The notes under the pieces were generated by a model that made no database searches, was not told the origin of the DNA, and was given only the letters and a program-made list of their open reading frames with translations. Source: Stackebrandtia albiflava (GTDB taxonomy: Bacteria; Actinomycetota; Actinomycetes; Mycobacteriales; Micromonosporaceae). Taken from it: a DNA stretch of 64,000 nucleotides. The position numbers were made by a program, and so were the translations under genes. Each line of letters begins with the position of its first letter. The stretch's first letter is position 1. Location of the stretch: the NCBI RefSeq assembly GCF_007994225.1, contig NZ_VLLL01000005.1, positions 810,359 to 874,358 on the forward strand, read 5' to 3'. Positions 1 to 64,000 of this stretch are shown here, piece after piece.

Positions 1-1
1 G

Positions 2-757
2 GGCACCTCGCTGGCCTTCTTCGCCATGGTGGGTTTCGAGGACAGCGTCAACATGGCGGAGGAGACCACCAACCCCCGGATCTTCCCCCGCGCGATGCTG
101 GCGGGGATGGGCATCGCCGCGTTGATCTACGTCGCGGTCGCGGTCTTCTCGTCCTGGTTGGTGCCGATCGACGTCCTCGTCGGGGACGACCCGGAGCAGC
201 CGGGCGCGGGGGCGTTGCTGCGTGTCCTGGAGACCGGGGCGCCGGGCTTCCCACTGTGGCTGTTCTCCGTCATCGGGGTGTTCGCGGTGTCGAACTCCGC
301 GCTCATCAACATGCTCATGGCCAGCCGCCTGGTGTACGGGATGGCGAACGAACGCGTCATCCCCAAGGTGTTCGGGAAGGTCGCGCAGCGGCGCCGCACC
401 CCGTGGGTGGCGATCGTGTTCACCTCCGCCATCGCCATCTGCCTCACGACCTACGCCGACGTCGGGTTGCTGGGCGGTACCACCTCGCTGCTGCTGTTGG
501 CGGTATTCGCCGTCGTCAACGTCGCGGTGCTGGTACTGCGTCGTAAACCGGTGGCGCACAAGCACTTCAAAGCGCCCACGGTGGTCCCGGTGCTGGGCGC
601 CCTGATCAGTGCCTTCCTGGTGGGACCCTGGTCGGGCCGTGATCCCGAGCAGTACCGGATCGCCGGAGTGCTGCTGGCCGTCGGCGTGGTGCTGTGGGCG
701 ATCACCTACTTCGCGCACCACCGGCCGCAACGCGGCCGCGAGGTCGCCACCGACTGA
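2..757 (+). CDS. APC-family amino acid permease, 5'-truncated by the window edge
   Basis: This is the C-terminal 251 residues of an amino acid/polyamine/organocation transporter; the start lies before the window. The frame is open from base 2, so the internal Met at base 26 is not the true start. The first residues read GTSLAFFAMVGFEDSVNMAEET, a typical conserved loop of APC permeases, cut here by the edge. About six hydrophobic segments follow, with short charged loops such as the one near RRRTPWVA, and the protein ends in a His/Arg-rich cytosolic tail. The family imports or exchanges amino acids across the cytoplasmic membrane by proton or amino-acid coupling. The substrate cannot be told from this fragment. 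The family call is firm; the specificity is unknown. Confidence 0.85.
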   Translation, partial: GTSLAFFAMVGFEDSVNMAEETTNPRIFPRAMLAGMGIAALIYVAVAVFSSWLVPIDVLVGDDPEQPGAGALLRVLETGAPGFPLWLFSVIGVFAVSNSALINMLMASRLVYGMANERVIPKVFGKVAQRRRTPWVAIVFTSAIAICLTTYADVGLLGGTTSLLLLAVFAVVNVAVLVLRRKPVAHKHFKAPTVVPVLGALISAFLVGPWSGRDPEQYRIAGVLLAVGVVLWAITYFAHHRPQRGREVATD

Positions 758-810
758 GCGCGTGGAGAACCGGGTGGCGGATTCACCCGCACCGGCCTTA
801 TCCTCGCGGC

Positions 811-1248
811 ATGACGGCCCCGCGAGCCGAATGGTGCATCGTCGCCACCCTGCTGCCGTACCCCTATGACGGCGACAAGCAGGGGTTCCGTAGTCACGGC
901 ATCTTCCCTGCGGGGTCACGTCTGCACGTGATCGGTGGTTTCGCCGGCATGGGCCACGAGACGGTGACCGTGGTGGGGTTCTCACACGGTCGGCGCCGGC
1001 CGGTGTCCGCGTTCCTGCCCGGGCGTTACCTGGGAGGCTGGCGGGCCCGGCTGGTATACCGGCCGGCGATCCTGCGGCGGATCCATCAGGCCGAGGAGTT
1101 CGACTCCACGACGGCTCACCGTTGGCGGCACCTGATGCCCGGGGATCACCTGGGACGCATTGACGCCACCGACCCCGAGTACGGCGACGTGCTCGCCTCG
1201 GTCGCCGCCTGGTTCCAGCGCCGGTTCCACGGTGACGAGGAGGAGTGA
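811..1248 (+). CDS. Hypothetical protein, 145 aa
   Basis: I do not recognise this protein. It is a soluble basic protein with no signal peptide or membrane segment. It begins MTAPRAEWCIVATLLP and ends in an acidic GDEEE tail. It contains Trp/Arg-rich stretches (GGWRARLVYRP, HRWRHLMPG). The ATG at 811 is chosen because no ribosome binding site precedes it, but a TATCCT box (799-804) lies exactly 6 nt upstream, the spacing expected for a leaderless actinobacterial transcript. It lies 53 bp after the permease and 5 bp before the end of the convergent acetyltransferase gene. High third-position GC supports real coding. Confidence 0.65.
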   Translation: MTAPRAEWCIVATLLPYPYDGDKQGFRSHGIFPAGSRLHVIGGFAGMGHETVTVVGFSHGRRRPVSAFLPGRYLGGWRARLVYRPAILRRIHQAEEFDSTTAHRWRHLMPGDHLGRIDATDPEYGDVLASVAAWFQRRFHGDEEE

Positions 1249-1253
1249 ACCGG

Positions 1254-1685
1254 TCAGGGGCGTAGCATCGGAGTGTGGGGAATGCCGTCTTCCAAGTATT
1301 CCGGCCCGTCCGGAAGGAAGCCGTAACGGCTGTAGAACCCCAGGGCGTAACTCTGCGCCTCCAGCCGCACCGGTGCCGGACCCGTCAGCCGCACCGCCTC
1401 ACGCATGAGCCGGTCCGCGAGACCCTCGCCCCGCGCGTCGGACGCCGAGCACACCCGGCCGATGCGGTAACCGCCCTCCCGGTCCGACAACAGCCGCAGA
1501 TAGGCGGCGACACCACCGTCCCGGGCGATCCACAGGTGACGGGTCTCGGGATCGGTGTCCCGGCCGTCCAACTCCTGGTACGGACACTCCTGCTCCACCA
1601 CGAACACCGCGACCCTCAGCCGCAGCAACGTGTACAGCGTCGCCGCGTCGAGTTCCGCGAAGCGCCGGACCACCACCGCATCCAT
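1254..1685 (-). CDS. GNAT-family N-acetyltransferase, ElaA-like
   Basis: A 143-residue acetyltransferase of the ElaA branch of the GNAT superfamily, which moves acetyl groups from acetyl-CoA to amine substrates. The N-terminal part, with LYTLLRLRVAVFVVEQECPYQELDGRD, is the family signature: an Arg-rich helix followed by the VFVVEQECPYQE strand. The acetyl-CoA pyrophosphate-binding loop appears around residues 80-95 as RIGRVCSASDARGEGLADRLM, a slightly degenerate R/Q-x-x-G-x-G/A motif. A C-terminal GFYSRYGFLPDGPEYLEDGIPHTPM matches the usual end of ElaA proteins. The substrate is unknown. The gene is convergent with the preceding hypothetical gene and divergent from the serine hydrolase, so it is probably transcribed alone. 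Confidence 0.85.
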   Translation of the reverse strand: MDAVVVRRFAELDAATLYTLLRLRVAVFVVEQECPYQELDGRDTDPETRHLWIARDGGVAAYLRLLSDREGGYRIGRVCSASDARGEGLADRLMREAVRLTGPAPVRLEAQSYALGFYSRYGFLPDGPEYLEDGIPHTPMLRP

Positions 1686-1765
1686 CCCGTCATCTCAGCA
1701 CACCGCGGTGGCGCCGTCGCGCGGAAGTCATCGAAGGGCCGCACCGCGCGGGAGGGACACCGGTC

Positions 1766-2746
1766 ATGCCGATGTCGATGAGCCGCAGGTCGCTACTGGA
1801 ACTGGGCGCGGTCACCGCCGCCGGGGCCGTGGTGCCGTCCCCGGCGCGAAGCGGTGAGGACGAGGCGCCCGCGTCCGATCCCGAGGAGGCGGCCGACCGG
1901 ATCCGTGCGGTGTTCACCCGGTACAGCGAGGCGGCGGGCGGCTGGTGGCGGGCGAGGATCAGCGTCAACCGGCGGGACGGTTCTGCGGTGGACGCCATCG
2001 ACCGGGAGTCGGGGCGGGAACTGGAGGCGTGGAGCACCAACAAGGTGCCGGTGGCGATCGCGGTGATGCGCAAGGTCGACGACGGGGAGTTCGACGTCGA
2101 CCGGCTGCTGGACGTCACCGCGCGGGCCGCCTCACACGACGGGGACGGGATATTCGTGTACGACGACGCCTACCCCAGCCACGTCACCGTCGGGCACGTG
2201 CTCGCGAACATGTTGACCGTCTCCGACGACACCGCGGTGCGGTTGTGCGCGGAGCTGGTGACCGCCGACGAGGTCGACGGGTTGATGTCGGCGCACGGTT
2301 TTACACACACCCGTGTGCAGGAGACGGCCGGCGGCGGGTTCCTGCTGGGCCGGACCACGCCCGGTGAGCAGCACGACCTGTGGCGGGCGCTGATGGCGGG
2401 GGAGTTGCTGTCGGCGGAGTCCACCGGGCGGATCGTCCGGTTGGCGCGGTCGCCCGAGGCGTTCACCGACGGCATCCGGTTGCGGATGCCCACACCGCAG
2501 CGGCTCCGCGTCGCGACCAAGGCGGGGTGGTTCGACGCGGCGACGGACGAGCGGTGCGAGGCCGGGGTCATCGCCGACTCGGAGGGGGCCGCGGTGATGA
2601 CCTACAGCCTGTACGCGGGTGACCAGGGCGCGGCCGGTGACTTCGGCGCGACTCATCCGGCCAACGCCGCGCGCGCCGCGATGGGGCACCGGTTCGCGCG
2701 CATCGTGAGCCGCCTGCCGGGTTCCGGGATGCGCATCGCGCCGTGA
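1766..2746 (+). CDS. Exported class A beta-lactamase-like serine hydrolase
   Basis: A 326-residue predicted secreted serine hydrolase of the penicillin-binding/class A beta-lactamase fold. Residues 7-24 contain a twin-arginine-type signal (SRRSLLELGAVTAAGAV), suggesting Tat export as a folded protein. The active-site SxxK is visible as STNK near residue 92, the SDN loop as SDD (TVSDDTAVRL) near 152, and the KTG-like triad as KAG (VATKAGWF) near 252. The Asn-to-Asp change in SDN and the Thr-to-Ala change in KTG are departures from typical resistance enzymes. This points to an actinobacterial beta-lactamase-related hydrolase or cell-wall carboxypeptidase rather than a proven beta-lactamase. A GGAGGG ribosome binding site lies 9 nt before ATG 1766. 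Two further in-frame ATGs follow closely. Confidence 0.8.
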   Translation: MPMSMSRRSLLELGAVTAAGAVVPSPARSGEDEAPASDPEEAADRIRAVFTRYSEAAGGWWRARISVNRRDGSAVDAIDRESGRELEAWSTNKVPVAIAVMRKVDDGEFDVDRLLDVTARAASHDGDGIFVYDDAYPSHVTVGHVLANMLTVSDDTAVRLCAELVTADEVDGLMSAHGFTHTRVQETAGGGFLLGRTTPGEQHDLWRALMAGELLSAESTGRIVRLARSPEAFTDGIRLRMPTPQRLRVATKAGWFDAATDERCEAGVIADSEGAAVMTYSLYAGDQGAAGDFGATHPANAARAAMGHRFARIVSRLPGSGMRIAP

Positions 2747-2767
2747 GGCTTCTCCGGCTCGGCGGCC

Positions 2768-3169
2768 TCAGCCGGACGCGGACTCGGTGGGACGCAACCG
2801 CAGGCTGATCGAGTTGATGCAGTACCGCTGGTCTGGCATGTCCTTCGGGGCCAGGCCCTCACCGGTGAACAGGTGTCCCAGGTGGGATCCACAGTTGGCG
2901 CAACGTACCTCGGTGCGCCGCATCCCCAGGGAGTCGTCCTCGTGGAGGGTGACCGCCGCCTTCTCGGTGTCGGCGAACGACGGCCAGCCGCAACCGGAGT
3001 GGTACTTGGTGTCGCTGGTGAAGAGTTCGGCTCCGCAGGCGCGGCAACAGTAGACGCCGGTCGTCTCCGTGTCGGTGTACTCGCCGGTGAACGCCGGTTC
3101 CGTGCCGCCCTCCCGCAGGACCCGGTACTCGGCCTCGGTGAGCTTCTCACGCCATGGATCGGTAGTCAC
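2768..3169 (-). CDS. msrB: Peptide-methionine (R)-S-oxide reductase
   Basis: A 133-residue cytosolic repair enzyme that reduces methionine-R-sulfoxide in proteins, normally using thioredoxin. The two zinc-binding CxxC pairs are present (CRAC near residue 42 and CANC near 91). So are the GCGWPSF motif and the catalytic Cys in RYCINSISL near the C-terminus. I place the start at the GTG at 3169 (VTTDPWREKL), which follows a GGAG sequence and matches the family N-terminus. The open frame extends upstream, but the extra residues (MTGRRPAGTRYRGA) look non-native. Length and motifs match standalone MsrB enzymes. It is transcribed alone on the minus strand. Confidence 0.93.
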   Translation of the reverse strand: MTTDPWREKLTEAEYRVLREGGTEPAFTGEYTDTETTGVYCCRACGAELFTSDTKYHSGCGWPSFADTEKAAVTLHEDDSLGMRRTEVRCANCGSHLGHLFTGEGLAPKDMPDQRYCINSISLRLRPTESASG

Positions 3170-3331
3170 GGCTCCACGGTAGCGCGTCCCGGCGGGGCGG
3201 CGTCCCGTCACGCGCGAGTCTGATCGGGACGGCGGATGTGCCGATCCGGGCCATTGTGGCGCCTGTCACCTGCGGTCGTGGCAGGATCAGCACGTGCGAC
3301 GACTGCGGTAGGCCGGAACCCGGAGGTGACG

Positions 3332-3853
3332 ATGCCCGGCGCGCTCCCGATCCGGTTCCGGCCGACTCCCGGCCAGGCGGTGTCGAGGGCGGCCCGGGTG
3401 GGCCTGATCGCCGCGTCGGCCGCCGCGGCCGTGATGGCGCCCTTCGCTCTCACCCACCGGTTCTCCTGGTCGGCGGCGTGGCCGGTCGTGGTGGCGGTGG
3501 GTGCCGCCGGGGCGGTGTTCGCGGCGACGCACGCGGTCCGGGGCGGAATCGTGTTGGACGAGACCGGTGTCCGGCCGACCGGCGCGAGGTCGTGGCGGAT
3601 GCGGGCGGAGTGGCACCTGGTCACCGAGATCCGCGCCGAGCGGCGGGGATGCCGGACGGTACCGGTGGTGTACCTGGCGTCGGGACGTACCTGGCGCCTG
3701 CCGGCCCCGTACGACGCCGGGCTGCTGGAACGGGACACCCGTTTCGATCAGAAGCTGTGCGTCATCCGCAACCTGTGGGTGACGCATCGGAGCCGACGAC
3801 CTCCGCCGGACCACCGGGGCGAGACCTACTCCCGTACCGCCGCAGACGCCTGA
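3332..3853 (+). CDS. PH-domain-like membrane protein
   Basis: A 173-residue protein with two hydrophobic segments at roughly residues 25-42 and 48-68, followed by a soluble region. That region (GGIVLDETGVRPTGARSWRMRAEWHLVTEIRAERRG) resembles the bacterial PH-like domain found after two transmembrane helices in actinobacterial membrane proteins. Function is not known. ATG 3332 is chosen because a CGGAGG site lies about 7 nt upstream; a longer frame reaching back to 3236 lacks support. The last 28 bp overlap the convergent DUF3159 gene tail to tail, so the two transcripts are antisense over that stretch. Confidence 0.7.
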   Translation: MPGALPIRFRPTPGQAVSRAARVGLIAASAAAAVMAPFALTHRFSWSAAWPVVVAVGAAGAVFAATHAVRGGIVLDETGVRPTGARSWRMRAEWHLVTEIRAERRGCRTVPVVYLASGRTWRLPAPYDAGLLERDTRFDQKLCVIRNLWVTHRSRRPPPDHRGETYSRTAADA

Positions 3854-4497
3854 ACCGGCACCACGGGATGCCGTATGCCCGGGTGGGAGGCGGGCAGGTT
3901 GCGGCGCAGCACCCACCAGCTCGCCGCCAGGCACGCGGCGATGAGCGGCCAGGTCAACGCGACCCGCGCGACCGTCAGCGCCGCGGTGAAACCCCACAGC
4001 CACAGCGGAAGGAACACCGCCACCCGCAACAGGTACTGGCAGACCCACACCCAGCTCGCCCGGCCGTACGCCCGCGACAGGTCGGGGTCGCGGCGCCAAC
4101 GGGTGCGTTGGCCGAGTACACCGCCGACGACCACACCCAGCAGGGGCCAACGGATCACGATGCTGATGGCCCAGGCGAGCGCGCTGGCGGCGTTGCTGAG
4201 CAGTTGCAGGAGGAAGAAGTCCTCGGCGCGGCCGGTGTACAAGGCGATCATGCCCGCCACACAGACTCCGGCGAGGCCGACGAGCACCGAGCGGGGTTTC
4301 CCGCCCCGGCCGAGGCGCCATCCGGCGACCACGAGGCCCGCGACCACGGCGACCAGCACACCGACGACGACCGACTGACCCGCGAGCCACCAACCGAGTC
4401 CGAATGCCACCGGCGGGATGGTCGCGTCCACCGCGCCGCGCCTGCCGCCCAGCAGCGCGGCGAGTGATTCCTGCGGCCGGTCGTCGGGCTTGGTCAC
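3826..4497 (-). CDS. DUF3159-family membrane protein
   Basis: A 223-residue actinobacterial integral membrane protein. Its N-terminus (ESLAALLGGRRGAVDATIPPVAFG) and the middle segment (LLQLLSNAASALAWAISI, then RDPDLSRAYGRASWVWV) match what I recall of the DUF3159 family, which is found almost only in Actinobacteria and has no assigned function. Five to six hydrophobic segments are visible. The start is a GTG at 4497 with an AGAGGA sequence about 10 nt upstream. A palindromic GTTAGG/CCTAAC element, resembling an iron-dependent DtxR/IdeR box, lies 74-89 bp upstream. Its 3' end overlaps the PH-like gene by 28 bp. Confidence 0.82.
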   Translation of the reverse strand: MTKPDDRPQESLAALLGGRRGAVDATIPPVAFGLGWWLAGQSVVVGVLVAVVAGLVVAGWRLGRGGKPRSVLVGLAGVCVAGMIALYTGRAEDFFLLQLLSNAASALAWAISIVIRWPLLGVVVGGVLGQRTRWRRDPDLSRAYGRASWVWVCQYLLRVAVFLPLWLWGFTAALTVARVALTWPLIAACLAASWWVLRRNLPASHPGIRHPVVPVQASAAVRE

Positions 4498-4570
4498 GGC
4501 GGCGGTCCTCTATCCAGTCGGTGGGGCGACGTCTGGGCGACTCGTGGGGGTGACGTCGAGGCGGCACTTC

Positions 4571-4586
4571 GTTAGGTAAGCCTAAC
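4571..4586. promoter_or_regulatory. Candidate iron-dependent regulator (DtxR/IdeR-type) box
   Basis: The sequence GTTAGGTAAGCCTAAC has perfect 6-bp inverted arms around a 4-bp centre. It matches most of the conserved half-sites of the DtxR/IdeR/DmdR consensus (TTAGGTTAGGCTAACCTAA). It lies 74 bp upstream of the DUF3159 start on the minus strand and 317 bp upstream of the divergent gene at 4903. The rest of the 4498-4902 interval shows no other gene I can support. Confidence 0.55.
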
Positions 4587-4902
4587 GCGGGTCACCGCGT
4601 GTGCCCCCGTACACCGGCGACGAGGTCGGCCGGGTCTCACTTCCGCGCGGTGCCTCACACCGGGTGGGCCGCGTGGTCACGAGCCGGTATCCCGCCCGGA
4701 CCGGCCCGGAGGTGCGGCGGCGGCCCGGTTCCGGTGGTGTGACCGGCCCGATGCGGTGTGACGTAGGCGATGCCGTGTGGCGTCGGAGGCCACTGAGGCG
4801 GCGACGGGCGGTGACGCGACTTGTCGGCTACTGCTACCTTGCCGAAGCGGAAACCGATGGCCCGCCTTTCGCCCGCCGGGCCGGGATGGCAGTATGCGCT
4901 AG

Positions 4903-5913
4903 ATGCTGGGTACTAAGAGGTTGACGGAGCAGCAGCTCACCGACCTGCTGCGTCGACTCCAGCGTGTCAATTTCGGCCGGTGGGGACAGGCCGACATCAC
5001 CGCTGCGATCGGCGCGTTGGGCTGGCAGTTGCAGCACGGCGAGATCGACGTCGGCATGTGGCGGGCCGAGACCGGTTACGACACCGGAGCCGCCATCATC
5101 GACCGGGTGCCACCGACCCCGGGCGTGGAGTTCGTGGGGGACTTCTACGCCGTGGAGTTGATGGTGTTGCGTTCCGCGGTACGGGGCGACGCCGGGGAGA
5201 ACCACCGGACCATCGTGTTCCGCGAGGTGCTGCGCACCATGTTGCGCGAGTTCGGTCAGCCCGACGTCCGGGGCGGCGACGGCGGTCCCTGGGCACGGTG
5301 GCGGGACCCGGTGCTCACCGTCGAGTTGCATCTGCGCCGCTTCCACGGCGGTGTCAGCCTGCGGCTGTTGGCGACCGAGGCGCTGGAACGCATCGAGGCG
5401 CACAGTATCCAGCGCGGTGACGTCTCGGGGTGGACGGCCTACTCCAAGCGGCCCGAGTTGCCGTTGGAGCCCGCGGTCACCGATCTGGGCGAGTTCACCG
5501 CGAGGCTGTCGGGTGTCCTGATGGACCTGGCGGGGGACGTGCCCGTGGTCGACACCGAGGGGACCGTCATCCTGCGCACCAGCGACTGGTCCGCCAGGTT
5601 CGTACTGGCGGCCGTCGACGGTTCGGTCCGGGTGGAGGCGTCGCCGGCGGTCAAGGGCGCCCACCGCGACGGCCTGAACTACCTCGCCGGACTCGGTTAC
5701 CGCAAGCCGTCCGAACGGATGCCCACCTGGTCCCGCCAGTTCGAGGACGGCGGGCGCGACTCCACCTCCAACGCCGCGCGCATGATGGTGGACGCGTTGC
5801 GCGCCTTCGGGATCGACGACCTCTACGACATCGTCTACGACGCCTTCACCGCCGACGGCGAACGCATGTACCTTCCGGTGCTGGGCATCGCCAGCGCCGA
5901 CTCGATGAACTGA
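4903..5913 (+). CDS. Hypothetical protein with DUF6301-like N-terminus
   Basis: A 336-residue soluble acidic protein with no signal peptide. The N-terminal part (LTEQQLTDLLRRLQRVNF, then ITAAIGALGWQLQ) resembles the DUF6301-type domain seen in Streptomyces and related genera. The C-terminal half (DSTSNAARMMVDALRAFGIDDLYDIVYDAFTADG) looks like a second conserved module. I cannot assign a function; a chaperone-like role is only a loose possibility. No ribosome binding site precedes the ATG. A CAGTAT box sits 7 nt upstream, compatible with leaderless expression. It is followed by a strong hairpin between it and the convergent trpS. Confidence 0.65.
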   Translation: MLGTKRLTEQQLTDLLRRLQRVNFGRWGQADITAAIGALGWQLQHGEIDVGMWRAETGYDTGAAIIDRVPPTPGVEFVGDFYAVELMVLRSAVRGDAGENHRTIVFREVLRTMLREFGQPDVRGGDGGPWARWRDPVLTVELHLRRFHGGVSLRLLATEALERIEAHSIQRGDVSGWTAYSKRPELPLEPAVTDLGEFTARLSGVLMDLAGDVPVVDTEGTVILRTSDWSARFVLAAVDGSVRVEASPAVKGAHRDGLNYLAGLGYRKPSERMPTWSRQFEDGGRDSTSNAARMMVDALRAFGIDDLYDIVYDAFTADGERMYLPVLGIASADSMN

Positions 5914-5920
5914 GTCGGAG

Positions 5921-5957
5921 GCGGGGCACCCGCGCGCGGGCGGTCACGGGTGCCCGC
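5921..5957. terminator. Bidirectional hairpin between convergent genes
   Basis: Left arm GGCACCCG and right arm CGGGTGCC form a perfect stem, extendable at the base by GC pairs, around a GC-rich loop. It lies between the 3' ends of the gene ending at 5913 and trpS ending at 5964. There is no U tract, as is usual in high-GC actinobacteria. Confidence 0.6.
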
Positions 5958-5963
5958 CGTCCT

Positions 5964-7010
5964 TCAATACCGGGTGCCCATGGCGATGCGGACCTCGGCG
6001 AGCGTCGCGTCGGCGATCTCGTTCGCCCGGGCGTTGCCCCGTTCCAGGATGCGCGTCACGATCCCCCGGTCAGTCTCGAACTCCCGCCGGCGCCGCCGCA
6101 TCGGCGCGAAGAAGTCGTTGACCGCCTCCGTGGTCAGTCGTTTCAGCGCCGAGGCGCCACCGTCCCCGATGGACTCCGCCACCGCCTCCGGTGCCTCCCC
6201 TCGGCACAACGCCGCCAGCAGCACCAGATTGGACACCTCGGGGCGGTTCGGCGGGTCGTAGGTGATGCGGCGCTGTGAATCCGTGACCGCCGAACGGATC
6301 AACGCGGTGGTCTCGTCGGCGGTCGCCGACAACGGGATCGAGTTGCCGCGGCTCTTGCCCATCTTGCCGCGCCCGTCCAGGCCCTTCAGGCGCGGCGCGT
6401 GCGACAGCAGCGCCTCCGGGGCGGTGAAGATCGGCGCGTACCGGTCGTTGAACCGGCGGGCGATGTCGCGGGTCAGTTCCAGGTGCGGAAGCTGGTCGTC
6501 GCCCACCGGGACCAGATCGGCGTGACAGAACAGGATGTCGGCGGCCTGGTGGACCGGATACGTCAGCATGAGCCCGCTGACCGTCTCCCGGCCGCCCGCC
6601 TGGATCTCCTCCTTGACGGTGGGGTTCCGCGACAGTTCGCCTGTGGACACGAGGCTGAGGAACGGCAGCATGAGCTGGTTCAGGGCCGGGACGGCGCTGT
6701 GCGCGAACACGGTGGAACGGTCCGGATCCAGTCCGGTGGCGAGGTAGTCCAGTACGACGTCGGTGACGACCTCGTCGATGCCGGCGGTGATGTCCCGGTC
6801 GGTGATCACCTGGTAGTCGGCCACCAGGACGAACACGTCCACGCCCTGGTTCTGCAACCGGACCCGGTTCTGCAGGCTGCCGAAGTAGTGGCCCACGTGC
6901 AGCCGCCCGGTGGGGCGGTCGCCGGTGAGGACCCGGTGGTCGGTCGGTGAGGCGAGCACGTCGGCGGGCAGCCGCAGTGTCGTGGCCTCGTAGGTCTCGG
7001 TGGTGGTCAT
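5964..7010 (-). CDS. trpS: Tryptophanyl-tRNA synthetase
   Basis: A 348-residue class I aminoacyl-tRNA synthetase that charges tRNA-Trp. The ATP-binding HIGH-type motif appears as TGRLHVGHYFGSL (residues 33-45) and the KMSKS loop as KMGKSRGNS near residue 219. Its length matches bacterial TrpRS. It resembles the auxiliary actinobacterial TrpRS type, some of which are indolmycin-resistant, but resistance cannot be read from the sequence. The ATG at 7010 has GGAG 6-7 nt upstream. About 100 nt upstream lies a leader peptide with tandem Trp codons and mutually exclusive hairpins (7062-7149). This strongly suggests ribosome-mediated attenuation in response to charged tRNA-Trp, as described for Streptomyces auxiliary TrpRS genes. 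Confidence 0.95.
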   Translation of the reverse strand: MTTTETYEATTLRLPADVLASPTDHRVLTGDRPTGRLHVGHYFGSLQNRVRLQNQGVDVFVLVADYQVITDRDITAGIDEVVTDVVLDYLATGLDPDRSTVFAHSAVPALNQLMLPFLSLVSTGELSRNPTVKEEIQAGGRETVSGLMLTYPVHQAADILFCHADLVPVGDDQLPHLELTRDIARRFNDRYAPIFTAPEALLSHAPRLKGLDGRGKMGKSRGNSIPLSATADETTALIRSAVTDSQRRITYDPPNRPEVSNLVLLAALCRGEAPEAVAESIGDGGASALKRLTTEAVNDFFAPMRRRRREFETDRGIVTRILERGNARANEIADATLAEVRIAMGTRY

Positions 7011-7061
7011 GTCGGTCTCCGTGGTGTCGCGGGCCGTGCGGCCACGGGACGGGAGCCGACC

Positions 7062-7121
7062 GGGCCGTACGAGACGGCCCTGGTGGGTGACATGCGTCAG
7101 TCGGCCGTCGCTAGGACGGCC
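7062..7121 (-). promoter_or_regulatory. trpS transcription attenuator (segments 1-4)
   Basis: Four 7-nt segments are read on the minus strand. Segment 1, GGCCGTC (7121-7115), overlaps the second Trp codon and the end of the leader ORF. Segment 2 is GACGGCC (7109-7103), segment 3 GGCCGTC (7079-7073), and segment 4 ACGGCCC (7068-7062 pairing with 7080-7074). Segments 1:2 and 3:4 form perfect stems, and 2:3 is an equally perfect alternative stem. Ribosome stalling at the Trp codons would mask segment 1 and favour 2:3 over 3:4. The 3:4 stem has no following U run, which is tolerated in actinobacteria. An effect on translation cannot be excluded. Confidence 0.8.
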
Positions 7122-7149
7122 ACCAGTTCAGCTGGGTATGACGACGCAC
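7111..7149 (-). CDS. trpS leader peptide with tandem Trp codons
   Basis: A 12-codon ORF, GTG to TAG, encodes MRRHTQLNWWPS. The two adjacent Trp codons and the HTQLNWW pattern resemble known actinobacterial trp leader peptides. A TACATT box on the minus strand (7161-7156) lies exactly 6 nt before the GTG, so the mRNA is probably leaderless with translation starting at its 5' end. The stop codon falls inside the 1:2 hairpin of the attenuator. It lies about 100 nt upstream of trpS. Confidence 0.8.
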   Translation of the reverse strand: MRRHTQLNWWPS

Positions 7150-7361
7150 GCACCGAATGTATCACCGCGCGTCGCGTCCGGTGTGGGACGCGGAGTGGCC
7201 GCACCGCTCTCGGGAGGAGGAGCGGTGCGGCCGGAGCCCGGCCCCGGGCGGAACGGAGCCGGACGGAACAGGGCCGGACGGTCCACGGTGCCGCCCCTGA
7301 TGCGGCTTGGTTGGTCAAACGTCCGATGTGGGAGGTCGTGGTGGTGGGTCGCGGTGACGGT

Positions 7362-7682
7362 TCAGCCGTCGCAGGTTCGCGCCGATCGCCACCGCGCGTA
7401 CACGGCCAGCGCACCCGTCTCGATCTCGCGACGCCACTCCGGCGGGTTGTCCACCCAGCCCGCGCCCCACCGGGCCTCGGCAAGGCCGTCGGGGCAGGAG
7501 ATGGTCACGAGCAGGGTGCGCCGCGCCCGCCAGACGCCCCACACCCGCAGCGTGTCCCGCGCCGTGGGGGCCGAGGTCACGGTCAGCACCTGTTGTGCGG
7601 TCTCTGCCCACCAGGTGCCGTAGACGGTGAGCCCCGCCCACGCCACGTCGGTGGCGGGGACCGCCTCCCGTGGCGGATTCAT
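7362..7682 (-). CDS. Hypothetical protein, 106 aa
   Basis: I do not recognise this protein. It is small, basic and Trp-rich (motifs VYGTWWAETAQQ, LRVWGVWRARRT and RWGAGWVDNPPEWRREIE), with no signal peptide. The ATG at 7682 overlaps the stop codon of the upstream small Cys-rich gene as ATGA, so the two are translationally coupled. The pair is divergent from the XRE regulator. The 7150-7361 interval between this gene and the trpS leader holds only the leader promoter and one copy of a GCTTGGTTGGTCA motif. Confidence 0.6.
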   Translation of the reverse strand: MNPPREAVPATDVAWAGLTVYGTWWAETAQQVLTVTSAPTARDTLRVWGVWRARRTLLVTISCPDGLAEARWGAGWVDNPPEWRREIETGALAVYARWRSARTCDG

Positions 7683-7870
7683 CGTGGCCGCCGGGAGTGC
7701 ACGACCGCGCAGGGCCAGTCGGTCCGGCAGATCTGGCAGCGTTCTCCCCGAACGACGTCCGGGAGGTGCGGCCGGTGATCGACGCCCCCGGAGGCCGCCG
7801 CCACCGCCGTGGGCTGGACCGCGATCCGTTCGGCGTCTATGCTGTCGATGCCATCCATGGAGTCCTCCAT
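7679..7870 (-). CDS. Small Cys-rich protein, possible metal-binding
   Basis: A 63-residue protein whose C-terminal part contains CQICRTDWPC, preceded by a His/Asp-rich stretch (GGVDHRPHLPDVVRGE). The C-x-x-C-x4-W-P-C pattern recurs in small actinobacterial proteins near XRE/DUF397 modules and probably binds a metal, but no function is established. It is coupled by ATGA to the 106-aa gene downstream. It starts at ATG 7870 or at the in-frame ATG 7858. It is divergent from the XRE regulator across about 220 bp. Confidence 0.55.
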   Translation of the reverse strand: MEDSMDGIDSIDAERIAVQPTAVAAASGGVDHRPHLPDVVRGERCQICRTDWPCAVVHSRRPR

Positions 7871-8093
7871 ACGCTTTGTGGACGGTTGTGCGGAGCCGGG
7901 CGCGCCTCAATCGCGCCCGGCTCCTTTCGTGAGGCCCCATCGCCCAACGGCGCAACCCCACAACGTCACCGTAGGTACGGATGCCCCGTTTTGGGAAGAC
8001 GCCACGCACTATCCGTTATGTACGGTCCTTGACGGAAACATCCGCGCCGTACCCTGCGTGACGGACACGTATGTGAGCTGCCACACTGTAGCC

Positions 8094-8918
8094 ATGACTA
8101 CCGGTAGTCCTACGATTGCGCGGCGCGTCTTGGGGACCAGTCTGCGTAATCATCGTGAATCCCGTCGTATCACCAGAACGACCGCCGGCGCGGCGATCGG
8201 TTATGCGCACCAGACGATCCAGCGCATCGAAGAGGGCACTCAGGCAACGCGCGAGCATCAGGTGCGTGGGCTTTGTCAGCTCTACGGCGTCCCTGAAGAC
8301 GAGATAGCGGAGCTGTGTCGTTATGCCAAGGAGGGCGCCAAGCGTGGCTGGTGGGAATCCTATAAGGAGGGAATGCCGCCGGAGTTCCGTGCCTTCGCGG
8401 AGACGGAGGCCGAGATCGCGGCGATGCACACGGTCGAACTGGAGCACGTTCCGGGCATCATTCAGACGGATGGATATCTGCGTGCAGCCCAAACCGCTGC
8501 GCTTCCCTTTCCGGAAGAGAAGCTGCGGGCCGTCCGGCGACTACGTCAACTCCGGCAGGAACGACTGTTCCGGCGCGATCCGCTCCCCGAGCTTCACATC
8601 GTGCTGGGGCAGTCGGCGCTGCTGTACCTCCGTCGGTTGGGTGACGTCGGTGATGAACAGCTGCGCCGTATCCGCGATGTCGCCGCTCTACCGACCGCTG
8701 ACGTCCGTGTCGCCGTGGAGCTTCACCCGGCCATGGCCTGCTCGTTCACCATTCTCACGCCAGGGCCACCGCTGCCGGGTGCGCCCTTCGTGTTCATCGA
8801 TGCGGTACACGGTGGTCGTTACGAAGAGGGTAGGGACGTAGTGTCTCTCTACGAGCGGACGTTCGCCGCTGCTCATGAAATGGCCATACCGGTAGAGGAG
8901 TACATACATGGCTGGTAA
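8094..8918 (+). CDS. XRE-family regulator with DUF5753 domain
   Basis: A 274-residue predicted DNA-binding protein. Residues 8-65 form a helix-turn-helix of the XRE/Cro type (ARRVLGTSLRNHRESRRITRTTAG, then AIGYAHQTIQRIEEG). The rest is the DUF5753 effector-like domain, recognised by the VELEHVPGIIQTDGYLRA motif and the QSALLYLRRLGD region. Such proteins are abundant in Streptomyces and relatives, usually next to DUF397 genes, and some influence morphology or secondary metabolism. Here the stop codon overlaps the ATG of the first DUF397 gene. There is no Shine-Dalgarno sequence before ATG 8094. A CACACT box 6 nt upstream, with GTGACG 18 bp further up, predicts a leaderless transcript. This gene and its neighbours are lower in GC than the surroundings. 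Confidence 0.88.
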   Translation: MTTGSPTIARRVLGTSLRNHRESRRITRTTAGAAIGYAHQTIQRIEEGTQATREHQVRGLCQLYGVPEDEIAELCRYAKEGAKRGWWESYKEGMPPEFRAFAETEAEIAAMHTVELEHVPGIIQTDGYLRAAQTAALPFPEEKLRAVRRLRQLRQERLFRRDPLPELHIVLGQSALLYLRRLGDVGDEQLRRIRDVAALPTADVRVAVELHPAMACSFTILTPGPPLPGAPFVFIDAVHGGRYEEGRDVVSLYERTFAAAHEMAIPVEEYIHGW

Positions 8919-9075
8919 ATGGCGCAAGCCCAGCCGGTCGACCGCGACCGGTGGTAACTGTGTCGAGGTGCGGTTGTCCGGTCCGGTGGAGGTCCGTGAC
9001 AGCAAGGCCCCCGCCCTCGGCAGTCTCGCCGTGGATCGTGGCGAGTTCGCCGCCCTGTTGCGTTCGGTGGGATGA
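8908..9075 (+). CDS. DUF397 protein, copy 1
   Basis: A 55-residue DUF397 protein, starting MAGKWRKPSRST and continuing GGNCVEVRL and VRDSKAPALGSLAVDRGEFAALL. Both the WRKSSRS-like start and the VRDSK motif define the family. The ATG lies 11 nt inside the end of the XRE gene and has GGTAGAGGAG upstream, so translation is coupled. DUF397 proteins are thought to act as partners of XRE regulators. The codons for residues 17-54 are almost identical at DNA level to those of the second copy. Confidence 0.9.
   Translation: MAGKWRKPSRSTATGGNCVEVRLSGPVEVRDSKAPALGSLAVDRGEFAALLRSVG
8957..9070 (+). repeat. 114-bp direct repeat, unit 1 (DUF397 core)
   Basis: This unit is 112/114 identical by eye to 9287-9400, offset by 330 bp. 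The only differences are two bases at 9021-9022 versus 9351-9352. The flanking parts of the two genes differ much more, so the identity looks like a recent duplication or ongoing gene conversion. Confidence 0.9.
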
Positions 9076-9234
9076 GTCTCCGGCTCGGTGGTCTGCGGCC
9101 CCGTGCCGCCGGCCACTCGGGCCGGATTCCCGTGCCGGTCGGGTTGCCGACATCCCCGTTGTTCGTCTGGGCCGGGGCGCATAGCGTGAGTTCCGTCAGC
9201 CCACGACGGGTGACGGAGTCGCGAGGGGATCGTC

Positions 9235-9414
9235 ATGACACCTGGAAGATGGCGCAAGTCCACTCGTAGCAACGCGAGTGGCGGCGACTGTGTCGAGGTG
9301 CGGTTGTCCGGTCCGGTGGAGGTCCGTGACAGCAAGGCCCCCGCCCTCGGTGGTCTCGCCGTGGATCGTGGCGAGTTCGCCGCCCTGTTGCGTTCGGTGG
9401 ACCGTTCCGGGTAG
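9235..9414 (+). CDS. DUF397 protein, copy 2
   Basis: A 59-residue paralogue of the upstream DUF397 protein: MTPGRWRKSTRSNASGGDCVEVRL, then VRDSKAPALGGLAVDRGEFAALLRSVDRSG. A GAGGGG ribosome binding site precedes ATG 9235. The N-terminal 15 residues diverge from copy 1 while the core is nearly identical. The 159 bp between the two copies contain no obvious gene. It is followed by a strong hairpin before the convergent LPMO gene. Confidence 0.9.
   Translation: MTPGRWRKSTRSNASGGDCVEVRLSGPVEVRDSKAPALGGLAVDRGEFAALLRSVDRSG
9287..9400 (+). repeat. 114-bp direct repeat, unit 2 (DUF397 core)
   Basis: Second unit of the repeat described at 8957-9070; two mismatches. It encodes the VRDSK core of the second DUF397 gene. 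Confidence 0.9.
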
Positions 9415-9432
9415 CACTGAACCGCCGGTGGT

Positions 9433-9465
9433 CTCCGGACCGGCGGTGAAGGCACCGGTCCGGAG
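9433..9465. terminator. Bidirectional hairpin between DUF397 and LPMO genes
   Basis: CTCCGGACCGG (9433-9443) pairs perfectly with CCGGTCCGGAG (9455-9465). A competing 9-bp stem, ACCGCCGGT/ACCGGCGGT, lies at 9421-9447. The position between two convergent 3' ends fits a shared terminator without a U tract. Confidence 0.65.
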
Positions 9466-9472
9466 TGGTCGG

Positions 9473-10405
9473 TCACTCGTGGCGGGTGCGTGGCGTCCTG
9501 CCCGCCCACCACACCGCCGCCGCGCCGGCCGCGATCAGGGCCGCGGCGATGGTCCACCAGGGCGGTCCGGTCGAGGTGTCTGCCGCGTCGGCCGATCCGG
9601 TGACGCCGGGATGGTGCGCGTGTCCGGTGAGGGCGGCCACCGCTTGAGCGGTGTACGCGTGGGCGGTCGTGGCGTCCACATCGGCCCCGACGCCGGTGAC
9701 CTCACCGTTGCCGCCGTCGAAGACCACGTCGGCGCAACTGTAGAAGTTCTCCTGTGAGTCGGAGCGCACCCAGTGCGTGTAGATCAGGTGCCGGCCGGAC
9801 TTGTCGTCGGGTAGGTCGACGTCCCAGTAGTAGTAGTGTGAGCCGCCGGGGCCGCCCGACTGGGGTGGATCGGTGACGCTCCAGAACGGCTCCAGGTCGT
9901 CCCAGCCCAGCGGTTGCAGCGGGTCGTAGCCGTCCTTGGTGATGTACATGTGAAAGGCGCCGGGATGTGCGGCCCAGTTGCTGTGCTGGACCTGGATGGT
10001 GTCGCTGGCAGTCAGGTGGGTCAGCGGCCAGTCGTCGCGGGGTGCGTCGTAGGCGCTGAAGTCGAAGGGACCGTTGTTGCCGCCGCTGCACAGTTCCCCG
10101 TCGGGGATGTAGCCGACGGTGCGTCCGCCGCCGAACGAGTCGAGTACGGCGAACCAGTTGTAGAGCGGTGTGGTGCCGGTGGTGTCCACCGCGTCGGCGC
10201 AGGCGGGGTTGTCGGGGATGATCTGGCCGGTGTCGGTGAGGCCGTCCACCCAGCACAGGTAGGTACGGCTGCCGGGCATCATGGTGACGCCGTGCGCATC
10301 GGCCGTGCCGGGTGCGGCCACCAGGGTCAATCCCAGGACGAGGGCCGCGGTGGCCGATGCGGCGAGGGGTCGCCGGATACGGGGATGGGAGATGTCTCGG
10401 TGCAT
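9473..10405 (-). CDS. AA10 lytic polysaccharide monooxygenase, membrane-tethered, probably cellulose-active
   Basis: A 310-residue copper enzyme that oxidatively cleaves crystalline polysaccharide at the cell surface. After the signal peptide (residues 1-37, ending GTADA) the mature protein starts with His (HGVTMMPGSRTYLC), giving the first histidine-brace ligand. The second His is in NWAAHPGAF near residue 152, and an axial Phe is in DSQENFYSC. LYNWFAVLDS, the PFDFSAYDA-like segment and HYYYWDVDLP match the Streptomyces CelS2/LPMO10C group, which acts on cellulose. Instead of a carbohydrate-binding module, the C-terminus carries a short linker, a hydrophobic helix (WTIAAALIAAGAAAVWWAG) and a basic RTPRTRHE tail. 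This predicts membrane anchoring, with no LPxTG motif. A CebR/CelR-type operator lies upstream. Confidence 0.93.
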   Translation of the reverse strand: MHRDISHPRIRRPLAASATAALVLGLTLVAAPGTADAHGVTMMPGSRTYLCWVDGLTDTGQIIPDNPACADAVDTTGTTPLYNWFAVLDSFGGGRTVGYIPDGELCSGGNNGPFDFSAYDAPRDDWPLTHLTASDTIQVQHSNWAAHPGAFHMYITKDGYDPLQPLGWDDLEPFWSVTDPPQSGGPGGSHYYYWDVDLPDDKSGRHLIYTHWVRSDSQENFYSCADVVFDGGNGEVTGVGADVDATTAHAYTAQAVAALTGHAHHPGVTGSADAADTSTGPPWWTIAAALIAAGAAAVWWAGRTPRTRHE

Positions 10406-10427
10406 CGGAACTCCAGTACGAGAGGAA

Positions 10428-10441
10428 TGGGAGCGCTCCCA
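10428..10441. promoter_or_regulatory. CebR/CelR-type operator upstream of the LPMO gene
   Basis: The 14-bp perfect palindrome TGGGAGCGCTCCCA is identical to the CebR/CelR operator known from Streptomyces and Thermobifida, where cello-oligosaccharides relieve LacI-family repression of cellulase genes. It ends 22 bp before the LPMO start codon, a position suited to blocking transcription. Between it and the ATG lies the weak ribosome binding region. No LacI-family regulator gene is in this window, so the repressor would act in trans. Confidence 0.85.
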
Positions 10442-10555
10442 AAACCACGGTAACAATCGATTAACGTCTATGTCAAGCGGTCCGTGGTCGTGCCGTGACG
10501 CCCGCCGTGCGGGGCCGCCCGCCGGTTCGCCGCCCGGACCCGGCACAATCCCGGT

Positions 10556-11305
10556 GTGCGGCGATGGTTCGGGCAACGCGGATACGGCCTGCGGTTCGGT
10601 TGGGGCGCCGAGGGGGCGGCGGAACTCGCCGACCCCGCCGGTGCCCTCGTGGTCGTCGACGTCCTGTCGTTCACGACCTCGGTCAGCGTCGTCGTGGAAC
10701 GCGGTGGCGCGGTCCTGCCGTTCAGGTGGCGCGACGCCCGTGCCGCCGCCCACGCCTCCCGGCACGATGCCGCGCTCGCGGTGGGGCGCCGCGAGGTGGA
10801 CGCCTCCCATCCGTGGTCGCTGTCCCCGGCGGCGCTGCGCGAGGCGCCCGCCATTCCGCGCCTGGTGCTGCCCTCGCCTAACGGATCCACCATCGCGGCG
10901 ACCGCCGGAGGCGGCACGGTCTACGCCGGTTGCCTCCGCAACGCCGCCACGGTCGCCGAACGGCTGCGGACGAAGGGTTTCGGGACACCGGAACGCCCGG
11001 TCGCCGTCGTGGCCGCCGGTGAACTCCGTTCCGGTGGCGCGTTGCGGCCCTGCCTGGAGGATCAACTCGGCGCGGCGGCCGTGCTGTCGGGACTGATCGC
11101 GGCGGGACTGCCGGCCTCACCGGAGGCGGAGACCGCCGCCGTGCGGTGGCGGCCGGACCGGGCCGCCGATCTGGTGCGGCGCAGCGGAAGCGGTGTCGAA
11201 CTCATCGAACAGGGCTACGGCGGGGACGTCGAGATCGCCGTGGAGGTCGACGCGTCCCGGACCGTGCCGGTGTTGACGGCGGAGGGCTTCGTCGCCGACC
11301 GGTGA
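10556..11305 (+). CDS. ComB-family 2-phosphosulfolactate phosphatase-like protein
   Basis: A 249-residue protein of the ComB family, whose archetype hydrolyses 2-phosphosulfolactate in coenzyme M biosynthesis. Family features include ALVVVDVLSFTTSVSVVVERGG, LVLPSPNGSTIAATA and the later AAGELRSGGALRPCLEDQLGAAAV, with acidic residues that bind magnesium. Actinobacteria do not make coenzyme M by the archaeal route, so the true substrate is probably a different phosphate ester and remains unknown. The GTG at 10556 has no ribosome binding site but a CACAAT box 6 nt upstream, again suggesting a leaderless message. It converges on the nurA gene. Confidence 0.8.
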   Translation: MRRWFGQRGYGLRFGWGAEGAAELADPAGALVVVDVLSFTTSVSVVVERGGAVLPFRWRDARAAAHASRHDAALAVGRREVDASHPWSLSPAALREAPAIPRLVLPSPNGSTIAATAGGGTVYAGCLRNAATVAERLRTKGFGTPERPVAVVAAGELRSGGALRPCLEDQLGAAAVLSGLIAAGLPASPEAETAAVRWRPDRAADLVRRSGSGVELIEQGYGGDVEIAVEVDASRTVPVLTAEGFVADR

Positions 11306-11317
11306 AAGCGGTCCGGA

Positions 11318-12259
11318 TCAGCCGACGGGGCGACTCGTGCGCAGGTTCCGCAACAGCAGCCGGGGATCGCCGAGTTTGGCGCGCAGCATCCGTTCCAGGC
11401 CCGCTATCGGCGTGAGGTTCTGCGGGGCGCGAGGGTCCTTGTGCGCCGAGGACGCCAATCGGGGCAGCATGAGGGCCGAGGCGTCCGCGAGACCGATCAC
11501 GGTGTCCACGGGCAGCTCCGCCGCGGCCTCCAACCGGGCGACACCGGCCCAGGAACCGTCACCGCCACCCGGAAGCCGGATGTACCAGGTGTAGCGCTGC
11601 CAGCTCGTCTTGAGCAGGAATACCGGGGTGCGTTCCCCCGGCTTGAGCCGGTCGACGACCTTGGCGGGTTCGTCCGTCAGGTAACGGCGCTGGTGCGACT
11701 TTATGAAACCGACCGCGCGGCGCAGGTGTTCCCGCCGCCGCAACGCGCCGTCGAGCACCAGCAGGTCCGCGTCGGCGGGCTCGGCCTCCGCCGCCACCGC
11801 CACCTCCAGGGACGTCAACCGTTCCTGAACCGCGTTGACGAGGTCGCCCGGTTCGGCGCCGGTCACCCGTCGCGCCTGATACGCCGCCACCGGCCCCGCC
11901 GACAGTTCCGCGTCCGCCACCGAACTGAACAGCCCCCGTTCCACCCGGCTGGTCACCATGGAGGCGTTGGGGGAGTGGGACGCCAGGTCGCACACCACGA
12001 CCCCGGCCGCGTAGGAGGCGCACAGCCCCGGTACCGGAGGCTGCCCCGGAACGTCGATGTCCACGCGCGCGTCGAGACGGCGGACACCGTCCACCAACAA
12101 CACCCTCGGCGGCGGAGCCGACGCGTCGGGACGCAACGGCATCCAGTCGACCGAGGGGACCTCCACGTCCAGTTCGGGGCCGGTCAACCCCCGGGCGTCG
12201 CTCAGCCGCTCCCCGCTATCGGCGTACCCGGGATCCCACGCGCTGACACTGATCCGCAT
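11318..12259 (-). CDS. nurA: NurA-type nuclease
   Basis: A 313-residue protein resembling NurA, the nuclease that works with the HerA translocase to resect DNA ends. The two Asp motifs expected of the NurA fold are visible: LLVDGVRRLDARVDI near residues 54-68 and LLVLDGALRRR near 165-175. A conserved C-terminal segment (PVFLLKTSWQRYTWYIRLP) also fits the family. The ATG abuts the sbcC stop codon directly, making it the last gene of the herA-sbcD-sbcC-nurA block. The context is strong evidence, since NurA with HerA, Mre11 and Rad50 homologues is the archaeal arrangement. The exact polarity and activity cannot be read from sequence. Confidence 0.8.
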   Translation of the reverse strand: MRISVSAWDPGYADSGERLSDARGLTGPELDVEVPSVDWMPLRPDASAPPPRVLLVDGVRRLDARVDIDVPGQPPVPGLCASYAAGVVVCDLASHSPNASMVTSRVERGLFSSVADAELSAGPVAAYQARRVTGAEPGDLVNAVQERLTSLEVAVAAEAEPADADLLVLDGALRRREHLRRAVGFIKSHQRRYLTDEPAKVVDRLKPGERTPVFLLKTSWQRYTWYIRLPGGGDGSWAGVARLEAAAELPVDTVIGLADASALMLPRLASSAHKDPRAPQNLTPIAGLERMLRAKLGDPRLLLRNLRTSRPVG

Positions 12260-14692
12260 CTACACATCCACTCTGGTCACATGAGAGCCCGACGCGTTCT
12301 TGCCCACCTCGAAGCGCACCGGGATCCGTTCGGCCAGCCCGGCGACATGCGTCACCACGCCGACCATCCGGCCGCCGGAGGTGGCCAGACTCTCCAGATT
12401 GGCCGCCACCTGGTCCAGTGTGGCCGCGTCCAATGTACCGAAGCCCTCGTCGAGCAGGATCGCCTCCAGGCACGCGCCCTCGGAGGACATGCCCGCCAAC
12501 TGGTCCGACATGGCCAGTGCGAGCGACAGCGCCGCAGCGAAGGTCTCGCCGCCGGAGAGCGTCTTGACCGGACGGGTCAGGTCCGCGTCGTGGTGGTCCA
12601 CCACATAGAACTCGGTCTCCTCCGAGATGAGCTCGTACTGTCCACCGGTCAACTGGTGGAGGATGCGGGACGCACCGGCCACCAGGTCCTCCACGGCCTC
12701 GCTCAGCAGCCAGTTCACGAAGTTCTTCGTCCCGAGGTGGCGGTGCAGTTGCCGCGCCACCTCGGCCTGCTGTGCCTGTGCCGCCCGCTGCTCCGACAGC
12801 GAGATGTACTGTCTGCGCTGCGCCGTCAGGGTGTCCAGGTCGTGCCGGGCCCGGTGGAGGGCGGCCGTCACGACGTCGGTGAAGTCCTCGGCGCCACCGC
12901 TCGGCGGCGGCGTCACGCCCGCCTCGGTCAGCCGGGCCACGAGTTCGTTACGGACGACCCGGGTCTGGGCGTCGAGTTCGTCGCGGGCCTTCAGTTCGTC
13001 GGCGCGCCGGCGGCGCCGGACGTCGAGTTGCGCGGTCGCCCACTCGGTGAGCTGGTCCCATCCCGCGCGCAGGTCGCTGCGGTCGGTCGCCGGTGGGCCG
13101 AGTCGCGCGACCCGGTCGCGGTGGTGATCGAACCGCTGCCACTCGGCGGTCTGCCGGTCGAGGACCGACCGGTGGGCGCGTTCGGCGCGCCTGGCGTCCT
13201 CGCGGGCGATCCGGACGGCGGCGGCAGCGGCGGTCAGTTCCTCGCTCCGCCGGCGCGCCGCGTCCCGTGCGTCCCGCAACTCCTCCTCGGGAGGTGCGGT
13301 CGCCAGCCGTTCCCGGAGCTGTCGTTGCTGGTCCAGGCGCTCGTCGAGTCTTCCCCGGTACTGCGCGGCCGTCTGCTGCGCCTTGACGAGCTCCGCACGG
13401 GCGGCCCGCAACGACTCCCGGGCGGCCTCCTCCTCGGCCGCGGCATCGGCGAGCGCGTCGTGGCCGGGGTGCGGGGAGGCGGCCGTGACCGGGTTCCCGC
13501 ACACCGGGCAGTCGTCTCCCTCGTGGAGCTGACGACGGAGGGTGGCGGCGAGGTCGGCGTCCCGGGCCGCCTGGTGGGCCGCCTCGGCCTGCGCCAGGTG
13601 CACCTCCGCCGACGCCACGGCGGCCTCCGCCTGCGCGAGGCGGTGTTCGGCCTCCTCGGTCAACGGCGTCCCCTTGGCGATCGACCCGGCCAGCTCCGCG
13701 GCGGCGGCGTAGTCGCCAAGTGTCTGCTCGATACGGGCGACGTCGGTGTCGGCGGCGGCGTGCCGCAACCGTTCCTCGGCCTCCTCCCGCAACGTGACCT
13801 CGGCGCGCGCCGTCTCGATGTCGGCGGCCGTGGCGGCGAGTTCATCCGCAATGGAATCCACATCGGACGGCCTGCGGATGTACGTGAGCAGCGAGTGCTC
13901 CTCGTCGACGACCTTGAGCACCGACTCGGTCTCCGAGGCCCGGCGCGCCAGTTCCTCCAGCCGGGGCAGCGCGTCCCGCACCTCCTTGTCCAAAGCGGAC
14001 AGGACGGTGATCCGCTCCGAGGCGGCGGTCAGGTCCTCGTCGGTGACGGGGGTGAGCCGGGACAACTGCGAGTCCATGTGGGACAGCACCGCCTCGGCCG
14101 CGCGGTGTTCCTCACCCGCCGCGACCTGGATGTCGCGGTAGACGGAGTGGCCCAGCAGGTTCTCCAGGATCTTCCGGCGTTCGGCGGCGCTGGCGTGCAG
14201 GAAGTCCGCGAAGGCGCCCTGCGGCAGTAGCACGCACTTGGTGAACTGCTCGAACGGCAGCCCGACGATGCGCTCCACCTGCTCCGTCAACGCCTTGGCC
14301 GAACCCGCCAACGACGTCCCCATGAGGCCGCTGACGTCACCGATCCCGCCGGGCCGCACGTCGGCCGGCAGCCGCTCCAACGCGGCGCTGGAGGTCGTCA
14401 CACGGCCCTTGCCGCCACGCTTGACGACGCGGGTGGCGACGTAGACCCGATCGGCGGCGGCGAACACCAACTGGACCTTGCCCGAGGTCGCCGAGGGCGC
14501 GAGCGCGTACTCGATGCCCTGACCCCACCTGGGCACCCTGCCGTACAGGGCGAAGCAGATCGCGTCCATCACCGTGGACTTGCCCGCCCCGGTGGGGCCC
14601 ACCAGCGCGAAGAAGTCCGCGTCGGTGAAGTCGACGACGGTGTGCCGCGAGAAGGTGCCGAAGCCCTCCATCTCCAGGCGCAGCGGACGCAT
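12260..14692 (-). CDS. sbcC: SbcC/Rad50-like SMC-family ATPase
   Basis: An 810-residue SMC-type ATPase, the partner of the SbcD nuclease in double-strand-break and hairpin processing. The Walker A motif GPTGAGKST is near residue 32. Two long Ala/Glu/Arg-rich coiled-coil arms flank a Rad50 zinc hook, CPVCGNPV, near residue 400. The ABC signature LSGGETFAAALSLALAMS is near 720 and Walker B, ILLDEGFGTLD, near 760. At 810 residues it is shorter than E. coli SbcC (about 1050), as is typical of actinobacteria. Its ATG overlaps the sbcD stop codon by one base and its stop abuts nurA. Three long antisense open frames inside it are GC-rich shadows. Confidence 0.93.
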   Translation of the reverse strand: MRPLRLEMEGFGTFSRHTVVDFTDADFFALVGPTGAGKSTVMDAICFALYGRVPRWGQGIEYALAPSATSGKVQLVFAAADRVYVATRVVKRGGKGRVTTSSAALERLPADVRPGGIGDVSGLMGTSLAGSAKALTEQVERIVGLPFEQFTKCVLLPQGAFADFLHASAAERRKILENLLGHSVYRDIQVAAGEEHRAAEAVLSHMDSQLSRLTPVTDEDLTAASERITVLSALDKEVRDALPRLEELARRASETESVLKVVDEEHSLLTYIRRPSDVDSIADELAATAADIETARAEVTLREEAEERLRHAAADTDVARIEQTLGDYAAAAELAGSIAKGTPLTEEAEHRLAQAEAAVASAEVHLAQAEAAHQAARDADLAATLRRQLHEGDDCPVCGNPVTAASPHPGHDALADAAAEEEAARESLRAARAELVKAQQTAAQYRGRLDERLDQQRQLRERLATAPPEEELRDARDAARRRSEELTAAAAAVRIAREDARRAERAHRSVLDRQTAEWQRFDHHRDRVARLGPPATDRSDLRAGWDQLTEWATAQLDVRRRRRADELKARDELDAQTRVVRNELVARLTEAGVTPPPSGGAEDFTDVVTAALHRARHDLDTLTAQRRQYISLSEQRAAQAQQAEVARQLHRHLGTKNFVNWLLSEAVEDLVAGASRILHQLTGGQYELISEETEFYVVDHHDADLTRPVKTLSGGETFAAALSLALAMSDQLAGMSSEGACLEAILLDEGFGTLDAATLDQVAANLESLATSGGRMVGVVTHVAGLAERIPVRFEVGKNASGSHVTRVDV

Positions 14693-15861
14693 CAGGCCAC
14701 CTCCTCCTCGGCCGACGCCACAGTGGAAACCCGATCGTACAGGTGATCGAACAACCGTGTGACGGCGTCGTCGGCGACACCGCGTTCCTCCAGGTAGTCG
14801 CCGAACAACTGCCGTGGCGTCCGCCCGATCCGGGAGGTACGCCGCTCACCGGAGCGCGTCTCCACCATGCCCGGGTCGATCTGGATGGCCAGGGCCCTGG
14901 GGAACAACTCCTGCACCTCCTCGCGCAGGCCCGCCCGGGACTTCTCCTTTATGTACACCCGAAGCCACGCGTTCGGTGGGGGATCGGCCTCCCGCAGCTC
15001 GGCCAGCGTTCCGCGTAGGGTGCGCAACGGCACCGCCTCGGTCAACGGCACGTGCCTGACCTGCGCGGGCGTCGACGCCGTCACGTCCACGATCAACACG
15101 CCCGGCGTGTAACTCTCCTCGCCGAAGTCCACCGCGATCGGCCCTCCACTGTAGTGGATCGGGCATCCCCCGGTCACCTTCTGCCGCCGGTGCAGGTGAC
15201 CCAGCGCCACGTAGTGCGTGGTCGGCGGGAAGATCGTCGCCGGGACCGCGTAGTCGGCGACCGTGTGCGCCTCGCGCTCACCGCCACCCACCTTCCCGCC
15301 CACGACGGTCAGGTGCCCGGTCACCAGGTTGACCGAGTCCGGCGTGAACGACGCCGACAACGCCGCGACGAGTCGCCGCAGATGGTCGGTGTACGACTGC
15401 CCGGTCTCGGCGGCGGTCAGGGAGAACAACTCGGTCGCCCGCACCGCGTAACGCTGCGACACGAACGGCAGCGCCGCGCACCGCCACGTCTCGCCCTCGG
15501 CCGTGCGACCGGTGACGAGGTGGTCGGTGGCGGTGCCGATGGTTCCCCGCAGCGTGATGCCCGCCGCGTCCGCCCATCCGCGCAACGCGTCGATCGCCGC
15601 GCCGTGATCGTGGTTGCCTGCGACCGCGACCACGTCGGCGCCGGTCTCCCGGAGCGCCGAGAGCGTCCGCACCAGGAGCTTCTGCGCGGCGGCCGACGGC
15701 GCGGCCGTCTCGAACAGGTCACCGGCGACCACGATCAGGTCAGGCCTCTCCCGCCGGGTGATCTCCACCAACTCGCGGAAGACCTCGTACTGCTCGGGCA
15801 TGCGGGACTGGCCCTTGAGGGTCGCTCCGATGTGCCAGTCGGAGGTGTGCAGAATTCGCAA
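14692..15861 (-). CDS. sbcD: SbcD/Mre11-like nuclease
   Basis: A 389-residue metallophosphoesterase, the nuclease subunit of SbcCD. Motifs in order: HTSDWHIG (metal ligands, residues 5-12), VVAGDLFE (near 47), AGNHDHG (near 83), GHLTVVGG and ALGHLHRRQ (later His ligands). I place the start at TTG 15861, since AAGGAG lies 6 nt upstream and the next codons give LRILHTSDWHIG, the normal family N-terminus. The frame stays open upstream to 16020, but that extension resembles nothing known. It lies 210 bp after the HerA-like gene and is coupled to sbcC by a TGATG overlap. The 210-bp gap shows no separate gene. Confidence 0.93.
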   Translation of the reverse strand: MRILHTSDWHIGATLKGQSRMPEQYEVFRELVEITRRERPDLIVVAGDLFETAAPSAAAQKLLVRTLSALRETGADVVAVAGNHDHGAAIDALRGWADAAGITLRGTIGTATDHLVTGRTAEGETWRCAALPFVSQRYAVRATELFSLTAAETGQSYTDHLRRLVAALSASFTPDSVNLVTGHLTVVGGKVGGGEREAHTVADYAVPATIFPPTTHYVALGHLHRRQKVTGGCPIHYSGGPIAVDFGEESYTPGVLIVDVTASTPAQVRHVPLTEAVPLRTLRGTLAELREADPPPNAWLRVYIKEKSRAGLREEVQELFPRALAIQIDPGMVETRSGERRTSRIGRTPRQLFGDYLEERGVADDAVTRLFDHLYDRVSTVASAEEEVA

Positions 15862-16071
15862 TTGCCGCTCCTTGGAGTGTCGGAGGCCGTCTTTGAACCT
15901 ACTGTTCTGCTGCGCGTCGCCCGGTCGGCGCCTCGCGGCGTTGTCGAAGGCTCCTGCGTAGACGGCCTCTCGGGAGAACCGGCCGGACCATAACGGCCGG
16001 GTGCGACCCTCGTCGACCATATGCGCGAAGCCCGCCCGGCCGTGGCCGCCCCGCCGCCGTCCCCGCCACGA

Positions 16072-17814
16072 TCAGAACGGGATGTCGTCCTCGTCGTCGC
16101 CCGCCAACGCGAACGGGTCGACCGTCTGCGTCACCGAGCGCAGCGCGGACGCCGGCGCGGCCCCCGCCTCGGCGGGCCTGGTCGCCCACGCCGGGAACGG
16201 GAAGTTGACCACCAGCGGCACCGGCAGTTCCGGCTGCGCGACGAACATGGTGCCCGGCTTGGCCATCAGCGCCCGCTGCCGCTGCCCCGTGGCGAGGAAC
16301 CCGTACTCGGGGCGGTTCGCCTCGGCGGGGTCGAGCCGTCCCACGACCCGGATGGCGCTGTTGGCCGCGATGCGGCGCTCCACCTCGCTGGCGGTCTGCT
16401 GGGCGCCGATGAGGATGACCCCCAGGGACCGGCCGCGTTCGGCGATGTCCAGCAGGATCTCCTTGATGGGGCTCGTGCCGTCGCGTGGCGCGTACTTGTT
16501 CAGCTCGTCCAGCACCACGAACTGGAGCGGCCGCGCCGTGCCGGCCTTCTCCTTGCGCTCGAACTCGCCGCGCAGCGTCACACCGACCACGAACCGCTGC
16601 GCGCGGTCGGGCAGGTTGTGCAGGTCCACGACCGTCACCTGGGCGTCGTGGTCGGTGCCGACACCGTGTGCCCGGCGCGGCGGCAGGTCGCCACGCACCA
16701 GCCTTCCGATGTCCCTCGTGGAGGAGATCAGACGGCGGATGAACGCGTTGATGGTGCCGAGCCCGACGGCCGTGCCCGCCCAGGTGCCCCGGGTCGTGTC
16801 GTCCGACAGCCTGTCGCACAACAGATCCACCAACGCGCCGTACGAGGACACCAACTGTCCGTCGATGACGGCCCCGCCGTCGTCCTTGGGCTGCGCCTCC
16901 CGGTGCAGCTTCGCGGCCACCTGGTGGACGACCATCGTGTACTGCTGCCGTTCGTCGTCCGCGTCGGCGAACACGAACGGCAGCAGGCGTTCCGAGCAGA
17001 ACTGCGCCACCGTCCAGTAGAACGACTCCACGCCCGTGGAACGGCACGCCACGTCGGGCACGCCGTTGCGGTCGCCCTGCCGGGGCGGCGCCATCACCGT
17101 CACCGAACCGAACGCCTTGGCGGGCAACCCGAGCCGCGCGTACGAGTCCCTCAGCGTGTCGTCGAGCCGGGTGTTGTCGTGGTCGAGCAGCAGCAGGTCC
17201 TCACCCTTGACGTTGAAGATGAGCGCCTTGGTGTTCACCGCCTCGGGGCCGATCGCCTGCGAGTGCAGCAGGGAGTACAGCAGCCACGTCGCGAAACTGG
17301 TCTTGGTCGCGACCCCGGAGATGCCCGAGATCGACACGTGCGCGCCACGGGTGCCGTCGAGGAAGTCGGCGTTGAGGAAGACCGGTTCGCCGTCGCGGGA
17401 GAAGCCCAGCGGGATCTGCCGCGTCATCTGGTCGAAGTACAGTGCCGAGTCCCTGGCCGCGCCCGAGGCCCGCATGACGGCGTCACCGGGGCGGGGTGGG
17501 ACGAACACCTCCGGATCGACCCGGGTGACGGTGATCTCGGCCGCCTCCTGGACCTGCGCGGGAAGGTGACCCTCCGAGATCGCGAAGACGTCCGAGTCGA
17601 ACTGCGCACCCTCGTGCCGCGACCGCACGGCGGTGACGACCCCCGAGACCGTCACGGGCTCCCGCCCGGCGACCTCCCGCCTGGTCACCACGACATCGTC
17701 CAACTGGAGGTAGGAATCGGGTGCGATCGCCACCCAGAACGTCAACGGGGTCGCGTCCTCGGTGCCCAGGACCCGCCCCACCACATCTTCGGCTTCGGCC
17801 ATGCGGACCATCAT
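16072..17814 (-). CDS. HerA-like hexameric DNA translocase ATPase
   Basis: A 580-residue FtsK-HerA superfamily ATPase. The N-terminal domain (residues 1-110, including LTFWVAIAPDSYLQLDDVV) resembles the HerA HAS-barrel. The ATPase core has GISGVATKTS near residue 175, where the Gly before the P-loop Lys is Thr. Walker B is QFVVLDELNKYAP near residue 430, followed by ILLDIAERGRSLGVILIGAQQTASEV, a HerA hallmark. It would translocate on duplex DNA to feed NurA and SbcCD. ATG 17814 overlaps the stop codon of the ribD-like gene (ATGA); in-frame ATGs at 17811 and 17802 are alternatives. The C-terminus is acidic (DDEDDIPF). Confidence 0.87.
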   Translation of the reverse strand: MMVRMAEAEDVVGRVLGTEDATPLTFWVAIAPDSYLQLDDVVVTRREVAGREPVTVSGVVTAVRSRHEGAQFDSDVFAISEGHLPAQVQEAAEITVTRVDPEVFVPPRPGDAVMRASGAARDSALYFDQMTRQIPLGFSRDGEPVFLNADFLDGTRGAHVSISGISGVATKTSFATWLLYSLLHSQAIGPEAVNTKALIFNVKGEDLLLLDHDNTRLDDTLRDSYARLGLPAKAFGSVTVMAPPRQGDRNGVPDVACRSTGVESFYWTVAQFCSERLLPFVFADADDERQQYTMVVHQVAAKLHREAQPKDDGGAVIDGQLVSSYGALVDLLCDRLSDDTTRGTWAGTAVGLGTINAFIRRLISSTRDIGRLVRGDLPPRRAHGVGTDHDAQVTVVDLHNLPDRAQRFVVGVTLRGEFERKEKAGTARPLQFVVLDELNKYAPRDGTSPIKEILLDIAERGRSLGVILIGAQQTASEVERRIAANSAIRVVGRLDPAEANRPEYGFLATGQRQRALMAKPGTMFVAQPELPVPLVVNFPFPAWATRPAEAGAAPASALRSVTQTVDPFALAGDDEDDIPF

Positions 17815-18548
17815 CGCAGGCGGGTGTAACGCAGCAGCAGGTTCCCGTTGGCGTGCAGCGCGTGGGCCAGGGCCATCGGCCGCAGCGGCGACGGAGGACC
17901 GGCCGTGATGCGGTCGGCACCGGCTCCCGCCAGGAACGGCGACAACGTCAGGCACAGTTCGTCCACCAGGTCGGCGGCGGTCAACTCGCCGAGGATGTGC
18001 GGCCCGCCCTCGCACAACTGCTGCCGCAGACCGCGTTCCCGGAGCACCCGCAGTGCCTCGCCGAAGTCCACCGTCTCCTCGCCGGCCACGACGAGGTCGG
18101 CGACCTCCGCCAACCGGTCGGTGTGGCTCCGCGGCGCCGCCGCGCACGTGATCACCAACGGCCGGACCGGGGCGTTGCGGAACAGCGGCGCCGACACGTC
18201 GAGGTCACCGCTGCGGGTCACCACCGCCATGACCGGGTGGTCGGGCAGACCGTGCTCCCGCCGCCACTCCACCCGTTCCGGTGTCATGCGAAGCGCCTGG
18301 TAGCCGTCGGTGCGGACCGTGCCCGCGCCGGTGATCAACACATCGCACCTCATCCGGAGGAACCGGAAGACCCGCATGTCGTCCTCGCCCGACAACGCGT
18401 GCGAGTCGCCGTCCACCTCCACGGCGCCGTCGGTGCTGGACACGAAGTTGACCCGCAACCACGACTCCGCCTCCGCCGGAGGGGCGTACCGGGCGATGAG
18501 TTCCGCGTCGGTGAGTTCGGTCGTCTCGGTGGGGAATATCGACTCCAT
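17811..18548 (-). CDS. RibD C-terminal-domain reductase (pyrimidine reductase family)
   Basis: A 245-residue protein built only of the RibD C-terminal reductase domain, which shares the dihydrofolate reductase fold. Motifs include LRVNFVSSTDGAVEVDGDSHALSGEDD (substrate strand), ITGAGTVRTDGYQALRM (NADPH-binding turn) and LCEGGPHILGELTAADLVDEL. In riboflavin synthesis the domain reduces the ribosyl side chain with NADPH. Standalone actinobacterial copies often have unknown substrates, including roles in coenzyme or antibiotic pathways. It is the first gene of the minus-strand block and is coupled to the HerA-like gene by ATGA. Whether it is functionally linked to DNA repair is unclear. Confidence 0.85.
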   Translation of the reverse strand: MESIFPTETTELTDAELIARYAPPAEAESWLRVNFVSSTDGAVEVDGDSHALSGEDDMRVFRFLRMRCDVLITGAGTVRTDGYQALRMTPERVEWRREHGLPDHPVMAVVTRSGDLDVSAPLFRNAPVRPLVITCAAAPRSHTDRLAEVADLVVAGEETVDFGEALRVLRERGLRQQLCEGGPHILGELTAADLVDELCLTLSPFLAGAGADRITAGPPSPLRPMALAHALHANGNLLLRYTRLR

Positions 18549-18699
18549 GACGGCTATTGTGCAGGCGCGGCGAGGGCGGGGTGTTCACCGGCGACGGTTC
18601 CGCGGTTCGCGGCGCCCGCCCGGCCCACGAGACGGGACGGCGCGCCGCCGGCAATCCTCAGTGGACTCGTGCTTCCGGTCGAGGTGAGCACCGTCATAA

Positions 18700-18850
18700 C
18701 CACCGGTTCGGGGCTTGACGCCCACCGGCGGGGCTGCGATCCTTCACCCGCTACACCACGAACTGTGGGGGAAGTCCGGTCCGAGTCCGGCGCTGACCCG
18801 CAACGGTAGGCGTGTTCCACACACGCGAGCCCGAATACCCGCAGTCCGGA
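18700..18850 (+). ncRNA. Cobalamin riboswitch
   Basis: The conserved core is clear. A GGGGGAAGTCCGGT segment (18767-18780) is followed by a second CCGG-containing arm and GCGCTGACCCGCAACGG (18791-18807). The helix that follows has CGTGT/ACACG arms around 18811-18826. The CGAATACCCGCAG tail (18832-18844) matches the 3' end of the B12 aptamer. Upstream, GGTTCGGGGC and CCCACCGGC arms complete the expected multi-helix junction. It lies about 130 nt before the start of the exported barrel protein, on the same strand. The natural inference is that adenosyl- or another cobalamin represses that gene. Confidence 0.92.
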
Positions 18851-18978
18851 TTCGCCCCATTCGATCCCGTCGCGGTCTGCGGGATGGCAGCGCGGGAGGT
18901 GCGGCCGTGACGACGCGCCGTCGCCGCGACCGGGCGTCTGCTCGCCAACCAGCGGCCCGGCCTGCCCGAAAGGCCACC

Positions 18979-20157
18979 ATGTCCCTCCACACCGGATTCC
19001 GGCGGTTCGCCGTCGCCCTCGCGGTCGGTGCCCTCGCCGCCACCGCGTTCCCCGCCACGGCCGCCGCCGACCCGGCGGCCGACGGTGCCGCCGGAGCCGC
19101 CGCCTGGCTCGCCGGCCGGGCCGCCGCCGACGGGGGCTTCGGCGATCCCGGCACGACGGCCGACGCGGTCTTCGGCCTCGTCGCCGCCGACGCCGGAGCC
19201 GGCCACACCGCCGCCGCCCTCGACTTCCTGTCCGACCCCGCCGTGCTCGCGCCCTACATCGGCACCGCCGAGACCGGTTACCGTGCACCGCAGACCGCCA
19301 AGATCATGCTCGCCGTGCAGGCGGGCGGCGGCGACGTCAACGACTTCGGTGGCGTCGATCTGGAGGCGGCACTGCGCGGCCTGGAGGGACCGGACGGCCG
19401 ATTCCCCGGGGTACTGGCCCAACAGTTCGCCGTGCTGGTGCTCGCCCGTGACGACCAGGGCGTCTCCGGGGCGGCAGTGTCGGCGCTGGTGTCGATGCAG
19501 TGCGACGACGGCGGTTACAACTGGAGCACCACCGGAGGCGGCTGCACCGGCGACGTCGACTTCACCGCGTACGCCTCGGCCGGTCTGCTGGCCGCCGGTG
19601 AGACGACCGCCTCCGCCGACGCCCTCGACTGGCTGGAGTCGGTGCAGGGCGACACCGGCGGCTTCTCGGCCGGTTTCCCGGGCGCGCCCGAGAACGCCAA
19701 CTCCACCGGACTGGCCGCCGGTGTGCTGGCCGACGGAGGCCGGGACGACGCCGCCGCGAAGGCCGTGGCGTTCGTGCTGGGCCTCCAGCAGGGTTGCGAC
19801 GCGCCCGAGGCCGACCGCGGCGCGATCAACTACGACTCCGGCGACTTCAACCCGGGCCCGGCCGTCATGGCCACCGCGCAGGCGCTCACCGGCATCACCG
19901 GGGAGGGCCTGGTCGGGCTGGACCACTCCGACGACACCGACGCGCTGCCGGGTCTCGACTGCGACGGTCCTTCGGAACCCGGTGAGTCCCCGGCACCGGA
20001 GGAACCCGGCACGTCACCCTCCGCCCGGCCGGACGAGTCGGTGTTGCCGGTGACGGGCGGTTCGTGGGGGCTTCCGCTGATGCTCGGCGCCGCCCTCGTG
20101 GTCGTCGGTGTCGTCCTGGCGGCCCTCACCCGGCGCACCGGTCGGGGCGAGCGCTAG
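18979..20157 (+). CDS. Riboswitch-controlled, sortase-anchored alpha/alpha-barrel protein; candidate surface cobalamin-binding protein
   Basis: A 392-residue exported protein. A Sec signal covers residues 1-32 (ending ATAAADP). Residues 33-330 carry repeats of the prenyltransferase/squalene cyclase alpha6/alpha6-barrel type, such as WLAGRAAADGGFGDPGTTADAVFGL, SMQCDDGGYNWST and WLESVQGDTGGFSAGF. This is the fold also used by vertebrate intrinsic factor and transcobalamin. Catalytic Asp-rich cyclase motifs are absent. A Pro/Glu/Ser-rich linker (about 330-352) leads to LPVTG (356-360), a hydrophobic helix and a basic tail, a complete sortase signal. With the B12 riboswitch upstream, I infer a wall-attached cobalamin scavenger; binding is not proven. 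The ATG has AAAGG about 5 nt upstream. Confidence 0.85.
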   Translation: MSLHTGFRRFAVALAVGALAATAFPATAAADPAADGAAGAAAWLAGRAAADGGFGDPGTTADAVFGLVAADAGAGHTAAALDFLSDPAVLAPYIGTAETGYRAPQTAKIMLAVQAGGGDVNDFGGVDLEAALRGLEGPDGRFPGVLAQQFAVLVLARDDQGVSGAAVSALVSMQCDDGGYNWSTTGGGCTGDVDFTAYASAGLLAAGETTASADALDWLESVQGDTGGFSAGFPGAPENANSTGLAAGVLADGGRDDAAAKAVAFVLGLQQGCDAPEADRGAINYDSGDFNPGPAVMATAQALTGITGEGLVGLDHSDDTDALPGLDCDGPSEPGESPAPEEPGTSPSARPDESVLPVTGGSWGLPLMLGAALVVVGVVLAALTRRTGRGER

Positions 20158-20267
20158 GACGGCCCCCAGAGGCCCACGGCGGCCGTACCGGTGGCCGCGA
20201 CCGGCACGGCCGCCTCCCGCCGCGACTGCGGCGTCGCGGCGGGAGGCGGCGGCGGATAATCGTCGGC

Positions 20268-21095
20268 ATGACGGTCGGCTCGGTACTGCGGTTCACCGCG
20301 ATCACGGCGGGCGTGATCGTCCTGCTCGTCGGTCTGTTGTGGATGTTCCAGCGGGAACTGGTGTACCTGCCCGACTCCGGCTCGCCGCCGCCGGTTCCCG
20401 GAGTCGAGGAGGTCGTCCTGCGCACCGACGACGGCCTGTCGTTGACCGCGTGGTTCGCCGCCCCGACCGCGCACGACCGCGACCAGGCCGTGCTGGTGGC
20501 GCCCGGGAACGGCGGCAACCGCGCCGGCCGCGTGCCACTGCTGACCGGCCTGACCTCGGCGGGGTTCACCGTGCTGCTGTTGGAGTACCGGGGATACGGC
20601 GGTAACCCCGGTTCCCCCGACGAGACCGGTCTGCGGCACGACGCGGTCGCGGCGTACCGCCATCTCGTCGACACCGCCGGATTCGACCCGGAGCGCCTGT
20701 TCTACCTGGGGGAGAGCCTGGGGGCGGGGGTGGTCAGTGGTCTCGCCGTCGACCGTCCGCCCGCCGGGATGCTGCTGCGGTCACCGTTCACCGACCTGGC
20801 CGCCGCCGGCCAGGAGGCGTACCCGGTGCTGCCGGTCCGCCTGCTGCTGTGGGACCGCTTCCCCGTGGAGTCCGATGTGGTCGCCGCGGGCGTGCCGTTG
20901 GCGGTGGTGCTGGGAACCGGCGACGGGATCATCCCGCCCGAGCTGAGCCGCCGGGTGGCGCGGGCGGCGTCCGACGCCGGTATCCCGGTGGCCGTCACCG
21001 AGATCGACGGCGCCGACCACAACGACCCGGCGCTCGCCTCCGGCCCCGAACTGATCGACGCCATGGTCCGGCTGGCCGACTCGGTCACCCGTTAA
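20268..21095 (+). CDS. Membrane-anchored alpha/beta hydrolase
   Basis: A 275-residue alpha/beta hydrolase of the BEM46/Abhd13-like type. Residues 8-28 are a hydrophobic N-terminal anchor, followed by MFQRELVYLPDSG, typical of this group. The nucleophile is Ser in GESLGAG near residue 148. The acid is Asp in LGTGDGIIP and the base is His in DGADHND. The oxyanion region lies in LVAPGNGGNRAGR. Substrate is unknown. A GATAAT box ends 7 nt before ATG 20268 and there is no ribosome binding site, so it is likely leaderless and not co-transcribed with the riboswitch gene. Its stop codon overlaps that of the convergent acyltransferase-like gene within a TTAA. Confidence 0.85.
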   Translation: MTVGSVLRFTAITAGVIVLLVGLLWMFQRELVYLPDSGSPPPVPGVEEVVLRTDDGLSLTAWFAAPTAHDRDQAVLVAPGNGGNRAGRVPLLTGLTSAGFTVLLLEYRGYGGNPGSPDETGLRHDAVAAYRHLVDTAGFDPERLFYLGESLGAGVVSGLAVDRPPAGMLLRSPFTDLAAAGQEAYPVLPVRLLLWDRFPVESDVVAAGVPLAVVLGTGDGIIPPELSRRVARAASDAGIPVAVTEIDGADHNDPALASGPELIDAMVRLADSVTR

Positions 21096-22117
21096 CGCCG
21101 CCAGATCCCGGACCTGACCTGCCAGCCGGTCCCGTCCTGGAAGCCGTCCGCCAGCACCCGGAGCAGCGTGGAACTCCGGGGCAGCCGGGCGGGATCATAC
21201 GGCCCCACGTGATTGAACGCGAACAGCAGCACGTCCTTCTCCCCGTTCTCGGTGGCCTTGGGACCCGGAGGCATCAGTTCGAAACGGTTCTGGAAGACCG
21301 TGATGTTCGACCCCGGTGCCAGACGTTTCCCCAACCGTGGATCCAGCAGCCACGACGTGCACGTGTAGACCGGCCGCCCGGTGAAGCGGTCGCCGAACAT
21401 GACGGGGAAGAACTCCTCGGCGGTGTCCACCGCGAGTCGGCACGCCTGCGGTGAGAAGGGGCCGCCCTCGCCGGGGATGTGGATCCCCAGGGTCATCTCG
21501 CCCTCGTCGTGGCCGTTGAACGGGTGGCCGGGACCGAGTGGTTCGAGGCAGAACTCCAGCCTTCCCAGTCGGTAGATGGCGCCGCGGAAGTGGAGCGTGA
21601 ACCAGAACGCCACCTCCAGCCCCGGTTCGCCGTACCGGGCGCGGTTGAGTCGCAGCTTCTCCCCGATGTTGCCGAACGTGGCCCAACTCACCTGCGGCGG
21701 TACGCCCCGCGCCTGGTGGTATTCGAGCGTGTGGCGCATGACCGACAGCAGTGCCCACAGGTACACGAACCGGCCCGGTGCGCCCAGTTCCCGCGACAAC
21801 TTCGGCCACATGAGCATGCCGGTGCCTCCCATGTCGGCGCGCAACTGCCGGTGGCAGCGTTCCAGCACCCACCACAGCTCGGGGTCGCGTTCGGGATCGG
21901 GACGCGCCTGCGCCACGGCGGCGGCGTCCTCCGGGTCGGCGGTGAGGTGGTCGACGAGGAGCCGTTCGGTGTCGGCGGCGCTGGGCAGCGCGACACCGCC
22001 GTCCGGTGCCCCGATGTCCTCCCAGGTCTGGTACCAGTGTTTGTCCGCTTCGGCGAGGCCGAGCCGGTCTTCCAGCCGGGTTGGATTCATGGCTGGCAAT
22101 CTACTAGGTTCACTCAT
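21092..22117 (-). CDS. Acyltransferase-like protein (NAT_N/GNAT_C-type)
   Basis: A 341-residue soluble protein that looks like the two-domain actinobacterial acyltransferase family with an N-terminal helical domain and a GNAT-like C-terminal domain. Segments such as ELWWVLERCHRQLRADMG, RFVYLWALLSVMRHTLEYHQARGVP and EVAFWFTLHFRGAIYRLGRLEF fit this reading. I cannot point to a catalytic residue and the substrate is unknown. Start choice is uncertain between ATG 22117 and ATG 22090; neither has a clear ribosome binding site. The gene is divergent from the small membrane protein at 22215. Confidence 0.65.
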   Translation of the reverse strand: MSEPSRLPAMNPTRLEDRLGLAEADKHWYQTWEDIGAPDGGVALPSAADTERLLVDHLTADPEDAAAVAQARPDPERDPELWWVLERCHRQLRADMGGTGMLMWPKLSRELGAPGRFVYLWALLSVMRHTLEYHQARGVPPQVSWATFGNIGEKLRLNRARYGEPGLEVAFWFTLHFRGAIYRLGRLEFCLEPLGPGHPFNGHDEGEMTLGIHIPGEGGPFSPQACRLAVDTAEEFFPVMFGDRFTGRPVYTCTSWLLDPRLGKRLAPGSNITVFQNRFELMPPGPKATENGEKDVLLFAFNHVGPYDPARLPRSSTLLRVLADGFQDGTGWQVRSGIWRR

Positions 22118-22214
22118 CGTGCCGGCCCGCGCGACGGGCGGCCGGAACACGATCCACACCACGTCCCGGGGACCTCGACGCGACGTAGAATTCGGCGCGC
22201 CCTACCCTGTCGGC

Positions 22215-22598
22215 GTGGGCCGGTTTCTTACCCCTGGTTGGCTGCTGAGACATGTGCTGGCCGTCGTGGTGACGGTCGGCTGCCTCGGCATGGGCTACTG
22301 GCAGTGGACCCGGGCCACCGAGGGCAGCTCGATCAGTTGGGGTTACGCCTTCGAATGGCCGCTGTTCGCGGTGTTCGCGATCGCGTTGTGGATCCGGGAG
22401 GTTCGCACCGAACTGGCCCGGGGACGCGGTGAGTCGGTGGAGTCGACCGAACCGCCGCTGGTCTCGCCGTTCGACCGCGACGAACCGGTGGAGCCGGCGG
22501 CGTCGGAGACCGGCGACGACGCGACCGACGCCTACAACCGCTATCTGGCGTGGCTGGCCGCCGACCCGAACCGCCGCCCCGGCGAATACCCCGGTTAG
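22215..22598 (+). CDS. Small membrane protein, function unknown
   Basis: A 127-residue protein with two hydrophobic segments (about residues 9-28 and 40-58, containing VVVTVGCLGMGYWQWTRA and WPLFAVFAIALWI). An acidic cytosolic C-terminal tail follows. It resembles small actinobacterial membrane proteins encoded just before DUF3817 genes, and that gene follows 9 bp later here. The GTG at 22215 has a TACCCT box exactly 6 nt upstream and no Shine-Dalgarno sequence, a leaderless arrangement. No function can be assigned. Confidence 0.75.
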   Translation: MGRFLTPGWLLRHVLAVVVTVGCLGMGYWQWTRATEGSSISWGYAFEWPLFAVFAIALWIREVRTELARGRGESVESTEPPLVSPFDRDEPVEPAASETGDDATDAYNRYLAWLAADPNRRPGEYPG

Positions 22599-22607
22599 GA
22601 GCTCGTC

Positions 22608-22967
22608 TTGGACGTCAACCCCGAACTCAGGTCCGCACTGCGGCGGTACCAGGTCATCGCGTGGATCGTGGGCGTGCTGCTCATCGTCCTGGTCTTCGTG
22701 GCGGTGCCGTTGCGCTACATCGGCGGCGAACCCGGGCTGTCGGCGATCGTGTCGCCGATCCACGGATTCGGATACATGGTGTACCTGGTCCTGGCCTTCG
22801 ACCTTGCGCGCCGCGCCGGATGGGCGTTGTGGCCGAGGATGGTGTGCCTGCTGCTGGCGGGCACGATCCCGGTGGTGTCGTTCGTCGCCGAGCGCTGGGT
22901 CAGGCGGACACTCGCCGCCGAGGCGGCCCGCTCCACCGAGATGACGACGGCCGAACCCGTACGGTGA
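22608..22967 (+). CDS. DUF3817-family membrane protein
   Basis: A 119-residue integral membrane protein with three hydrophobic segments. LRYQVIAW-type N-terminal helix features, the segment GLSAIVSPIHGFGYMVYLVLAFDLARRAGW, and the C-terminal RWV match DUF3817. The His-Gly in PIHGFGY is the most conserved part. Function is unknown. The TTG start at 22608 is supported by TTAGGAGC 6 nt upstream. It forms a two-gene unit with the preceding small membrane protein and is convergent with the gene ending at 22974. Confidence 0.85.
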   Translation: MDVNPELRSALRRYQVIAWIVGVLLIVLVFVAVPLRYIGGEPGLSAIVSPIHGFGYMVYLVLAFDLARRAGWALWPRMVCLLLAGTIPVVSFVAERWVRRTLAAEAARSTEMTTAEPVR

Positions 22968-22973
22968 GCACGG

Positions 22974-23537
22974 TCACACCGAACTGACCAGGCCGTGGGG
23001 GCGTCCGTTCCACCACATGGCGTCGATGATCACCGCCGAGCCCGAGCCGACGAAACTGACGACCAGCCGCCCGGACGCGGGCTGTTCGGTGGCGGCGGTG
23101 AACCCGGTCGCGGGACTCGCCGACACCAGGGTCGCGCGGTCCGGCTCCAGTCGCACCACGGCGGTGCCTCCGGCGGTCTGGAAGCTGCACTCGTAGGTGT
23201 CGACGTCGACGAGCATCCAGCCGCCGTGGTCCTCCGGCGGGGTCGTGCTCGCCGGGTCGTCGTCCGGCGGGGGTGTCGGTGCCGAGATGGTGTCCGTCTC
23301 CGACCGTTCGCCGGTGTCGTCGCCCGGGTCGTCGGCGCCCTGGGCGTCCGCCTCCGGTGACGGCTGGTCGTCCGACTCGGTCAGGACCGTGTCGGCCTCG
23401 GAGCGGGCCGAGTCGGCCGTGAACACCGCCGTCATGCCCCACCACGAGCCGGTGGCGCCCACCGCGGTCACCGCTACCCAACCGACCAGGGCGGCGGCGC
23501 GCCTGAAGAGTACCGATCGGTGTGCCATGATCGCCAT
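22974..23537 (-). CDS. Hypothetical exported or membrane-anchored protein
   Basis: A protein of 187 residues (184 if the in-frame ATG at 23528 is used). An N-terminal hydrophobic segment (AAALVGWVAVTAVGATGSWWGM) is followed by a long acidic Pro/Asp/Thr-rich linker and a compact C-terminal domain (VDVDTYECSFQTAGGTAVVRLEPDRATLVSASPATGF). That domain resembles a small beta-rich extracytoplasmic domain. I do not recognise the family. It is divergent from the response regulator, and the two start regions overlap closely. Confidence 0.6.
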   Translation of the reverse strand: MAIMAHRSVLFRRAAALVGWVAVTAVGATGSWWGMTAVFTADSARSEADTVLTESDDQPSPEADAQGADDPGDDTGERSETDTISAPTPPPDDDPASTTPPEDHGGWMLVDVDTYECSFQTAGGTAVVRLEPDRATLVSASPATGFTAATEQPASGRLVVSFVGSGSAVIIDAMWWNGRPHGLVSSV

Positions 23538-23574
23538 CTTGTCAGAACCCGCGGACCGACGGTAGAGTGCCGCA

Positions 23575-24258
23575 GTGGCGAGGGTGCTCCTTATCGAAGA
23601 CGACGCGAACGTGCGCGCCGCACTCGCGCGGGCGCTCGGTAAGGCCGGTCATCACGTCACGGTGGAAGGCAACGCGCTCAACGGTTTGCGGCAGGCCAAC
23701 GCGCTCCGTCCCGACGTGGTCATCCTGGATCTCGGTCTGCCCGATATGGACGGTGTGGACGTGCTCCGCATGCTGCGGGGCGTATCGAACGTGCCGGTCA
23801 TCATCGCCAGCGCCCGCCGCGCCGAGTCCGACATCATCCAGCTCCTGAACGCCGGCGCCGACGACTACGTCGCCAAGCCGTTCTCGGCGGCACACCTCCA
23901 GGCGCGCATCAGCGCGGTACTGCGGCGCAGGGAGGCGCCGCAGCCGGTGGAGACGGTGATCACGGTGGGGCCGTTGAGCATCGACCCGGCCCGCCATATC
24001 GCCACACTGGACGACACCGAACTGGAACTCACCCGTCGCGAGTTCTCTTTGCTCACATACCTGGCGCGCCACGCCGGACGAGTCGTGTCCAAACAGGAAC
24101 TCGTGGAGCAGGTGTGGCAGCAGCCCTACATCGGCGCGGAGGCCACGGTCGACGTACACGTGTCCTGGTTGCGCCGCAAACTGGGCGAGACCGCCGCACG
24201 ACCCCGCCTGCTTCGCACGGTCCGCGGTGTCGGGATCATGCTGTCGGACGGGCAGTGA
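23575..24258 (+). CDS. OmpR/PhoB-family response regulator
   Basis: A 227-residue two-component response regulator. The receiver domain (residues 1-115) shows the acidic pocket IEDD, the phosphoacceptor Asp in VVILDLGLPDMDG (Asp 52) and the Lys in DDYVAKPF. The C-terminal winged helix (130-225) includes LELTRREFSLLTYLARHAGRVVSKQELVEQVW and VDVHVSWLRRKLG. It pairs with the kinase gene starting 42 bp downstream. GTG 23575 has TAGAGT 6 nt upstream and TTGTCA 18 bp further, giving a convincing promoter and a leaderless start. The target genes are unknown. Confidence 0.95.
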   Translation: MARVLLIEDDANVRAALARALGKAGHHVTVEGNALNGLRQANALRPDVVILDLGLPDMDGVDVLRMLRGVSNVPVIIASARRAESDIIQLLNAGADDYVAKPFSAAHLQARISAVLRRREAPQPVETVITVGPLSIDPARHIATLDDTELELTRREFSLLTYLARHAGRVVSKQELVEQVWQQPYIGAEATVDVHVSWLRRKLGETAARPRLLRTVRGVGIMLSDGQ

Positions 24259-24300
24259 GCCGATGACGCGACGTCTCCCGGCCCGGCGCGGCACCGGGCG

Positions 24301-25605
24301 GTGGCCCGGCCGATGAGGTGGGCACTGGCGAAGGTCGCCATCGCCACCACGTCGATGGTGGCGTTGGCGTTCTGCATCCCGCTCGCCCTGGTCAGCCGCC
24401 AGGTCGCCGAGGAGCGGGCGATGGCCGAGGCGCGTGAATCCGCCGCCGCCATGGTGACGGTGCTGGCGGCCACCGACGACCCCGTCGCCCTGCGTCGCGC
24501 GGTCGCCGCCGACCACGCCGGAGCGGCCGACCGGTTGGCGGTCCACCTGCCCGGACACGGGGTGATCGGGGCCAGCCACGTCGACCTCGCGCAGGTGCGC
24601 CGGGTCTCCGCGGCCGCCGAGACCGCGACCGTCCCGGGCGAGGGAGGCGTGGTGTACCTGCGAGCGGTGCTGCTGCCCGGTGAACAGGTCGCCGTGGTGG
24701 AGGTGTACATCCCCGACGAGCGGTTGACCCACGGTGTGGCGACCGCGTGGTGGACGCTGTCGATCGTGGCGGTCCTGCTCGTCGCGATCTCGGTCGGGAT
24801 GGCCGACCGGCTCGCCGCGAAGGTCGTCAGGGCCGCGACCTCACTGGCCGCCGCCGCCACCCGGCTCGGAGCCGGCGACCTCACGGTGCGGGTCCGGCCC
24901 GCCGGCCCCGACGAGCTCGTGGAGGCGGGGGAGGCGTTCAACAGCATGGCCGACCGGGTGGTGAGCGTGGTGGACGCGGAACGGGAACTCGTCGCCGACC
25001 TGTCCCACCGGCTCCGCACCCCGCTCACCGCCCTGCGCCTCGACGGCGAGGCACTGCCCGACACCCCGGACGGCCGCCGGATCCGGGCGAGCGTGGACGC
25101 GCTGGAGGCCGAGGTGGACGCGGTCATCGCCGGTGCACGTCGTTCGGTGGCCGACCGGGGACCCGCACACGCACAGGTCGCCGAGATCCTCGCGGAGCGG
25201 ATCGCCCTGTGGGGCATGCTCGCCGAGGACTACGGCAGGCGTTTCGAGGTCGAGGGACTGGACGCACCGGTGTGGGTGCGCCTGTCGCGGGACGACGTCA
25301 CGTCCTGCCTCGACGCCCTCATCGGCAACGTCTTCGCGCACACCCCGCAGGACGCGCCGTTCGCGGTGCGGCTGGACCCGGTGGCGGGCCGGTTGGCGGT
25401 CGAAGACGGCGGTCCCGGTATCGACGACCCGATCTCCGCCCTCACCAGGGGCAAGAGCGGTGCCGGTTCATCAGGGTTGGGGCTGGACATCGTCGCCCGG
25501 ATGGCGAAGTCGACCGGCGGCCGGTTGCACATCGGCGTCAGCGAGCTGGGCGGGGCCCGCATCGTGTGGTCGTTCGGTGACGCCGTCATCGACGTCGCCG
25601 GTTGA
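24301..25605 (+). CDS. Sensor histidine kinase
   Basis: A 434-residue membrane sensor kinase. Transmembrane segments lie near residues 8-28 and 150-170 and flank an extracytoplasmic sensor of about 120 residues. A HAMP domain follows (ADRLAAKVVRAATSLAAAATRLGAGDL). The phosphoacceptor is in DLSHRLRTPLTALRL near residue 236. The ATP-binding domain has an N-box (IGNVFAHTP), G1 (EDGGPGIDD) and G2 (GSSGLGLDIVARMA). The N-box is slightly degenerate (Asn present, usual NA.. altered). The start is GTG 24301 or ATG 24313. It partners the response regulator just upstream. The last 135 bp overlap the HxlR frame on the opposite strand. Confidence 0.93.
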   Translation: MARPMRWALAKVAIATTSMVALAFCIPLALVSRQVAEERAMAEARESAAAMVTVLAATDDPVALRRAVAADHAGAADRLAVHLPGHGVIGASHVDLAQVRRVSAAAETATVPGEGGVVYLRAVLLPGEQVAVVEVYIPDERLTHGVATAWWTLSIVAVLLVAISVGMADRLAAKVVRAATSLAAAATRLGAGDLTVRVRPAGPDELVEAGEAFNSMADRVVSVVDAERELVADLSHRLRTPLTALRLDGEALPDTPDGRRIRASVDALEAEVDAVIAGARRSVADRGPAHAQVAEILAERIALWGMLAEDYGRRFEVEGLDAPVWVRLSRDDVTSCLDALIGNVFAHTPQDAPFAVRLDPVAGRLAVEDGGPGIDDPISALTRGKSGAGSSGLGLDIVARMAKSTGGRLHIGVSELGGARIVWSFGDAVIDVAG

Positions 25606-26115
25606 GGCGGACCCCGCCGAACGCCGCGCGATCGCCTTCAGATACCCCGCCTGCAGCCGTTCCCTGACGGTGGGGCCGCCGGGTTCGGGGGCCGGGGCGC
25701 CGAGGTGTTCGTGCCGCAGCTCCGCCATGAACCGCGTGAGCAGCTCCGGTCCGCCCTCGGTGAGCAGCCTCGCCCGGATCGACAGCGCGTCGCTTACGGG
25801 AAGCCACCGAGAACCCCACGCTCCCAACGCCTCCATTACCGGCAGCAGTGCGATGGCCGGCTCGGTGAGGCTGTACACGGCCTTCTGCCGGTGTCCCGGG
25901 TCGGGCGACCGGGTCAACATGCCGAGTCCGACGAGTCGCTTCAGCCGTGCCGACAGGATGTTGGAGGCGATGCCCTCCTCGGAGTTGAGCAGCAGCTCAC
26001 GGAAGTGCCGCCTGCCGCCGAAGATCATGTCGCGCAGGATGAGCAGGGTCCATCTGTCGCCGAAGACCTCCAGTGAGAGGTTGATCGGGCATTCCGAGCG
26101 GTGGTTGTCGGGCAT
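25471..26115 (-). CDS. HxlR-family transcriptional regulator
   Basis: A 214-residue winged-helix regulator of the HxlR family. The N-terminal CPINLSLEVFGDRWTLLILRDMIFGGRRHFRELL and the later ASNILSARLKRLVGLGMLTRSPDPGHRQKAVYSLTE are characteristic, including the conserved N-terminal Cys used for redox or electrophile sensing in some members. About 45 residues at the C-terminus are read antisense to the kinase gene and look non-native, so the conserved protein effectively ends near residue 170. The start is ATG 26115. It is divergent from a reductase-like gene, a common HxlR arrangement, and probably represses it. Confidence 0.85.
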   Translation of the reverse strand: MPDNHRSECPINLSLEVFGDRWTLLILRDMIFGGRRHFRELLLNSEEGIASNILSARLKRLVGLGMLTRSPDPGHRQKAVYSLTEPAIALLPVMEALGAWGSRWLPVSDALSIRARLLTEGGPELLTRFMAELRHEHLGAPAPEPGGPTVRERLQAGYLKAIARRSAGSASTGDVDDGVTERPHDAGPAQLADADVQPAAGRLRHPGDDVQPQP

Positions 26116-26226
26116 CGTCCTACTCCGGGCTACTGGTTGCATTCCGAGATCAGTCTACTAGGCTGGGGCCGATGGCGGAACACCACCAGTGGGCCTCCGG
26201 AGCCACACACACGATGGGAGACACCG

Positions 26227-26787
26227 ATGGGAAGACTCGTCTACTCGACGATCGGATCACTCGACGGGTACGCCGCCGACCCCGACGGCGACTTCACCTG
26301 GGCCGAACCCACCGAGGAGGTACTGGAGTTCCTCAACGAGACGGAACGCCCCGTCGGCACCTACCTGTACGGGCGCCGCATGTACGACATGATGGCCTAC
26401 TGGGAGAACGCGCAGGACGAACCCGGCCTCTCGCCCGCGAGTCGTGAGTACACCCGGATCTGGCAGGCCGCCGACAAGATCGTGTACTCCACGACCCTCG
26501 ACCGGGTCACCACCGGCGCGACCCGCATCGAACGGCACTTCGACCCCGACCTGATCCGGCGTCTCAAGGCCGAATCCCCCCGCGACATCGGCATCGGCGG
26601 ACCCACGATCGCCGCCGAGGCGATCACGGCGGGACTCGTCGACGAGTACCAGCTCTACGTCATCCCGATGCTGGTGGGCGGTGGGCTGCAGATACTGCCG
26701 CCCGGAATCCGGATCTCACTGGACCTCCTGGAGGAGCGGCGGTTCAGCGGCGGCACCGTGTTCCTGCGCTACCGGGTCGCCTCCTGA
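26227..26787 (+). CDS. Dihydrofolate reductase-like/RibD-C domain protein
   Basis: A 186-residue protein of the DHFR-like RibD C-terminal family. Signature pieces are MGRLVYSTIGSLDGYAADPDG, GTYLYGRRMYDMMAYWE, DKIVYSTTLDRV and IGIGGPTIAAEAITAGLVDEYQLYVIPMLVGGG. It would bind NADPH and reduce an unknown small molecule. Such proteins commonly sit next to regulators in actinobacteria. GGGAG lies 6 nt upstream of ATG 26227. The divergent HxlR gene and a short inverted repeat between them suggest induction by a compound sensed by HxlR. It is followed by an 18-bp perfect terminator stem. Confidence 0.88.
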   Translation: MGRLVYSTIGSLDGYAADPDGDFTWAEPTEEVLEFLNETERPVGTYLYGRRMYDMMAYWENAQDEPGLSPASREYTRIWQAADKIVYSTTLDRVTTGATRIERHFDPDLIRRLKAESPRDIGIGGPTIAAEAITAGLVDEYQLYVIPMLVGGGLQILPPGIRISLDLLEERRFSGGTVFLRYRVAS

Positions 26788-26789
26788 CA

Positions 26790-26831
26790 CGACGGCGGCC
26801 CCGCGGATTCCGTTCCGCGGGGCCGCCGTCG
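26790..26831. terminator. Bidirectional terminator, 18-bp perfect stem
   Basis: Arms at 26790-26807 and 26814-26831 are perfectly complementary (core GGCGGCCCCGCGGA) around the 6-nt loop TTCCGT. It lies between the convergent DHFR-like and L,D-transpeptidase genes. It is the strongest hairpin in the window. Confidence 0.85.
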
Positions 26832-26838
26832 AGCCGTT

Positions 26839-28080
26839 TCAGTCGTCGTCGGTCTGAGTGGTGTCCGGGGGCTCCAGGTAGCTGCCCTCCAGGAACTCCT
26901 CCCAGCTCAGGTCGTAGGCGGTGAAGCCGTCACCGTAGGGCAACTCCACGCCCGTGCCGGTCACGATCACCGGGTCGCCGACGCGGGTGAAGTTGAAGAT
27001 CCACTCCGAGTCGGCGGGGGAGGCGTTCACGCAGCCGTGCGAGACGTTCCGCACGCCCTGATCGCCCACCGACCACGGCGCCGAGTGGATGAACTGCCCA
27101 CTCCAGGTCAACCGCTGCGCCCACTGGATGTCGGTGATGTAGCAGTCCTCACCGTCCTCCTCGCCGTTGCAGCCGGGTTCGTTCGTGGTGTCGAACACCG
27201 TCTCGGCGAGCTTCTCCATCACGATCATCGTGCCGGAGTAGGAGGGACTGCTGTCCTTGCCCAGGCTGATCGGCATGGTCTTGACGACCTCGCCGTTCTC
27301 CATGGCCACCATCTGCTTGGTCTCGTTGCTGACCTCCACCGACCGCGCGGTGCCGCTGATGTGTACCGTCTGCGTGATGTCGGCCTCGCCGTACACCCCG
27401 CCGCCCAACGGCATCCCGCCGATGGCGGCGCGCACCTCGATCACCGTGCCGGGCTGCCAGTACTCCTGAGGCCGGTATTCGAGGTGGTTGCCGCTGAACC
27501 AGTGCCACGCGCCCGGCTGCGGCGGGTCGCTCTTCACGAACAGCCGCCGTTCGACGTTGGCGCGTTCCTCCTCGGGAACCGAGAACTCACGCGGGAAGTC
27601 GAGCATGATCGGCGTCGCCTGGCCGTACTCGTATTCCGAACCGTTCCAGATCGAGGCGAACATCTGGTTCCCCGGACTCGCCATGGTCGTGAACGTCGTC
27701 TCGGTGGTCACCGGGATCTCGTCGGCGTCCACGGCGGTCACCGCGGCGGTGTAGGTGGTCTCGTACTCCAGGGGTGACGAGGGAACCCAACTCGTGCCGT
27801 CCGGACGCAGCTCACCCTCCACGGGTTCGCCACCCTCCGGTTGCAGAACCACCTCGGTGACCTCGCCGGCCTCGACCTCCACACCGATCTCGGTGCTGAC
27901 CGGGGCCTCCTCGGTCCCGGTCTCGGGCGAGACCGTGAGCTGCGCGGCCGACTCGGGCGGGGGCTCCTCGCCCTTACCGTCCACGAGCTTGGCGTCGGCG
28001 CCGCACGCGGCCAGCCCACCGGCGACGAGCACTCCCGCGCCGAACGCCATCAAGGCACGACGAAACTTCCGGCTTCCCAT
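26839..28080 (-). CDS. L,D-transpeptidase lipoprotein (YkuD/LdtMt2-like)
   Basis: A 413-residue exported peptidoglycan cross-linking enzyme. A lipobox (LAAC, Cys 26) ends the signal sequence, so it is a predicted lipoprotein. Residues 45-250 form Ig-like domains as in mycobacterial LdtMt2. The YkuD catalytic domain (about 255-380) has HSAPWSVGDQGVRNVSHGCVN, with the catalytic Cys and the preceding His and Ser. It makes 3-3 cross-links between diaminopimelate residues, which are insensitive to most beta-lactams except carbapenems. The start is ATG 28080. It lies just downstream of another cell-wall protein gene and near the mur cluster, consistent with a role in envelope remodelling. Confidence 0.92.
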   Translation of the reverse strand: MGSRKFRRALMAFGAGVLVAGGLAACGADAKLVDGKGEEPPPESAAQLTVSPETGTEEAPVSTEIGVEVEAGEVTEVVLQPEGGEPVEGELRPDGTSWVPSSPLEYETTYTAAVTAVDADEIPVTTETTFTTMASPGNQMFASIWNGSEYEYGQATPIMLDFPREFSVPEEERANVERRLFVKSDPPQPGAWHWFSGNHLEYRPQEYWQPGTVIEVRAAIGGMPLGGGVYGEADITQTVHISGTARSVEVSNETKQMVAMENGEVVKTMPISLGKDSSPSYSGTMIVMEKLAETVFDTTNEPGCNGEEDGEDCYITDIQWAQRLTWSGQFIHSAPWSVGDQGVRNVSHGCVNASPADSEWIFNFTRVGDPVIVTGTGVELPYGDGFTAYDLSWEEFLEGSYLEPPDTTQTDDD

Positions 28081-29335
28081 GGGTAGCAACGGTACACACC
28101 ACGGACACCCCAAACCGCCCCGCTGTACCCGTGCAGGCGGGGGACATGTCCGAAGTCACCGCATTTACACCGGTATATCCGCCGTCTCGGCGGGCGGGCC
28201 GACCGGTTCGGTGGAGGGGGCCTCGGCCGAACCGGCGTGACGGTAATCGCATCGACAGATGCACGTGGTTCGTGTGGTCGCTCGACGGGTCTCCACCGCC
28301 GCCGTTGTACGCGATCCACCCCTGCGCCGGGTCCCAGTACTGGTTGTACCAGATGACGTACATGACCCCCAGCGCACTGGCGTTCTCCACGAACCACGCC
28401 GCGAGGTTGTCGCCGTACTCCTTGTCCGCGCCCACCGCCACGCCGCCGAACCCCTGAGACGGCTGCACCGAGAAGTCACACGCCCGCCCCAACGGGTGTT
28501 CGCCGAACGTCCCGCCCCGGTAACAGGAGACGAAACGCTGGAAACCACTGATCTGCGCCTGCTGCAGCGCGTGCAGTGTGCGCGGGGTCAGGCAACCCGA
28601 TGCCGGGGTCGGGTCGTCGACCGAGCAGCTCTCATAGGGCAGGGACCCGTCGGTGTTGCGAGGTGCCGGATCCGCGGCACGGAAGTCACCGGGGGAGGGA
28701 CCGGTGGTGGCGTTACCGCCGTTGGCGGCGATGGCCGACGCGGCGGCGTCCCGGGCGTCACGCAGATCGTCCAACGCCTTCTCGGCCGCGGCGATCTCGT
28801 CCTCCAGGCTCTGCTTCTCGGCCTCCAGGTCCTCCTTCGACTCCCTGAGCTCACGCAGCTTGATGCCGCTCTGGTCACCGAGATAACTCACCGTCGTCAG
28901 ACCGTCGATCGCCACGTCCGGCGAACCGGTCGACAGGATCGCCGTCGCGGACGACAGCGACCGCGTGGTGTACAGGACCTCCGCGAAGTCGTTGACCTCG
29001 GCGGTCAACGTCTCGATCTCGGCCTCGCTCTCGGTGATCGTCTCCTTGATCTCCTCCTGGCGGGTCTCCGACGCCGCCAGGGCCTCCTCGGCAGCCAGGT
29101 ACTCCTCGATGGCCGCCGACAGGTCACCGCCCAGGTCCGACTCACCCTCCGCGGGATCGGCGACCGCCGGAGACGACAACAGCAGCACGATCGAGGCGAC
29201 GGCCGCGATCAGGAAACGAACCGGGAGACGGGACGGGACGGCCGCCGACGGCACGGGGGAGACGGCGGGGCACCGCGTGCCCACGCGACGACGCCGATCG
29301 ATACGACCGGCACCGTGATGCCTGTCAGGGGTCAC
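27974..29335 (-). CDS. Secreted coiled-coil protein with M15/VldE-like C-terminal domain; possible 3' frameshift
   Basis: A 453-residue frame. A signal anchor (FLIAAVASIVLLLSSPAVAD) is preceded by an unusually long basic N-region. Residues 65-195 are a strong coiled coil rich in Glu/Ala (EEIKETITESEAEIETLTAEV). The C-terminal domain has EHPLGRACDFSV and DHTNHVHLS, His/Asp zinc-ligand motifs of D-Ala-D-Ala-type peptidases. GTG 29335 has AAGGA 7 nt upstream. After HVHLSM the frame becomes Arg-rich and runs 107 bp into the transpeptidase gene. A shift to the next frame near 28244 gives a better-looking tail (AEAPSTEPVGPPAETADIPV) ending at 28165. I suspect a one-base frameshift or sequence error. 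Confidence 0.75.
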   Translation of the reverse strand: MTPDRHHGAGRIDRRRRVGTRCPAVSPVPSAAVPSRLPVRFLIAAVASIVLLLSSPAVADPAEGESDLGGDLSAAIEEYLAAEEALAASETRQEEIKETITESEAEIETLTAEVNDFAEVLYTTRSLSSATAILSTGSPDVAIDGLTTVSYLGDQSGIKLRELRESKEDLEAEKQSLEDEIAAAEKALDDLRDARDAAASAIAANGGNATTGPSPGDFRAADPAPRNTDGSLPYESCSVDDPTPASGCLTPRTLHALQQAQISGFQRFVSCYRGGTFGEHPLGRACDFSVQPSQGFGGVAVGADKEYGDNLAAWFVENASALGVMYVIWYNQYWDPAQGWIAYNGGGGDPSSDHTNHVHLSMRLPSRRFGRGPLHRTGRPARRDGGYTGVNAVTSDMSPACTGTAGRFGVSVVCTVATHGKPEVSSCLDGVRRGSARRRWAGRVRRRRQARGR

Positions 29336-29528
29336 GTACACGTCCTTCTTCGTCGACCGCTTACCGGGTTAGCTGTCGGGTTCGGGCCGAAGCCGCCCTA
29401 CCGCGCGGCGGACGGGAGGCCGCGCCGCGTACGGATTCACCCCTGCCCCGCCTCGGGCGGAGCGGTGGTTCCCCGGCTCGCCCGTCACCGGGCGACTCAG
29501 CGGTGGCCGCCCCCGCCACACGGTGTGG

Positions 29529-29553
29529 GGCGCTGGTGGTGACGACCAGCGCC
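29529..29553. terminator. Hairpin in the BTAD-to-VldE-like gap
   Basis: GGCGCTGGT and ACCAGCGCC form a perfect 9-bp stem with a 7-nt loop. The remainder of 29336-29601 shows no gene I can support. Confidence 0.45.
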
Positions 29554-29569
29554 AGACTAGATCCCGCCG

Positions 29570-29594
29570 GCGGACCCGATCGACGCGGGTCCGC
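29570..29594 (-). terminator. Terminator of the BTAD regulator gene
   Basis: GCGGACCCG (29570-29578) pairs perfectly with CGGGTCCGC (29586-29594), immediately after the stop codon at 29602. There is no U tract. Confidence 0.6.
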
Positions 29595-29601
29595 CACCGC
29601 C

Positions 29602-31209
29602 TTACTCGTTCAACGCCGCGACCACCTCCTTGACCCCGGCGTCGTCGTCGATGGACGTGAATATCTCAAGGGCCGCCTCCAGGGACGACACCGCGGCGGT
29701 CTCGTCACCACACGCCCGGTGCAGTGAACCGAACCGCTGCCGCACGTGAGCCTCACGGTGCCGGTCCTGGGAGTCGACCGCCAGCCGCAACGCCTGCTCC
29801 AACTCGCTGCGCGCCCCGGTCAGGTTGTCCAGTGACAGGAAGGTCCCCGCCAACGCCCACCGGGCGTAACCCTCGCCGAACGGGTCGCCGATCCCCTGCA
29901 ACTGCTCGGCGGCGTCCCTGAACAGCGACGCGGCCTCGGCGTTGTCCCCGGTGAACCTGGCGACCGCACCGAGACCACACACCGCCAACGCCGCCTCGCG
30001 GTCGTTGCCCAACGCCCGGGCCAGCACCCTCGCGACGTCGAAACACTCGTGAGCGCCCGGGAAGTCGTCGGTGTAGATGTGCCACTGCCCCAGGCCGCGG
30101 AGCATCGTCGCCTCACCCTCGGTGTCGCCGCACTTGCGGGCCGCGACCAACGCGATCCGCGCGCAGCGCCGCCAGTCGTCCAGGCGGATCTTGAAGTCCA
30201 GATACGGCACCAGGGCCGCCGACAACCGCCACGCCGACGACGCCAGACCGGCCGTCGCGGCCTGACGGACCAGCGCCATGATGTCCTCGCAGTTGTCGGC
30301 CAGCCACGTCAACGGATCCGGTGGTGCCGGAACCCTGGGCGAGGCCAGACCGGTCGTCGTCATCGCGAACGGGCTCGCAGGCAGCTTCGCCACCGCCGCC
30401 TCCACGACCGCCTGCCGCTCGGTGCAGGTCCGCCGCAGTTCGGCCGTGCGCACGTCGGTGTGCCTCGCCCGCGCGGTGGGCGCTCCCAGCAGCCGCCGGT
30501 GCACCTGCTGCGACTCCTCGCTGGGCTCGATGCCCAGTTCGTCCGCCAGCGTGGCGCGCAGCCTGCCGTAGGTGTCGATGGCCTCGGCGCGCTGACCGGC
30601 ACTCGACTGCGCGGTCATGAGTTGACGCCACAGACTCTCCCGCAGCGGATGCTCGGCGATGAGGCCGCGGAGTTCGCCGATGGCGTCGGCGTGCTGTCCG
30701 TTATGGACGTAGAGAACGGCGCGTTCCTCAAGCGCGTCGAGCCGGGTGTCAATGAGCTTCTGGATATATGGAATCCACGGCGGCGGACCCTTGATATCCG
30801 CCAGAGGTTCACCACGCCAGAGTTTCAGGGCGCGGTCGTACACGGCGATCGCCTCGGCGACGTGTCCCTGGCTCGCGTCGTGCCGGGCTTGCGCGAGCAG
30901 ATCGGTGAACACCTGGACGTCGAGTTCGCCGGGCTTGACGTGCAGGACGTATCCGCTGCGCAACCGGTTGAGCCGGCCGTGCAGGGCGCGCCGCAGCACG
31001 GTGACGTAGGAATACAGGTTGGCGCTGGCGGACTTGGGAGGCTGAGCACCCCAGACGACGTCCATGAACCTGTCGAGCGGCAGTTGTTCGCCCGGGGTCA
31101 AGAGGAATGTCGCCAACATCCGTCGTGGTTTCAAACCGCCGAGCGGTGCGTCGTGGCCGTTGACTCGTGCGGTGAGTGCTCCTAAAAGGCCGAATTCGAA
31201 CTCAGGCAT
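29602..31209 (-). CDS. BTAD/SARP-family transcriptional regulator with TPR-like C-terminus
   Basis: A 535-residue regulator of the AfsR/SARP type without the NB-ARC ATPase domain. Residues 1-95 form an OmpR-like winged helix (FGLLGALTARVNG, GGLKPRRMLATFLLTPGEQLPLDRFMDVVWG, SANLYSYVTVLRRAL). Residues 96-245 are the bacterial transcriptional activator domain (AVYDRALKLWRGEPLADI, LWRQLMTAQSSAGQRAEAIDTYGRLRATLADELGIEPS). The rest consists of TPR-like helices. Such regulators bind heptameric direct repeats and often control secondary metabolism. GAGGA precedes ATG 31209 by 7 nt. An AT-rich TATATA island upstream (31258-31263) is a likely promoter. Its target is unknown; it is divergent from murE. 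Confidence 0.9.
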   Translation of the reverse strand: MPEFEFGLLGALTARVNGHDAPLGGLKPRRMLATFLLTPGEQLPLDRFMDVVWGAQPPKSASANLYSYVTVLRRALHGRLNRLRSGYVLHVKPGELDVQVFTDLLAQARHDASQGHVAEAIAVYDRALKLWRGEPLADIKGPPPWIPYIQKLIDTRLDALEERAVLYVHNGQHADAIGELRGLIAEHPLRESLWRQLMTAQSSAGQRAEAIDTYGRLRATLADELGIEPSEESQQVHRRLLGAPTARARHTDVRTAELRRTCTERQAVVEAAVAKLPASPFAMTTTGLASPRVPAPPDPLTWLADNCEDIMALVRQAATAGLASSAWRLSAALVPYLDFKIRLDDWRRCARIALVAARKCGDTEGEATMLRGLGQWHIYTDDFPGAHECFDVARVLARALGNDREAALAVCGLGAVARFTGDNAEAASLFRDAAEQLQGIGDPFGEGYARWALAGTFLSLDNLTGARSELEQALRLAVDSQDRHREAHVRQRFGSLHRACGDETAAVSSLEAALEIFTSIDDDAGVKEVVAALNE

Positions 31210-31441
31210 TGTGGGTTCCTCTTCCGGTGTCAATCGGGATGCCGGTGTTGTAGAGCATTTATATACACCCGCGGACAGGTCCTTGGGAACCCCTGAAAAC
31301 CAGAAACGTCACGGAATCGTCCATGGACGCCGACCCGAGCCCATTGACAACGTTCTATCCGGTTGTGGATCGGTGACGCCCCCGGCGGGTGAAACCGGCG
31401 GATGCCGGTTCCCGCCCGGCCCGGCGCGATATCGTCGCCGG

Positions 31442-32926
31442 GTGCTTGGTTTCCCACGTCCCGCGCAGGTCAGCCCGACATCACTGGCCGACCTGGCCGC
31501 GTCACTGTCGGTGTCCGTCGAATCCGATGTCCGGGTGACCGGCGTCTCGCTGGCGTCCGCCCGGGTCCTCCCCGGCGACCTCTACGCCGCGCTGCCGGGC
31601 AGCCGCAGCCACGGCGCGCAGTACCTGCCCGAGGCCGTCTCACGCGGCGCCGTCGCCGTCCTGACCGACGAGGTGGGAGCCAAGACCGCCGCCGAGCACG
31701 GCCTGCCGTGCCTGGTGGTCCACTCGCCGCGCGCCGCCGTCGGCCCCGTGGCCGCGCAGGTCTACGGAGACCCCACCGCCCACCTGCGGATCATCGGCAT
31801 CACCGGCACCAACGGCAAGACCTCCACGGCGTACCTGGTGGAGTCCGGGCTGCGCGCCGCCGGACGACGCACCGGGCTGATCGGCACCGTCGAGACCCGC
31901 GTCGGGGACGAGACCATAGTCTCCGAACGCACCACACCCGAGGCCCCCGAACTCCAGGCGCTGTTCGCCTACGCGCGGGAACAGGGCGTCACCGACATCG
32001 TTATGGAGGTGTCCAGTCACGCGCTGGCCCTGCACCGGGCCGACGGCATCCGGTTCGACGCGGGCGGCTTCACCATGTTCGGGCTGGACCACCTCGACTT
32101 CCACCCCGACGTCGAGGACTACTTCGCCGCCAAGGCCATGCTCTTCGACGGCCGCAGCGACACCGAGATCATCAACCTCGACGAACCCGCCACCGAACGA
32201 CTCATCGGACCCGACACCGTCACCTACTCCGTGGGCGAGTCCACCGCCGACTGGTGGGCCTCCGACATCACCGGCGAGGGCTTCGACCAGTCCTTCACCG
32301 TCCACTCCCCCCACGGCGGCACCCACGCCGGATCGGTGCGACTGCCCGGCCGCCACAACGTCGCCAACGCGTTGCTGGCCTACGCCGCCCTCGACGCCGT
32401 CGGCGTCGACGCCGCCACCGCCGTCGCCGGTGTCGCCGCCTGCCCCGGCATCCCGGGCCGGATGGAACTGGTGTCGGGCGACGGACCGGTCCGCGGCGTC
32501 GTCGACTACGCCCACAAACCCGACGCGATCACCGCGGTCCTCCAGGCGTTGCGACCCATCACACCCGGCAGGATCATCGCCGTACTGGGGGCCGGCGGCG
32601 ACCGCGACACCGGTAAACGGCCCATCATGGGCGCGGCGGCGGCCAACCTGGCGGACCTGGTCATCGTCACCGACGACAACCCGCGCAGCGAGGACCCCGC
32701 CGCCATCCGGGCCGGCGTGCTGGCGGGCGTACGCGACACCCCGTACCTGGACGTGGCGGGCCGCGCCGAAGCGGTGGACGAGGCGGTCGGCCTCGCCCGG
32801 CCGGGCGATACGATCGCGCTGCTCGGCAAAGGCCACGAATCGGGCCAGGAGTTGGCCGACCGTACGGTGCCCTTCGACGACAGGCGGATCCTGGCCGAGG
32901 CGTTGCGGGCCGCGGCCGGGGCCTGA
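31442..32926 (+). CDS. murE: UDP-N-acetylmuramoyl-tripeptide synthetase
   Basis: A 494-residue cytosolic Mur ligase that adds the third amino acid to UDP-MurNAc-dipeptide. The P-loop GITGTNGKTSTAYLV is near residue 122, and the motif DNPRSEDP near 410 is the version associated with meso-diaminopimelate rather than lysine. The GTG at 31442 has no ribosome binding site but a TATCGT box 6 nt upstream, so the first gene of the division cluster is probably leaderless. Upstream is a divergent regulator rather than the usual ftsI, so the cluster starts here. A 61-bp gap separates it from murF. Confidence 0.96.
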   Translation: MLGFPRPAQVSPTSLADLAASLSVSVESDVRVTGVSLASARVLPGDLYAALPGSRSHGAQYLPEAVSRGAVAVLTDEVGAKTAAEHGLPCLVVHSPRAAVGPVAAQVYGDPTAHLRIIGITGTNGKTSTAYLVESGLRAAGRRTGLIGTVETRVGDETIVSERTTPEAPELQALFAYAREQGVTDIVMEVSSHALALHRADGIRFDAGGFTMFGLDHLDFHPDVEDYFAAKAMLFDGRSDTEIINLDEPATERLIGPDTVTYSVGESTADWWASDITGEGFDQSFTVHSPHGGTHAGSVRLPGRHNVANALLAYAALDAVGVDAATAVAGVAACPGIPGRMELVSGDGPVRGVVDYAHKPDAITAVLQALRPITPGRIIAVLGAGGDRDTGKRPIMGAAAANLADLVIVTDDNPRSEDPAAIRAGVLAGVRDTPYLDVAGRAEAVDEAVGLARPGDTIALLGKGHESGQELADRTVPFDDRRILAEALRAAAGA

Positions 32927-32987
32927 ACCGCACCGACCGCCGAAAGCCGAGCGCCCGTCGAGCGCACCGGACCGTGAGGAGCCATCA

Positions 32988-34385
32988 GTGATAGTCATGA
33001 CCCTGGCCGAGATCGCCGAGGCGGTCGGCGGGCGACTGACCGGGCCGGCGGACCCCGGCACACGCGTCACCGGGCCGGTCGAACACGACTCCCGCAAGGC
33101 CGCACCCGGCGGCCTGTTCGTGGCGTTCACCGGCGAGAACGCCGACGGGCACGACTACGCGCCGCAGGCGTTCGAGGCCGGAGCCGTCGCCGTGCTCGGT
33201 TCACGTGAGGTCGACGGTCCCGCCGTCGTCGTGCCCGACGTGCTCACCGCGCTGGGACGCCTCGCCCGTGAGGTCGTCGACCGCAGCCCCGACCTCACCG
33301 TCGTCGGCGTCACGGGATCCTCGGGCAAGACGTCCACCAAGGACATGCTCGCCCAACTGTGTGAACGCCTCGGACCGACCGTCGCCCCCGAGGGCAACCT
33401 CAACAACGAGCTCGGCCTGCCGTACACCGTCTGCCGGGTGGACGCCGACACCCGCTACCTCGTGCTGGAGATGGGCGCCCGCGGCATCGGGCACATCGCG
33501 TACCTGTGCGACATCGCGCCGGTCGACGTCGCCGTGGTCCTCAACGTCGGCACCGCGCACATCGGCGAGTTCGGATCCGCCGACGCCATCGCCGTCGCCA
33601 AGTCGGAACTGGCCGCGGCCGTACCCGCCGGCGGCACCGTCGTCCTCAACGGCGACGACGCCCGGGTCGCGGCGATGGCCTCGGTCAGTCGCGGCGACGT
33701 CGTCACGTACTCCACCTCCGACCCGGACGCGCCCGTCCACGCGAGCGACCCGGAGTCGCAGGAGGGCCGGTTCTCGTTCACCCTCCACACCCCGAGCGGC
33801 GACGCCCCGGTCCGGCTCGCCGTCCACGGTGCCCACCAGATGTCCAACGCCCTGGCCGTCGCCGCCGTCGGCGACCGGCTCGGCATGGCACCGGGCGACA
33901 TCGCCGCCGCCCTGGGCGAGGTCCGCGCCCGCTCCGGCCGCCGCATGGACGTCTTCACCAGGGAGTCCGACGGCATCACCGTCATCGACGACAGCTACAA
34001 CGCCAACCCGGCCTCCATGGCGGCGGCACTGGCGGGCCTGACCGAGGTCGGCCGCGGCCGGCGCAAGGTCGCGGTCCTCGGCTACATGGCCGAACTCGGC
34101 GACTCCGAGACCGCCGCCCACGAGGAGGTCGGCAGGCTGGCCGCCGAGGCGGGTGCCGAACTCGTCATCGTCGTGGAGGCCGTCGCGGAGCGCATCGCCG
34201 CAGGTGCCGCGGCATGCGGCGTCGCCACCGAGGTCGCCGCCGACCAGGACGAGGCCATCGCCCTCCTCGACGAACTGTCACGTCCGGGTGACACGGTGCT
34301 CATCAAGGCGTCTCGATACCGCACCTGGCGGGTCGCCGACTATCTTCGTAGCACCCATACCCTGACGAAGGAGGCCCACGCATGA
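32988..34385 (+). CDS. murF: UDP-N-acetylmuramoyl-tripeptide-D-alanyl-D-alanine ligase
   Basis: A 465-residue Mur ligase that attaches D-Ala-D-Ala to the tripeptide precursor. The P-loop [15 protein letters not shown] is near residue 107. Other family motifs are [28 protein letters not shown] and [19 protein letters not shown] 32988 is preferred over the in-frame ATG 32997 because AGGA lies 7 nt upstream of it. Its stop codon overlaps the mraY start (ATGA), so the two are translationally coupled. Confidence 0.96.
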
Positions 34386-35482
34386 GGGCGGTCATCGTCG
34401 CCGCATTCGTGGCATTCACGATCTCCCTGTTCTTCACCCCCTTGGCGGTCAAGGGCTTCCGCAGGTTGAAAGCCGGTCAGCCGATCCGCACCGACGGACC
34501 GCAGACCCACCTCACCAAGCAGGGCACCCCCACCATGGGCGGTGTCGTGTTCATCCTGGCGACGGTGCTGGCCTATCTGGCCGGACACGCCGTCCTCATC
34601 GCACTCCCCGAGGGCTACAACCGGCCACAGGGCTTCACCGCGACCGGCATCGTCCTGATCGGCCTGTTCGTGTGCATGGGGCTCGTCGGCTTCATCGACG
34701 ACTTCCTCAAGATCCGCCGCAAGAACTCCGGGGGCCTGAACAAACGGGCCAAACTGTTCGGACAGATCATCGTGGCGGCCGGATTCGGCTACATGGCCCT
34801 CAACTACGAGGGCTCGGTCGGGATGACCGTCGCCAGCGACCACCTGTCGTTCGTCCGCGACATCGACTGGGCGCAACTGTCCAAGGTGGGCGCGGTCATC
34901 ATGTTCGTCTTCGTCGTCATCGCCACCTCCAACGGCGTCAACCTCACCGACGGCCTCGACGGCCTGGCCACCGGCGCGTCCATCATGGCGCTGGCCGCCT
35001 ACATCATGATCGCTTTCTGGCAGTACCGGCACTGGTGCTACAGCCCCAACCCGCCGTCCGACCTGTACTGCTACGAGATCCGGGACCCGTTGGAGATCGC
35101 ACTCATCGCCGGGGCCGCCGCCGGAGCGTGCTTCGGCTTCCTGTGGTGGAACACCTCCCCGGCGCAGATCTTCATGGGCGACACCGGCGCGCTCGGCCTC
35201 GGCGGCCTCATCGGCGGCCTCGCCCTCTCCACCAAGACGATCATGCTCCTGCCGATCATCGGCGCGTTGTTCGTCATCATCACGTTCTCGGTCATCATCC
35301 AGGTAATCTCGTACAAGACCACCAAACGCCGAGTCTTCCGGATGGCGCCCTTGCAGCACCACTTCGAACTCGCGGGCTGGAGCGAGGTCAACATCGTCGT
35401 CCGTTTCTGGATCGTCGCGGGCATCGGTGTCGCCATCGGCATCGGCCTGTTCTACGCCGACTTCCTCCAGGTGGCCGGATAG
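34382..35482 (+). CDS. mraY: Phospho-N-acetylmuramoyl-pentapeptide transferase
   Basis: A 366-residue polytopic membrane enzyme that transfers phospho-MurNAc-pentapeptide to undecaprenyl phosphate, making lipid I. Ten hydrophobic segments are visible. Conserved motifs are [27 protein letters not shown] (the catalytic Asp pair), [12 protein letters not shown] and [11 protein letters not shown], and the C-terminal [13 protein letters not shown]. The ATG overlaps the murF stop codon and the stop overlaps murD (TAGTG). It lies in the expected place between murF and murD. Confidence 0.97.
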
Positions 35483-36837
35483 TGACCCGATACCTGGTGG
35501 CGGGCGCCCGGGTCGCGGGCGCGGCGGCGGCGCGGGCACTGGCCGCGCGCGGCCACGACGTGGTCGTCTACGACCGCGACCCGTCCGACACCCTCACCGG
35601 GCTCGCCGACCTCGTCGAGGCCGTCCACACCGGCGACACCCTCCCCGAAGCGGTGATCGCGCAGGCCGACGAGGTCGTCGTCTCACCCGGATTCGCCCCC
35701 CACCACTGGCTGCCCACCACCGCGGCGGCCCTCGGGAAACCCGTCTACAGCGAACCCGAACTGGCGTGGCGGCTCCGGCCCGCCGACGCCGCGCCCTGGC
35801 TGGCCGTCACCGGCACCAACGGCAAGACCACCACCGTCACCATGCTGGCCGCCGTTCTGAAGGCGGCCGGCGTCCACACCGACGCGCTCGGCAACATCGG
35901 CACCCCGCTCGTGGACGCCGTCACCGCCGACTACGACGCCCTCGTCGTGGAACTGTCGAGCCAACAACTGGAGTGGGCCGACCGGCTCGCCCCCGAATAC
36001 GGCGTACTGCTCAACCTCGACGCCGACCACCTCAGTTACCACGGCGGCATGGCCGAGTACGTCAGGGCCAAGACCCGCATCTGGCGCGGCGGCGTCGCCG
36101 TCGGCAACCTGGACGACCCGGTGGTCGCGGGCCTGCTGGCCGCCGCACCCGGCGAACACGTCGGATTCACCCTCGGCCCCCCGCCCCGCGGCGGCTTCGG
36201 CGTCATCGACGAGACCCTCGTCGACCACACCGGTGACGAACCGGTCCCGCTGGTACCGGCCAAGGCGATCCGCCCGGCCGGCCGGCACCACGTCGCCAAC
36301 GCGCTGGCCGCCGCCGCGGTCGCCCGCAGGTTCGGCGTACCGGTGGAGGCGGTGGCCGCCGGGCTCGCCGCCTACCAGCCGCAACCCCACCGCAACGTGC
36401 TCGTCGGGACCGTCGCCGGAGTCCGCTACATCGACGACAGCAAGGGGACCAACCCGCACGCCACCGCCGCCGCCGTGGACTCGTACCGGCGCATCATCTG
36501 GATCGCCGGCGGTCAGCTCAAGGGCGTCGACGTCGACCCGCTGGTCGCCCGGGCCGCCGACCGGCTGCGCGGCGCCGTGCTGCTGGGCACCGACCGCGCG
36601 GTCATCGCCGCCTCCCTGGCGCGACACGCGCCCGGCGTCCCGGTCATCCGGGTCGACCGCGACGATCATGAAGCCATGACCGAGGTGGTTGCCGCCGCGG
36701 CCGGACTGGCCGAACCCGGCGACGTCGTGCTGTTGTCACCGGCCGCCGCGTCCTACGACATGTTCACCGGATACGAGGACCGGGGGCGGCGATTCGCCGA
36801 CGCCGTCGCGGCCCTGGCGGCGGCACAATCGCGATGA
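35482..36837 (+). CDS. murD: UDP-N-acetylmuramoylalanine-D-glutamate ligase
   Basis: A 451-residue Mur ligase that adds D-glutamate to UDP-MurNAc-L-Ala. The N-terminal Rossmann-like domain is RYLVAGARVAGAAAARALAARGHDV. The P-loop AVTGTNGKTTTVTML is near residue 112 and the binding segment LDADHLSYHGG near 178. The closing SPAAASYDMFTGYEDRGRRF is typical of MurD. The start is GTG 35482, sharing one base with the mraY stop codon. It ends in an ATGA overlap with ftsW. Confidence 0.96.
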   Translation: MTRYLVAGARVAGAAAARALAARGHDVVVYDRDPSDTLTGLADLVEAVHTGDTLPEAVIAQADEVVVSPGFAPHHWLPTTAAALGKPVYSEPELAWRLRPADAAPWLAVTGTNGKTTTVTMLAAVLKAAGVHTDALGNIGTPLVDAVTADYDALVVELSSQQLEWADRLAPEYGVLLNLDADHLSYHGGMAEYVRAKTRIWRGGVAVGNLDDPVVAGLLAAAPGEHVGFTLGPPPRGGFGVIDETLVDHTGDEPVPLVPAKAIRPAGRHHVANALAAAAVARRFGVPVEAVAAGLAAYQPQPHRNVLVGTVAGVRYIDDSKGTNPHATAAAVDSYRRIIWIAGGQLKGVDVDPLVARAADRLRGAVLLGTDRAVIAASLARHAPGVPVIRVDRDDHEAMTEVVAAAAGLAEPGDVVLLSPAAASYDMFTGYEDRGRRFADAVAALAAAQSR

Positions 36838-38120
36838 CCACGCTGACCCGACGGCCGCGGACCGGGTTCGCCACGCTGCGGGGCCTGCTGGACCGCCCGC
36901 TGGCCTCCTACTTCCTGCTGCTGGCCTCGGCGGGTCTGCTACTGCTCATCGGGCTGGTCATGGTCTTCTCCGCGACCATGGTCAAGGCGTACGAAGAGGA
37001 CGGCAACGCCTTCTCCGACATCATGCGGCAGAGCCTGTGGGCGCTGATCGGGCTGGTGACGTTCTGGTTGGCGCAGCGGATGCCGGTGCGGTTGTACCGG
37101 CGCGCGGGCCGGCCCCTCATGATCGTCGCCGGATTCTTCCTGGTCGTCGTCGCGATCATGCCGGCCGGTGACGAGTCCGGCGGCCTGGGAACCGACAGCG
37201 GCCACTGGATCACCATCGGCCAGTTCCAGTTCCAGCCGTCCGAGATCATGAAGTTCGCGTTCCTGCTCTACGTGTCGGCGGTCCTGACCCGTGCGGGCCC
37301 CAAGATCGGGCTGTGGCGGGAACTGGCCGTCCCGCTGTTCCCGGTCGCGGCCGTGGTGTTCCTACTGGTCGGCTACACCGACCTGGGCACCATGCTGTGC
37401 CTGGTGGCGATGTTCTTCGGGCTGCTGTGGACCGCCGGAGTCCGGCTGCGGGTCTTCGGCGCGATGGCGGGGATGGCGTTGGCCGGTGTGCTGGTGCTGA
37501 TCCTGGTCGCCAGTTACCGGCTCGAACGGCTGGTGTCGTTCTCCAACCCCGAGCAGTACGCCGACGGTTGGGGATACCAGGCCGTGCAGGGCTACTACGC
37601 GATCGCCACCGGCGGCTGGTTCGGCGTCGGGCTGGGGGAGAGCCGCCAGAAGTGGGAATGGCTCCCCAACGGACACAACGACTTCATCTTCGCGTTGATC
37701 GCCGAGGAACTGGGCGTGGTCGGCTGTGTCGTGATCCTGGTGCTGTTCATGGTGCTGTCCTACTCCGGATTCCGCATCGCCAACCGGGTGGACGACCCGT
37801 TCCGGAGGCTGGCGGCGGCCGGACTCACCACCTGGATCTCGGTACAGGCCATGATCAACATCGGAGGCGTGGTGGGCCTGATCCCCATCACCGGGCTCCC
37901 GCTACCGTTGATCTCCGACGGCGGCACCGCACTGGTCGTCGTCCTCGGCGCCATCGGCATGCTCGCCTCGTTCGCGCGTGCCGAACCCGACGCCGCCAGG
38001 GCGCTGCGTGCCCGCAACCCGGGACGCTGGACACGACTGCTGTGGGCGCCCGTACCACCCCGTCCCCGCACCACCGGGCGATCCGGGAAGACCCGAGCGA
38101 CAAGGAGTGACGAGACTTGA
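36834..38120 (+). CDS. ftsW: Septal peptidoglycan glycosyltransferase FtsW
   Basis: A 428-residue SEDS-family membrane protein that polymerises glycan at the septum with its cognate PBP (FtsI, not in this window). About ten transmembrane segments are visible. Diagnostic motifs are GHWITIGQFQFQPSEIMKFAF, GWFGVGLGESRQKWEWLPNGHNDFIFALIAEELG and GLIPITGLPLPLISDGGTALV. The C-terminus is a basic cytoplasmic tail with Arg/Thr/Pro repeats, common in actinobacteria. It is coupled to murD by ATGA and to murG by a TTGA overlap. Confidence 0.96.
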   Translation: MTTLTRRPRTGFATLRGLLDRPLASYFLLLASAGLLLLIGLVMVFSATMVKAYEEDGNAFSDIMRQSLWALIGLVTFWLAQRMPVRLYRRAGRPLMIVAGFFLVVVAIMPAGDESGGLGTDSGHWITIGQFQFQPSEIMKFAFLLYVSAVLTRAGPKIGLWRELAVPLFPVAAVVFLLVGYTDLGTMLCLVAMFFGLLWTAGVRLRVFGAMAGMALAGVLVLILVASYRLERLVSFSNPEQYADGWGYQAVQGYYAIATGGWFGVGLGESRQKWEWLPNGHNDFIFALIAEELGVVGCVVILVLFMVLSYSGFRIANRVDDPFRRLAAAGLTTWISVQAMINIGGVVGLIPITGLPLPLISDGGTALVVVLGAIGMLASFARAEPDAARALRARNPGRWTRLLWAPVPPRPRTTGRSGKTRATRSDET

Positions 38121-39229
38121 GTCAGCTGCGATCGGTAGTGCTCGCCGGCGGCGGCACGGGTGGCCACATCTACCCGCTGCTGGCGTTCGCCGACTGCCTG
38201 AGGCGACACGATCCCGGCATCCGGATCACCTGCCTGGGAACCGACAAGGGCCTGGAGAACGACCTCATCCCGCCGGCCGGATACGACCTGCGGATCGTCC
38301 CGGCCCACCAGCTACCCCGCAAGGTCAACCTGGACCTGGTCAAGACCGGGCCGCGCATGATGCGCGCCACCAAGGTCACCAAGGCGATCTGCGACGAGGT
38401 CGAGGCCGACATCGTGATCGGCTTCGGCGGATACGTCGCGGTGCCCGCCTACCTGGCGGCGTGGCGGCGCAAGACCCCCATGATCATCTTCGAGTTCAAC
38501 GACCCGCCGGGCGTCGCCAACCGGCTCGGAATGCGCTTCGACCACCAGCTCGCCCTGGGCTTCCCACACCTGCCGCAGACCGTTCCCGCGCTCAAGCACG
38601 GCACCGTCACCGGCGTCCCGCTGCGCACCTCGATCTCCCGCCTCGACCGCGCCGCACTCCGCGCCCAGGCCAGAGCCCACTTCGGACTCGACCCCCACCG
38701 GCCGACCCTGCTGGTGTTCAGCGGCTCCCAGGGTGCCAACTCCATCAACCAGGCCGTCGCCGGCGCCGGCAAGGCCATCACCGCCGCCGGCGGCCAGGTC
38801 CTGCACGTCATCGGCGCCCGCCGCGACGAACCCGTGGAGATCCCCGCCGACCTCAGCGGCCCCTACGTGACCCTGCCGTTCCTGCGCGAGATGGAACTCG
38901 GCTACGCCGCCGCCGACATGGTGCTGTGCCGCGGCGGCGCCATGACCTGCGCCGAGGTCGCCGCCGTCGGCCTGCCCGCGGTGTACGTCCCGCTGCCGTG
39001 GGGCAACCGCGAGCAGTACAAGATGGCCGGACCCGTCGTCGCCGCGGGCGGTGGACTCTTCTGCGACGACGCCGACATCTCCCCGCAATGGCTGGAACGC
39101 GAACTCGTCCCGTTGCTCACCGACCCCCACCGGCTCCAGCACATGGGTGCGTCGGCGGCGGCGTTCGGGCGGCGCGACGGTGACGAGGCACTACGGGAAC
39201 TGACACTGAGGACGGTGGCCGGGGCATGA
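38117..39229 (+). CDS. murG: UDP-GlcNAc:lipid I N-acetylglucosamine transferase
   Basis: A 370-residue peripheral membrane GT28 glycosyltransferase that converts lipid I to lipid II. The N-terminal GGGTGGHIYPLLAF is the first G-loop. Other motifs are DIVIGFGGYVAVPAYLAAW, VFSGSQGANSINQAV and CRGGAMTCAEVAAVGLPAVYVPLPWGNREQYKMA in the donor site. The start is TTG 38117, with AAGGAG about 9 nt upstream and overlap with the ftsW stop codon. It is coupled to murC by ATGA. Confidence 0.96.
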   Translation: MSQLRSVVLAGGGTGGHIYPLLAFADCLRRHDPGIRITCLGTDKGLENDLIPPAGYDLRIVPAHQLPRKVNLDLVKTGPRMMRATKVTKAICDEVEADIVIGFGGYVAVPAYLAAWRRKTPMIIFEFNDPPGVANRLGMRFDHQLALGFPHLPQTVPALKHGTVTGVPLRTSISRLDRAALRAQARAHFGLDPHRPTLLVFSGSQGANSINQAVAGAGKAITAAGGQVLHVIGARRDEPVEIPADLSGPYVTLPFLREMELGYAAADMVLCRGGAMTCAEVAAVGLPAVYVPLPWGNREQYKMAGPVVAAGGGLFCDDADISPQWLERELVPLLTDPHRLQHMGASAAAFGRRDGDEALRELTLRTVAGA

Positions 39230-40638
39230 CACTGACATCGCCCATCGACGAGGGAGTGACCGCCGAAGACCTCGGCCACGTCCTGTTCGTCGGCGTCGGG
39301 GGAGTGGGCATGAGCGGGCTCGCCCGGCTGTACGCCACGCGCGGCCTCCGCGTCTCCGGAAGCGAACTGCACGACTGGCCGTCACTGGTGGAACTGGCGA
39401 AACTGGGCGTCACCGTCCACCGGGAGCACCTCCCCGCCAACCTGGACGGCGTCGACACGCTCGTGCGGTCGACGGCGACCCCCGAGGACCACGTCGAGCT
39501 GGTCGAGGCGCGCCGCCGCGGCATCCGCGTCTACCACCGCTCCGAGGCGTTGGCCGCCGCGATGACCGGCAAGAACTCGATCGTCGTCGCCGGCACCCAC
39601 GGCAAGACCACGACCACCGCGATGATCACCGAACTGCTCACCGATCGCGGACTCGCGCCGTCCTTCGTCAACGGCGGAGAGTCACCCGACGGCCGCAGCG
39701 GCCAGCACGGGCACGGTGACCACTTCGTCATCGAGGCCGACGAGAGCGACCGCTCGTTCCTGCGTTACCGGCCCGACGTCGCCGTACTCACCAACATCGA
39801 CGCCGACCATCTCAACAACTACGAGTCCATGGACGGCCTCAAGGACGGCTTCGCCGAGTTCCTGATGGGCGTCACGCCCGACGGGCTCGTCATCGTGTGC
39901 GCCGACGACCCGGCCGCCGCCGAGGTCGGCGCTCGCCTGGCGGGCGAGGGACGCCGCGTCCTCACCTACGGCACGGTTCCCGGAGCCGACCTGCGGATCA
40001 GCGCGCCGGCCTCGTCCAACGACGGCGTCACGTACCGCGCCGAGTTCGAGGGCCGCGACCTGGGGGAGTTCCGGCTTCCCGTCCCCGGCGCCCACCTCGG
40101 TCTCAACAGTGCCGCCGCCGTCCTCGTCGGCCTACACCTGGGCCTCGACCCCGACGACGTCCGCAAGGGACTGTCCGGCTTCGCCGGGGTCCGGCGGCGC
40201 TTTGAACTGACCGGCACGGTCGCGGGGGTGAGGGTCTACGACGAGTACGCCTACCACCCGACCGCGATGAACGCGGCCCTGACCACCCTCAAGGGACTGA
40301 CCGGCGAGACCGGGCGGCTGGTCGTGGTGTTCCAGCCCTACCGGGTCTACCGCACCCGCGACTTCCGGACCGAGATCGCCCGGGCTCTGTCGATCGCCGA
40401 CCTCGCGGTCGTCATGGAGGTGTTCGGCCCCGGTGAGGAACTGCCGCCTGGCGACGGCGGCGAGGCACTGTGGCTCGCGGTACCCCTGCCCGCCGACCAC
40501 AAGTGGTTCGTCTCCGACTGGGCGCAGGTCGCGCCACTGGTCGCCGACATCACCCGGCCGGGTGACGTCGTGGTCACCATGGGGGCACCACCGATCGCGC
40601 TCATGCCGGCCGAGATCCGGGCCGCACTGGCGGAGTGA
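39226..40638 (+). CDS. murC: UDP-N-acetylmuramate-L-alanine ligase
   Basis: A 470-residue Mur ligase that adds the first L-Ala to UDP-MurNAc. The N-terminal VLFVGVGGVGMSGLARL is the UDP-binding Rossmann loop. The P-loop VVAGTHGKTTTTAMI is near residue 124. Further motifs are IEADESDRSF, LTNIDADHLNNYES and GVRVYDEYAYHPTAMNAAL, where the usual DDYAHHP is varied to DEYAYHP. The last change is notable but has been seen in related families. The start is ATG 39226 in an ATGA overlap with murG. Confidence 0.96.
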   Translation: MTLTSPIDEGVTAEDLGHVLFVGVGGVGMSGLARLYATRGLRVSGSELHDWPSLVELAKLGVTVHREHLPANLDGVDTLVRSTATPEDHVELVEARRRGIRVYHRSEALAAAMTGKNSIVVAGTHGKTTTTAMITELLTDRGLAPSFVNGGESPDGRSGQHGHGDHFVIEADESDRSFLRYRPDVAVLTNIDADHLNNYESMDGLKDGFAEFLMGVTPDGLVIVCADDPAAAEVGARLAGEGRRVLTYGTVPGADLRISAPASSNDGVTYRAEFEGRDLGEFRLPVPGAHLGLNSAAAVLVGLHLGLDPDDVRKGLSGFAGVRRRFELTGTVAGVRVYDEYAYHPTAMNAALTTLKGLTGETGRLVVVFQPYRVYRTRDFRTEIARALSIADLAVVMEVFGPGEELPPGDGGEALWLAVPLPADHKWFVSDWAQVAPLVADITRPGDVVVTMGAPPIALMPAEIRAALAE

Positions 40639-40641
40639 CGC

Positions 40642-41382
40642 ATGGCCCGGCCCGGAACCAGGAAGTCCAGGACGAGGAGCCCCCGGACGTGGCGGCTCCT
40701 CACCGCGCGGGTGCGCGGCGGCCGACGCTGGCTGGTGTTCACCGTGCTGGGCGTGGTGGTGCTGGCCGGATTCGTCACCTGGCTCGGTTACGGCTCCCCG
40801 GCGTTCGGGGTGGAACGCGTCGAGGTGCGCGGGGCGACCTTCACCGACCCCGACAAGGTCCGGGAGGCCGCGGCGGTCCCGCGCGGCACCTCGCTGCTGG
40901 CCGTCGACGCCGACGGGATCGCCGCGAGGGTCGCCGAACTCGCCGAGGTCGCCCGGGTCGAGGTCGGTAGGGACTGGCCGCACACCGTCGTCGTGGAGAT
41001 CACCGAACGGACACCCCGGTTGGCGGTGCCGACCGGGGACGGTTACGCCCTGGTGGACGCCGCAGGGGTCGTGTTCCGGACCGTCGAGGATGCCCCCTCG
41101 GGCACCGTGGTGGCCACATTGGATGATCCAGGCCGTGCCGACCCCGCCACGGTGGCGGTCCTGACCGTACTGTCGGCGCTCACTCCGGAGCTGGAATCGC
41201 TGCTGGTCAAGGTGTCGGCCCCCGCCGCCACCAGGATCACCCTGCTGCTCGAGGACGAGCGCACGGTATTTTGGGGTGACGCCTCCGATTCGGACCGCAA
41301 GGCTCAGGTGGCCACCGCGCTGCTGTCCCGGCCGGAACGACATTTCGACGTCAGCGCACCAGACGTTCCCACGGTGAGCTAA
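40642..41382 (+). CDS. ftsQ: Cell division protein FtsQ
   Basis: A 246-residue bitopic division protein. A basic cytosolic N-terminus is followed by a single membrane segment (WLVFTVLGVVVLAGFVTWLGYG). The POTRA domain begins at FGVERVEVRGATFTDPDKVREAAAVPRGTSLLAVD, and the beta domain follows. It recruits FtsL/FtsB equivalents and couples divisome assembly. GGAG precedes the ATG by 6 nt, just inside the murC 3' end. The following 209 bp separate it from ftsZ. Confidence 0.92.
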   Translation: MARPGTRKSRTRSPRTWRLLTARVRGGRRWLVFTVLGVVVLAGFVTWLGYGSPAFGVERVEVRGATFTDPDKVREAAAVPRGTSLLAVDADGIAARVAELAEVARVEVGRDWPHTVVVEITERTPRLAVPTGDGYALVDAAGVVFRTVEDAPSGTVVATLDDPGRADPATVAVLTVLSALTPELESLLVKVSAPAATRITLLLEDERTVFWGDASDSDRKAQVATALLSRPERHFDVSAPDVPTVS

Positions 41383-41591
41383 GTTGAGTTGCGTGTACCT
41401 GAGAATGCGGGACGGTTGATCATCCAGATCGGCGACACGCCGGAACACATCCGTGGCCGGGCCGGGCACAGGTCATACGTTGCGGACAACAATATATTTA
41501 TAGATCGCGCAGGGTCGGCTAGGTCGCGATCGGACATGAGGACACCAGACCCCTCCTGCCGTCGGGCCAGCAGAGGAAGGACAGGGGAGAT
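41383..41591 (+). promoter_or_regulatory. ftsQ-ftsZ intergenic promoter region
   Basis: This 209-bp non-coding interval contains a striking AT-rich island (AATATATTTATAGAT, 41490-41504) in otherwise GC-rich DNA, preceded by TTGCGG. In Streptomyces the same interval carries the developmentally regulated ftsZ promoters. I infer a similar role. A purine-rich AGAGGAAGGACAGGGGAGA tract lies just before the ftsZ start. Confidence 0.55.
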
Positions 41592-42716
41592 ATGACACCA
41601 CCGCACAACTACCTGGCAGTCATCAAGGTCGTTGGTGTCGGCGGCGGCGGTGTCAACGCCGTCAACCGAATGATCGAGGCCGGACTCAAGGGCGTGGAGT
41701 TCATCGCGATCAACACCGACGCGCAGGCCCTGTTGATGAGCGACGCCGACGTCAAACTGGACGTCGGCCGTGAACTCACCCGTGGTCTGGGCGCCGGCGC
41801 CAACCCCGAGGTCGGCGCCAAGGCCGCCGAGGACCACCGCGACGAGATCGAGGAGGTTCTCAAGGGCGCCGACATGGTCTTCGTCACCTGTGGAGAGGGC
41901 GGCGGCACCGGCACCGGCGGGGCGCCCGTGATCGCCAACATCGCCCGCAAGCTCGGCGCGTTGACGATCGGTGTGGTGACCCGGCCGTTCACCTTCGAGG
42001 GGAAGCGCCGCCAGACCCAGGCGGTGGAGGGCATCGAGGAGCTGCGCAACGAGTGCGACACCCTCATCGTCATCCCCAACGACAGGCTGCTCCAGACCGG
42101 TGACCGGGGTATCACCATGATGGACGCCTTCCGGCTCGCCGACCAGGTGTTGTTGTCCGGTGTCCAGGGCATCACAGACCTCATCACCACACCCGGCCTG
42201 ATCAACCTCGACTTCGCCGACGTCAAGAGCGTCATGAGCGGTGCCGGTTCGGCGCTGATGGGCATCGGCAGTGCCCGTGGGGAGAACCGCGCGGTCGAGG
42301 CCGCGAAGGCCGCCATCGCCTCGCCCCTGCTGGAACAGAGCATGGAGGGTGCCCGTGGCGTCCTGCTGTCGATCGCCGGCGGCTCCGACCTGGGCCTCTT
42401 CGAGATCAACGACGCCGCCGAACTCGTCAGCGACTGCGCCCACGCCGACGCCAACATCATCTTCGGCGCGGTCATCGACGACGCGCTCGGCGACGAGGCC
42501 CGCGTGACCGTCATCGCCGCCGGATTCGACGCCGAGGACAGCTCCTTCGAGATCCCCGAGCCGATCCGGCTGTCCGCGCCGGAACCACCGGCCGATCCGA
42601 GCCCGGTGGGGGGCGAGCCGACGCCGATGTCCCGGCCCGGCGCCAACCCGCCGCCGCCCCGCAAGGTGCTGTTCGACGACGTCGACGTCCCGGACTTCCT
42701 CAAGAACGGATCCTGA
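41592..42716 (+). CDS. ftsZ: Cell division GTPase FtsZ
   Basis: A 374-residue tubulin homologue that polymerises into the Z ring. The signature loop [12 protein letters not shown] is near residue 100, with [15 protein letters not shown] at the N-terminus. The T7 loop is [11 protein letters not shown] near residue 203. A short disordered Pro-rich linker (about 320-360) ends in [11 protein letters not shown], the conserved C-terminal peptide that binds partners such as SepF. GGGGAG precedes the ATG. Length is slightly short compared with Streptomyces FtsZ (399) because the linker is short. Confidence 0.98.
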
Positions 42717-42726
42717 TCCGCGAGTG

Positions 42727-43455
42727 ATGACGCCGACCGACCAGCCGAGACGCCGTGACGAGATCGCGGCGTCGTTGCGGCTGGCCCGTGAGGAGATCGC
42801 CGCCGCCTGCGCCGCGGCCGGGCGGGTCCCCTCGGACGTCACGCTCGTCGCGGTCACCAAGAACTTCCCGGCCGAGGACGCCGCCCACCTGGCGGCCCTG
42901 GGCGTTTCCGACCTCGGTGAGAACCGGGACCAGGAGGCGTCGGAGAAGGCCCGGGAGCTCGCCGACCTCGGTGTGCCGGTGAGATGGCACTTCGTGGGCC
43001 GGTTGCAGCGCAACAAGGCGCGGTCGGTAGCGGAGTACGCGCACCTCGTGCAGTCGGTCGACCGGGCGGCGTTGGTGTCCGCGCTCGACGACGCCTGCCG
43101 TCGCCGCGACCGCCGCCTGGACGTGCTCGTGCAGATCAGTCTCGACGGCGATCCCTCCCGGGGCGGCGTCGTACCGGCCGAACGCGACGCCCTGGTGGAG
43201 TCGGTGCTCGCCGCCGAGAACCTGTCACTGCGCGGCGTCATGGCGGTGGCCCCCGTCGAGTGGCAACCCATCAAGGCATTTGAGAGTCTTGCCGACCACG
43301 CCGACCAGGTGAGACGCCTCGCACCACAAGCGACGGAGATGTCGGCGGGCATGACGGGGGACTTCGCGGAGGCGATCTCCTGTGGTGCCACAATGATCCG
43401 TTTGGGCAGCAAATTGCTCGGAGCCCGTCGGAATGTCGGGTACCCTGTGCGCTAG
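42727..43455 (+). CDS. PLP-binding homeostasis protein (YggS/YlmE)
   Basis: A 242-residue member of the YggS/PLPBP family, a cytosolic pyridoxal-phosphate carrier without known catalysis. The PLP Lys is in LVAVTKNFPAEDA near residue 41. GENRDQEASEK, WHFVGRLQRNKARSV and the C-terminal MSAGMTGDFAEAISCGATMIRLGSKLLG are conserved. ATG 42727 is 10 bp after the ftsZ stop; a GTG codon one codon earlier is an alternative. In most actinobacteria pgeF lies between ftsZ and this gene; it is absent here. sepF follows. Confidence 0.92.
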   Translation: MTPTDQPRRRDEIAASLRLAREEIAAACAAAGRVPSDVTLVAVTKNFPAEDAAHLAALGVSDLGENRDQEASEKARELADLGVPVRWHFVGRLQRNKARSVAEYAHLVQSVDRAALVSALDDACRRRDRRLDVLVQISLDGDPSRGGVVPAERDALVESVLAAENLSLRGVMAVAPVEWQPIKAFESLADHADQVRRLAPQATEMSAGMTGDFAEAISCGATMIRLGSKLLGARRNVGYPVR

Positions 43456-43514
43456 ATCGAAGAAGAACATCGCTGTAGTTTTGGGCGACACCAGGCCGGG
43501 AGGGAGCAGAGTCG

Positions 43515-44081
43515 ATGGGCGCGATGCGCAAGGCGGGCGTCTGGCTCGGCTTGATCGAAGACGAAGAGGACCGTCAATACGACGACTTTGACGACTCCGA
43601 CGAGTTCGACGATCGTGCCGAGCGCAGTAGTCAATCACGAGTGCGCCGACTGGAGCGCACCGACCGTTCCGGTGGTGATCGCGCCACCGTGCGTCAGCTT
43701 TCCCGTCAGCCTGCCTCGGTCACGCCGTTGACCCGGGACAGTCTGGCTCTGGCGCCCGAGCCGGCCACCAGGGAGCGGCCGATGCTGGTCAGCGACAGTC
43801 CCGAGTACCGGATCACCACGGTGCACCCCACGACCTACAACGAGGCGCGGACGGTCGGTGAGGCGTACCGCGACGGCACCCCGGTCATCATGAATCTGTC
43901 CGAACTGGACGAGTCCGACGCCAAGCGGCTGGTCGACTTCGCGGCTGGTCTGGTGTTCGGGACGCGTGGTAGTTTCGATCGGGTCACCAATAGGGTGTTC
44001 CTCCTGTCACCTGCGCACATCCAGGTGACCGCCGAGGACAAGGCGAAGATCGCCGAAGGCGGGTTCTTCAACCAGAGTTAG
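43515..44081 (+). CDS. sepF: Cell division protein SepF
   Basis: A 188-residue FtsZ-membrane linker. An N-terminal amphipathic membrane-binding helix (MGAMRKAGVWLGLIED) is followed by an acidic Asp/Glu-rich region (YDDFDDSDEFDD). The C-terminal SepF domain (about 95-180) includes PTTYNEARTVGEAYRDGTPVIMNLSELDESDAKRLVDFAAGLVFG and RVFLLSPAHIQV. Actinobacteria lack FtsA and ZipA, so SepF anchors the Z ring. GGGAGGGAG precedes the ATG. It lies in its usual place before the yggT gene. Confidence 0.96.
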   Translation: MGAMRKAGVWLGLIEDEEDRQYDDFDDSDEFDDRAERSSQSRVRRLERTDRSGGDRATVRQLSRQPASVTPLTRDSLALAPEPATRERPMLVSDSPEYRITTVHPTTYNEARTVGEAYRDGTPVIMNLSELDESDAKRLVDFAAGLVFGTRGSFDRVTNRVFLLSPAHIQVTAEDKAKIAEGGFFNQS

Positions 44082-44098
44082 TGAGGTAGCGGGTAGCC

Positions 44099-44398
44099 GT
44101 GACGGCGTTGTGGCAGATTGTCTACCTGGCCCTGTACGTTTTCTACCTGTTGATGCTGGCTCGGCTGGTGGCGGGCATGGTGATGCGGTTCGCCCGCCGC
44201 TGGCACCCCGGTCGTGCCGCCTCCATCACGTTGGAGGTCGTCTTTTCGGCCACAGATCCCCCCCTGAAAGGCTTGCGTCGCCTCATGCCTCCACTACGGC
44301 TTGGTAACGTGGCGCTGGACCTCGCCTTCGTGGTGCTGTTGATATTTGTCATAGTGCTCAAGACCTATGTGGTGGCGCCTTTGATGTACCTTCCCTAG
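44099..44398 (+). CDS. YggT-family membrane protein (YlmG/SepG-like)
   Basis: A 99-residue integral membrane protein of the YggT family, encoded between sepF and divIVA as in Streptomyces, where the homologue SepG helps position FtsZ and the nucleoid. Two hydrophobic segments are visible (IVYLALYVFYLLMLARLV and ALDLAFVVLLIFVIVLKTYV). The conserved sequence FSATDPPLKGLRRLMPPLRLG lies between them. The GTG at 44099 has GAGGTAGCGGG upstream. Confidence 0.92.
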   Translation: MTALWQIVYLALYVFYLLMLARLVAGMVMRFARRWHPGRAASITLEVVFSATDPPLKGLRRLMPPLRLGNVALDLAFVVLLIFVIVLKTYVVAPLMYLP

Positions 44399-44474
44399 GT
44401 CTGTGGAGACCATCCACGGCAGGCGATACGAAAGCGGTCACTCCCGGCCGCGGACCGAAGTGTAGGAGTTTTCG

Positions 44475-45227
44475 ATGCCGCTGACCCCGGCCGACATTCA
44501 CAGCATCTCGTTCAAGAAGGCCCCGATCGGCAACCGTGGCTACAACGAGGATGAAGTCGACAACTTTCTCGATGAGGTGGAGCGAGAGCTGGAGCGTCTC
44601 ATCGAATTCAACAACAAGCTACGTGCGCAGAACGAGCAACTGCTGTCAGGCGCCCCCGCAGGAGTGGGCGAGCACGCCGAGCTGCTCGGAGAGCTCGAAC
44701 GTCTCCAGCGTGAGAAGAACGTCGCGGAGCAGGCCGCCATGGCGGCCGAGGCCGAACTCGAGGAGTTCCGCCGCAACGGCGCCGGCGCGCAGGGCGGATC
44801 CGAAGGTGGCGAGCAGCAGGCGCTGCGGCTCCTGATGGTCGCGCAGCGGACCGCCGACGAGGCGCTGGACAGCGCCCGCAGCGAGGCCGACACGGTACTG
44901 ACCGAGGCGCGCACCCAGGCCGAGGAGATGGTGAGCCAGGCGCGCGCGCAGGCCGACACCCTGGAGCGTGAGGCCAAGAAGCAGCACCAGGAGGTCATGG
45001 GCAAGCTGGAGGCGAAGCGCTCCGCGCTGCACAAGCACATCGAGGAGCTCAAGACCTTCGAGCGTCAGTACCGCACCCGCCTGAAGGCATACCTGGAGAG
45101 CCAGTTGCGCGACCTCACCGGTCGCGGCGAGGGAGTCATCGAGGGCGACGCCGAGGTCCACCCGGAGATCCGCGGCGGTGCCGGAAACCCCATGCTGGCG
45201 GGGGCACCGGCCGACGTGATGCGCTGA
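44475..45227 (+). CDS. wag31: DivIVA/Wag31 polar growth coiled-coil protein
   Basis: A 250-residue cytoskeletal protein that binds negatively curved membrane at the poles and directs tip growth. The N-terminal DivIVA domain ([41 protein letters not shown]) is typical. After an Ala/Gly-rich interruption (about 85-110) a long coiled coil follows ([18 protein letters not shown], then [18 protein letters not shown]). Wag31 is often phosphorylated and essential. GTAGGAG precedes ATG 44475 by 7 nt. It ends the division cluster proper. Confidence 0.96.
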
Positions 45228-45373
45228 TAGGGCGCAGTAACCCAATCGCCGCTGGGACGTTGTGTTAGGTGTAAGGTTCCGCGTGATCTCGCGTGAGCGC
45301 CGTCACGAGGGTGCCGTAGGGTGTGTGTCTCCGCCGAGGCGCCGCACCGCCAACATCGTCTATGTGGGGGTTG

Positions 45374-46090
45374 ATGCACATCATGATCGTCGGTAGTTTA
45401 CTGCTCTTGGTTGCCGGAGCCGGATTCCTGATCGTCGGGCTCGCCAACGGCAATGACTCATTCCTGATCGGGACGATCGTGGCCAGCCTGGTCGCGGCGG
45501 TCTGCTTGTACGTGGGTTCCCGCAACAAGCCTGACAGGTCTGCGAGCGGTCGACACGATCGTGAGGAATTCTCCCCGGACGAGACCAACGAACGGTTGCG
45601 TACGGGTGGACGACGCCGGAACCGTTACGACACCGGCGAGTTCCCGGCCGTCGACGGCCGTGGTGAGGGCTCGAAGACGTCTCGTGACGAGTTCATCGAC
45701 ATCGACGTCGACACGAGCCTGGTCCCGGCCGACGAACCGGCCGAGGTGCCGATGTCGAGTGTGGAGGCCGCCGCGCTGATGCGGATGGACGCCGAGGTGA
45801 TGGTCGTCGACGGTCGCCCGCGTTTCCACCTCGGCGGCTGTGTCCACCTGATCGGGCGCGACGCCGAGCCCCTCCCGGCCTACGAGGCCGTCGAACTCGG
45901 GTTCAGCGCCTGCTCGCTGTGCCGCCCCGCGCAGTCACTGCTGCGGGAACCGACCCACCGGTTAGCGCGGCCCGAAGCTGCTGTCGGCGGACATGTCCCC
46001 CCGGATGTGTCCGCCGAGCAGCCACCGCGCCACACACGCCGCCGGTCCGGATCGGTACCGGACTCCGACGACCGCCCGGACGCTTTCTGA
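45374..46090 (+). CDS. Membrane protein with Ada-like Cys/His C-terminal motif
   Basis: A 238-residue actinobacterial protein of unknown function. Two hydrophobic segments near the N-terminus (IMIVGSLLLLVAGAGFLIVGL and FLIGTIVASLVAAVCLYVG) are followed by an acidic disordered region. The conserved C-terminal module reads PRFHLGGCVHLIGRDAEPLPAYEAVELGFSACSLCRPAQSLL. The C-x(n)-GF-x-x-C-x-x-C arrangement resembles the metal-binding N-domain of Ada or a small zinc finger. A GGGGG tract lies 4 nt before ATG 45374; ATG 45362 is an alternative. It follows wag31 and may belong to the division region. Confidence 0.65.
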   Translation: MHIMIVGSLLLLVAGAGFLIVGLANGNDSFLIGTIVASLVAAVCLYVGSRNKPDRSASGRHDREEFSPDETNERLRTGGRRRNRYDTGEFPAVDGRGEGSKTSRDEFIDIDVDTSLVPADEPAEVPMSSVEAAALMRMDAEVMVVDGRPRFHLGGCVHLIGRDAEPLPAYEAVELGFSACSLCRPAQSLLREPTHRLARPEAAVGGHVPPDVSAEQPPRHTRRRSGSVPDSDDRPDAF

Positions 46091-46260
46091 TCCGCGCGTC
46101 CCGACATCCCCACCACCGACTCCCGCCGGGGTGCCATCCGCCGCGCGTCCCCTGTCGCGTCCTGGATGTTCCGCCGTCTCGGGCTCCCGTGTCGCCTTGC
46201 CGAGGGGGCCTCCAACCTCCGCCCCATACTTCGAGCCTAGACCGGTTTGCCTGAATGGCA

Positions 46261-46300
46261 CCTTAAGTCACCTTAAGCCGGCTTAAGGCGGTTCAAGGTC
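46261..46300. repeat. 10-bp-period CTTAAG repeats with 18-bp perfect palindrome
   Basis: Four consecutive 10-bp units (CCTTAAGTCA, CCTTAAGCCG, GCTTAAGGCG, GTTCAAGGTC) lie between two convergent genes. The central CCTTAAGCCGGCTTAAGG (46271-46288) is a perfect palindrome. CTTAAG is rare in GC-rich DNA. It could fold as a 7-bp hairpin with a CCGG loop or serve as a protein-binding site. The rest of 46091-46338 shows no gene I can support. Confidence 0.7.
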
Positions 46301-46338
46301 CGGCTTCGCATTCGGCCGGTCGCATCCGGGAGCGGAGG

Positions 46339-47073
46339 TCACCAACCGCGCGGGACCGGTCTGCGGGCCGCCGCGGTACCCGTGTCCCTGGTCCGGTACA
46401 CGATGTACGGCCTGAACAGGTAGCCGACCGGAGCGCTGAAGGCGTGGACCAGCCGGGTGAACGGGAACAGAGCGAACAACGCCAGACCGGTCAGGACGTG
46501 CACCTTGAACGAGGTCGCCGCCGCCGACATCGCCTCGACGTCCGGTCGCAGGACCCAGATACTTCGGAACCACACCGACACGGTCTGACGGTAGTCGGTC
46601 TGCGGCCGGCCGGTCAGTTCACCGATGCCCGACAGCAGCGTGGTGGCCAGACCCGCCAGGATGGCCGTGACCAGCACCAGGTACATGAGCTTGTCGTTGC
46701 GGGTGGTCGCCGAGAACACCGGTCCCACGGTGCGTCGCCGCCATATGAGCAGCGAGATCCCGGCGAGCGTGCACACGCCGGCCACCAACCCGAGTCCGAG
46801 GGCGACGACGTGATACGCGGTGTCGGACAGCCCGGCCGCCCGGGTCCAGCTCTCCGGGATGAGCAGCCCGATCACGTGACCGACGATCACCACCAGGATC
46901 CCGAAGTGGAACACCGGGCTCGCGATGCGCAGCAGCCTCGACTCGTACAACTGCGAGGACCGTGTCGTCCAGCCGAACCGGTCGTAGCGGTACCGCCAGA
47001 CCGTCCCCCCTATGAAGACGGCCAGGACCACGTACGGCAACACGCCCCACAGCAGCCAGGACCCCTCACTCAC
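46339..47073 (-). CDS. narI: Respiratory nitrate reductase gamma subunit
   Basis: A 244-residue membrane cytochrome b subunit that oxidises menaquinol and passes electrons to NarH. Five transmembrane segments are visible. Haem-ligand histidines are recognisable in FHFGILVVIVGHVIG (helix 2) and in KVHVLTGLALFALFPFTRLVHAFSAP (helix 5). The C-terminal YLFRPYIVYR is typical. GTG 47073 overlaps the narJ stop codon (GTGA). It is the last gene of narGHJI. Confidence 0.95.
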   Translation of the reverse strand: MSEGSWLLWGVLPYVVLAVFIGGTVWRYRYDRFGWTTRSSQLYESRLLRIASPVFHFGILVVIVGHVIGLLIPESWTRAAGLSDTAYHVVALGLGLVAGVCTLAGISLLIWRRRTVGPVFSATTRNDKLMYLVLVTAILAGLATTLLSGIGELTGRPQTDYRQTVSVWFRSIWVLRPDVEAMSAAATSFKVHVLTGLALFALFPFTRLVHAFSAPVGYLFRPYIVYRTRDTGTAAARRPVPRGW

Positions 47074-47711
47074 CGCGCACCCCCTCGCGCCGTGGTCGGC
47101 ATCCCCAACGGCACGGCGCCCCCGTAACCCGACAGCCCGACCGATTCGCGAGCGGGACCCTCCCCGGCCAGCCGACGCACCCGCTCCGCCAGTGTCGCGT
47201 CCCCGGCCGGCAGGGTGCCCCGGACCGCGTCGACGACGACCAGGTACCGGGATCCGGCCTCCCGCAACGCCTCTCGCAGCAGCTCCAGCCCGGGACGCAA
47301 CTCCACCAGCAACCGCACACCCCGGTCCGGGTCCCGCGCGGCGAACTCGCAGAGCACCGCCAGGTGATCGGGCAACTCGTCCACGGGCGGAACCCAACCC
47401 GCCTCCCGGATCACTCCCTTGACCGCCGCCAGTGCCCCACCCCTGCGGCGGGTGTCGCCGTCGGAGTAGTAGGTCAGGTGCAGGCTGCGTCGCCGCCGCA
47501 GGTCGAAGGTCTCCACGTACTCGGCGGCCGCCGCCGACGGGTCGGCCGCCGCCAGCTCCTCGGTGAACCGGATCAGATCGGTCCGGACCCGGCTGCGCGG
47601 CTGTTCGGCCAGCGCCGCCGCGACCAACGGCAACCGGTCGCGGGCGGCCCGGTCCGGATAGGCGAGCAGCATCCCGGCGGCGTGCCGGATCACCCCGGCG
47701 TCGGCGCTCAC
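47070..47711 (-). CDS. narJ: Nitrate reductase molybdenum cofactor assembly chaperone
   Basis: A 213-residue cytosolic chaperone of the TorD/NarJ family that binds the NarG N-terminus and assists cofactor insertion and membrane docking. Family motifs are AAGMLLAYPD, YVETFDLRRRRSLHLTYYSDGDTRRRGGAL and LPDHLAVLCEFAA. The GTG start at 47711 overlaps the end of narH, and the stop overlaps narI, so translation is coupled through the operon. Confidence 0.94.
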   Translation of the reverse strand: MSADAGVIRHAAGMLLAYPDRAARDRLPLVAAALAEQPRSRVRTDLIRFTEELAAADPSAAAAEYVETFDLRRRRSLHLTYYSDGDTRRRGGALAAVKGVIREAGWVPPVDELPDHLAVLCEFAARDPDRGVRLLVELRPGLELLREALREAGSRYLVVVDAVRGTLPAGDATLAERVRRLAGEGPARESVGLSGYGGAVPLGMPTTARGGAR

Positions 47712-49408
47712 GACCGCTCCTTCGGCGAATCGTCGCCCCGGTCGGGGAACAGGCCCCGAGGGCGGCCGTTGCCGTCCCAGTTCAGCAGGTTGACCCTCCC
47801 CGAGAGGTCGCCGCGCCGGTCGCTGCTCTGCCGCACCCGCAGGGCGTGGAAGTTCTCCACCGTGGCCGGTGTCGTGCGCCCCGACGCCTCGCCGAGGCCC
47901 GCGGAGTGGTTCACCGGCGACATGCCGGGACCGCCGTCGTAGTCGAGACTGCAGCCGATCTCCTCGATGACACCCCGGTCGGCGTCGTCGACGCCGTACG
48001 CGGTGGGGATGACGTAACGCTCGTCGTACTTGGCGATCGCCAGCAGCCGGTACATCCGCTGGATCTCCTCCGCGTCGAAGCCCACCGACTCGGCGATCCC
48101 GGGATCGGGCGGTTCGCCCAGGTTGACCGCCCGCATGTGTGAACGCATCGCGGCCAGCCGGCGCAGCGCCGCCGTGACCGGCTCCGGGTCGCCCGCGGTG
48201 AACAGTTCGGCCAGGTACTCCACCGGGATGCGGAGTGTGTCGATCGCCCCGAACAGGTTGCCCACGTCCTCCCCGTCGTGCCCGGTCTCGCCGAGGGCGT
48301 CCACCACGGGCGACAACGGCGGTATGTACCAGACCATCGGCATGGTCCGGTACTCCGGATGCAGCGGCAACGCGACCCGGAACCGGCTTATCAGCTGATG
48401 CACCGGTGACCGGACCGCCGCCTCGATCCAGTGCGGCGGGATGCCGTCACGGGCCGCCGCCCGTCTCACCTCCGGGTCCGCCGGATCCAGCAGCACGTCC
48501 AGCTGCGACTCGTACAGGTCGCGCGGGTCGGGCACCGCGGCGGCGGCACCGACCCGGTCGACGTCGTAGAGGACGACGCCCAGGTACCGCAGTCGCCCGA
48601 CGCAGGTCTCCGAGCACACGGTCGGCATGCCCACCTCGACGCGGGGATAGCACAACGTGCACTTCTCGGCCTTGCCGGTCTTGTGGTTGAAGTACACCTT
48701 CTTGTACGGGCACCCGGTCACGCACATCCGCCAGCCCCGGCAGCGGTCCTGGTCGACCAGCACGATGCCGTCCTCCGCGCGCTTGTACATCGCGCCGCTG
48801 GGGCAGCTCGCCACGCACGACGGGTTCAGGCAGTGTTCGCAGATGCGGGGCAGGTAGAACATGAACGTCCGCTCGAAGTCGAGCTTGATCCGGTCGCCGA
48901 GCCGCTGCACCACCGGGTCGGACGCGGTCAGGTCCGGGCCGCCGCCGAGGTCGTCGTCCCAGTTGGCGCTCCACGTGATCGACGTCGGCCGTCCCGTGAT
49001 GAGCGACCTGGGCTCGGCCACCGGCATGTCGTCGCCCAGTGGTGCCGTCATCAGGTTCTCGTAGTCGTACGTCCACGGCTCGTAGTAGTCCTGAAGCGAC
49101 GGCAGCCGCGGGTTGGCGAAGATGGTGGCGAGTTTCCGCAACCGCCCGCCGGAGCGCAGCCGCAGCCGCCCGCCCCGGGTGCGCCGCCAACCGCCCTGCC
49201 AGGTCTCCTGGTCCTCGTAGCGTCGCGGGTAGCCCTGCCCGGGGCGCGTCTCGACGTTGTTGAACCAGACGTACTCGACGCCGGTGCGGTTGGTCCACGC
49301 CTGTTTGCAGGTGACCGAGCAGGTGTGGCATCCGATGCACTTGTCGAGGTTCATCACCATGGCGACCTGGGCCATCACCCGCCCGACGGGGCGTCGCTGC
49401 TCTGCCAT
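47708..49408 (-). CDS. narH: Respiratory nitrate reductase beta subunit
   Basis: A 566-residue iron-sulfur subunit that carries electrons from NarI to NarG. Cys groups are KCIGCHTCSVTCK (residues 24-36), CEHCLNPSCVASCPSGA, CRGWRMCVTGCPYKK and CTLCYPRVEVGMPTVCSETCVGR. Together these support three [4Fe-4S] and one [3Fe-4S] cluster. The Trp in CRGWRMC is where a Cys is replaced in the [3Fe-4S] site. The C-terminal tail after residue 500 is variable. The gene starts one base after the narG stop codon. Confidence 0.97.
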   Translation of the reverse strand: MAEQRRPVGRVMAQVAMVMNLDKCIGCHTCSVTCKQAWTNRTGVEYVWFNNVETRPGQGYPRRYEDQETWQGGWRRTRGGRLRLRSGGRLRKLATIFANPRLPSLQDYYEPWTYDYENLMTAPLGDDMPVAEPRSLITGRPTSITWSANWDDDLGGGPDLTASDPVVQRLGDRIKLDFERTFMFYLPRICEHCLNPSCVASCPSGAMYKRAEDGIVLVDQDRCRGWRMCVTGCPYKKVYFNHKTGKAEKCTLCYPRVEVGMPTVCSETCVGRLRYLGVVLYDVDRVGAAAAVPDPRDLYESQLDVLLDPADPEVRRAAARDGIPPHWIEAAVRSPVHQLISRFRVALPLHPEYRTMPMVWYIPPLSPVVDALGETGHDGEDVGNLFGAIDTLRIPVEYLAELFTAGDPEPVTAALRRLAAMRSHMRAVNLGEPPDPGIAESVGFDAEEIQRMYRLLAIAKYDERYVIPTAYGVDDADRGVIEEIGCSLDYDGGPGMSPVNHSAGLGEASGRTTPATVENFHALRVRQSSDRRGDLSGRVNLLNWDGNGRPRGLFPDRGDDSPKERS

Positions 49409-49409
49409 C

Positions 49410-52400
49410 TCAGTACCTCACTCCGGTGCGGCGCTTGCGGACCACGGTGACCTCGTCGCGCTGGTTGCCGGTCGGCCCGATGTAGTTGAACGCGTAGGAC
49501 TGTTGCGCGTAGCCGCCGATCAGGTGGGTCGGTTTCACGAGCAGGCGGGTCAGCGAGTTGTGGATGCCGCCGCGCCTGCCGGTGGTGTCGGTCTTCGGCA
49601 CGTCGATGACCCGCTCCTGGGCGTGGTACATGTACACCGTCCCGGTGGGCATCCGGTGCGACACGACCAGCCGGGCGGCGACCACGCCGTTGCGGTTGAC
49701 GGCCTCCACCCAGTCGTTGTCCACCGCGCCGATGATCCGCGCGTCCTGTGGACTCATCCACAGTGTCGGGCCGCCCCGGGACAGGGTCAGCATCATCAGG
49801 TTGTCCTGGTACTCGGAGTGGATCGACCACTTGGAGTGCGGGGTGAGGTACCGCACCGTCACCGACCTCTCCCCGGTGGGGCCGAGTTCGGGCTCACCGA
49901 ACAGCGCCGTGATGTTCAGCGGCGGCCGGTACACCGGCAGCGACTCGCCGAACAGTCTCATCCAGTCGTGGTCCAGGTAGAAGTGCTGGCGGCCGGTCAG
50001 CGTGTGCCACGGCTTGTCGTGTTCCACGTTGATCGTGAACGGCGAGTACCGCCGCTGCGGCGACTCCTTCCCGGACCACTCCGGGCTCGGACCGACCGGT
50101 GTGGGCCGGGCCTGGGTGTCGGAGAACACGACCCGCCGCTCGGCGGCGGCTCCGATGAGCTCGGAGAAGTCGGTTCCCGTCCGTTCGGCGAGCCGCCGGA
50201 ACCCCTGCGCGGCGAGTCTGCCGTTGCTGGTGCCCGACAGGGCGAGGATGACCTCGCACGCCTTGACGTCGGTGTCGATGAGGGGACGACCCCGGGCGAC
50301 ACCGGTCTCGGCGGTCCCGTTGCGCGCGGCGAGCCAGCGGATCTCCTCGTCGGGTGTGAACTTCACGCCCTTCACGGGCAGGCCCGCCTCCTCGGTCAAC
50401 GGTCCCAGGGCGGTCAGCTTCGCCGCGATCTCGCGGTAGTCCCGTTCCACCACCACCAACGCGGGCATCGTCCTGCCGGGCACGGGCGTGTCGCCGGTGG
50501 CCCGCCAGTCCGGGGCGGTCCCGCCCGGTTGGGCGAGTTCACCGGGTGTGTCGTGCTGGGCGGGGACGGCCACGATGTCGGTGACGGTGCCGAGGTGGTC
50601 GACGGCGAGTCGGCTGAACACCTCCGCGAGCCCCTTGAACGCCTCGAAGTCGGTGCGGGCCTGCCACGGCGGGTCGATGGCCGGGTTGAACGCGTGGACG
50701 AACGGGTGCATGTCGGTGGTGGAGAGGTCGTGCTTCTCGTACCAGGTGGCCGCGGGCAACACGATGTCCGACAACAGAGTCGTGCTGGTCATCCGGAAGT
50801 CGATCGACAGCAGCAGATCGAGCTTCCCGGTCGGCGCCTCGTCCCGCCACCGGACCGTCTTGGGGCGGTGCGCCGGGCCGGCCTCCGCCCCCTGCACGGC
50901 GTGATCGGTGCCCAACAGGTGCTTCAGGAAGTACTCGTCGCCCTTGGCGGAGGAACCCAGCAGATTCGCGCGCCACACCGTCAGGACCCGGGGCCAGTTG
51001 TGCGGGTCGTCGGGGTCGTCGGTGGCGAACCGGAGCCGTCCGTCCCGCAGTTCGGTCGCGACGTGCTCCTCGACGCCGCGTCCGGCGTGGCGGGCCTCGG
51101 CGGCCAGTTCCAGCGGATTACGGTCGAACGTGGGATACGACGGCATCCAGCCCATCCGGGCCGACGCCGCCACCAGGTCGGCGGTATGGCGACCGGACAT
51201 GGCGTCGGGGTGGACCGGTGACGCCAGCGCCGAAGCGTCGTAGGTGTCGTACCGCCACTGGTCGGTGTGCAGGTACCAGTACGAGGTGCCCGCCATGAAC
51301 CTGGGCGGCCGGCTCCAGTCCATTCCGGACGCGTACGCCGCCCATCCCGCCTGGGTGCGGCACTTCTCCTGCCCCACGTAGTGGGCCCAGCCGCCGCCGT
51401 TGACGCCCTGGCACCCGGTCAACAGCAGCAGGGTCAGGAACGCGCGGTACATCGTGTCGCCGTGGAACCAGTGGTTGGTGCCGGCCCCCAGCACGATCAT
51501 GGCGCGGCCACCGGAGGCCGCGGCGGTGTCGGCGAACTCGCGGGCGATCCGGGTGGCCCGGCGGGCGGGGACGCCGGTGTGGGCCTCCTGCCACGCGGGC
51601 GTGTACGGCTGCTCCGCGTCGTCGTAGCCGCGCGGCCACACGCCGGGCAGTCCCGGTCGCGCCACCCCGTACTGCGCGAGCAGCAGGTCGAACACGGTGG
51701 TGACCAGTTCCCCGCCCACCCGGGCCGCCGGTACACCCCGCGACAGGACGCCGCCGTCGACGTCGAACCGGGGAAGCGTCACCTCCACCGATTCCGCGTC
51801 CACACCGGCCATGCTGAGGCGGGGCGTGATGTCGCCGAGCCGCAGGTTCCACCGGCCGGCGCCGGAGTCGGACCACCTGTCACCGATGGTGCCCAGTGGC
51901 GCCACCGGTCGGCCGGTGGCGTCGTCCATGACCGTCGGCCGCCACACGTCCTCCGGGGCGGCCTCACCGGTCGACACGTCGGCGGCGGTGAGGAACTTCC
52001 CCGGGACTAGCGTGTCGCCGTGTTCGGTGAGCCGCACCAGGAACGGCAGGTCGGTGTACCGGCGGACGTAGTCGGCGAACGCGGGGCGGACCCGTTCGAC
52101 GAAGTTCTCCTTGAGGATCACGTGCCCCATCGCCATGGCCAGCGCGCCGTCGGTGCCGGGGTGCGGCGCGAGCCAGTCGTCGGCGAACTTGGTGGCGTCG
52201 CTGTAGTCCGGTGACACCACGACGACCTTCTGTCCCCGGTAACGCGCCTCGGTCATCCAGTGGGCGTCGGGGGTGCGGGTGACCGGGACGTTGGAGCCCC
52301 ACAGGACGAGGTACGCCGCGTCCCACCAGTCACCCGACTCGGGGACGTCGGTCTGGTCGCCGAACACCTGCGGCGACGCCATCGGCAGGTCGGCGTACCA

Positions 52401-53084
52401 GTCGTAGAACGACAGCATGGAGCCGCCGATGAGGTTGACGAACCGGGCACCGACGCCGTGTGACACCTGGGACATGGCGGGGATCGGGGAGAAGCCGGCG
52501 ATCCGGTCGGGGCCGTGGCGGCGGATGGTGTGGACGTGGGCGGCGGCGGCCATCTCCAGGGCCTCGTCCCATTCGACGCGGACCAGTCCGCCCTTGCCGC
52601 GCGCCGACTGGTACCGCCGCCGTTGCTCGGGGTCCTCGGTGACCCTGGCCCACGCCGTGACGGGGTCGCCGGTGCGCCGCTTGGCCTCCCGGTACATGTC
52701 CACGAGCACGCCGCGCGCGTACGGGTACCGGATCCGGTTGGGGGAGTACGTGTACCAGGAGAAGGCGGCCCCGCGTGGGCAGCCACGGGGTTCGTATTCG
52801 GGACGGTCGGGTCCCACCGAGGGGTAGTCGGTGGCCTGTGTCTCCCAGGTGATGACGCCGTCCTTGACGTACACCTGCCACGAGCAGGAGCCCGTGCAGT
52901 TGACGCCGTGCGTGGAACGGACCACCTTGTCGTGGCTCCACCGGTCGCGGTAGAACACGTCGCCCTGCCGGCCCCCGTGCTTGACGACCGCGCGGGCGTC
53001 GGGTGTCGCCTCGGCCCTGGTCAGATGGACGGCGGTACGCAACAGCGCGCGCGTCGCCTCGCCCCCCATGGGTTCGGACGTCAC
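49410..53084 (-). CDS. narG: Respiratory nitrate reductase alpha subunit
   Basis: A 1224-residue molybdopterin oxidoreductase that reduces nitrate to nitrite in anaerobic respiration, on the cytoplasmic side. The N-terminal HGVNCTGSCSWQVYVKDG gives the His/Cys ligands of the FS0 cluster. FYDWYADLPMASPQVFGDQTDVPES contains the Asp that ligates molybdenum. The C-terminal cofactor-binding segments (HSKWSIHSEYQDN and the MPTGTVYMYHAQERV region) are present. GTG 53084 is chosen because GGAGG lies 6 nt upstream; the longer frame adds only Arg/Pro-rich residues. Two long antisense open frames within it are GC-skew shadows. Confidence 0.97.
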   Translation of the reverse strand: MTSEPMGGEATRALLRTAVHLTRAEATPDARAVVKHGGRQGDVFYRDRWSHDKVVRSTHGVNCTGSCSWQVYVKDGVITWETQATDYPSVGPDRPEYEPRGCPRGAAFSWYTYSPNRIRYPYARGVLVDMYREAKRRTGDPVTAWARVTEDPEQRRRYQSARGKGGLVRVEWDEALEMAAAAHVHTIRRHGPDRIAGFSPIPAMSQVSHGVGARFVNLIGGSMLSFYDWYADLPMASPQVFGDQTDVPESGDWWDAAYLVLWGSNVPVTRTPDAHWMTEARYRGQKVVVVSPDYSDATKFADDWLAPHPGTDGALAMAMGHVILKENFVERVRPAFADYVRRYTDLPFLVRLTEHGDTLVPGKFLTAADVSTGEAAPEDVWRPTVMDDATGRPVAPLGTIGDRWSDSGAGRWNLRLGDITPRLSMAGVDAESVEVTLPRFDVDGGVLSRGVPAARVGGELVTTVFDLLLAQYGVARPGLPGVWPRGYDDAEQPYTPAWQEAHTGVPARRATRIAREFADTAAASGGRAMIVLGAGTNHWFHGDTMYRAFLTLLLLTGCQGVNGGGWAHYVGQEKCRTQAGWAAYASGMDWSRPPRFMAGTSYWYLHTDQWRYDTYDASALASPVHPDAMSGRHTADLVAASARMGWMPSYPTFDRNPLELAAEARHAGRGVEEHVATELRDGRLRFATDDPDDPHNWPRVLTVWRANLLGSSAKGDEYFLKHLLGTDHAVQGAEAGPAHRPKTVRWRDEAPTGKLDLLLSIDFRMTSTTLLSDIVLPAATWYEKHDLSTTDMHPFVHAFNPAIDPPWQARTDFEAFKGLAEVFSRLAVDHLGTVTDIVAVPAQHDTPGELAQPGGTAPDWRATGDTPVPGRTMPALVVVERDYREIAAKLTALGPLTEEAGLPVKGVKFTPDEEIRWLAARNGTAETGVARGRPLIDTDVKACEVILALSGTSNGRLAAQGFRRLAERTGTDFSELIGAAAERRVVFSDTQARPTPVGPSPEWSGKESPQRRYSPFTINVEHDKPWHTLTGRQHFYLDHDWMRLFGESLPVYRPPLNITALFGEPELGPTGERSVTVRYLTPHSKWSIHSEYQDNLMMLTLSRGGPTLWMSPQDARIIGAVDNDWVEAVNRNGVVAARLVVSHRMPTGTVYMYHAQERVIDVPKTDTTGRRGGIHNSLTRLLVKPTHLIGGYAQQSYAFNYIGPTGNQRDEVTVVRKRRTGVRY

Positions 53085-53324
53085 CGGTGCCCTCCGTCTC
53101 CGCCGACGGGGGTACGCCCACCGCACGGCCGCCGGCGACCCGTCCGCCGCCGCCCCGAGCCCCCGCCCACATCGGCCGCCTGGTTCGCACCGTAGTACAC
53201 GGCGCAGGTCGTCAGGGGTGAATCGTGGACAGTCGCCGGGCCGCCCGGTTTGACGGTTCCGGGCCGCCGGGGCGGCGCCCGGTTCTACTGTGAACCCACG
53301 TGACGGCCTTACCGGGGAGGACGG

Positions 53325-54530
53325 GTGGCTCAGGAGGAGCGGGTGACGCCGGTGCCCGGCGCCGGGCGGAACCTGGCACTGGCGACCGGCGCGTTCGCGT
53401 TGACCTTCTGGGTGTGGAACCTGATCGGACCGTTGTCGAAGACCTACACCGAACGCCTCGACCTGTCACCGGCGCAGACGTCGCTGCTGGTGGCGTTCCC
53501 CGTGCTGGTCGGCGCCCTGGGACGCATCCCCGTCGGTGTGCTGACCGACCGGTGGGGCGGCCGGGTCATGTTCACGGCGGTCTGCTGGATCAGCATCGTC
53601 CCCACCCTCCTGGTCGGCCTGTGGCACGACTCGTTCGCGGCCCTGCTGGCGTGGGGCTTCCTCCTCGGGGTCGCCGGGACGTCGTTCGCCGTCGGCATCC
53701 CCTTCGTCAACGCCTGGTACCCGCCGCGGCGACGTGGTTTCGCCACCGGCATGTTCGGCGCCGGAATGGGAGGGACCGCGCTGTCGGCGTTCATCACGCC
53801 GCGCCTCGCCGAGTGGTGGGGAGTGGGCAGCACGCACCTGGTGCTGGCCGGCGCGCTGCTGGTGGCGGGCGCGGTCATGTGGCTGTTCAGCCGTGACGCG
53901 CCGGACTGGCGGCCCGGCACCGAACCGGCCCTGCCCCGGATCCGCGGGGCACTGCGGCTGGCGACGACCTGGCAGATGTCGCTGCTGTACGCGATCGCGT
54001 TCGGTGGCTTCGTCGCGTTCTCGACCTATCTGCCGACGCTGCTGACGACCGCCTACGACTTCGCGCAGACCGACGCGGGGATACGCACCGCGGGTTTCTC
54101 GCTGGCGGCGGTGGTGGCGCGTCCGGTGGGCGGGATGCTGTCGGACCGGTTCGGGCCGACGGCGGTGTGCCTGGTGTCGTTCTTCGGTACGGCCGTCATG
54201 GCCGTGGTACTGGCGTTCCGGCCGCCACCGGAACTGCCCGCCGGTGCCGCGTTCGTCCTGACGGCGGTCGCGCTGGGACTGGGGACCGGTGGCGTGTTCG
54301 CCCTGGTGGCGAAGCTGGTCGCGCCCGCCCGCGTCGGCACGGTCACCGGCGTGGTGGGCGCCGCCGGAGGGCTGGGCGGCTACTTCCCGCCGCTGGTGAT
54401 GGGCGTGGTGTACCAGGCGACCGGCGCCTACACGATCGGTTTCGTCCTGCTGGCCGTCACCGCCGCGGCGGTGGGTCTGTTCACGGCCGCGAAGTTCCGT
54501 CACCCCGCGCGCGAGCACGGCGGAGGGTGA
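53325..54530 (+). CDS. narK: Nitrate/nitrite transporter (NarK family)
   Basis: A 401-residue MFS transporter of the nitrate/nitrite porter family with 12 hydrophobic segments. The family motif is seen as AGTSFAVGIPFVNAWYPPRRRGFATGMFGAGMGGTALSAF and its second-half counterpart GLGTGGVFALVAKLVAPARVGTVTGVVGAAGGLGGYFPPL. It imports nitrate for, or exports nitrite from, the divergent narGHJI system. GTG 53325 has GGGGAGG 4 nt upstream; GTG 53343, with AGGAGG 5 nt upstream, is equally plausible. A TACTGT box at 53286-53291 may serve as -10. The 240-bp space to narG is the shared promoter region. Confidence 0.92.
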   Translation: MAQEERVTPVPGAGRNLALATGAFALTFWVWNLIGPLSKTYTERLDLSPAQTSLLVAFPVLVGALGRIPVGVLTDRWGGRVMFTAVCWISIVPTLLVGLWHDSFAALLAWGFLLGVAGTSFAVGIPFVNAWYPPRRRGFATGMFGAGMGGTALSAFITPRLAEWWGVGSTHLVLAGALLVAGAVMWLFSRDAPDWRPGTEPALPRIRGALRLATTWQMSLLYAIAFGGFVAFSTYLPTLLTTAYDFAQTDAGIRTAGFSLAAVVARPVGGMLSDRFGPTAVCLVSFFGTAVMAVVLAFRPPPELPAGAAFVLTAVALGLGTGGVFALVAKLVAPARVGTVTGVVGAAGGLGGYFPPLVMGVVYQATGAYTIGFVLLAVTAAAVGLFTAAKFRHPAREHGGG

Positions 54531-54551
54531 CAACACGTTGGCGGCAAGTGA

Positions 54552-54580
54552 TTGCTTGTGTGACTGATGTGGCGTACCAT
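54552..54580 (+). promoter_or_regulatory. Candidate promoter for the traR-lspA-rluD unit
   Basis: TTGCTT (54552-54557) and TACCAT (54575-54580) are separated by 17 bp, a near-ideal housekeeping sigma spacing. Transcription would start near 54587, giving a roughly 200-nt 5' leader before the traR start codon. Confidence 0.55.
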
Positions 54581-54590
54581 GGGCGCTTAA

Positions 54591-54611
54591 CGCGCGGCGG
54601 CCTGCCGCGCG
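54591..54611 (+). other. GC-rich hairpin at the predicted 5' end of the traR leader
   Basis: CGCGCGGC and GCCGCGCG form a perfect 8-bp stem around GGCCT, beginning about 10 nt after the -10 box. It could be a 5' stabilising hairpin of the traR mRNA or a terminator for narK (61 nt after its stop). Nothing else is evident between 54612 and 54794. Confidence 0.5.
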
Positions 54612-54794
54612 AGCCCTGTATTCGGGGCTGTTTCCACGAACGTGCCGGGGGGCGGTCATGTCCGAGCTGTGCTGTCGCACACGTCGAGAGCGTGACCGGA
54701 CGCGGCCGGAGCACTCCGGCCCCGACCCCCGCCCGGGGGTGCCGTTGGCCCCCGGCGATGCCTTGTCCACGCCGACCCCTCCTGAGAGCGCGCG

Positions 54795-55286
54795 ATGACA
54801 TCTACGAAGAAGACGGCCACGAAGAAGTCCACCGCCAAGAGCGCCGCAGCCGGCAAGAAGAAGGAACCGGCCGTGCCGGCGGCGGCGACCGCGACGGCCA
54901 CCGCCGAGAAGCCCGCCGCGGTACGGTCCGACGCCGAGATCGGCGAGATCCGCGAGGCGCTCGACGAGCGCCTGCGCGAACTGCGTGAGGAGTACGAGGG
55001 CGCGATCGTCGGCATCAGCGAGGCGCAGCGGGAGCGGCTGGCCGACTCCGCCGGCGACGATCAGGTCGACTCCGGTTCCAAGACGGTGGAGCGTGAGCAG
55101 GAGATCAGCCTGGCGAACAGTGTCCGGGAGCGGATGATCCAGGTGGAACGTGCCCTGGAACGCCTCGACGACGGTGACTACGGCATCTGCGAGAAGTGCG
55201 GCACCGCCATCCCCGCCGCCCGGCTCGCGGCTTTCCCATCGGCTACGCTTTGCGTCAATTGCAAGCAACTGGAGGAGCGACGCTGA
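54795..55286 (+). CDS. TraR/DksA-family zinc-finger protein with Lys/Ala-rich N-terminus
   Basis: A 163-residue protein. The first 45 residues are Lys/Ala/Thr-rich (KKTATKKSTAKSAAAGKKK), resembling histone-H1-like tails seen in actinobacteria. The body (about 50-130) is a helical coiled hairpin. The C-terminal zinc finger is CEKCGTAIPAARLAAFPSATLCVNC. DksA-like proteins act at the secondary channel of RNA polymerase, but the acidic tip residues are not clear here, and the usual actinobacterial partner is unknown. Its stop codon overlaps the start of lspA. Confidence 0.88.
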   Translation: MTSTKKTATKKSTAKSAAAGKKKEPAVPAAATATATAEKPAAVRSDAEIGEIREALDERLRELREEYEGAIVGISEAQRERLADSAGDDQVDSGSKTVEREQEISLANSVRERMIQVERALERLDDGDYGICEKCGTAIPAARLAAFPSATLCVNCKQLEERR

Positions 55287-55870
55287 GCACCCGGGACGAC
55301 ACCGCCGACTCCGCCGGCGTGAAGGAGGCCCCCGACACCCCTCGTCGGACCCTGCGATTCGTGTGGGTCTACGTGGCGGTGGCGGTCGTCTCCCTGGCCG
55401 CCGACATCGTGAGCAAGGTCGTGGTCGTGGCGCAGATGTCGCCCGGCGACTCGGTCACGGTGATCCCCGGAACGTTGTACTTCCTGCTGACCCGTAACAG
55501 CGGGGCGGCGTTCAACCTCGCCGACGACTACACGCCCGTGCTCACCTGCCTGGCGACGGCCGTGGTGATCGGCCTGAGCTGGTACGCGTTCCGCAACCTG
55601 GGTTCCCGCCCGTGGGCGATCGGCCTCGGCATGATCGCCGGCGGCGCCGCCGGCAACCTCGTCGACCGGTTGTTCCGGGAGCCGGGTTTCATGCACGGTC
55701 ACGTCGTCGACTTCGTCAGCGTGTTCGACCCGTACGGACAGGGTTTCCCGGTGTTCAACGTCGCCGACTCCAGCCTGGTCCTGGGCGTGGGCCTGGTAAT
55801 CCTGCTGGAGTTGACCGGCCGCCGGATCGACGGTCAACGGGTCACCGGTGGCTCGCGGAGCGATTCGTGA
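55283..55870 (+). CDS. lspA: Lipoprotein signal peptidase
   Basis: A 195-residue integral membrane aspartyl protease that cleaves signal peptides of lipidated prolipoproteins. Four transmembrane segments are visible. Conserved motifs are [42 protein letters not shown] and [11 protein letters not shown]; the last two hold the catalytic Asp pair. No ATG/GTG suits the family N-terminus. I propose the CTG at 55283, which overlaps the traR stop codon and has GGAGGAG 5 nt upstream. GTG 55319 is the alternative and would shorten the N-terminal tail. It serves proteins such as the L,D-transpeptidase lipoprotein in this window. Confidence 0.93.
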
Positions 55871-56802
55871 GCCGGGAGCTGCGTGAACTGCCGGTCCCCG
55901 ACGGCCTCGAGGGGGTACGGCTCGACCAGGTGATCTCACGGATGTTCGGCCTGTCGCGCAACGTCGCGGCGGAACTGATCGGCGCCGGTGAGGTCACCGT
56001 GGACGGCGAGCAGTGCCCCAAGTCGACGCGGGCCAGCGCCGGGGCGTGGCTGTCGGTGCTGCTCCCCGAGCCGCCGACCGCCGCCGGGCCCCCGACACCC
56101 GAACCGGTGGACGGCCTGCTGATCATCTACGCCGACGACGACATCGCCGTGGTGGACAAGCCCGTCGGTGTCGCGGCACACCCCAGTCCGGGGTGGACCG
56201 GCCCCACCGTCATCGCCGGCCTGGCGGCGGCGGGACACCGGGTGAGCGTGCACGGCCCGGCCGAGCGGCAGGGCGTCGTCCACCGGCTCGACGTCGGCAC
56301 CAGCGGACTCATGGTGGTCGCCAAGAGCGAACGCGCCTACTCCGCCCTGAAACACGCCTTCAAGTACCGGGAGGTCGAGAAGCGGTACCGGGCGGTCGTA
56401 CAGGGCCACCCCGACCCGTTGCGGGGCACCATAGACGCCCCGATCGACCGGCATCCCGCCTACGACTACAAGTGGGCGGTCCGTTCGGGCGGCCGACCGA
56501 GCATCACGCACTACGACACCCTGGAGGCGTTCCCGGCGGCGAGCCTGGTCGACATCCACCTGGAGACCGGGCGCACCCACCAGATCCGGGTCCACTTCTC
56601 GGCGCTGCGTCACCCCTGCGCGGGAGACCTCACCTACGGCGCCGACCCGACGTTGGCGGAGAAACTCGGGTTGACCCGGCAGTGGCTCCACGCGTACCAA
56701 CTGGGGTTCACCCATCCGGGCAGCGGTGAACAGGTCGAGTTCCAGAGCGAGTACCCCGCCGATCTGGCGCACGCGCTGAGCGTGCTGCGTGGTGAGGACT
56801 GA
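55867..56802 (+). CDS. RluD-family 23S rRNA pseudouridine synthase
   Basis: A 311-residue RluA/RluD-type pseudouridine synthase. An N-terminal S4 domain ([32 protein letters not shown]) binds RNA. The catalytic Asp is in [17 protein letters not shown] near residue 139. The C-terminal [26 protein letters not shown] is conserved. It modifies uridines in 23S rRNA or another RNA; exact sites are unknown. GTG 55867 overlaps the lspA stop (GTGA), giving the common lspA-rluD pair. Confidence 0.94.
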
Positions 56803-56803
56803 A

Positions 56804-56825
56804 CCCCGCGACACCTGCTGCGGGG
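56804..56825 (+). terminator. Short hairpin after the rluD-like gene
   Basis: CCCCGC (56804-56809) and GCGGGG (56820-56825) form a 6-bp stem with a 10-nt loop just past the stop codon. The rest of 56826-57070 contains no gene I can support. Confidence 0.4.
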
Positions 56826-57070
56826 CGGAATCGGCGCGCGTCGGGTACCCTCGGGGCCAGCAAGGCCAGGTGTGGGACGTTGTCGGCGACGTCACGACAC
56901 GGTGCCGCGCGCCGTTCGCCCGGGCCCCGGGGTGAGCGCATGCACGAGTCCATCCGAGAGAGGATTCGGTGCCGCCAGCGACCTGTCGCAAGTCCGGTTC
57001 GTTCCGTAGCCTGTAGGACACAGACAACCGTGCGCGGACGGCTCCGCGCTGTCACCCCAGGGAGGTGAGC

Positions 57071-58066
57071 GTGGGTTCCATCGACGGCTGGTCCGCCAGG
57101 CAGCCCGAGCCGGTGCCTCGATGGCGTGCCCTGCTCGGCCGCAATCGTCAACGTGAGGATTCCGCCGCCGTACTCGAACCGTCGCCACCCCACTACCCCG
57201 CCGCCCCACCGCCGCAACGCCAGCCCGCGGCGTGGCCCGCCAACGACCCCGACCAGGACCTCGACCGACATCCGGCGCTACCGAAACTGCGCCGCGACCT
57301 CGGCAGGGCGCGCGTGGTGGCGTTCGTCAACCCCAAGGGCGGCGTCCACAAGACCACCGCCACGGTACTGACCGCAGCGGCACTGGGCAGCGCCCGCGGC
57401 AGCGGCGTCATCGCCTGGGACGACAACGAACTGCGCGGCACCCTGGGGCTGCGGGCCGGGACGGCCCGGCACGCCCGCACGATCCGTCACCTCGTCGCCG
57501 ACCTCGCCGAGGTCGAGGCCGCCGGGGTGCAACTGTCGGAACGCGCCGACGACTACCTGCGGCACTCCTCGGACGGCTCCTTCGACGTCCTGGCCGGTGA
57601 CGAGGACCCGAAGCTCGCCCGGCAGCTCGACCCGCAGACCGTCCTCAGGGTCCTCGACATCCTGACCCGTACCCACGACATCATCTGCATCGACACCGGC
57701 AACAACGTGGAGAGCCCGAACTGGCGCACCATCGTGTCCTCCGCCGACCAACTGGTGGTCACCTCGGTGCCCCGGGAGGACGCCGCGTTCACCGCCGACT
57801 GGATGCTGGACCTGCTGGAGGCCGACGGGTACAACGAACTGGTCGCCAACGCCGTGACCCTGTTGTCGTGCCCGACGCCCCGGCCCGGCCCGCTGTTGGA
57901 CGACCTGGTGACCCACTTCCGGTCCCGCACCCGGGATGTGGCGGTCGTGCCGTACGACCCGGCGCTGGAACCGGGATCGGCGATCAAGTACTCCGAGTTG
58001 CGCACCTCCACCCGTTACGCCTGGCTCACCGCCGCCGGGGTCATCATCGACGGATTCACCCGCTGA
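57071..58066 (+). CDS. MinD/ParA-like P-loop ATPase
   Basis: A 331-residue deviant Walker A ATPase. A disordered Pro-rich N-terminus (residues 1-70) precedes the domain. The deviant Walker A is NPKGGVHKTTATVL near residue 90, with the signature Lys at the second motif position and His in place of the usual Gly. Walker B-like IICIDTGNNVES is near residue 213. It probably cycles between dimer states on membrane or DNA, but its cargo is unknown; similar proteins occur in type VII secretion and partition contexts. GTG 57071 has GGAGG 5 nt upstream. It is followed by DUF2567 with a 61-bp gap. Confidence 0.85.
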   Translation: MGSIDGWSARQPEPVPRWRALLGRNRQREDSAAVLEPSPPHYPAAPPPQRQPAAWPANDPDQDLDRHPALPKLRRDLGRARVVAFVNPKGGVHKTTATVLTAAALGSARGSGVIAWDDNELRGTLGLRAGTARHARTIRHLVADLAEVEAAGVQLSERADDYLRHSSDGSFDVLAGDEDPKLARQLDPQTVLRVLDILTRTHDIICIDTGNNVESPNWRTIVSSADQLVVTSVPREDAAFTADWMLDLLEADGYNELVANAVTLLSCPTPRPGPLLDDLVTHFRSRTRDVAVVPYDPALEPGSAIKYSELRTSTRYAWLTAAGVIIDGFTR

Positions 58067-58127
58067 TCGGCGTCGCCACCACGGCCGTGTGGCCGGGGGC
58101 GGCACCGTCATGGAATGATCTGTTGCT

Positions 58128-58922
58128 GTGAGCCGATCCCCGAATCCGCCCGGGATTCCCGAACCCGCCGAGGGCACCACCACCGCGGAGGCCGGAGCCG
58201 CCGGAGCGCACCACCCGGCCGCGCCGCCGGTGCGGGAACCCCGCAGTCGTGGACGGGACGCCCTGGCCGCGCTCGGAGTGCTGGCGCTGCTGGCGTTCCT
58301 GGGCCTGCCGTTGGGTGTGATCTGGGTGACGGCGACCCCCCGGGTCGAACTCGTCCGGGTCCCCGGCGGCTGGGGCCTGACCCAGGAGAACCCGGAACAG
58401 TACATGGCCGCAGACGGCGTGTTCGCGCTGATCGGCCTGGCCGCCGGTGTGATCGCCGGCGTCATGGTGTGGGTGCTGTTGCCCAGACGGCGTGGCCCGT
58501 GGGTGTTGACCGGACTGGTCCTGGGGTCGATCGCCTGCCAGCTCGTCGCCTGGTGGTTCGGCCGGATGGGACGCGACGGCTACCTGGCCTCGATGGAACA
58601 GGCGCAGGTCGGCTGGCACTACTGGCGCTGGCCGGAACTGAAGATGGTGGACTTCAACCCGGCGGCCGCCGTCGAGAGTCTCGCCGACGGCCGGATCACC
58701 GAGGGCATGGGGCATCTGGCGCTGGGCGTGCTGGCGACCATGGCGTTCACCGCCGCGTTCGTGTACACGGTGTGCGCGGGTTGGTCCCGGTTCGCCGACC
58801 TGCGGGCGGACGGACCCGGCTCCGACGTGGCATATCACACCGAAACGCTCCCAGGATCCGAAACTCCACCGCAGGTGTCGAAACCGGCCGACTACCCTCG
58901 ATCAGGTGCTGAAACGCATTGA
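58128..58922 (+). CDS. DUF2567-family membrane protein
   Basis: A 264-residue actinobacterial membrane protein. A disordered Pro/Ala/Glu-rich N-terminus precedes four hydrophobic segments (about 45-65, 95-117, 125-145 and 205-225). The extracytoplasmic segment between the last two contains [27 protein letters not shown]. Its position immediately before hisD and its overall pattern match DUF2567, whose function is unknown. GTG 58128 is the probable start. The final 17 bp overlap the hisD start. Confidence 0.8.
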
Positions 58923-60198
58923 TCTCCGAGGGTCCGGTGACGTCGCGCGCGGTCTGCTGCCGCGCGCCCGGTTCGACGTGGCGGCCGCGATGGCCGAGAT
59001 CCAGCCGCTGCTCGACGAGATCGCCCATCACGGGGCCGCGCCGATCCGCGCCGTCACCGCCGAACGCGACGGTGTGACCCTGGGGGACCTGCGGGTTCCC
59101 GAGTCGGCGTCGACCGCCGCCGTGCGTGCGCTGGACCCGGCGTTGCGGGAGGCGGTGGAGCAGTCGATCACCCGGGTGCGCGCCGCCCACGCCCCGCAGC
59201 GCCGCCCCGACCTGGTGACCGAGGTGGTGCCGGGTGGCACGGTCACCGAACGGTTCGTACCGGTGGACCGGGTCGGACTGTACGTGCCGGGAGGGTTGGC
59301 GGCGCTGGCGTCGAGCGTCGTCATGAACGTCGTTCCCGCGCAGCTGGCGGGTGTGCCGCAGATCGCGGTGTCCTCGCCGCCGCAACGCGACACCGGCCTC
59401 CCCGACGCGACGATCCTCGCGGTGTGCCGGATCCTCGGTGTCGAGGAGGTCTACGCGGTGGGAGGCCCCGCCGCGATCGGCATGTTCGCCTACGGCACCG
59501 ACGAGTGCCGCCCCGTCGACATGATCACGGGGCCGGGGAACATCTACGTGACCGCCGCCAAGCGGGCGGTGCGGGGGATCGTCGGGATCGACGCCGAGGC
59601 GGGCACCACCGAGATCGCCGTCCTGGCCGACGACACCGCCGATCCGGTGCACGTGGCCGCGGACCTGATCAGTCAGGCCGAACACGACCCCGAGGCCGCC
59701 AGTGTCCTGGTGACGCCCTCGGAGGGACTGGCCGACGCCGTGGACGCCGAGGTGAAGCGACAGGTCGACCGGACCCGTCACTCCCAGCGGGTGACGATCG
59801 CGTTGTCGGGGCCGCAGTCGGGTGTCGTCCTCGTCGACGACGTGGAGCACGGACTGGCGGTCGTCGACGCCTACGCCGCCGAGCACCTGGAGATCCAGAC
59901 GCGGGACGCCCGTGAACTGGCCATGCGGGTGCGCAACGCCGGAGCGGTGTTCGTCGGCCCTTACTCGCCGGTGTCGCTGGGCGACTACTGCGCCGGTTCC
60001 AACCACATCCTCCCGACCGCCGGGTGCGCCCGGCACTCCTCAGGCCTTTCCACGGCGACGTTCCTGCGGTCGATCCAGGTCGTGGAGTACACGCGTGAGG
60101 CGCTCGCGGCGGCCGCTCCGCACGTGGTCACGCTCGCCGAGGCGGAGAACCTCCCCGCGCACGGCGCCGCCGTGACCGCGAGGACGGCGGGCGCATGA
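58906..60198 (+). CDS. hisD: Histidinol dehydrogenase
   Basis: A 430-residue zinc enzyme that oxidises histidinol to histidine in two NAD-dependent steps. Characteristic segments are [68 protein letters not shown] and [15 protein letters not shown]. The GTG at 58906 lies inside the DUF2567 3' end. A TACCCT box 7 nt upstream and no ribosome binding site suggest a leaderless his transcript starting here. The stop codon overlaps hisC (ATGA). Confidence 0.96.
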
Positions 60199-61283
60199 GT
60201 GACGTCCGGGACCTGCTGCGACCGGATCTGCGCGGCCGGTCGCCGTACGGCGCCCCGCAACTGGACGTCGCGGTGCGGCTCAACACGAACGAGAACTCGT
60301 ACCCGCCGCCGCCCGAGGTCGCCGCGGCGATCGGTGCGGCGGTGACCGAGGCCGCGACCGGGCTCAACCGCTACCCCGACCGCGACGCCGTCGCGCTGCG
60401 TGAGGACCTGGCCCGGTACCTGGGGCACGGGTTGACGACCGCGCAGGTGTGGGCCGCCAACGGCTCCAACGAGATCCTGCAGCAGTTGCTGCAGGCGTTC
60501 GGCGGACCGGGGCGTACCGCGCTGGGGTTCACGCCGTCCTACTCGATGCACCCGCTCCTGGCGTCGGCCACCGGGACCGGTTGGCGAGACGGCGGCCGGG
60601 AGGCGGGGTTCGCGCTCGGCGCCGGGCACGCGGTCACGCAGGTGCGGCACCACCGTCCGGACGTGGTGTTCCTGTGCTCGCCCAACAACCCGACCGGGAC
60701 CGCCCTGGACCCCGAGGTGGTCGAGGCGGTGCTGGCGGAGTCCCACGGACTCGTGGTCGTCGACGAGGCGTACGCCGAGTTCGCCAGGCCGGGCACACCG
60801 TCGGCGTTGCGGCTGCTGCCGGGCAATCCGCGCCTGGTGGTGACCCGGACCATGAGCAAGGCGTTCGGCCTGGCGGGCGCCCGGTTGGGCTACCTGGCCG
60901 CCGACCCGGAGGTCGTCGAGGCCGTCCAGTTGGTGCGGCTGCCGTATCACCTGTCGGCGCTCACCCAGGCCGCCGCCCGTGCCGCGCTGGCGCACACCGA
61001 CGTGCTGCTGTCCGACGTCGCCGCCGTCATGCGGCAGCGCGACCGGTTGGTGGACGAACTGTCCGCCCTGGGCCTGGAGGTGGCGCCCAGCGACGCCAAT
61101 TTCGTCCTCTTCGGCGGAATGGCCGATTCCCGGGCGGTGTGGCGGTCGTTGGTAGACCGGGGGGTGTTGATCCGCGACGTCGGTATCCCCGGGTGGCTGC
61201 GGGTCACCGCGGGCACGCCCGGTGAGATCGACGTGTTCCTGTCCGCTCTGTCCGAGGCGCTGAAGGAGTATCCGCCGTCATGA
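60195..61283 (+). CDS. hisC: Histidinol-phosphate aminotransferase
   Basis: A 362-residue class II PLP aminotransferase that converts imidazole acetol phosphate to histidinol phosphate. Motifs are [12 protein letters not shown] at the N-terminus, [22 protein letters not shown] and [20 protein letters not shown] with the PLP Lys. It begins at ATG 60195 in an ATGA overlap with hisD and ends in the same overlap with hisB. In some actinobacteria homologous enzymes also serve aromatic amino acids, which cannot be excluded. Confidence 0.95.
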
Positions 61284-61891
61284 GCCGCACCGCAGTCGTC
61301 GACCGCACCACCGGTGAGACGAAGGTCCACGTCGCACTCGACCTCGACGGGCCCACCGGCGTCGTGGAGGTGTCCACCGGGGTCGGCTTCTTCGACCACA
61401 TGCTGCACCAGCTCGGGAAGCACGGTGGGCTCGACCTGACCGTGCGGACCGAGGGCGACCTCCACATCGACGCGCACCACACCATGGAGGACACCGCGAT
61501 CGCGCTGGGAGCGGCGTACGCGCAGGCCCTCGGCGACAAGGCGGGGGTCCGCCGGTTCGCCGACGCCTCCGTGCCGCTCGACGAGGTACTGGCGCGGGCC
61601 GTGGTCGACCTGTCGGGTCGGCCGTACATGGTCCACGACGAACCCGCCGACCTCGCGCCGATGATCGGCCCCGCGTACCCGACGAGCATGACCCGGCATA
61701 TCTTCGAGTCCTTCGCACACCACGCCCGCATCACGTTGCACGTGGCGGTGCTGCGCGCCGCCAACCCCGGTCAGCGGCCCGACGCCCACCACGTCGTGGA
61801 GGCCCAGTTCAAGGCGCTGGCGCGGGCACTGCGCGACGCCGTCGCCCTCGACGGCCGCGGCGGTGTGCCCTCGACGAAGGGTGTCCTGTAG
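61280..61891 (+). CDS. hisB: Imidazoleglycerol-phosphate dehydratase
   Basis: A 203-residue manganese enzyme, the single-domain type without the phosphatase fused in E. coli HisB. The two metal-binding motifs are [16 protein letters not shown] near residue 72 and [17 protein letters not shown] near 172. The N-terminal [15 protein letters not shown] and AYMVHDEP-like region fit. ATG 61280 overlaps hisC; the TAG shares a base with the GTG of the following small gene. Confidence 0.96.
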
Positions 61892-62061
61892 TGGAAAGCG
61901 TCTGGCCGATCGTGTTGATGGGTGCCGCGGGTCTTCTCGTCGGCGGTACGTACTCGATGTTCCGGCAGGAACGCAGGGCCGCCGCCGTGGTCTGCGGCGT
62001 CCTGGCCCTGGTCGCCCTGGCCGGAGCGGTGCTGTGGTGGTGGCCGCAGGGGGCGGCGTGA
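61891..62061 (+). CDS. Small membrane protein between hisB and hisH
   Basis: A 56-residue protein with two hydrophobic helices (VWPIVLMGAAGLLVGGTYSMF and AAAVVCGVLALVALAGAVLWWW) separated by a short basic loop (RQERRAA). GTG 61891 shares its first base with the hisB stop codon and the TGA overlaps the GTG of hisH, so it is locked into the his operon by translation. Codon third positions are as GC-rich as its neighbours. I recall small genes in the same place in Streptomyces his operons. Function is unknown. Confidence 0.8.
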   Translation: MESVWPIVLMGAAGLLVGGTYSMFRQERRAAAVVCGVLALVALAGAVLWWWPQGAA

Positions 62062-62669
62062 GTCGTCCCGACGTCGTCGTCTTCGACTACGGCTCCGGCA
62101 ACCTGCGTTCGGCGCAGCGGGCGCTGGAACGGGCCGGCGCGGACGTCACCGTGACCGACGACGTGGCGGCGGCGGCACGCGCCACCGGACTCGTCGTCCC
62201 CGGTGTGGGCGCGTTCGCCGCCTGCATGGCGGGACTGGCGGCGGCCGGCGGCCACACGCTGGTCACCGACCGGGTCGCCCGAGGCGCGCCCGTACTGGGT
62301 ATCTGCGTCGGGGCGCAGGTCATGTTCGACGCCGGTGACGAGCACGGTGTCGTGACCGGGGGTCTGGGCCTGTTGCCGGGGACCGTGACCCGGTTGTCGG
62401 CCGAACGTGTTCCCCACATGGGATGGAACACGCTCGACCACGACGGGCTGTGGCTGCTCGACGGCGTCGCGCCCGAGGAGCGGTTCTACTTCGTACACTC
62501 CTACGCCGCCCGGCCGCCGATCGCCGGTGCCGAGGTCGCGACCTGTGACTACGGCGGCCCCTTCGTGGCCGTGGCGTGCCGTGGACCGTTGTCCGCCACC
62601 CAGTTCCACCCGGAGAAGTCCGGCCGGGCAGGGTTGGCGTTGTTGTCGAACTGGGTGAGGAGCCTGTGA
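62058..62669 (+). CDS. hisH: Imidazole glycerol phosphate synthase glutaminase subunit
   Basis: A 203-residue class I glutamine amidotransferase that supplies ammonia to HisF. The nucleophile is Cys 83 in [11 protein letters not shown], where the usual GICLGMQ is varied. The His/Glu pair is in QFHPEKSG near residue 187. PHMGWNTL is the conserved interface segment. GTG 62058 overlaps the small membrane gene's stop codon; the stop overlaps priA by one base. hisF is not in the window. Confidence 0.95.
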
Positions 62670-63391
62670 TGCCGGTATTGACGCTGTTGCCCGCGGTGGA
62701 CGTGACCGAGGGCAAGGCCGTGCAACTGGTACAGGGGGTGGCCGGCAGCGAACGGCATTACGGCGACCCGGCGGCCGCGGCGCGGGAGTGGCAGCGCCAG
62801 GGCGCCGAGTGGATCCACCTGGTGGACCTGGACGCCGCGTTCGGCCGGGGGGAGAACTCCGCGCTGCTCGCCCGGGTCACCGCCGAACTCGACGTGAAGG
62901 TCGAACTGTCCGGTGGCATCCGTGACGACGCGTCGCTGCGGCGCGCGCTGGACGCCGGTGCCGACCGGGTCAACATCGGCACGGCCGCGCTCGAGGACCC
63001 CGAATGGTGCGACCGGATCGTCGGTGAGTACGGCGACCGGGTCGCGGTGGGGCTGGACGTGCGCGACGGCAGGCTCGCGGCGCGCGGCTGGACCCGGGAG
63101 GGCGGCGAACTGTTCGAGGTCCTGGAGCGGCTGGAGAAGGCCGGTTGCGCCAGGTACGTCGTCACCGACGTGCGAAGCGACGGGATGCTGACCGGCCCGA
63201 ATCTGGAGCTGCTGCGCAGCGTGTGCGAGCGGACCGGTAAACCGGTCATCGCCAGCGGCGGCGTGTCCACTCTGGATGACCTGCGGGCGTTGCGGGAGCT
63301 CGCGCCGCTGGGCGTGGAGGGCGTCATCGCCGGTACCGCCCTGTACGAGGGCCGGTTCACCGTCACCGAGGCGCTGGAGGTCCTGGCGTGA
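62669..63391 (+). CDS. priA: Bifunctional phosphoribosyl isomerase (PriA/HisA)
   Basis: A 240-residue TIM barrel that isomerises ProFAR in histidine synthesis. In most actinobacteria it also replaces TrpF. The catalytic Asp pair is in [17 protein letters not shown] (Asp 11) and in [15 protein letters not shown]. The phosphate-binding loops ELSGGIRDD and [12 protein letters not shown] are present. The barrel features favour PriA over a strict HisA, but substrate range must be tested. It is coupled to hisH (TGATG) and to ridA (GTGA). Confidence 0.93.
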
Positions 63392-63831
63392 CCGACGTGA
63401 CCGGCCCGGCCGACGTGGCCCCGGACGACGCCCACCGCATCGTGCGGGTCGGTTCGGGTGGCCCGTGGGAGGACCTGTACGGGTACGCGCGGGCGGTCGC
63501 GGCGGGGCCGTGGGTCGTTACGTCGGGCTGCACCGCCACCGTCGACGGCCGGGTTCTGCACGTGGGCGACCCGGCGGAACAGGCGAAGGAGGCGTTCCGG
63601 ATCGCGCTCGACGGCCTGGTGCAGGCCGGGGGCTCGCTGTCGGACGTCATCCGTACCCGGATGTACGTGATCGACCCTGGTCACGCCGACGCGGTCGGCC
63701 GTGCCCACGGGGAACTGTTCGGCCTGGTGCGTCCCGCCGCGACCCTGGTCGTGGTGGCCCGGTTGCTGCACCCCGACCAACTCGTGGAGGTGGAACTGGA
63801 GGCGTACCTGCCTCCGGGCCGTCGCCCCTGA
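63388..63831 (+). CDS. RidA-family protein
   Basis: A 147-residue YjgF/YER057c/UK114-family protein; the archetype RidA hydrolyses reactive enamine/imine intermediates. The pattern [52 protein letters not shown] and the Arg in [11 protein letters not shown], which positions substrate carboxylates, fit the family. GTG 63388 overlaps the priA stop codon. In Streptomyces the corresponding gene lies between priA and hisF; here no hisF follows in the remaining 169 bp. Confidence 0.9.
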
Positions 63832-63872
63832 CCCGGCTCCCGCCCGCCCGCACCGCCGACCCGATCACGTCG

Positions 63873-63907
63873 GCTTGGTTGGTCATAATGCGCGCTTGGT
63901 TGGTCAT
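63873..63907 (+). repeat. Tandem GCTTGGTTGGTCAT repeat, two copies 21 bp apart
   Basis: The motif occurs at 63873-63886 and 63894-63907, exactly 21 bp (two helical turns) apart, in the non-coding end of the window. GCTTGGTTGGTCA also occurs at 7305-7317. The rest of 63832-64000 is AT-richer than average (TCGGACATTAGGGTTTAG) and holds no gene I can see, so this looks like a promoter or operator region. Confidence 0.65.
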
Positions 63908-64000
63908 ACGACGGCGAAAAATCGGACATTAGGGTTTAGAGCTCCTGAATCATTGAACTGTCTGGCTCGGAACGCTCAGGCGGCGACTGGCGGCGTTGTC

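Follow-up and report, generated by a model that had tools for sequence, protein, structure and literature searches.

Animals and Gram-negative gut bacteria are well known to capture vitamin B12 outside their cells. The animal carriers transcobalamin, haptocorrin and intrinsic factor are secreted proteins that combine an alpha/alpha toroid with a beta-grasp domain bearing a hairpin after its helix, and BtuG and BtuH of Bacteroidetes are surface cobalamin proteins of other folds on the Gram-negative outer membrane. According to the accessible parts of a 2007 study by Burroughs et al., bacterial toroid-SLBB proteins, mostly secreted and from a clade of mainly low-GC Gram-positives and planctomycetes, were predicted to bind B12, with beta domains that stand alone or are joined to a toroid or some other domain, and animal transcobalamin was proposed to have been obtained from bacteria (PMC1796856). 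In the portions available of three further papers, an ECF module imports cobalamin (PMC5997447), acI actinobacteria carry an ECF module behind cobalamin riboswitches that was suggested to import cobalamin (PMC5301498), and a C. difficile ECF system behind a B12 riboswitch was assigned to cobalt (PMC11477304). As far as the literature searched reaches, the published view of Gram-positive bacteria stops at the membrane importer and the 2007 prediction.

Here we analysed a riboswitch-led gene in a 64,000-nt stretch of the Stackebrandtia albiflava genome (the window), for which the probable overall explanation is a split transcobalamin-like capture system, with an orphan toroid protein (alpha) held on the wall and import encoded elsewhere. 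The features of the locus are as follows.

18746..18860, + strand: cobalamin riboswitch aptamer (cmscan RF00174 Cobalamin, 39.6 bits, E 1.6e-6)
18864..18885, + strand: hairpin ATCCCGT-CGCGGTCT-GCGGGAT directly 3' of the aptamer, candidate regulatory kissing-loop hairpin
18959..18975, + strand: hairpin GGCCTGCCCGAAAGGCC around GAAAGG, which could hide the ribosome-binding site
18979..20157, + strand: wall-anchored toroid (alpha) gene, 392 aa, ATG at 18979 with GAAAGG upstream, stop at 20157
18979..19068, + strand: signal peptide, residues 1-30, by eye
19069..19905, + strand: predicted alpha/alpha toroid domain (AlphaFold pLDDT 95.6, pTM 0.92; VIA-align matches, model residues 1-279)
20044..20058, + strand: LPVTG sortase motif, read in the translation
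20068..20154, + strand: membrane helix and basic tail (TRRTGRGER), by eye

Compared with the animal carriers, toroid and beta fold are here encoded by two separate genes (one fusion, at locus L064, has the other domain order), and an ECF transporter replaces receptor-mediated endocytosis. The window gene codes for the toroid alone, with a wall anchor and a riboswitch; the protein (P0001) is predicted to share the alpha/alpha toroid with transcobalamin and intrinsic factor, but its chain ends in LPVTG, helix and tail where theirs continues into a beta domain. BtuG and BtuH likewise provide an additional surface capture step, and the ECF cobalamin importer used for comparison is one that we take to be CbrT. 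The toroid-SLBB proteins likewise join a toroid to a transcobalamin-like domain, several with a Gram-positive anchor, but the actinobacterial split pair and the ECF operon are absent from the accessible parts of that study, whose text never uses the word riboswitch (PMC1796856). The previously described importers likewise have an ECF module but, in the available portions of the papers, no extracellular alpha and beta (PMC5997447, PMC5301498). A full-text literature search, with most subscription papers outside its scope, returned no description of a split alpha-beta-ECF cluster.

A sequence-only reading had placed a B12 riboswitch ahead of a gene for a signal-peptide-bearing, alpha/alpha-barrel, LPVTG-ended protein, and all four elements held. 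The aptamer scored above the RF00174 gathering cut-off of 31.5 bits in a covariance check, the N-terminus reads as a signal peptide, residues 31-341 were modelled as a mostly helical toroid, and the protein has the marks of a sortase substrate, namely LPXTG, a hydrophobic stretch, a basic tail and genomic sortases (two genes). Between approximately 280 residues of helical repeats and LPVTG lies a proline-rich linker with many acidic residues. P0001 matched no Pfam family above cut-off, and the nearest neighbours of its gene (a RibD_C reductase, a serine-hydrolase-fold protein and an acyltransferase) show no evident connection with B12.

The loop of the hairpin following the aptamer contains, within CGCGGTCT, a GGUC complementary to an aptamer GACC, the two being presumably L13 and L5 by naming convention. 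GGTY-loop hairpins were found 3' of 50 of 132 real riboswitch cores versus 14 of 132 after one shuffle; the loop reads CGnGGTCY in 25 of the 50, with stems varying by lineage (ATCCCGT, CGCCTGT), and this complementarity suggests a kissing-loop regulatory role. The ribosome-binding site GAAAGG (18968-18973) lies in hairpin GGCCTGCCCGAAAGGCC, which forms part of the minimum-energy fold of the 250-nt leader and may sequester the site; by eye, a similar string stands 5' of the start in two same-genus loci, L039 (genome G004) and L040 (genome G046). The whole leader fold was not more stable than shuffles (z -0.46), and no terminator-like or sigma-70-like site was found near the gene. On the basis of these two hairpins, cobalamin likely represses translation of the window gene.

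Of the four cobalamin riboswitches in the host genome (G000; 98% complete, 5.55 Mb), the first precedes the window gene. The second precedes a paralogue (locus L005; 41% identity in the match, also LPVTG-ended), followed by genes for a small secreted protein (beta), a CbiQ-type ECF T component, a protein with a double ABC-ATPase domain and an ECF S-like protein, and the third precedes homologues of btuF, btuC and btuD. The fourth scores best in the genome (51.2 bits; L001 1501-1734, G000:C2:1567605-1567838) and lies ahead of genes for a member of the 4HBT thioesterase superfamily and a LysE-type exporter, which may respond to acyl-CoA accumulating under B12 shortage. A B12-dependent methionine synthase is also encoded, and a search for CbiC, a marker of corrin-ring synthesis, that matched 89 of 150 genomes of the host's family gave no match in this one. 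From the importers, the methionine synthase and the lack of a CbiC match, it follows that the host most likely takes up cobamides. By eye, no transporter gene was recognised among ORFs of at least 100 aa at 10-30 kb of the window, in line with the earlier statement that none is adjacent, and the system "encoded elsewhere" that it had postulated was found in the ECF operon, which has a riboswitch, an alpha and a beta of its own, and in the btuFCD operon.

Relatives of P0001 occur in 51 of the 150 family genomes, the host's own counted. A same-strand riboswitch above the gathering score lay just upstream at 21 of 29 loci (L010-L038) and a weaker one at six more; the nearest relative, L010, scored 41.1 bits against the AdoCbl family RF01482 (cut-off 50). 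At L036 the riboswitch lies approximately 1 kb upstream, and none was found at L019. For the survey of riboswitch-led barrel genes near transporters that the sequence-only reading had suggested, regions spanning 10-20 kb were examined at 40 loci, of which 36 hold a beta gene and 34 an ECF T or S gene. L039, which is orthologous to the window locus, had neither, L056 had ECF without beta, L043, L052 and L077 had beta with no strong ECF match, and the regions of L069 and L078 end at contig ends. A conserved peptide gave 127 confirmed matches, the best 80 of which make up 79 loci in named genomes that partly coincide with the family set and are not independent of it. At these loci, the riboswitch core motif lay within 900 nt upstream at 74, beta lay within 1.5 kb at 60 and anywhere in the locus at 72, and ECF T or S was present at 66. 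The same 1.24 Mb, shuffled once by mononucleotides, yielded zero core motifs. Five loci had no upstream motif; in L108, L121 and L124 alpha stands further down a riboswitch-led cluster, which is not the case in L111 and L146. The genera include Micromonospora, Dactylosporangium, Catellatospora, Glycomyces, Saccharothrix, Amycolatopsis and Embleya, and many relatives carry alpha, beta and ECF T, AA' and S genes in one riboswitch-led cluster.

We started from 39 alpha1, 24 alpha2 and 58 beta stretches, from which 36 alpha1, 18 alpha2 and the window row gave a 55-row alpha alignment (A2), the beta stretches a 40-row alignment (A3), and ECF-S proteins a 19-row alignment (A7), with stop-codon rows shortened or dropped. 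By a crude pattern, 21 of 24 alpha2 C-termini carry a sortase-like motif and three a membrane tail, two of these belonging to L064, whose MPVTG escaped the pattern; 9 of 39 alpha1 C-termini appear sortase-like (about seven by eye, L056 and L071 being probable chance matches), six have a membrane tail and 24 have no anchor. Many relatives therefore hold one apparently released and one anchored alpha.

The assignment of beta was decided by a structure model, not by sequence searches. The model shows a beta-grasp fold with a hairpin insert, the fold of the transcobalamin beta domain, and its best solved matches, among the matches listed, are animal transcobalamin, haptocorrin and intrinsic factor. 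By sequence, beta matched nothing in the PDB, 0 of 40 members matched the Pfam DUF4430 profile at E 1, and a profile-profile comparison with DUF4430 gave E 0.0063 at a probability of 6%. DUF4430 loci from other Actinomycetota had an alpha match in 1 of 30 cases (L178; flanks of at most 1.5 kb), so most DUF4430 proteins of the phylum are not seen beside alpha. At L192, a DUF4430 protein (7436-8137, + strand) is the last gene of a riboswitch-beta-ECF-alpha cluster and adjoins an LPLTG alpha, so that this cluster holds beta-like proteins of two kinds. The S component had no sequence match among solved structures beyond one chance-like hit (E 1.7). Alpha and beta are homologous to NCBIfam SCO2321_fam (NF053823; E 7.5e-21, 74.5 bits, cut-off 300) and SCO2322_fam (NF040672; E 1.7e-4, 22 bits, cut-off 85), named only "membrane protein" and "family protein", but are not members because they fall far below the curated cut-offs; literature on SCO2321-SCO2324 comprised, among the matches listed, one delivery-peptide paper.

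The system is real, well conserved and functionally coherent, and the strongest evidence for it sits outside the window. Because the family in soil actinobacteria usually stands beside a vitamin-type importer and is transcobalamin-like, catching B12 outside the cell is its most likely role. We propose that the window gene would make the toroid half of the pair, which sortase would hold on the cell wall; at low intracellular cobalamin the riboswitch would permit translation, and the toroid would catch scarce cobamide outside the membrane, close on it together with the separately encoded beta, and pass it to the ECF transporter. The orphan copy would either share both the single beta and an importer from another locus, ECF or BtuFCD, or bind alone as an additional scavenging receptor. 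We lean slightly towards the wider view that actinobacteria have a two-subunit transcobalamin, either released or attached to wall or membrane, that clamps cobamide and delivers it to a dedicated ECF transporter under riboswitch control, with the window gene as a satellite receptor. If true, ECF import would here follow a receptor-assisted route; in other ECF systems the S component is not known to have a partner in catching the vitamin. The window gene would then have left its operon yet kept switch and anchor, functions would be suggested for families named only SCO2321 and SCO2322, and the riboswitch-led cluster, found across many actinomycete genera, would be a testable bacterial transcobalamin candidate bearing on the bacterial origin put forward for the animal protein in the accessible text of PMC1796856.

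The orphan status of the window gene bears directly on its own role. By eye, alpha adjoins beta and ECF genes at the L005 paralogue and not at the window locus. The tree of 55 alphas has two clades (both 100/100), and within it the window gene groups with L039, then with the operonic L040, then with L041 and eight further rows, a 12-row group supported at 100/99 in which L041 and the eight are operonic except L069, whose region ends at a contig end. All 10 genes tested, over 12.3-25.6 kb, are in the same order in the window and at L039, with 64.6% identity for alpha and 63-93% for the others, and two further members of the genus, G066 and G083, lack both alpha and beta. Most simply, this arrangement would arise if the partner genes at this locus had been lost or left behind in the ancestor of G000 and G004. 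Three of 46 strongly conserved columns are changed in both orphans (G104P, A202G, Q248G), and L040 retains the family residue at two of these; residue 248 (19720-19722) is Gln in 50 of 53 other family members, and L039 is the only other sequence with Gly. G000 and G004 each encode exactly one beta, outside the window in the host. The orphan alpha may share this beta, or its ligand may have changed. The latter would suit a toroid that diverged after beta loss into a surface corrinoid binder serving not ECF uptake but storage, competition, or the binding of another corrinoid or precursor such as cobinamide, a reading to which the missing adjacent beta and transporter in both genomes, the single beta and the shared substitutions lend weight; we consider it unlikely, since the riboswitch family is that of the uptake operons, the locus has been kept in place at the identity given above, and so few conserved columns have changed. 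The idea of a cobalamin-capturing wall receptor is thus supported for the family by riboswitch, beta-fold partner and ECF genes, and only partly for the window copy, with one binding half, no adjacent beta and the substitution at residue 248.

The initial guess was good, but its structural argument was weaker than supposed. The resemblance to the transcobalamin alpha domain stood as far as the toroid itself; we rejected transcobalamin identity from fold alone because toroid enzymes rank above intrinsic factor, the closest folds of the model being class II terpene cyclases (drimenyl diphosphate synthase and squalene-hopene cyclase). Squalene-hopene cyclases were also the best sequence-profile matches (best 60 of 76 PDB-profile matches), which otherwise comprised toroid enzymes, complement and macroglobulins with no transcobalamin among those 60, nor was there any among all 24 matches of a further search. 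Pfam PF01122 was absent from the P0001 matches, matched 18 of 55 relatives weakly (best E 0.0052), and had no match across 296 genomes, where 14 controls were equally silent. The acid motif of class II terpene cyclases is DXDD or DxDTT, and the earlier statement that no cyclase motif was visible calls for correction: residues 192-196 read D-V-D-F-T, and this D-x-D-x-T pattern is conserved in the family (second D in 54 of 55 rows, T in 55 of 55). These folds, profiles and residues would be expected of an extracellular enzyme akin to class II terpene cyclases or toroid glycosidases and merely regulated by cobalamin. We nevertheless regard such an enzyme as highly unlikely, since alpha is secreted and wall-anchored, where prenyl diphosphates are not expected, its neighbours are a transcobalamin-beta-fold protein and a vitamin-type importer, it is fused to the beta fold in L064, and the string may be structural because, by eye in the consensus, similar T-A and T-G strings recur in other toroid repeats.

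CbiC was found in 17 of the 51 alpha-bearing genomes of the family versus 72 of the 99 without alpha (p 4e-6, uncorrected for kinship, with genera differing in both traits and one third of alpha genomes having CbiC), which fits import rather than cobalt supply. That the alpha/beta/ECF ligand is cobalt or another B12-linked compound instead of a cobamide is very improbable: the T component matches CbiQ "cobalt transport" and the available portion of PMC11477304 gives that assignment for C. difficile, but the CbiC contrast runs opposite to what a cobalt importer for synthesis predicts, the host has no CbiC match, and beta has the fold of cobalamin binders.

Among the relatives of the preferred capture system, variant architectures were observed. 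L064 (1-2778, + strand) encodes in a single 926-aa frame beta-alpha-alpha-MPVTG, with both transcobalamin halves fused. L061 (approximately 2513-5104, - strand) has an 864-aa stop-to-stop frame with, by eye, two apparent tandem toroids and a membrane tail, and extra cobalamin-riboswitch cores flank the alpha-beta-ECF cluster on either side in L083, L084, L127 and others. c-di-AMP riboswitches ahead of actinobacterial cell-wall genes are ordinary, and the window contains one such element (RF00379, 53.7 bits, 29343-29512, - strand) preceding a secreted-looking coiled-coil protein (27974-29341, - strand).
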